Shown here: one piece after another, positions 1 through 20,421 of the stretch
Layout of the letters: each line of letters opens with the position of its first letter
Numbering within the stretch: the stretch's first letter is position 1
Source of the DNA: Gemmatimonadota bacterium
Lineage (GTDB): Bacteria; 4572-55; J002
Assembly: GCA_003697105.1 (NCBI GenBank)
Contig: RFFQ01000147.1
Location: forward strand, 1 to 20,421
Reading direction: 5' to 3'
DNA: 20,421 bases
Position numbers and translations under genes: made by a program
The notes under the pieces: generated by a model
Seen by the model: the letters and a program-made list of their open reading frames with translations, nothing else
Databases searched by the model: none
What the model was told of the DNA's origin: nothing

Positions 1-54
1 GCGCTATTCATACAGCCTAAAAGGTCACTTTTGGCGAAGGTATTGATAATACTC

Positions 55-83
55 TTGTGAAATTCGATAAAAGCCGGTATAAT
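55..83 (+). promoter_or_regulatory. Sigma-70-type promoter of the CPBP protease gene
   Basis: A -35 box TTGTGA (55-60, 4/6 match) is followed after 17 bases by a perfect -10 box TATAAT (78-83). Transcription would start near 90, giving a leader of about 38 bases. An AAGGAG ribosome binding site at 116-121 lies six bases before the ATG at 128. Confidence 0.65.
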
Positions 84-127
84 CACGCTCGTTATTCACA
101 TTTTAGTCATGGAAAAAGGAGAACAAA

Positions 128-1009
128 ATGCCCCTGGAGCCGGCATCCCCGGAACATCCACAACTCCCCCGCCTCGAAAATCCCATTTTTCGGGTTATTT
201 TATATTTTATCGGGCTGGTTGGGGTGATCATTTTTACTGATGTCTTCGCCTACCAGCTCCTGATCTGGGGAGGCGTCTTATCTGAAACTACCCTGACCGG
301 AAATCCCCATTTGGAATTCAGTCCCGTTGCGATGCTGGTGCTGGTCAGTTGCCGCACTGTGGGTGTGGTTCTGTTTACCCGGTGGTTTTGCCATCGGGTA
401 GAAGGACGGGCATGGCGCACGTTAGGAGTCGATCTACGGCTCGGTCATCTGGTACAAGGCTTGGTTTGGGGCGCGGGATTGATTTTGGTTTGTGCCGGCT
501 TGCTGCAAACGCTGGGGAATGTGACCTTCCGCTCGGGCACGTCCTCCGCGGGCGTTCTGATGCTCTATTTGCTGATTTTTGTGTTCGCCGGTGTGATGGA
601 GGAACTGGTCTTTCGGGGCTACATTCTGGGTACCTTGATGGAACGGATGGATAAATATATTGCGCTGGGGGTTAGTGCCTTTTTGTTTATGATGCTCCAC
701 ATCTTTAATCCGAACATCTCGCAACTCGGCACCATTAACCTGACATTAGCTGGTTTTTTGTTGGGTATTTACTATCTGCACCAGCGAAATATCTGGTTTT
801 CGGTAGGGATGCACGTTACATGGAACTTCGTCCAAGGTCCGTTACTCGGGTTTGAAGTCAGCGGGTTAGAGTTACATGCCCTTTATAACCCGACCCTTCA
901 CGGTAGTGATCTCTTAACGGGCGGTAAATTTGGCTTGGAAGGCTCTATCCTCTTGACCGTACTGATGATCCTTGCCGCCGTGTACATTCATTTTCAATTT
1001 AAGGAATGA
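128..1009 (+). CDS. CPBP (CAAX-like) family intramembrane metalloprotease
   Basis: A 293-residue multi-pass membrane protein carrying the three signatures of the CPBP/Abi family (CaaX protease and bacteriocin-processing family). These are EELVFRG with Glu158-Glu159 and Arg163, FMMLH ending in His191, and HVTWN with His229 and Asn233. The glutamates and histidines are the expected catalytic and metal-binding residues inside the membrane. Hydrophobic segments are evident near residues 21-50, 65-85, 108-128, 140-157, 178-192, 205-217 and 271-288. A strong SD (AAGGAG, six bases upstream) supports the start. The gene is monocistronic with its own promoter, and no bacteriocin or CaaX-peptide gene is nearby, so the substrate is unknown. 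Family assignment is secure; the biological role is not. Confidence 0.9.
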   Translation: MPLEPASPEHPQLPRLENPIFRVILYFIGLVGVIIFTDVFAYQLLIWGGVLSETTLTGNPHLEFSPVAMLVLVSCRTVGVVLFTRWFCHRVEGRAWRTLGVDLRLGHLVQGLVWGAGLILVCAGLLQTLGNVTFRSGTSSAGVLMLYLLIFVFAGVMEELVFRGYILGTLMERMDKYIALGVSAFLFMMLHIFNPNISQLGTINLTLAGFLLGIYYLHQRNIWFSVGMHVTWNFVQGPLLGFEVSGLELHALYNPTLHGSDLLTGGKFGLEGSILLTVLMILAAVYIHFQFKE

Positions 1010-1325
1010 GGCTGGCTTACCCTCCGCGAAAAACGCCCCCGAAGAGATATAACCCTACGGATTCTGACAGCTCTGAAGAATGAGTACATGTATAAAGTTA
1101 CAGTGCCGATTTGAGGCTAGCCAAAAAAATATTTTTTCGCAGACTGTTGTAATACTTTCTATGATGCACCGTAGATTATTACAGATATACATTCGTTAGG
1201 GCTGGGATTCTGATTTATTGCTTGCCCAAACTGAAAAACTTGGGTATCCTTGGGGGATTGGATCACGGGTTTTCCAGTGCGGTTACATTACGCTTACAAT
1301 GTTGTGAAAAAACGGAGAAATCCGC
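1010..1325. other. Intergenic spacer between the CPBP protease and uvrB, with AT-rich palindrome
   Basis: No convincing gene in 316 bases. It holds an 8-bp palindrome GGCTAGCC (1115-1122) directly followed by an A/T tract whose core AAAAAATATTTTTT (1124-1137) is a perfect 14-bp palindrome. This could terminate the upstream transcript or be curved DNA, but the GC stem is too short for a confident terminator. The right end carries the candidate uvrB promoter. Confidence 0.5.
1271..1300 (+). promoter_or_regulatory. Candidate uvrB promoter
   Basis: A -10 box TACAAT (1295-1300, 5/6) lies 18 bases after TTTCCA (1271-1276, 4/6 to TTGACA). The start site would be near 1307, giving a leader of about 19 bases with GGAG (1314-1317) eight bases before the ATG. 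I see no recognisable LexA-type operator here, so SOS control is not supported by the sequence. Confidence 0.45.
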
Positions 1326-3335
1326 ATGCGCAGACCATTTCAACTTGTTTCAGAGTATTCACCGGCCGGGGATCAACCCCAAGCGATTGAAAAATTAACC
1401 GCGGACATCCTTAGCGGGAAAAAGTTCCACACGCTGTTGGGAGCGACCGGTACGGGCAAAACCTTTACGATGGCGAATGTCATCCAGAATGTGGGTAAAC
1501 CCACTCTGATTTTGTCCCACAACAAAACCCTTGCGGCGCAATTGTACGGCGAATTTCTCGCCTATTTTCCGCATAATGCGGTTGAATATTTTATCAGTTA
1601 TTATGATTATTACCAGCCGGAGGCATATATTCCCCGTTCCGATACGTACATCGAAAAGGATGCCAGTATCAATGAGGAAATTGATAAACTGCGCCTTAAA
1701 GCGACTTCCCGGCTTTTTGAGCGCGATGATGTGATCATCGTGGCGTCGGTTTCCTGTATTTACGGCTTGGGTTCACCTAAAGATTATTATGAGATGCTGG
1801 TGTATCTGGAAGTAGGGGATCAGGTGGAGCGTGACGCCGTATTGCACAAGCTGGTGGATATTCAATACAATCGCAATGATTATGATTTTGGGCGGGGGAC
1901 ATTCCGCGTGCGCGGTGATGTGGTGGAAGTGCATCCGGCATACGAGGATAACGGTGTGCGGATCGAGTTTTGGGGGGACACGGTGGAACGCATCACCTTA
2001 TTTGATGCCCTTAAAGGAGACGTACTCCAAGAGATGGATCGCTGCGCGGTCTATCCGGCAAAGCACTTTGTTACTACGGAACGCCAGTTGGAAAGCGCGA
2101 TTGTGGAGATCGAAAAAGAACTTACCGAGCGTATCTGGTACTTCAAAGAGCATGACCGGTTTATTGAGGCACAACGGATTCAGGAGCGTACCACCTACGA
2201 CATCGAAATGATGCGGGAAGTGGGTTACTGTTCCGGCATTGAAAATTACTCTCGCCACCTTGCCGGACGCAAAGCGGGAGAACGCCCGTATTGTCTGCTG
2301 GACTACTTCCCCAAAGATTTTTTGATGATTATCGACGAATCCCACGTCACTATCCCGCAATTGCATGCCATGTACGGCGGTGACCGCTCCCGCAAATCGG
2401 TGTTGATCGAGCATGGCTTTCGCCTCCCTTCTGCGGCGGATAATCGACCCTTGAAATTTGAGGAATTTGAAGCCTTACTCAATCAATGTGTGTTTGTTAG
2501 CGCCACTCCCGGTGCATACGAATTGGAAAAAAGTGAGAACGTGGTAGTGGAGCAGATCATCCGTCCCACCGGTTTGGTCGATCCAGAGGTTGAAGTGCGA
2601 CCCGTTACCGGTCAAATTGATGACCTATTGGAAGAAATTCGGTTGCGCGAAGATAAAGATGAACGGGTACTGGTAACGACCCTCACCAAACGCATGGCAG
2701 AACAACTAACCGACTACCTCGAACAGATGCAAGTGCGGGTGCGCTATATGCACAGCGACATCCACACCATTGAACGTGTCGAAATTTTGCGCGGCTTACG
2801 TTTGGGTGAGTTTGATGTCTTGGTGGGGATCAATCTGTTGCGGGAAGGGTTAGACTTACCGGAAGTCTCTCTAGTGGCGATTTTAGATGCCGATAAGGAA
2901 GGGTTTTTGCGTTCGGAACGCAGTCTGATTCAAACCATCGGACGGGCGGCGCGGAACGTGAAAGGTAAGGTTATCATGTATGCGGACAGCATAACCGATT
3001 CCATGAAACGAGCGATTGATGAGACCAACCGCCGGCGTCAAGTGCAGTTAACATTCAATGAGACGCATGGTATCACCCCGCGCACTATCACCAAATCAAT
3101 TGACCAAATTCGGGGGACAACGGTCGTAGCGGATGCTAAGGAATTACTGGGCGAGCTACCTGAAGAAGGTCTGCCCAAAGCGGAAATGGACTTGCTCAAA
3201 GGAATGCCCCTCGATCAGCAAATCCGTATTTTGGAAGACGAAATGGAAGCCGCCGCCCAACAATTGGAATTTGAAAAAGCGGCGATGCTACGCGATAAGG
3301 TCAAAGCGTTGCTGAAAGAAAAGCAAAAAAAATAA
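1326..3335 (+). CDS. uvrB: UvrABC excinuclease subunit B (UvrB)
   Basis: This is the damage-verifying helicase-like subunit of nucleotide excision repair. UvrA loads it, it opens the duplex at the lesion, then it recruits UvrC for dual incision. The 669-residue length is normal for UvrB. Visible are the Walker A GATGTGKT (39-46), the lesion-probing beta-hairpin region rich in aromatic residues ([20 protein letters not shown], near 92-111), the motif II-like IDESH near 336, helicase motifs V and VI ([20 protein letters not shown] and QTIGRAARN), and the C-terminal UVR motif (about 630-665) that contacts UvrC. The SD GGAG is eight bases before the ATG. Two pseudopilin genes follow after 41 bases without a visible promoter or terminator, so they may share its transcript. 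Confidence 0.98.
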
Positions 3336-3376
3336 ACCGTTACTTTTGTCGTTTAATGACACCAATGGGGATTTAC

Positions 3377-3862
3377 ATGATGGGATTACCGCTTCGATTG
3401 CACCTTCAACGCGGCTTTACCTTGATCGAAGTGGCGATGGCGGTGGTGATCATCGGGGTATTGCTCATCCCGCTGTTGACCCTGCTCGGTACAGATATTA
3501 TCAATGATAGCAACGTCCGAGATGCTGGTGTGGCGTACGAACTGGCGCAAGAAGAACTAGAATGGTTGCTGTATTCTAAAGTGCCGGCCAGTGTTTTGAT
3601 GAAGTATTATATCCAGCAAAGCCAACGGGGAGACCCCAATGTTCAAGCAGAGGTGCGCAAACGTAAAACCCCCGATGGGACCAAACAAGACGTTCTGGAC
3701 GTAAACGTTAAATATGAGATTGAATTTGCCGGTAAATCGTGGCAGATCCGACGGCATTTGATTATGGATCAGACGTATCTGACGGAAATCCACATCGCAG
3801 TATATGGACCATTGAACCAAGATAAACCGTTGGCACAATTGAGCACTTTAAAATATCAATAA
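3377..3862 (+). CDS. Type II secretion / type IV pilus minor pseudopilin (GspI-like)
   Basis: The protein has a class III prepilin leader: a short charged leader, then RG/FTLIE, with prepilin peptidase expected to cut after Gly and methylate the new Phe. Glu is at +5, as needed for filament assembly. A hydrophobic helix follows (VAMAVVIIGVLLIPLLTLL). The segment AYELAQEELEWLL just after the helix resembles the I-type pseudopilins (GspI/PulI). I chose the ATG at 3377 because GGGGA (3367-3371) sits five bases upstream. ATG 3356 is also in frame (168 aa) but has no SD, and ATG 3380 is possible. The next pseudopilin gene begins four bases after the stop, so the two are almost certainly translated together. 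No other secretion genes are present in the window. Confidence 0.85.
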   Translation: MMGLPLRLHLQRGFTLIEVAMAVVIIGVLLIPLLTLLGTDIINDSNVRDAGVAYELAQEELEWLLYSKVPASVLMKYYIQQSQRGDPNVQAEVRKRKTPDGTKQDVLDVNVKYEIEFAGKSWQIRRHLIMDQTYLTEIHIAVYGPLNQDKPLAQLSTLKYQ

Positions 3863-3866
3863 ATAC

Positions 3867-4484
3867 ATGACCCAATCGACCCGCACGGCCTTTTCACTGG
3901 TGGAAATGGTGGTGGTAATGGTTATTTTTAGTCTGGTATTGGGTGTGGTTTATACGGCGCTTCATTTTACCAGCGATACCACCCGCAAGAGAGGAATTCA
4001 AGGAGAGCTTGAGGATGCCGGGCACCACTTATTGGCAGAATTGATCAATGAGATTGGCGGTGCTCTGGAGTTAATCAACCCGGATAAAACCCAAATACGT
4101 ATTTTGGGAGCACATCACCAAGTGCTAGACTTCCGGTTTCAGGAGGGTAACGTTACCAAAAATGGAATTCCGCTCCACCCGCATGATGTTAAAATTACCC
4201 ATTTTGAACTGACTTATTTCAGCTATGACGGACTGGATCGGAATCAGAATGGACAGGTCGATGTGTTTGATTTTATGGATGTTGGTAATGTTCAGGAACG
4301 GTTTTTGATGGTGCCGGATATTCGCTTATCGGAGGCAAGGCAACTGGAAGTTACCCCCGGTGATATTCGCCCGTCCGGCGCCCCTCCGGTTGCCATTCAT
4401 TTTGTCCAAATTACGGTTACCCTCTCTAAGGATGGCATTGAGCGGGAATTGCGCTCTTCAACCGCCCTACGAAATCCTCATTAA
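3867..4484 (+). CDS. Minor pseudopilin (GspJ-like) with a predicted calcium-binding loop
   Basis: A 205-residue prepilin-type protein. The N-terminus reads TA/FSLVEM followed by a hydrophobic helix (VVVMVIFSLVLGVVYTAL). Cleavage is expected after Ala8, with Glu13 at +5; Ala instead of the usual Gly at -1 is tolerated in this family. Length and second position after an I-type pseudopilin suggest the J-type tip subunit. Residues 124-135 (DRNQNGQVDVFD) match a dockerin/EF-hand calcium loop with ligands at positions 1, 3, 5, 9 and 12. There is no SD before the ATG, which follows the previous stop by four bases, consistent with translational coupling. Subtype (J versus another minor pilin) is inferred from order and general features only. 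Confidence 0.82.
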   Translation: MTQSTRTAFSLVEMVVVMVIFSLVLGVVYTALHFTSDTTRKRGIQGELEDAGHHLLAELINEIGGALELINPDKTQIRILGAHHQVLDFRFQEGNVTKNGIPLHPHDVKITHFELTYFSYDGLDRNQNGQVDVFDFMDVGNVQERFLMVPDIRLSEARQLEVTPGDIRPSGAPPVAIHFVQITVTLSKDGIERELRSSTALRNPH

Positions 4485-4489
4485 AATGG

Positions 4490-4518
4490 TTGACAAACAG
4501 AATGTTTTCTGGTAAAAT
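4490..4518 (+). promoter_or_regulatory. Strong sigma-70-type promoter of the STAS gene
   Basis: A perfect -35 TTGACA (4490-4495) and -10 TAAAAT (4513-4518, 5/6) are separated by 17 bases. The start site would be near 4525, giving a leader of about 40 bases. The -35 box begins five bases after the pseudopilin stop codon, so the STAS gene has its own transcription unit. Confidence 0.8.
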
Positions 4519-4565
4519 GCGCCCGATACACCGTTGAACTCGTTCTCTTAAAAAAGGATAGCACC

Positions 4566-4976
4566 ATGCATATCTTAGAGGAAATTCAGGAACGCGATAT
4601 AAAACTTATTATCGCGAATGAAGACGAAAGTAAAAAAGTACTGATTCTCTCGTTCGTGGGGACGTTTGATGTGCTAACAACGGAAGCGGTCTTCCTGAAA
4701 CACCGCCAATTGTTAAAAGATTATCTGGAAGATGCCACTTTTACCGAACGGGTAATTTTTGATCTGTATGACTTGACACAGATTAACTCCTTTGCTATCG
4801 GGCATTTTACCCGCTTTTTGCTGACCCTTTATAAGCAGAAAATACCGGTAACGGTGGTCGTCAATCCGGAGAGTTTAACCTTCCAGACCCTTGAATATTG
4901 CGGTTTTTTTGAATTGCATGGGTTGCACGTCCAAAAAACATCGCTCAGCAAAGGATTGGAAGATCACCAAAACTAA
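4566..4976 (+). CDS. STAS-domain protein (anti-sigma-factor-antagonist-like)
   Basis: A 136-residue soluble protein with the STAS fold pattern: a beta strand ending in GTFD (32-35), a helix, then VIFDLYDLTQINSFAIGHF (63-81), and VTVVV (95-99). The position of the canonical DSSG phosphorylation loop reads NSFA (74-77). One serine (Ser75) is kept while the Asp, second Ser and Gly are changed. STAS proteins of the SpoIIAA/RsbV type act in partner-switching with anti-sigma kinases; here a phosphorylatable switch is possible but uncertain. The SD is AAGGAT (4555-4560), six bases upstream. It sits alone between its own strong promoter and a terminator. No RsbW-type kinase or sigma factor is adjacent, so its partner is unknown. 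Confidence 0.72.
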   Translation: MHILEEIQERDIKLIIANEDESKKVLILSFVGTFDVLTTEAVFLKHRQLLKDYLEDATFTERVIFDLYDLTQINSFAIGHFTRFLLTLYKQKIPVTVVVNPESLTFQTLEYCGFFELHGLHVQKTSLSKGLEDHQN

Positions 4977-4999
4977 GCTGGGTTTTCATTGCCTAACGG

Positions 5000-5036
5000 A
5001 AAAAACGCCTGATCCCGCACGGATCGGGCGTTTTTT
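5000..5036. terminator. Bidirectional intrinsic terminator
   Basis: A 10-bp stem CGCCTGATCC (5006-5015) pairs with GGATCGGGCG (5021-5030), with one G-U pair and a five-base loop. It is flanked by A6 on the left and T6 on the right. It ends the STAS transcript on the plus strand and, read the other way, can end the convergent chelatase transcript. Confidence 0.9.
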
Positions 5037-5076
5037 GTGAAACCGGGTGAAGCGTAACGCTTTGGTGCCGGTGTGA

Positions 5077-6168
5077 TTATCGTCCGGTGAAGGAATCCAC
5101 GGGACGGTCCCGGTAATCCAACAGCATGTTGCCCACATGTTGTGAATCTTGTTCGATGTAGCGTTTCATCAGGTTTTCCTTCCAGAGAACCTGCTTGTGT
5201 GTTTCGGAATCAAACCCTTTCAATGCCGCTTCGTAGTGCCCGTGCGGGATGCCGTGATACTTTCCTCCGGAAATCTGGGCGATTTTAATCCCCAACTGCG
5301 TACCCCACCACAACTCACCGCCTTTATGTTCGCTAAATCGCCCATGTGCCGGATTGATCACAATAATGGGGATTTTGTTTTTGCGGAACAATTTTGCCTG
5401 CTGGATCGCCTTCTGATAAGCGGGTTCCTCAAATAAATTTTTGTATGTTGCGGTGAGCGGCTCCGGGTGACAATCACTGAGGAGAATCGCCACCGGATTG
5501 TAAAACGGTTGGCGTTGTCGCACCTGTTTGAAGACCTCCAACGCTTTTTCCAATGCCTCTGCTAAAGGGGTATTTCCAGAGGGTGAGAGACGGGTTAAAT
5601 TACCTAAAACCCTCTTTAAATTGCGAGAAGGATGGTTGATCACATGGACGCTATTTTTTTGGATGGCAATGAGTCCCAGTGTATCCCGGTTCCGGTAGGC
5701 GTCGCGGTATAAAATGGAGATGATCCGTGCTGCCGGTTCCAGAAAATGATAGGTGGAGGCGCTCACATCTGCAATTAGGAGCATGGTTAGCGGAGCTTTG
5801 CCCAAACGTACCCACATTTGAAGATCGGAACGGATCAATTTAAGTGGCATCTGTCCCTGCTGGCGGATGAGTGCTGTGCGAACCGTCGGTAATACTGCAA
5901 AATTCTGGGCGGAAACGACCGTTGCCGGACGAAACCGGATCGGGCGACCCCGGCTCTCGCTGGTAAAGGTGGCGGCTCGTTTGCCCACTTTCGGTTGGGT
6001 GTGGGGCTTGTGAGAAGACGTTAATTTTAATTTCCAATCATCAAATGCGCCTTTTAGCGCCTTGAAAATTTCCTGCGGTGAGATGAGTGGTACACTGAGT
6101 TCACGCTGTTTTTGCCGGCCAGATGCCGCGCGTGAATCCGAAAGCTTAAAATCCGGGGATGGTTCTAC
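5077..6168 (-). CDS. chlD: ChlD-type VWA half of a chelatase medium subunit, read by -1 frameshift from the upstream AAA+ frame
   Basis: The C-terminal integrin-I/VWA half of a Mg/Co-chelatase medium subunit. The basic segment GKRAATF..SRGRPIRF is typical of the ChlD region before the VWA domain. A MIDAS metal site is visible: DVSAS, then Thr in SGNTPL, then Asp in LLSDCHPEP. The frame is open from 6300 down to 5077 but contains no ATG, GTG or TTG until a GTG at 5988, which has no SD and would discard the linker. I therefore read it as continuing from the ChlI-like frame by slippage at 6168-6174, giving 363 residues after the shift and a total of 748. If instead GTG 5988 is used, the product is a 303-aa VWA protein. 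The domain call is firm; the mode of expression is inferred. Confidence 0.8.
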   Translation of the reverse strand, partial: VEPSPDFKLSDSRAASGRQKQRELSVPLISPQEIFKALKGAFDDWKLKLTSSHKPHTQPKVGKRAATFTSESRGRPIRFRPATVVSAQNFAVLPTVRTALIRQQGQMPLKLIRSDLQMWVRLGKAPLTMLLIADVSASTYHFLEPAARIISILYRDAYRNRDTLGLIAIQKNSVHVINHPSRNLKRVLGNLTRLSPSGNTPLAEALEKALEVFKQVRQRQPFYNPVAILLSDCHPEPLTATYKNLFEEPAYQKAIQQAKLFRKNKIPIIVINPAHGRFSEHKGGELWWGTQLGIKIAQISGGKYHGIPHGHYEAALKGFDSETHKQVLWKENLMKRYIEQDSQHVGNMLLDYRDRPVDSFTGR

Positions 6169-6178
6169 TTTTTTTTTT
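6165..6178 (-). promoter_or_regulatory. Programmed -1 frameshift site: A AAA AAG slippery heptamer before UAG
   Basis: On the minus strand an A10 run (6178-6169) is followed by G (6168) and the zero-frame stop TAG (6167-6165). In the zero frame the last codons are GAA AAA AAA AAG TAG, so A_AAA_AAG (6174-6168), the same heptamer as in E. coli dnaX, lies exactly in phase before the stop. A -1 slip continues as GTA GAA CCA in the open VWA frame. A GGTGG stretch (6185-6181) could be a weak internal SD-like stimulator. I see no strong downstream hairpin; the best is a weak 5-bp stem CCGGA/TTCGG. The A10 run could also cause transcriptional slippage. Confidence 0.75.
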
Positions 6179-7322
6179 CGCCACCGGCAGTTGGTGACGC
6201 AAGATGATGTTTTGTTCCGGTTTTGCCGGTAGTTTGGTACGGTGGCAATGAGAACCGCTCCCCTTGTTTTTTGTGGGGAGCATGTTTCGCCAGTGCATTT
6301 TCAAGGGTCTTTTTAATCTCGGTGGGGGTTGCCGGGGCGTCAAAGCCACCATCACGGGTGCGATGCCCCAGAGCGAATTGGCAGGCAGTGAGCAGATCGG
6401 ATTCCGTAACAAGGGGGTGGTCGTGATATGCGGCAAGGGTCAATGCCGTGCGGGTGATGATGATTTCCGGACGGTGTCCATCCACTTTAAGTTGAATGCA
6501 CGTTGTGGCAATGGCTCGCAATTGATACTCTTCAATTTCACATTGGTGTAAGCAATGTTGTGCCTGAAGAATCCGGTCTCCTAATGCCTTTTCTTCGGCG
6601 TGGTAGTGATCGTGTAATTGCTGGGGATTCTGCCCCGAAATCAGATTGCGCCGGATGATTTCCACCCGAGCAGACTCATCGGTAAGGGTTTTGAGGGTGA
6701 CGGAAAGGGGTAGCCGGTCTAGCAACTGGGGACGGAGTTCACCTTCTTCCGGATTCATGGTGCCCACTAAAATGAATCGGGCGGGATGGCTGATCGAAAA
6801 TCCTTCCCGTTCAACGGTATTCCATCCCAAAGAGGCGGCGTCGAGAATATCGTCCGTGATATGGTCAGGTAACAGATTGATCTCATCAACGTATAAAAAA
6901 TTGTGATTTGCTGTTGCCAATAAGCCGGGTTGGAATGCTTTTTGACCTTCGGAGAGCATTTTTTCCATATCTATCGCACCGATCAGGCGGTCTTCACTGA
7001 TACTGAGGGGTAGCGGGATAACTTGCATTTTACGCGAGACGGTGGGTAATGGCTCGCCGGCAGATAGACGAGCTTGGCAATCCGCACACAAATATTCTTC
7101 TTGCGTTGCTAAACAGTTGTAGCGGCAACCGGAAACAATTTCCCGTTCGGGGAGAAGATGCGCAAGGGCATAAACTGCCGTACTTTTGCCGGTACCTTTG
7201 GGACCCCGAACCAGTAGCCCGCCAATCCGAGGGTTGATTGTGTTCAGAATGAGTGCCAGTTTAAGTTCATCCTGTCCGACAATCGCTGAAAATGGGATGG
7301 TATATTGTCTGCGGTATGCCAT
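6165..7322 (-). CDS. ChlI/ChlD-type AAA+ chelatase ATPase (zero-frame product)
   Basis: A 385-residue AAA+ protein of the MoxR/ChlI class. These ATPases power insertion of Mg or Co into a tetrapyrrole by the large ChlH/CobN subunit. Visible are the IVGQDELK start of the AAA+ core, Walker A GPKGTGKS (40-47), Walker B FLYVDEINLL (142-151), and the sensor/Arg segment GTMNPEEGELRPQLLDR (187-203). Four cysteines (66, 70, 79, 82) may bind a metal. The tail after residue 330 is the Lys/Pro-rich linker found in ChlD proteins. I place the start at ATG 7322, not the in-frame TTG at 7391, because that TTG is part of the -35 box. Alone, the product resembles the small subunit ChlI; read through the slippery site it is the N-terminal half of ChlD. 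No separate chlI or cobN lies in the window. Confidence 0.88.
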   Translation of the reverse strand: MAYRRQYTIPFSAIVGQDELKLALILNTINPRIGGLLVRGPKGTGKSTAVYALAHLLPEREIVSGCRYNCLATQEEYLCADCQARLSAGEPLPTVSRKMQVIPLPLSISEDRLIGAIDMEKMLSEGQKAFQPGLLATANHNFLYVDEINLLPDHITDDILDAASLGWNTVEREGFSISHPARFILVGTMNPEEGELRPQLLDRLPLSVTLKTLTDESARVEIIRRNLISGQNPQQLHDHYHAEEKALGDRILQAQHCLHQCEIEEYQLRAIATTCIQLKVDGHRPEIIITRTALTLAAYHDHPLVTESDLLTACQFALGHRTRDGGFDAPATPTEIKKTLENALAKHAPHKKQGERFSLPPYQTTGKTGTKHHLASPTAGGEKKK

Positions 7323-7362
7323 AGATATTCTGCTTAATATGTAACCTAAACACTTGAAAATG

Positions 7363-7391
7363 AGTGTACCGGATATGGGTAAAACTGTCAA
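7363..7391 (-). promoter_or_regulatory. Promoter of the chelatase gene
   Basis: On the minus strand a perfect -35 TTGACA (7391-7386) and a -10 TACACT (7368-7363, 4/6) are 17 bases apart. Transcription would start near 7356, about 34 bases before the ATG at 7322. This placement rules out the upstream in-frame TTG as a start codon. Confidence 0.7.
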
Positions 7392-7570
7392 GTTTTAAAA
7401 TGTAAGTAAAATTGAGGTTGGTTTGTCGATTTAAAACCCCTGAAATCTCCGAACAACCCTGTAACTCGCTGATAAATAATGGGGTTATTGAAAAGTGTTA
7501 AATTGCAGGTTATAACTTCACAAGCGTAAAGACTCTGAAATCTAGCCACAAACTACATCCTACAGGGTAG

Positions 7571-7597
7571 CCTTCGACAGGCTCAGGCAGCGGCAGG
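7571..7597. repeat. Possible dispersed intergenic repeat, CCTTCGACAGGCTCAGG core
   Basis: The segment CCTTCGACAGGCTCAGG (7571-7587), continuing CAGCGGCAGG, resembles short intergenic repeats with a TTCGACAGGCTCAG core that I recall from many bacterial genomes. Only one copy occurs in this window, so the repeat status rests on recollection, not on an observed second copy. Confidence 0.3.
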
Positions 7598-7619
7598 TTT
7601 GCTAATCCCTTAGGGTTTA

Positions 7620-7640
7620 TATAGCGTCCGAGACACTATA
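7620..7640. promoter_or_regulatory. 21-bp imperfect dyad, possible operator
   Basis: The left arm TATAGCGTC (7620-7628) and right arm GACACTATA (7632-7640) are inverted repeats with one mismatched pair and a three-base centre. The site is 45 bases upstream of the -35 box of the zinc-ribbon gene. It lacks a U tract, so it fits a protein-binding site better than a terminator. No regulator gene is adjacent. Confidence 0.35.
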
Positions 7641-7684
7641 CGGATTCGTTGAAAAACCTTTTTTGACCCGACTTGGATTAACTC

Positions 7685-7714
7685 TTGACAGTTTATGAGA
7701 TTATCGGCTATCAT
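7685..7714 (+). promoter_or_regulatory. Promoter of the zinc-ribbon gene
   Basis: A perfect -35 TTGACA (7685-7690) is followed after 18 bases by TATCAT (7709-7714, 5/6). Transcription would start near 7721, leaving a leader of about 70 bases that contains the G9 tract at 7745-7753. icmF has no clear promoter of its own and may be transcribed from here too. Confidence 0.65.
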
Positions 7715-7744
7715 GCTAGCGCATGTTATTTACCTGTTCCAAAT

Positions 7745-7753
7745 GGGGGGGGG
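7745..7753 (+). repeat. G9 homopolymer in the 5' leader of the zinc-ribbon gene
   Basis: Nine consecutive G residues, preceded by T, lie between the promoter and the SD (GGAGG, 7777-7781). Two further TG9 tracts occur at 11541-11550 and 11911-11920. Such tracts can change length by slipped-strand mispairing. Confidence 0.6.
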
Positions 7754-7789
7754 ATATTTTTCTGTCTCTATTCTCCGGAGGTGTTTCTT

Positions 7790-7978
7790 ATGTCCCGTTC
7801 TGAAACCGAAATCATGTCTCCGAGCCATCGCCGCCGGTGCCCGGAGTGTAACCGCCCTTTGGAACGGATTCACCGGAAATGGTGGATGCGACTGGTACCT
7901 TGTTCCCGACTCTATTCCTGCGGGGTGTGTTCTAAAAAATATTTGTTTATCGGAAAAAAACGGTGGTTGAAATTATAG
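7790..7978 (+). CDS. Small zinc-ribbon protein of unknown function
   Basis: A 62-residue basic protein with paired cysteine knuckles CPEC (17-20) and CGVC (44-47), plus Cys38, which together form a predicted zinc ribbon. The segment RIHRKWWMRL between the knuckles is rich in basic and aromatic residues. This pattern occurs in small uncharacterised bacterial proteins whose function I do not know; nucleic acid or membrane-surface contact is possible. A very good SD (GGAGG, 7777-7781) lies eight bases before the ATG at 7790, and a promoter is present, so this is a real gene. An open frame extends upstream to 7685 but would overlap the promoter, so I reject the longer form. icmF follows after 135 bases on the same strand. 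Confidence 0.78.
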   Translation: MSRSETEIMSPSHRRRCPECNRPLERIHRKWWMRLVPCSRLYSCGVCSKKYLFIGKKRWLKL

Positions 7979-8113
7979 CCGAATGACCCGGCATAAGCCA
8001 CCTGCCAGTCATGCTCATCCACATCTTACAGGAGTTTCGCTTCTGAAGGAACTGGAATGTATATGAAATGATAAGAACTTATTAGACAAGATAAAACCCT
8101 AGGAGTTTTACGA

Positions 8114-11100
8114 ATGCACATCACACCTTATAAATCCAAACATCAAATTCGATTTGTCACGGCGGCGGCATTATTTGATGGGCATGATGCCAGTATCAAT
8201 ATTATGCGCCGAATTTTACAATCATCTGGAGCCGAAGTCATCCATTTAGGACATAATCAAGCCGCAGAAGTGGTGGTGGATGCCGCTATTCAGGAGGATG
8301 CGCAAGGGATTGCCGTTTCATCCTATCAAGGCGGGCACATGGAATTTTTTAAGTACATGTACGATCTGCTGCAAAAAAAAGGGGCGGGTCACATCCGTAT
8401 TTACGGCGGCGGTGGCGGGGTGATCGTCCCCCGCGAGATTAAAGAACTACATGCGTACGGCATTGCTCGTATTTTTTCTCCTGAAGATGGGCGACGCATG
8501 GGCTTACAAGGTATGATCAATCTGATGCTAGAAGAATGTGATTGGGTGATGAATCCGTGGGGGGATAAAAACCTACCGGGTTTAGAAAATGGGCAGAAAG
8601 CCGGCATATTAGCACAAGAACTCAAACAGCTCAATCCCACGGATGTGGTCAAAATTGCTCAATTTATCACCTTTGCTGAAAATGATACCGAAGAGACCTT
8701 TCATCGAGCATTGGGCTTGATCAACGGTGAGATGAAGACGATACCCGTGCTCGGGATTACCGGTACCGGGGGTGCCGGAAAGTCCAGTTTAACCGATGAG
8801 TTAGTCCGCCGATTTCTCAATGATTTTGAAGATAAAACGGTTGCGGTATTGTCCGTAGATCCCTCCAAACGGAAGACGGGGGGTGCGCTCTTGGGTGATC
8901 GCATCCGTATGAACGCGATTCGCAATCCGCGCTGTTACATGCGTAGCCTTGCTACTCGCGATTCTAAGTCGGAACTCAGTCACGCCATTCGGGAAGCCAT
9001 CGCGGTGACCAAAATGGCAGGATTTGATCTGATCATTGTCGAAACGAGCGGTATCGGGCAGGGAGATGCGGAAATCATCGATATTGCGGATATTTCGGTT
9101 TATGCTATGACCCCTGAGTACGGCGCGGCGTCCCAACTGGAAAAGATCGACATGATCGATTTTGCCGATTTTATCGCCCTCAACAAATTTGACCGCCGCG
9201 GTGCCGAAGATGCCTTGCGCGATGTGCGGAAACAGTACCAACGCAGCCGGCAATTGTTTGATAAAAATGTGGAGGAGATGCCGGTCTATGGCACAATTTC
9301 GAGCCATTTTAATGACCCCGGGGTCAATCAATTGTATCTCCGGTTGATCGATCACCTCAATGGAAAATTTGACCTTCAGTGGCAGAGCCAGATCACGCCG
9401 GAAATGTGCCGCCGCACGGAAAAAGACGTGATTATCCCCCCAGACCGTACCCGCTACCTCTCCGAAATTGCCCATACCGTGCGAAATTACAAAAAATGGG
9501 CACAGGCTCAAGCTGAAATTGCCTCAGGTCTGTACCAATTGTATGGCGCGTTGGTGATGTTAGGTGATGAACCGCCCTGCCGTCTCGGTTCGTATCCAAA
9601 AGATGCCACCAGCGATGACCCGGTGATTCAGGCATTACGGGACAAATGGCAGGAAAATTTGGATCAATTGGATAAACATTGCCACAAATTATTAGCCGGA
9701 TTACCCGAATTTTACCAACAGTATCAAGGTGATGAATTTGTGTATCAAGTACGGGGTAAAGAATTTCGGGTAGCGCTGGTGACAGAATCGCTCTCGCATC
9801 TAAAAATCCCCAAAGTTTGTTTACCCCAGTACCGGGATTGGGGCGATGTTCTAGCATGGCGGTTGTTGGAAAATGTGCCGGGAGAATTTCCGTACACGGC
9901 GGGTGTGTTTCCCTTAAAGCGAACCGGAGAAGACCCGACCCGCATGTTTGCCGGTGAAGGTCCACCAGAACGTACCAACAAACGGTTTCACTACGTCAGT
10001 CGCGATTATACCGCTAAACGACTCTCCACCGCATTTGATTCCGTCACACTCTACGGTGAAGACCCGCACGAACGCCCCGATATTTACGGTAAGATTGGCG
10101 AAGGGGGGGTTTCCATCGCCACATTAGACGATATGAAAAAATTATATGCCGGATTTGATCTCGTCTCGCCGCATAATTCTGTCTCAATGACGATCAACGG
10201 TCCCGCTCCCACGATCCTCGCCTTTTTTATGAACACGGCAATTGACCAGTTGTGTACAAAATGGTTGGTCGATAATGCCAAATTACCGGCAGATGCTCTC
10301 TGGTTGGAATCCTCCATTAATGTCGATACCGGTGAGCCGTTCCGGGTACTGGCGGATGCGTGGAAGTATGTGCCGGATGAGGTCTATCAGGAGTTGAAAG
10401 CATGTGCCTTGCAAAATGTCCGGGGTACGGTGCAAGCGGATATTTTGAAGGAAGACCAAGCGCAAAATACCTGCATTTTTTCGACAGAATTTGCCTTAAA
10501 GGCGATGGGGGATGTGCAACAGTATTTTATCGATCAAAAAGTGCGGAACTTTTACAGCGTGAGTATTTCCGGGTATCATATTGCAGAGGCAGGCGCCAAC
10601 CCGATCTCGCAGTTGGCATTTACGCTTGCAAATGGCTTCACCTACGTGGAGTATTACCTCTCCCGCGGGATGGATATTGATGATTTTGCCCCGAATTTGT
10701 CCTACTTTTTTAGTAATGGACTTGACCCCGAATATTCTGTGATTGGACGGGTTGCCCGGCGCATTTGGGCGACTGCCATCAAGAACAAATACGGGGGGAA
10801 TGAACGCAGTCAAAAGTTGAAATATCACATCCAAACCTCCGGACGCAGTCTCCACGCGATGGAGATCGATTTTAATGATATTCGCACAACGTTACAAGCA
10901 TTGATCGCGATCTATGACAATTGTAACTCGCTCCATACCAACGCTTATGATGAGGCAATTACTACTCCAACGGAAGAGTCGGTGCGGCGTGCATTGGCAA
11001 TTCAGATGATCATTAATCGGGAGTTTGGCTTAGCCAAAAATGAAAACCCCAATCAGGGGGCATTTATCATTGAAGAATTGACCGAACTCGTGGAAGAGGC

Positions 11101-11527
11101 GGTTTTAAGTGAGTTTGAACGCATCTCGGACCGGGGAGGTGTCCTTGGTGCCATGGAAACCCAATATCAACGGGGTAAAATTCAGGAAGAATCGCTTTAT
11201 TATGAACATCTTAAACACAGTGGAGCATTACCGATTGTCGGTGTCAATATGTTTTTGAACCCAACAGCGGATGATGTGGAAAAGGCAGATTCCATCGCAC
11301 TTGCCCGTTCCTCCCAAGCAGAAAAGGATGCTCAAATCCGTAACTTGCGGGCATTTCAGGAACGGCACAAACAAGAAGCCCCTGCCGCTCTCCGGCGATT
11401 ACAACAAGTGGCTCTCTCTCATGGCAATATTTTTGAAGAACTGATGGAGACCGTTAAATACGCCAGTTTGGGACAGATAACCCACGCCCTGTATCAGGTC
11501 GGCGGTGAATATCGCCGGAATATGTAA
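8114..11527 (+). CDS. icmF: Fused isobutyryl-CoA mutase (IcmF), adenosylcobalamin-dependent
   Basis: A 1137-residue three-part fusion that interconverts isobutyryl-CoA and n-butyryl-CoA, or related short branched acyl-CoAs. The N-terminal B12-binding domain has FDGHDAS (21-27), with His24 as the predicted cobalt ligand, and the glycine-rich GGGGGVIVP (98-106). A MeaB-type G-protein chaperone domain follows, with Walker [10 protein letters not shown] (217-225), ETSGIGQGD near 310-318, and NKFD near 355. The mutase barrel begins around residue 560. AGVFP (596-600) puts Phe599 where methylmalonyl-CoA mutase has Tyr, and AQNTCIF puts Gln784 where it has Arg. These two changes mark IcmF rather than methylmalonyl-CoA mutase. 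His822 in [11 protein letters not shown] is the usual active-site histidine. SD AGGAG (8101-8105) lies eight bases before the ATG. The exact substrate is not decided by sequence alone. Confidence 0.95.
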
Positions 11528-11530
11528 AGT

Positions 11531-11550
11531 ACCCCCAGATTGGGGGGGGG
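11531..11550 (+). terminator. GC hairpin after icmF, weak terminator candidate
   Basis: CCCCC (11532-11536) can pair with part of the G9 tract (from 11542) across a five-base loop, directly after the icmF stop. Only TTCT follows, so it lacks a proper U tract. It could slow transcription or protect the mRNA end, but I do not call it a strong terminator. Confidence 0.35.
11542..11550 (+). repeat. G9 tract, left copy of a TG9TTC direct repeat flanking selC
   Basis: TG9TTC spans 11541-11553 and is identical to 11911-11923; the starts of the two copies are 370 bases apart and enclose tRNA-Sec. Confidence 0.6.
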
Positions 11551-11701
11551 TTCTAACGGTTGTTCTATGGATGAATCACTTTATAAGTGAATTGGTAATA
11601 ACGTCTATTGACTTTGATGCTTTTGTTTCATATCTATGGCAGGCAATGACAATGCTTTGATTGCTGTATCTTTCCGATCCAATCCCGGGATTACCACTGG
11701 T

Positions 11702-11799
11702 GGAGGCGGGTGGGTTCTGGTGAACCCCGCGGGCTTCAAACCCGTACGCGCGGTGCTAGTACCACCGTGGCTGTGTTCGATTCGCAGACGCCTCCGCCA
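11702..11799 (+). tRNA. selC: Selenocysteine tRNA (tRNA-Sec, anticodon UCA)
   Basis: A 98-base tRNA with every hallmark of bacterial tRNA-Sec. The acceptor GGAGGCG (11702-11708) pairs with CGCCTCC (11789-11795), followed by discriminator G and encoded CCA (11797-11799). The D arm has a six-base-pair stem GGGTTC/GAACCC with a four-base loop. The anticodon loop CTTCAAA holds TCA at 11736-11738. A long variable arm has a seven-base-pair stem (11749-11755 with 11763-11769), and the T arm CTGTG/CGCAG closes a TTCGATT loop. The eighth acceptor position is G11709 opposite A11788, a mismatch where bacterial tRNA-Sec normally has an eighth pair. It reads UGA as selenocysteine together with SelA, SelB and SelD, none of which is in the window. 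The weak TTGACT at 11608-11613 lacks a good -10 partner, so I do not call a promoter. Confidence 0.96.
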
Positions 11800-11965
11800 T
11801 TCAGTATAACTCTCCTTCGATTAGAATTTCCGGTGGGTATTTGACTGCCACTCCGCCAAAGGCGTAAATTGGGTTGAAGTACCATCCGGGTAGCCCGCAA
11901 ATCTGCATTATGGGGGGGGGTTCGCATTCACGAATGGCTCAACGAACTTAATTTACGAGGAACTT
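11800..11965. other. Spacer between selC and the oxidoreductase gene
   Basis: No gene seen. TTGACT (11841-11846) with TAAATT (11865-11870) 18 bases later is a weak promoter candidate for the oxidoreductase. The second TG9TTC copy lies at 11911-11923. I see no clear terminator for the tRNA. Confidence 0.4.
11912..11920 (+). repeat. G9 tract, right copy of the TG9TTC repeat, in the leader of the oxidoreductase gene
   Basis: Nine G residues lie 45 bases before the ATG at 11966, between the weak promoter candidate and the start codon. A change in its length would not alter the reading frame but could change promoter or leader geometry. Confidence 0.6.
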
Positions 11966-13393
11966 ATGAACCCCGATGTGATCATTATTGGCGCCGGTCC
12001 TGCCGGATTAACTGCCGCCTACGAACTAATTCAACACAACCGGCAACCGTTGGTGCTGGAAAAACGGGATAAAGTCGGTGGTATTGCACGCACCGAAGAA
12101 CATCAAGGTTACCGCTTTGATATGGGTGGTCACCGGTTTTATACCAAAGTTAAGGAGATCGACCAACTTTGGCACGATATGCTGGGGGAAAATTTCATTA
12201 AGGTGCCGCGTTTATCGCGGATTTTTTATCACGGTAAATTTTACAATTATCCCCTGCAAATTAGCAATACCCTCAAAAATTTGGGTATTATCGAAAGTGG
12301 CTTAATTTTACTAAGTTATGTCAAAAGTAAGATTTTACCCCACCCGAAGGAAGATACTTTTGAAGAGTGGGTCTCCAACCGGTTTGGGCGGCGGCTATTC
12401 CATACCTTTTTCCAAACATACACCGAAAAAGTGTGGGGGATACCCTGTAATCAAATTCGGGCAGATTGGGCGGCACAGCGAATCAAAAATTTATCCTTGC
12501 GGGTGGCAGTGCAAAATGCACTCTTTGGCGGCAATGGGGTTACCTCCCTCATTGATGAATTTGATTACCCTGTGCTGGGTCCGGGTATGATGTGGGAACG
12601 GTTTCAACAGGTGATTGACCAACGGGGTGGGACAGTCCAACTGAATGCGAATATCACCCGTATATGTCGCGAACAATTTCGCATTACCGGCGTCCAATTG
12701 GATTCGCATCCCGAACCCTTGACGGCACCCCATTACATCTCTTCCATGCCCCTGACTCAGTTGATCTTACGGTTGGACCCGCCTGCGCCCCAACAGGTGC
12801 GAAACGCGGCACAATCTCTTAGTTACCGGGCATTTATTTTGATCGGTTTGGTTGTGGATCACCCCGATCTGTTTCCGGATAACTGGATTTATATCCATAG
12901 TCCAGAAGTCAAGGTGGGACGGATACAAAATTTCAAAAATTGGAGCCTTCAAATGGTGCCAGACCTGCAGAAAACGTCCATCGGAATGGAATATTTTTGT
13001 GATGAAAACGATGAACTGTGGCGCATGGCAGATGAGGCTCTCATCGACCTTGCCGGGCGGGAATTAGCTGAACTAGGCTTGGCAAAAGGTGCTCCTGTCC
13101 ACGACGGGGTCGTATTCCGGCAACCCAAAGCCTATCCGGTGTATGACGACCAATACCGGCAACACGTGGAAACCATCCGCCGGTATCTTTCATCTTTTGA
13201 AAATCTACAAACCATTGGGCGTAACGGAATGCACCGCTACAACAATCAAGATCATTCCATGCTAACCGGTCTGCTTGCCGTGCAAAATCTGGTCTTGGGT
13301 ACAGACCACGATTTATGGGAGGTCAACACCGAGCGGTCGTACTATGAAGAGTTTCAAGTAGGCACTAAAAATACCATGAATCCTGCCGGTTAG
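11966..13393 (+). CDS. FAD-dependent oxidoreductase (protoporphyrinogen oxidase / UDP-galactopyranose mutase-like)
   Basis: A 475-residue flavoprotein of the amine-oxidase superfamily. The N-terminus has the Rossmann ADP-binding motif GAGPAG (9-14), then the ribose-binding Glu in VLEK and a GG motif (KVGGIARTEE). These are followed by RFDMGGHRFY, which is typical of the HemY/galactopyranose-mutase-like subgroup. The C-terminal IGRNGMHRYNNQDHSM is the second flavin-contact region. SD GAGG (11957-11960) lies five bases before the ATG. It ends tail-to-tail with the glycosyltransferase gene, and this family often sits near cell-envelope glycan genes, so a role in envelope sugar or polyprenoid chemistry is possible. 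The substrate cannot be told; a haem role is not supported by neighbours. Confidence 0.8.
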   Translation: MNPDVIIIGAGPAGLTAAYELIQHNRQPLVLEKRDKVGGIARTEEHQGYRFDMGGHRFYTKVKEIDQLWHDMLGENFIKVPRLSRIFYHGKFYNYPLQISNTLKNLGIIESGLILLSYVKSKILPHPKEDTFEEWVSNRFGRRLFHTFFQTYTEKVWGIPCNQIRADWAAQRIKNLSLRVAVQNALFGGNGVTSLIDEFDYPVLGPGMMWERFQQVIDQRGGTVQLNANITRICREQFRITGVQLDSHPEPLTAPHYISSMPLTQLILRLDPPAPQQVRNAAQSLSYRAFILIGLVVDHPDLFPDNWIYIHSPEVKVGRIQNFKNWSLQMVPDLQKTSIGMEYFCDENDELWRMADEALIDLAGRELAELGLAKGAPVHDGVVFRQPKAYPVYDDQYRQHVETIRRYLSSFENLQTIGRNGMHRYNNQDHSMLTGLLAVQNLVLGTDHDLWEVNTERSYYEEFQVGTKNTMNPAG

Positions 13394-14547
13394 TTACGAC
13401 GAGTTCGCCGGTGATAATCACGCCAATTTACGGTCTCTTTCCACGAAAATTTCCCCCATATCCCCAACACGCCCATACTCACTACGTACGGTATGTGCAA
13501 AATAAACCAGACCGGAAAGATCAGGAGTGTTTTCCGTTGTTTAAAGTGGAATGCTCCTAACGTGCAAAGAAGCGCATCCACCGCCAATTTGACTGCCCCC
13601 AACCGGAGATAATCGAACCAGTAACCAGCCAACCAAAACGACACCACCGGATACCAAAACAGCAGGTTGCTCACCAAGGCAACTAAAGCTAAGAACGTGA
13701 AAAATAAGGGATTTAATTGTATTTGAGGCGTGCTATTGGATGCCCAGCGGATGCGTTGACTAAGTAAGCGCTTCAGCGTGGGTTCGGCGTATGTTTGATT
13801 GAAACTAGCCGGATCGTCTGCAAACCGAATTTTCCAACGGGTGCGTTGCCGGATCAGTTGTAATAACAACACATCATCTCCCGAAAGCCGGTGCATCACT
13901 GCCGTAAATCCCCCCACCTCCTCGAACGCTTGCTTCCGGTATGCTAAATTTCGACCCGATGCCCCGAAGGCATTACCTAACTGGCAAACTCCCCGTGCCG
14001 AGGTGACCATCGCTAAATAATCCATCATCTGCAAACGGTTGATAAAATTAGGCTTGGTTTGACCTAGAGGAGGGATAACCGCCGTAAATCCCAGCACCAT
14101 TCCCACACTGGGGTGGAAGGATTTGATTAGCCCGGCAACCCAACCCCGGCCGACACGACAGTCGGCATCCGTCGTGCAGATAATCTCGCCAGAGGCAACA
14201 GCAATTGCTTGAGTAAGAGCGTATTTTTTGGGGGAAATGCCTGCCGGAACAGCCTCAATGGAAAGAAACCGGAGGCGTGGAAACTGGGTTGAAACCGCCT
14301 CAAGGATCGCCAACGTGCCATCGGTGGAACGGTCATTGACCACGATGACTTCAAAATTTGGATAGGTTTGGTGCTGTAAATCGGCTAATAAATGGGGAAG
14401 ATGGCGTTCCTCGTTGCGTGCGGCAATCACCACAGAAACCGCGGGTTGCCCGGTGTAATCCGCTGGAGATTTCCGCAAAAAACCGGTGATAAATAAGAGA
14501 ACCGTAACCGCGTAAGCCACGGTCAACATGAAGAATAACAGACTCAA
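13390..14547 (-). CDS. Membrane-anchored family 2 glycosyltransferase
   Basis: A 385-residue inverting GT-A glycosyltransferase. An N-terminal membrane helix (residues 2-24) precedes the GT2 fold: VVIAARNEE near 40, VVNDRSTDGT near 69-78, the metal-binding DADC near 130, SGDDVLLL near 225, and the product-site QRIRW near 262. At least three more hydrophobic segments follow (about 280-305, 315-345 and 350-370), so the active site faces the cytoplasm at the membrane. It probably transfers a sugar to a lipid carrier, glycolipid or polysaccharide. The TTG start at 14547 has AGGA about seven bases upstream; ATG 14529 is an alternative. It follows uvrC by 57 bases on the same strand, so it may share its transcript. 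Its stop codon overlaps the stop of the convergent oxidoreductase gene by four bases. Confidence 0.87.
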   Translation of the reverse strand: MSLLFFMLTVAYAVTVLLFITGFLRKSPADYTGQPAVSVVIAARNEERHLPHLLADLQHQTYPNFEVIVVNDRSTDGTLAILEAVSTQFPRLRFLSIEAVPAGISPKKYALTQAIAVASGEIICTTDADCRVGRGWVAGLIKSFHPSVGMVLGFTAVIPPLGQTKPNFINRLQMMDYLAMVTSARGVCQLGNAFGASGRNLAYRKQAFEEVGGFTAVMHRLSGDDVLLLQLIRQRTRWKIRFADDPASFNQTYAEPTLKRLLSQRIRWASNSTPQIQLNPLFFTFLALVALVSNLLFWYPVVSFWLAGYWFDYLRLGAVKLAVDALLCTLGAFHFKQRKTLLIFPVWFILHIPYVVSMGVLGIWGKFSWKETVNWRDYHRRTRRN

Positions 14548-14604
14548 CGGCGGGATTCCTGTTTTTCCAGTTGGTACAAGCCATCGTCAATAACGGTCAT
14601 GGTC

Positions 14605-16491
14605 TTACCGTTTTTGAAGATTGTATTTACGTTTGGGGGGTTCCTCCGGGGAGGTGTTGGGGGGGTTTGGCTTCGTCTGTTCGGCGGCTTCATGGAAATA
14701 TTGCCAGATTGCCAGTGCCGCCGGCTTGGTCATTCCGTCCACTTGCAACAGTTGTTCGACCGTAGCCCCTTTAACCCGGTTTACCGAACCGAAATGGCGC
14801 AGTAGTGCCGTTTTCCGTTTTTCACCGACCCCTTTGATGGCATCTAATTCAGATGTTTTGTACCGTTTTTCCCGTAATTTCCGGTGATATTCAACACTGT
14901 ACCGGTGGACTTCATCGCGCACTCGTTGGAGGAGATAGAGCGCGGGACTGGTGCGCGAAATCATAATAGGAAACGGTTTTCCCGGTAAAAAAACTTCTTC
15001 TCGCCGTTTTGCCAACCCGATGATATCCTGCGTTTCCACGTCAATACCGAGGGCTTGAAGTGCCTCGCACGCATGGGAAAGTTGTCCTTTGCCACCATCA
15101 ATCAGGATTAAATCGGGCATCTCTTTTTTTTCTTCTAACAGCCGTTTGTAGCGCCGGGAGACCGCTTCTTTTATCATTTCAAAATCATCGGGACCCGTGG
15201 TAGTCATTTTGAAGCGACGGTATTCCCCTTTACGGGGTTGTCCATTCTCAAAATAAACCATTCCAGCCACGGCATCTGTACCTTGCAAGTTGGAAATATC
15301 AAAAGCTTCGATCACGCGGGGTAACTTCTTTAACTTTAATGCTTTTTGCAGTTCATGCACGGATTTTGGCACGCGTTTTTTGCGCTTATCTTTTTGAATT
15401 TTATGACCTTCCAAGATGATGCGGGCGTTTTCTTCTGCCATCAATACCAAATTTAATTTTTTGCCCCGTTGGGGGTAGAACACGGTCACTTTTTTTCCGC
15501 GTCGTTCGGAAAGCCACGCCAAGAATGCCGCTTCTTCCACGAGGGGATATTGCAAAATCACCTCATCTGGGACGAGTTGCGCCCGAAGATAGTACTGCTG
15601 GGCAAAGGCCGCGAAAATTTCGGTGCGGGGGGTATCCATCGCACCGGTTAAAAAGTAGTGAACTTTGCCCAGTAACCGTCCTTCGCGCACTTGCAACACC
15701 ACCCCGCAAATATCATCCCCGTCAACGGCAATTGCCAGTACATCCCGGTCGGCAATATCGGCGGAGACAATCTTCTGTTTCTGTTTAATATCCTCAATGG
15801 CGCGGATTTGATCCCGGAAGCGTGCCGCTTTTTCATATTCTTTATTATCAGCCGCCGCCCACATCCGTTTTTTCAGGCTTTCCAACAGGTCGGTTGTTTT
15901 GCCGGACAAAAACGTGCAGATTTCCTCAACCATGTGGGCATAATCCGCCGGATCACACAGATGTTCGCACGGTGCGATACAGCGATTGATATGGTACATC
16001 AAGCATGATTTTTTCGGCATGGGATTATCGCACGTTCGGATCGGAAACACCTTTTGGATGGTATCCACCAACTGCCGCATTGCCGTGCTGTATGTAAAGG
16101 GGCCAAAATAGCGGGCACCATCTTTGTTATCCACCCGGCGGACGATCACAATTCGGGGATAGGTTTCGTTCGTGGTCACTTTGATGTATGGTTGTCGCTT
16201 ATCATCCTTCAACATGATGTTGTAACGGGGGCTATGCCGCTTGATCAGTTGGGCTTCCAGCACGAGGGCTTCTTTTTCGGAGCCGGTGACGATGTACTCA
16301 AACGTGGCGATATTCTTCCGCAAGGCATCCAATTTCGGGTCGCCTTTGCGGGACTGCTGGAAGTAGGAGCGCACCCGATTCTTGAGGACTTTTGCTTTAC
16401 CGATGTAAATGATCGTCCCTTCGCGGTCCCGGAACAGATAGCATCCGGGATAATCCGGTAGTGCCGCCAGTTTATCTGCTAAAGTTGACAT
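14605..16491 (-). CDS. uvrC: UvrABC excinuclease subunit C (UvrC)
   Basis: The dual-incision nuclease of nucleotide excision repair, partner of UvrB. The 628 residues are normal for UvrC. In order: the GIY-YIG domain that makes the 3' cut (GCY 16-18, YIG 29-31, Glu in LVLEAQLI); a cysteine cluster (CDNPMPKKSC, then CIAPCEHLC) that probably binds a metal; the UVR motif (about 200-230) that docks on UvrB; the RNase H-like domain that makes the 5' cut (EAFDISNLQGT and LILIDGGKGQL); and a C-terminal helix-hairpin-helix pair (LDAIKGVGEKRKTALLRHFG). The tail is Pro/Lys-rich. GAGG lies only three bases before the ATG, unusually close. A good promoter lies just upstream, divergent from the kinase gene. 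Confidence 0.97.
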   Translation of the reverse strand: MSTLADKLAALPDYPGCYLFRDREGTIIYIGKAKVLKNRVRSYFQQSRKGDPKLDALRKNIATFEYIVTGSEKEALVLEAQLIKRHSPRYNIMLKDDKRQPYIKVTTNETYPRIVIVRRVDNKDGARYFGPFTYSTAMRQLVDTIQKVFPIRTCDNPMPKKSCLMYHINRCIAPCEHLCDPADYAHMVEEICTFLSGKTTDLLESLKKRMWAAADNKEYEKAARFRDQIRAIEDIKQKQKIVSADIADRDVLAIAVDGDDICGVVLQVREGRLLGKVHYFLTGAMDTPRTEIFAAFAQQYYLRAQLVPDEVILQYPLVEEAAFLAWLSERRGKKVTVFYPQRGKKLNLVLMAEENARIILEGHKIQKDKRKKRVPKSVHELQKALKLKKLPRVIEAFDISNLQGTDAVAGMVYFENGQPRKGEYRRFKMTTTGPDDFEMIKEAVSRRYKRLLEEKKEMPDLILIDGGKGQLSHACEALQALGIDVETQDIIGLAKRREEVFLPGKPFPIMISRTSPALYLLQRVRDEVHRYSVEYHRKLREKRYKTSELDAIKGVGEKRKTALLRHFGSVNRVKGATVEQLLQVDGMTKPAALAIWQYFHEAAEQTKPNPPNTSPEEPPKRKYNLQKR

Positions 16492-16536
16492 GAGCCTCGA
16501 TGTATAAAAGATGTAAAGGATGAAAACCTGCCCCTG

Positions 16537-16564
16537 ATTATAACATTTCGTCTCTATTCGTCAA
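16537..16564 (-). promoter_or_regulatory. uvrC promoter
   Basis: On the minus strand TTGACG (16564-16559, 5/6) and a perfect TATAAT (16542-16537) are separated by 16 bases. Transcription would start near 16530, about 40 bases before the ATG at 16491. Confidence 0.75.
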
Positions 16565-16572
16565 TATCAAAC

Positions 16573-16600
16573 TTGACATTCTCAATCAGATGTGTATAAT
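16573..16600 (+). promoter_or_regulatory. Consensus promoter of the kinase gene
   Basis: A perfect TTGACA (16573-16578) and perfect TATAAT (16595-16600) are 16 bases apart. The -35 box is only eight bases from the -35 box of the divergent uvrC promoter. Transcription would start near 16607. Confidence 0.8.
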
Positions 16601-16638
16601 CGGGGCACTTCTTGCCGAAACCTCAATTCATACACAAA

Positions 16639-19600
16639 ATGATGATGATCGACTATCGATACCAGATTATAAAACCGCTCGGGCGTGGCGGGATGGGCAG
16701 TGTCTATTTAGCAGAGGATCACCTCCTACATCGCCGGGTCGCGCTGAAGATGCTTCACTCTAAGTATTTGCGTACCAATGAGGTCGATCAATTTCGGAGT
16801 GAATTTCAGGTGATGACACGCCTCAAGCATCCCAATTTAGCCCGGGTCTATGACTTTGGCTATGATGAGGTGGGGCACGAATATTTTCTGACGATGGAAT
16901 ATTGCCCGGGTCAGACCCTCAAAAACCACTTTACCGCTCCGGGCACCATCACATCTCAAACCATTCTTGATATTTTTGTACCGCTTCTCCGAGCGATTGA
17001 ATTTATCCACAGCCGGAATATCCTTCACCGCGATCTAAAACCCTCCAATATCATGATCCATCAGGGACATATCAAAGTGATGGATTTTGGGCTATCGGAG
17101 TTGAGATCAGCGGAAAAACATACCAGTCGAGGTACGTTGATGTACTTGGCACCGGAAATTGTGCATAGTAAACCCGCGGATGCCTCCGCCGATATTTTTG
17201 CTCTGGGTCTGACCCTATTTGAGCTCCTGACCGGAGAAACCTTCTACCACCGCTATGCCATACATGACCGCGACACCGGTCTTCCGATGCCCATGTGGAT
17301 GGCATTACCCTTACTTGCCGACGCCGAAAAATTCACCGCCTACCAAAACCAGACCTTACAACTGGTCGAATCCCAAATCTGGCGAGATATTCTCCGCCGG
17401 ATGACCGCTTACCATCCAACAGATCGATATTCCCAGTGTACAGACATCTTGATGGACTTAAACCAGACCTTACAGTTAAACATTGAACTGGAGACGAAAA
17501 CTACCCGTGAAGCCTACGTTCTGGGAGCAGAGTTTATCGGGCGAGAAAGGGAATTTCAGCAGGTGGTTGGATGGCTCGACCATCCCGACAGTGGGAAAAA
17601 AGCGTTGCTCGTCCACGGTGACGCCGGAATTGGTAAAAGCCGGCTATTTGAAGAATTCCGCTATCACTGCCAGCTTCAAAATCTGATTTTTATGCAAAGT
17701 GATAGCGTGGAGCAGGGACAGCACAACTTCGGAGCATTTTTGCCGTTGATTAGTGAGGTGCTTCTCCAAGCGACACCTTCCCAAATTGAGAAATACGGTG
17801 CCGATCTCAAAAAAATTCTCCCCCTACATCGCCAACTGAAACATATCAGAGTCAGCCCCTCCAGCGATCCGCAGACGGAGCGCCAGATTTTGATCTACGT
17901 GATCGTGGACGTGTTGTTGGATTATGCCCGGCACCAAAACCGCCGCATCATTCTCTATCTGAATGACGGTCAGTGGTTTGATGAGACGAGCTTGCAAACG
18001 TTACAGGAACTTCTTTGCCAGCTCGAGTCGGTGGAGGAAGACCTACCCCTGCGGGTATATGTAAGCAGTCGTGAAAGTGGTATGGCGTTGTTTACTCCCC
18101 TAATAAAAAAGGGGCAAATGCAGGATTTGGCATTGAGTTCCTTCACACCGGAGCATGTACAGCGCTACTTGGCGGCGATTTTTGGTAAAGGGAATATCGC
18201 TAAACATCTGAAGGACGCCATCCCAGACATTCAAAACCGGGTGGGGGGAAATCCCTTTTTCTTGCAAGAGCTGATCAAATCGTTGGTTGAGCGGGAGTTC
18301 ATCTGCCGCACAACCCGGCAGTGGGAATTGGTTCAGCCCATCGATCAAGTAGAAGTACCTGCGAAGCTAACCGACCTGTTGGCAAGCCGGTTGCACCATC
18401 TGAATCTACCCCCCCATCAAAATGATGCGTTACACATATTAAGTGTGTTGCACCATGCCCCGGATTTGATGGAATTCCAAACGCTGGTAGCCGTCTCCCC
18501 AGCAGACCTTTTCCAATTAGAACGATTGGAATTGGTGCGCCTCGAAAAAACGGAAGACAGCATCCGGTATCATCTTGCCCATGATCTAATTCGAGAGACA
18601 ATTACAGCCCAGATTGAAGACGTGACGGCATTACATCTCCATGTGGCAACCTGTCTCGAAACCTTTCACCACGATAATTTAGCACCATTTTATGCTGAAT
18701 TGGCGCATCATTATGTTCAGGCGGAAGCGCGAGAAAAAGCCATTGAATACCTAGAAAAAGCCGGGGATCAGGCAAAAGCAAACTACCAGAACAAAGAAGC
18801 GCTTCAATTTTATGATCAATTGCTCCAGTTCTACAAATCAGCCCCCAATGATGAAAACCACGCCATTGAAGTCATGCTCCGTAAAGGCAATATTTTAAAT
18901 CTGATTGGCGAATGGGACACCGCAGAAGCCATTTATCGAGAGGGTATTACCCGTTCGGGACGTATCGGAGCAGAACGCCTGAAGAGCAATTTTTTGGGAG
19001 CGTTGGGAGCACTGTTAAAGAATCGCAGCCAATTTGAAGAAGCGTTGGAATGCCACCGTCAGGCGTTAACCATCCGCGAACAGCTCCATGATACGCCGGC
19101 AATGGCGCGTTCGATGCTGGAAATCATCACAATCTATCAGGCTCAAGCCAACTACGAGGAAGCACTTCGTCTTGCCGAAAAACAGCAACGCTTGAGTCAG
19201 GAAGCCAACGACCGTATTGCTTGTTTCAAAGTGTTAAAGGTTCTTGGAATCATCCATTACAGTATCGGCAACTATAGCCAAGCACTGGACTTTTTCCAGC
19301 AACAGCTCGCCATGATGCAACAATATGAATCCATGTTAGCAACCCCGAACCATTATGCAAACGTCTATGGACATCTAGGAGCCTGTTACGTTGAACTGGA
19401 TCAGCTCGAAGAAGCATTAAAATACGTTACGTTGGAACTTCGATATTTTGAAAAAATGAATGACCGGTTAGGGATTTCCTATGCGTTAGAAACCCTTGCC
19501 ATGATCCACCACCGCCAAGGACATTTGGCAGAGGCGCTTCGCATCTACCGCGACCAACGTCAAGTGAGCATAGAACTGGGGGATGTTGAGGGCAACCTGA

Positions 19601-20382
19601 TTGCGGAACTGAATATCGGCTCCTTACTCTATGAACAAGGGGCGTATGAAGCGAGTTTAACGCATTCGTTTAAAGCACTGGAGTTGGCGGAACAGATCCA
19701 TCACCGCCGGGTACTGCCCACCATTAATGGAAATATCGGTGAAATCTATCGCTTAATGGGGAAAATTGATTCCGCCAAACATTACATCGAGCGCCAAATT
19801 CAATGGGAACGAGAATTGGGGCAAAAAACCGGACTTTCCATCGGATTGGATAATCGGGCAAAGATATATTATCAGGATGGACAATATGAGCGTGCTCTAG
19901 ATGATTTTACGAAAGCTATTGACCTTGGACGGGAAACCCAGATACCCTATTACTTGTGCAGTTACCTTATTCATAAAGCCACCGTGCTTTATCACCTAAA
20001 AAATTACCCCCAAGCGACGGTCCTGAACCAAGAAGGGCTCCAACTCGCTGAGAGGGTCAAACGCACCGAGTACAGCTTCAAAGGCAAACGGCTCCAATTA
20101 AAAATTGATTATGCCTGCCAAAAACTCACCAAAGAGGACGTAATTACTTACTACCAACTGATGCGGAAAGAATACCCGCAGCCACAGGAACAAGCGGATA
20201 TCTACTATGAGTTGTATTGCCTTACCCAAGAGCCAACCTACGCCATTACCGCCCTTAATTTGTATCAAGACCTTTACCAGCAGACCCCCAAAATTGCTTA
20301 CCAGCAACGTGCCGAAAACCTTCGCACAGCGCTTGCCGCTCCTTCCGAAAATATAATTGACAATCCTCTTGAATTCTACTAA
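16639..20382 (+). CDS. Serine/threonine protein kinase fused to a STAND-type ATPase and TPR repeats
   Basis: A multidomain cytoplasmic signalling protein of 1247 residues from ATG 16639, or 1256 from TTG 16612; residue numbers here use the longer form. The Hanks-type kinase (about 16-285) has GRGGMGSV (24-31), Lys46, HRDLKPSN (139-146), DFG (158-160) and APE (180-182), all intact. An AAA_16/STAND ATPase follows, opening with FIGRERE near 306 and carrying Walker A GDAGIGKS (336-343) and the Walker B-like ILYLNDGQWFD near 445. From about 700 to 1170, helical TPR-like repeats recur with Ala, Tyr and Gly at the usual spacing. No membrane segment or DNA-binding domain is visible. TTG 16612 would lie only about five bases from the predicted transcript start, so I prefer ATG 16639, although neither has a clear SD. 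The partner and trigger are unknown. Confidence 0.9.
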   Translation: MMMIDYRYQIIKPLGRGGMGSVYLAEDHLLHRRVALKMLHSKYLRTNEVDQFRSEFQVMTRLKHPNLARVYDFGYDEVGHEYFLTMEYCPGQTLKNHFTAPGTITSQTILDIFVPLLRAIEFIHSRNILHRDLKPSNIMIHQGHIKVMDFGLSELRSAEKHTSRGTLMYLAPEIVHSKPADASADIFALGLTLFELLTGETFYHRYAIHDRDTGLPMPMWMALPLLADAEKFTAYQNQTLQLVESQIWRDILRRMTAYHPTDRYSQCTDILMDLNQTLQLNIELETKTTREAYVLGAEFIGREREFQQVVGWLDHPDSGKKALLVHGDAGIGKSRLFEEFRYHCQLQNLIFMQSDSVEQGQHNFGAFLPLISEVLLQATPSQIEKYGADLKKILPLHRQLKHIRVSPSSDPQTERQILIYVIVDVLLDYARHQNRRIILYLNDGQWFDETSLQTLQELLCQLESVEEDLPLRVYVSSRESGMALFTPLIKKGQMQDLALSSFTPEHVQRYLAAIFGKGNIAKHLKDAIPDIQNRVGGNPFFLQELIKSLVEREFICRTTRQWELVQPIDQVEVPAKLTDLLASRLHHLNLPPHQNDALHILSVLHHAPDLMEFQTLVAVSPADLFQLERLELVRLEKTEDSIRYHLAHDLIRETITAQIEDVTALHLHVATCLETFHHDNLAPFYAELAHHYVQAEAREKAIEYLEKAGDQAKANYQNKEALQFYDQLLQFYKSAPNDENHAIEVMLRKGNILNLIGEWDTAEAIYREGITRSGRIGAERLKSNFLGALGALLKNRSQFEEALECHRQALTIREQLHDTPAMARSMLEIITIYQAQANYEEALRLAEKQQRLSQEANDRIACFKVLKVLGIIHYSIGNYSQALDFFQQQLAMMQQYESMLATPNHYANVYGHLGACYVELDQLEEALKYVTLELRYFEKMNDRLGISYALETLAMIHHRQGHLAEALRIYRDQRQVSIELGDVEGNLIAELNIGSLLYEQGAYEASLTHSFKALELAEQIHHRRVLPTINGNIGEIYRLMGKIDSAKHYIERQIQWERELGQKTGLSIGLDNRAKIYYQDGQYERALDDFTKAIDLGRETQIPYYLCSYLIHKATVLYHLKNYPQATVLNQEGLQLAERVKRTEYSFKGKRLQLKIDYACQKLTKEDVITYYQLMRKEYPQPQEQADIYYELYCLTQEPTYAITALNLYQDLYQQTPKIAYQQRAENLRTALAAPSENIIDNPLEFY

Positions 20383-20421
20383 CATAAACGATTCCCACAG
20401 GCGATGAAACCCCCTGTTTCC

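What the first reader, a model, noticed from the sequence alone, without database searches (positions are those of the whole stretch)
5077..7322. One chelatase gene with a -1 frameshift signal that should yield both ChlI-like and ChlD-like subunits
Seen directly: the AAA+ frame ends GAA AAA AAA AAG TAG, placing A_AAA_AAG in phase immediately before the stop. The -1 frame is open across the junction and encodes a ChlD linker and a VWA domain with an intact MIDAS site. That frame has no ATG, GTG or TTG between the junction and position 5988, and the GTG there has no SD. Known: A_AAA_AAG is the dnaX-type -1 slippery site, and programmed frameshifting that makes small and medium chelatase subunits from one chlD gene has been reported for cobalamin producers. 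Inference: this gene makes a 385-aa ATPase and a 748-aa ATPase-VWA protein, which would partner a CobN elsewhere. The A10 run would also allow polymerase slippage, so the mechanism is open.
Basis: partly seen in the sequence, partly recalled or inferred. Interest (0 to 1): 0.85.

Follow-up and report, generated by a model that had tools for sequence, protein, structure and literature searches.

The report
One frameshifting gene, two chelatase-like subunits
A single bacterial gene appears to make two proteins, a motor alone and a motor joined to a metal-binding domain, by slipping one reading frame at a run of ten A's; the arrangement is kept across many uncultured bacterial groups that lack the chelatase partner it would be expected to serve.

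Summary
On the minus strand a 385-aa ChlI-type AAA+ ORF ends GAA AAA AAA AAG TAG, and the -1 frame continues, with no usable start codon, into a 363-aa linker and VWA domain with an intact MIDAS. In two of them the frames overlap by only 7 and 10 nt, essentially the run itself. One sublineage has fused the frames, so the split is probably ancestral.

The inferred CobN partner fails: CobN/ChlH was found in 0 of 11 carriers searched and CbiC in 0 of 11, against CobN in 5 of 7 genomes with ordinary ChlI/ChlD. This is an "orphan" fs-chlD, a category already reported (PMC9227772); frameshifting at long A-runs in chlD is also known (PMC3711429).

Best reading: conserved recoding sets the ratio of AAA+ motor to AAA+-VWA adaptor in a MoxR/NorQD-like remodelling or metal-insertion machine. 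Ribosomal versus RNA-polymerase slippage is unresolved for the window (A10, no SD, no structure); one A7 sublineage carries ribosomal stimulators.

The parts
6165..7322 (-). 0-frame ORF: ChlI-type AAA+ ATPase, 385 aa (P0001), stop TAG at 6167-6165
   Evidence: TIGR02442 E 7e-127 and TIGR02030 E 7e-113; ChlI structures 6l8d E 5e-96 and 1g8p E 1e-81
7179..7205 (-). Walker A GPKGTGKST (P0001 residues 40-48)
   Evidence: Sequence
6169..6178 (-). A10 slippage run; heptamer A_AAA_AAG in phase at 6174-6168
   Evidence: conserved as A7-A10 at the junction in all split-frame relatives; one of two A10 runs in the genome
5077..6168 (-). -1 frame: linker plus VWA domain, 363 aa (P0002), stop at 5079-5077; frame open upstream to 6300
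   Evidence: TIGR02442 VWA part E 5e-29; Pfam VWA_2; BchD VWA 2x31 by profile
5755..5769 (-). MIDAS DVSAS (P0002 D134, S136, S138); with T200 at 5569-5571 and D232 at 5473-5475
   Evidence: D134, S136, S138 and D232 are invariant in the 10-sequence alignment
5986..5988 (-). First possible start codon (GTG) in the -1 frame after the junction; no SD upstream
   Evidence: homologues align upstream of it
7363..7391 (-). Weak promoter-like match TTGACA-17-TACACT upstream of the single start
   Evidence: Consensus match only; number of matches at chance level

Best explanation
This is an orphan frameshift-chlD gene. Reading in frame gives a 385-aa ChlI-like AAA+ ATPase that stops at TAG directly after an A10 run. 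A fraction of expression slips by -1 at the run and continues into the linker and VWA domain, giving a 748-aa AAA+-VWA protein. The slip is either the ribosome on A_AAA_AAG or RNA polymerase adding one A. Shown: the frame arrangement, its conservation and its wide spread. Inferred: the two products assemble with each other, and the MIDAS-bearing VWA is the adaptor that ties the AAA+ motor to a client, as in NorQ/NorD-type MoxR systems. The client is not CobN/ChlH and is not yet known; metal insertion into, or remodelling of, another enzyme is the likeliest role. By analogy with tested chlD cassettes (9 A 40%, 11 A 63% in E. coli, PMC3711429), a large share of product should be the long form.
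For: Same -1 frame relation and in-phase A-run in every split relative: 8, further ones. The overlap is only 7 nt in L053, 10 nt in L059 and 16 nt in L054, which confines the shift to the run. The -1 frame has no start for 179 nt after the stop in the window and none within 250 nt in L053. Homology in the -1 frame begins at P0002 residues 12-26 in L032, L034 and L036, well before residue 61 where GTG 5988 lies. The family is monophyletic (100/99), and its only in-frame fusions are nested inside it (98/92). Each of 11 carriers has a single ChlI-like copy. CobN/ChlH in 0 of 11 carriers and also not in G088, a distant single-ORF relative; CbiC in 0 of 11; against CobN in 5 of 7 genomes with ordinary ChlI/ChlD genes. 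MIDAS residues are invariant. Literature: PMC3711429, PMC9227772, NorQD PMC13036017.
Against: No expression or proteomic data. In the window there is no SD beyond a 4-nt match upstream of the slip site and no downstream structure beyond chance, so classical ribosomal stimulators are missing. The sister lineage with a single fused ORF and no separate small gene shows that an AAA-only product is not needed in every member. Genomic neighbours are not conserved, so the client is inferred only by analogy. The genome is 96.85% complete, so a missed CobN in this one genome is possible, though hardly in all carriers.
Confidence: 0.8

Rival explanations
1. The frame change happens in transcription: RNA polymerase slips on A10 and adds an A, so a share of mRNAs carry A11 and read straight through, as reported for dnaX of Thermus thermophilus (A9). 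This is a rival only on mechanism; the two products are the same.
For: All split relatives except one sublineage have A9-A10, longer than a heptamer needs, without consistent SD or structure. Nine A's is the length at which selection against polymerase slippage is evident in a large proportion of bacteria (PMC1088944). The A7 sublineage instead has a downstream hairpin (z -7.0, -4.4, -2.6) and, in two of three sequences, AGGAGG 10 nt upstream.
Against: Product yield in E. coli cassettes of other chlD genes rises with run length under the name of frameshifting (PMC3711429), and A_AAA_AAG is present in phase. No cDNA data.
Confidence: 0.4
2. The two frames are split by an assembly or sequencing error in the homopolymer; the real gene has A11 and is one ordinary ORF.
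For: A10 is error-prone, and the closest relatives by identity (G137, G274, L052) do have a single ORF.
Against: 16 relatives from different projects show the same -1 split with A7, A9 or A10; in the fused ones the A-run is absent altogether.
Confidence: 0.03
3. Two separate proteins: the VWA part starts at GTG 5988 or by reinitiation, with no fusion product.
For: One relative (L039/G031) has an overlapping ATGA with an SD 10 nt upstream of its A-run.
Against: In the window there is no start for 179 nt after the stop and no SD at the GTG, and homology extends upstream of the GTG. L053 has no start within 250 nt. The sister lineage is fused.
Confidence: 0.06
4. It is a true cobalt or magnesium chelatase motor that uses a CobN/ChlH not assembled in this genome.
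For: Closest named families are putative cobaltochelatase TIGR02442 and ChlI TIGR02030.
Against: CobN/ChlH absent from all 11 carriers searched; CbiC absent from the same 11. Scores are below those families' curated cut-offs, though the halves were scored apart.
Confidence: 0.05

Closest known systems
fs-chlD genes of Pseudomonas, Burkholderia, Delftia, Herpetosiphon, Methanocaldococcus and Methanococcus (Antonov 2013, PMC3711429; Antonov 2020)
   Same: One gene, -1 shift at an A-run, AAA+-only and AAA+-VWA products
   Different: In cobalamin producers the products are proposed to act with CobN; here CobN and CbiC are absent
'Stage 1' orphan fs-chlD (Spirochaeta thermophila, Brevefilum fermentans; Kuznetsov 2022, PMC9227772)
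   Same: fs-chlD without large subunit or B12/chlorophyll pathway, function unknown
   Different: Different taxa; whether they belong to the same monophyletic family was not tested (their sequences could not be fetched by name, and the motif scan did not list them)
MoxR AAA+/VWA pairs such as NorQ/NorD and RavA/ViaA
   Same: AAA+ ring working with a VWA adaptor on a client
   Different: Two separate genes, a different AAA+ subfamily, known clients
dnaX (ribosomal shift in E. coli, transcriptional slippage in T. thermophilus)
   Same: A-run frame change making two products of one gene, by either mechanism in different lineages
   Different: There the shift truncates the protein; here it extends it

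Membership tests
Frameshifted chlD (fs-chlD) | ChlI-like AAA+ ORF followed by a VWA ORF in the -1 frame | tested here: met
Frameshifted chlD (fs-chlD) | In-phase A_AAA_AAR-type slippery run at the junction, conserved in relatives | tested here: met
   A_AAA_AAG in the window; A_AAA_AA(A/G/C) in relatives
Frameshifted chlD (fs-chlD) | Both products made in vivo | not testable with these tools
   Needs expression data
Aerobic cobaltochelatase CobNST / Mg-chelatase ChlIDH | Large subunit CobN or ChlH in the genome | tested here: not met
   PF02514 absent from own genome and 10 other carriers; positive in 5 of 7 genomes with ordinary ChlI/ChlD
Aerobic cobaltochelatase CobNST / Mg-chelatase ChlIDH | Corrin or chlorophyll pathway present | tested here: not met
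   CbiC PF02570 absent in 11 of 11; this is the only corrin gene tested, and chlorophyll genes beyond ChlH were not tested
TIGR02442 putative cobaltochelatase | Whole-protein score over the curated cut-off (779 bits) | tested here: inconclusive
   The halves score 424.5 and 101.2 bits apart, together below the cut-off; the joined protein was not scored
dnaX/IS-type ribosomal -1 frameshift | Upstream SD and downstream stem-loop stimulators | tested here: not met
   Window: best SD match 4 nt, structure z about 0. Both present in relatives L065/L051 and L039
MoxR AAA+/VWA chaperone pairs (works like, not a member) | AAA+ ring physically working with a VWA partner on a protein client | not testable with these tools
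   Architecture and MIDAS fit; no interaction data

The most novel reading that the evidence does not exclude
A monophyletic non-chelatase family of AAA+/VWA machines in uncultured candidate phyla keeps an ancient single-gene two-product design, while the mechanism has changed between lineages: long A9-A10 runs (polymerase slippage) in most, a short A7 run with SD and hairpin (ribosomal frameshifting) in one, and outright fusion in another.
Probability: 0.35. Interest if true: 0.65.

Novelty: new member of a known kind. Interest (0 to 1): 0.45.

Why it matters
Orphan ChlI/ChlD machines have no known function (stated as open in PMC9227772). This family shows that the two-product design persists over long evolutionary distances without any chelatase large subunit, so the products should serve some other client. 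It also offers a natural series (A10, A9, A7 with stimulators, fused) in which the mechanism and the need for two products can be compared directly.

Tried and rejected
Homopolymer error: rejected by relatives. CobN partner: rejected by PF02514 searches with positive controls. Conserved gene neighbourhood as a clue to the client: none; only close relatives share neighbours. Downstream RNA structure in the window: tested at 15 offset and length settings, z between -1.3 and +1.2. A hidden slippery site in the fused relatives that could make a short form: only weak heptamers; L035 has one in-phase AAAAAAG with a 35-codon -1 extension, judged incidental because L032 lacks it. Fold search of the VWA model (pLDDT 73) gave only generic VWA-fold matches (Rpn10, BatB and others), no client clue. 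Antonov 2020 is not held. The phylum-wide search found only two held species in this phylum, the other without the gene, so no close relative of the window was available.

Full report
What is there. The gene lies on the minus strand, 7322 to 5077. The first ORF encodes a 385-aa ChlI-type AAA+ ATPase (ChlI structures match at E 5e-96 to 1e-81). It ends GAA AAA AAA AAG TAG, with an A10 run at 6169-6178. The -1 frame is open from 6300 to 5080 and, after the run, encodes a linker and a VWA domain with MIDAS residues D134, S136, S138 and D232 invariant in a 10-sequence alignment. The first possible start in that frame is GTG 5988, 179 nt after the 0-frame stop, with no SD. Homology to relatives extends upstream of it.

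Is the split real? A search of 386 diverse genomes with the VWA half gave 11 other genomes with a match, ten of them of this family, and a scan of GTDB genomes with the alignment of VWA halves gave 14 named loci, some of them the same genomes. Every split-frame locus has the VWA in the -1 frame and an in-phase A-run at the junction: A10 in the window, L041, L056, L060 and L064; A9 in L033/L055, L034/L054, L036, L040, L053, L059/L066, L061, L062 and L063; A7 in L037/L051/L065, L038 and L039. That makes 16 relatives besides the window. In L053 the frames overlap by 7 nt, in L059 by 10, in L054 by 16, so the shift can only occur in the run. In nine long A9/A10 loci, the window included, the junction is the only A or T run of nine or more. 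In this genome A10 occurs twice in 4.18 Mb, and the other copy is intergenic. A rough calculation that ignores shared descent puts coincidence far below any threshold. A sequencing error is excluded for practical purposes.

Evolution. A maximum-likelihood tree of the AAA+ core puts all carriers in one clade (100/99) apart from ordinary ChlI/ChlD. The window groups with a Latescibacterota sequence and the in-frame fusions L052 and G274 (86/83); the Latescibacterota sequence and the fusions group together (98/92). The fusions lack the A-run and genomes G137 and G274, which carry them, have no separate chlI. The simplest reading is an ancestral split gene with one later fusion. An ancestral fusion with several later splits is less economical but not formally excluded.

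Mechanism. The window has no SD match above 4 nt near the run and no downstream structure (z between -1.3 and +1.2). Most A9-A10 relatives are alike, although L055 (z -3.1) and L059 (z -2.7) have some structure. The A7 sublineage is different: a hairpin directly downstream (z -7.0, -4.4, -2.6), and AGGAGG 10 nt upstream in two of the three sequences analysed. Those are classical ribosomal stimulators. In published cassettes of other chlD genes expressed in E. coli, the yield was 63% for 11 A, 40% for 9 A and 10% for 7 A (PMC3711429). Nine A's is also the length at which selection against polymerase slippage is evident in a large proportion of bacteria (PMC1088944). So long runs fit either mechanism, and short runs with stimulators fit the ribosome. 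I put ribosomal and transcriptional slippage at about even odds for the window. If polymerase slips, adding one A gives the long form, while losing one leads to a nearby stop (SRTIPGF*).

Function. CobN/ChlH (PF02514) is absent from this genome and from 10 other carriers, as well as from G088, a distant single-ORF relative, while the same search rings in 5 of 7 genomes with ordinary ChlI/ChlD. CbiC is absent in 11 of 11. No conserved neighbour was found. The design is that of a MoxR-type AAA+ ring with a VWA adaptor, as in NorQ/NorD (PMC13036017), with the recoding ratio setting how many ring subunits carry the adaptor. That part is inference by analogy.

What is known. Frameshifting in chlD (PMC3711429; PMC5009743) and its occurrence in genomes without a large subunit (PMC9227772) are published, the latter with function unknown. 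The additions here are a monophyletic family across several candidate phyla, its consistent lack of CobN/ChlH, a derived fusion, and the contrast between long runs and short runs with stimulators.

Noticed in passing
window 8114-11527 (+): Large ORF resembling IcmF, the fused B12-dependent isobutyryl-CoA mutase, next to the gene (named from the translation, not scanned); the genome lacks CbiC, so B12 is presumably taken up.
   Followed up: partly
L039/G031 junction: AAAAAAATGA: A-run, stop and an overlapping ATG of the -1 frame with an SD 10 nt upstream of the run, so frameshifting and coupled reinitiation are both possible there.
   Followed up: partly
L059 and L066: The contig named 'Desulfuromonas sp. 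SDB' has the same junction sequence as genome G386, which sits in the same family as the A7 genomes G031, G178 and G313; the deposited genus name looks wrong.
   Followed up: partly
window 7077-7127 (-), P0001 residues 66-82: Four-cysteine motif CRYNC...CADC in the AAA+ domain, also present in relatives and in an ordinary homologue (L005); possible zinc site.
   Followed up: no
window 16612-20382 (+): Large ORF that looks like a Ser/Thr kinase with ATPase and TPR regions (named from the translation only).
   Followed up: no
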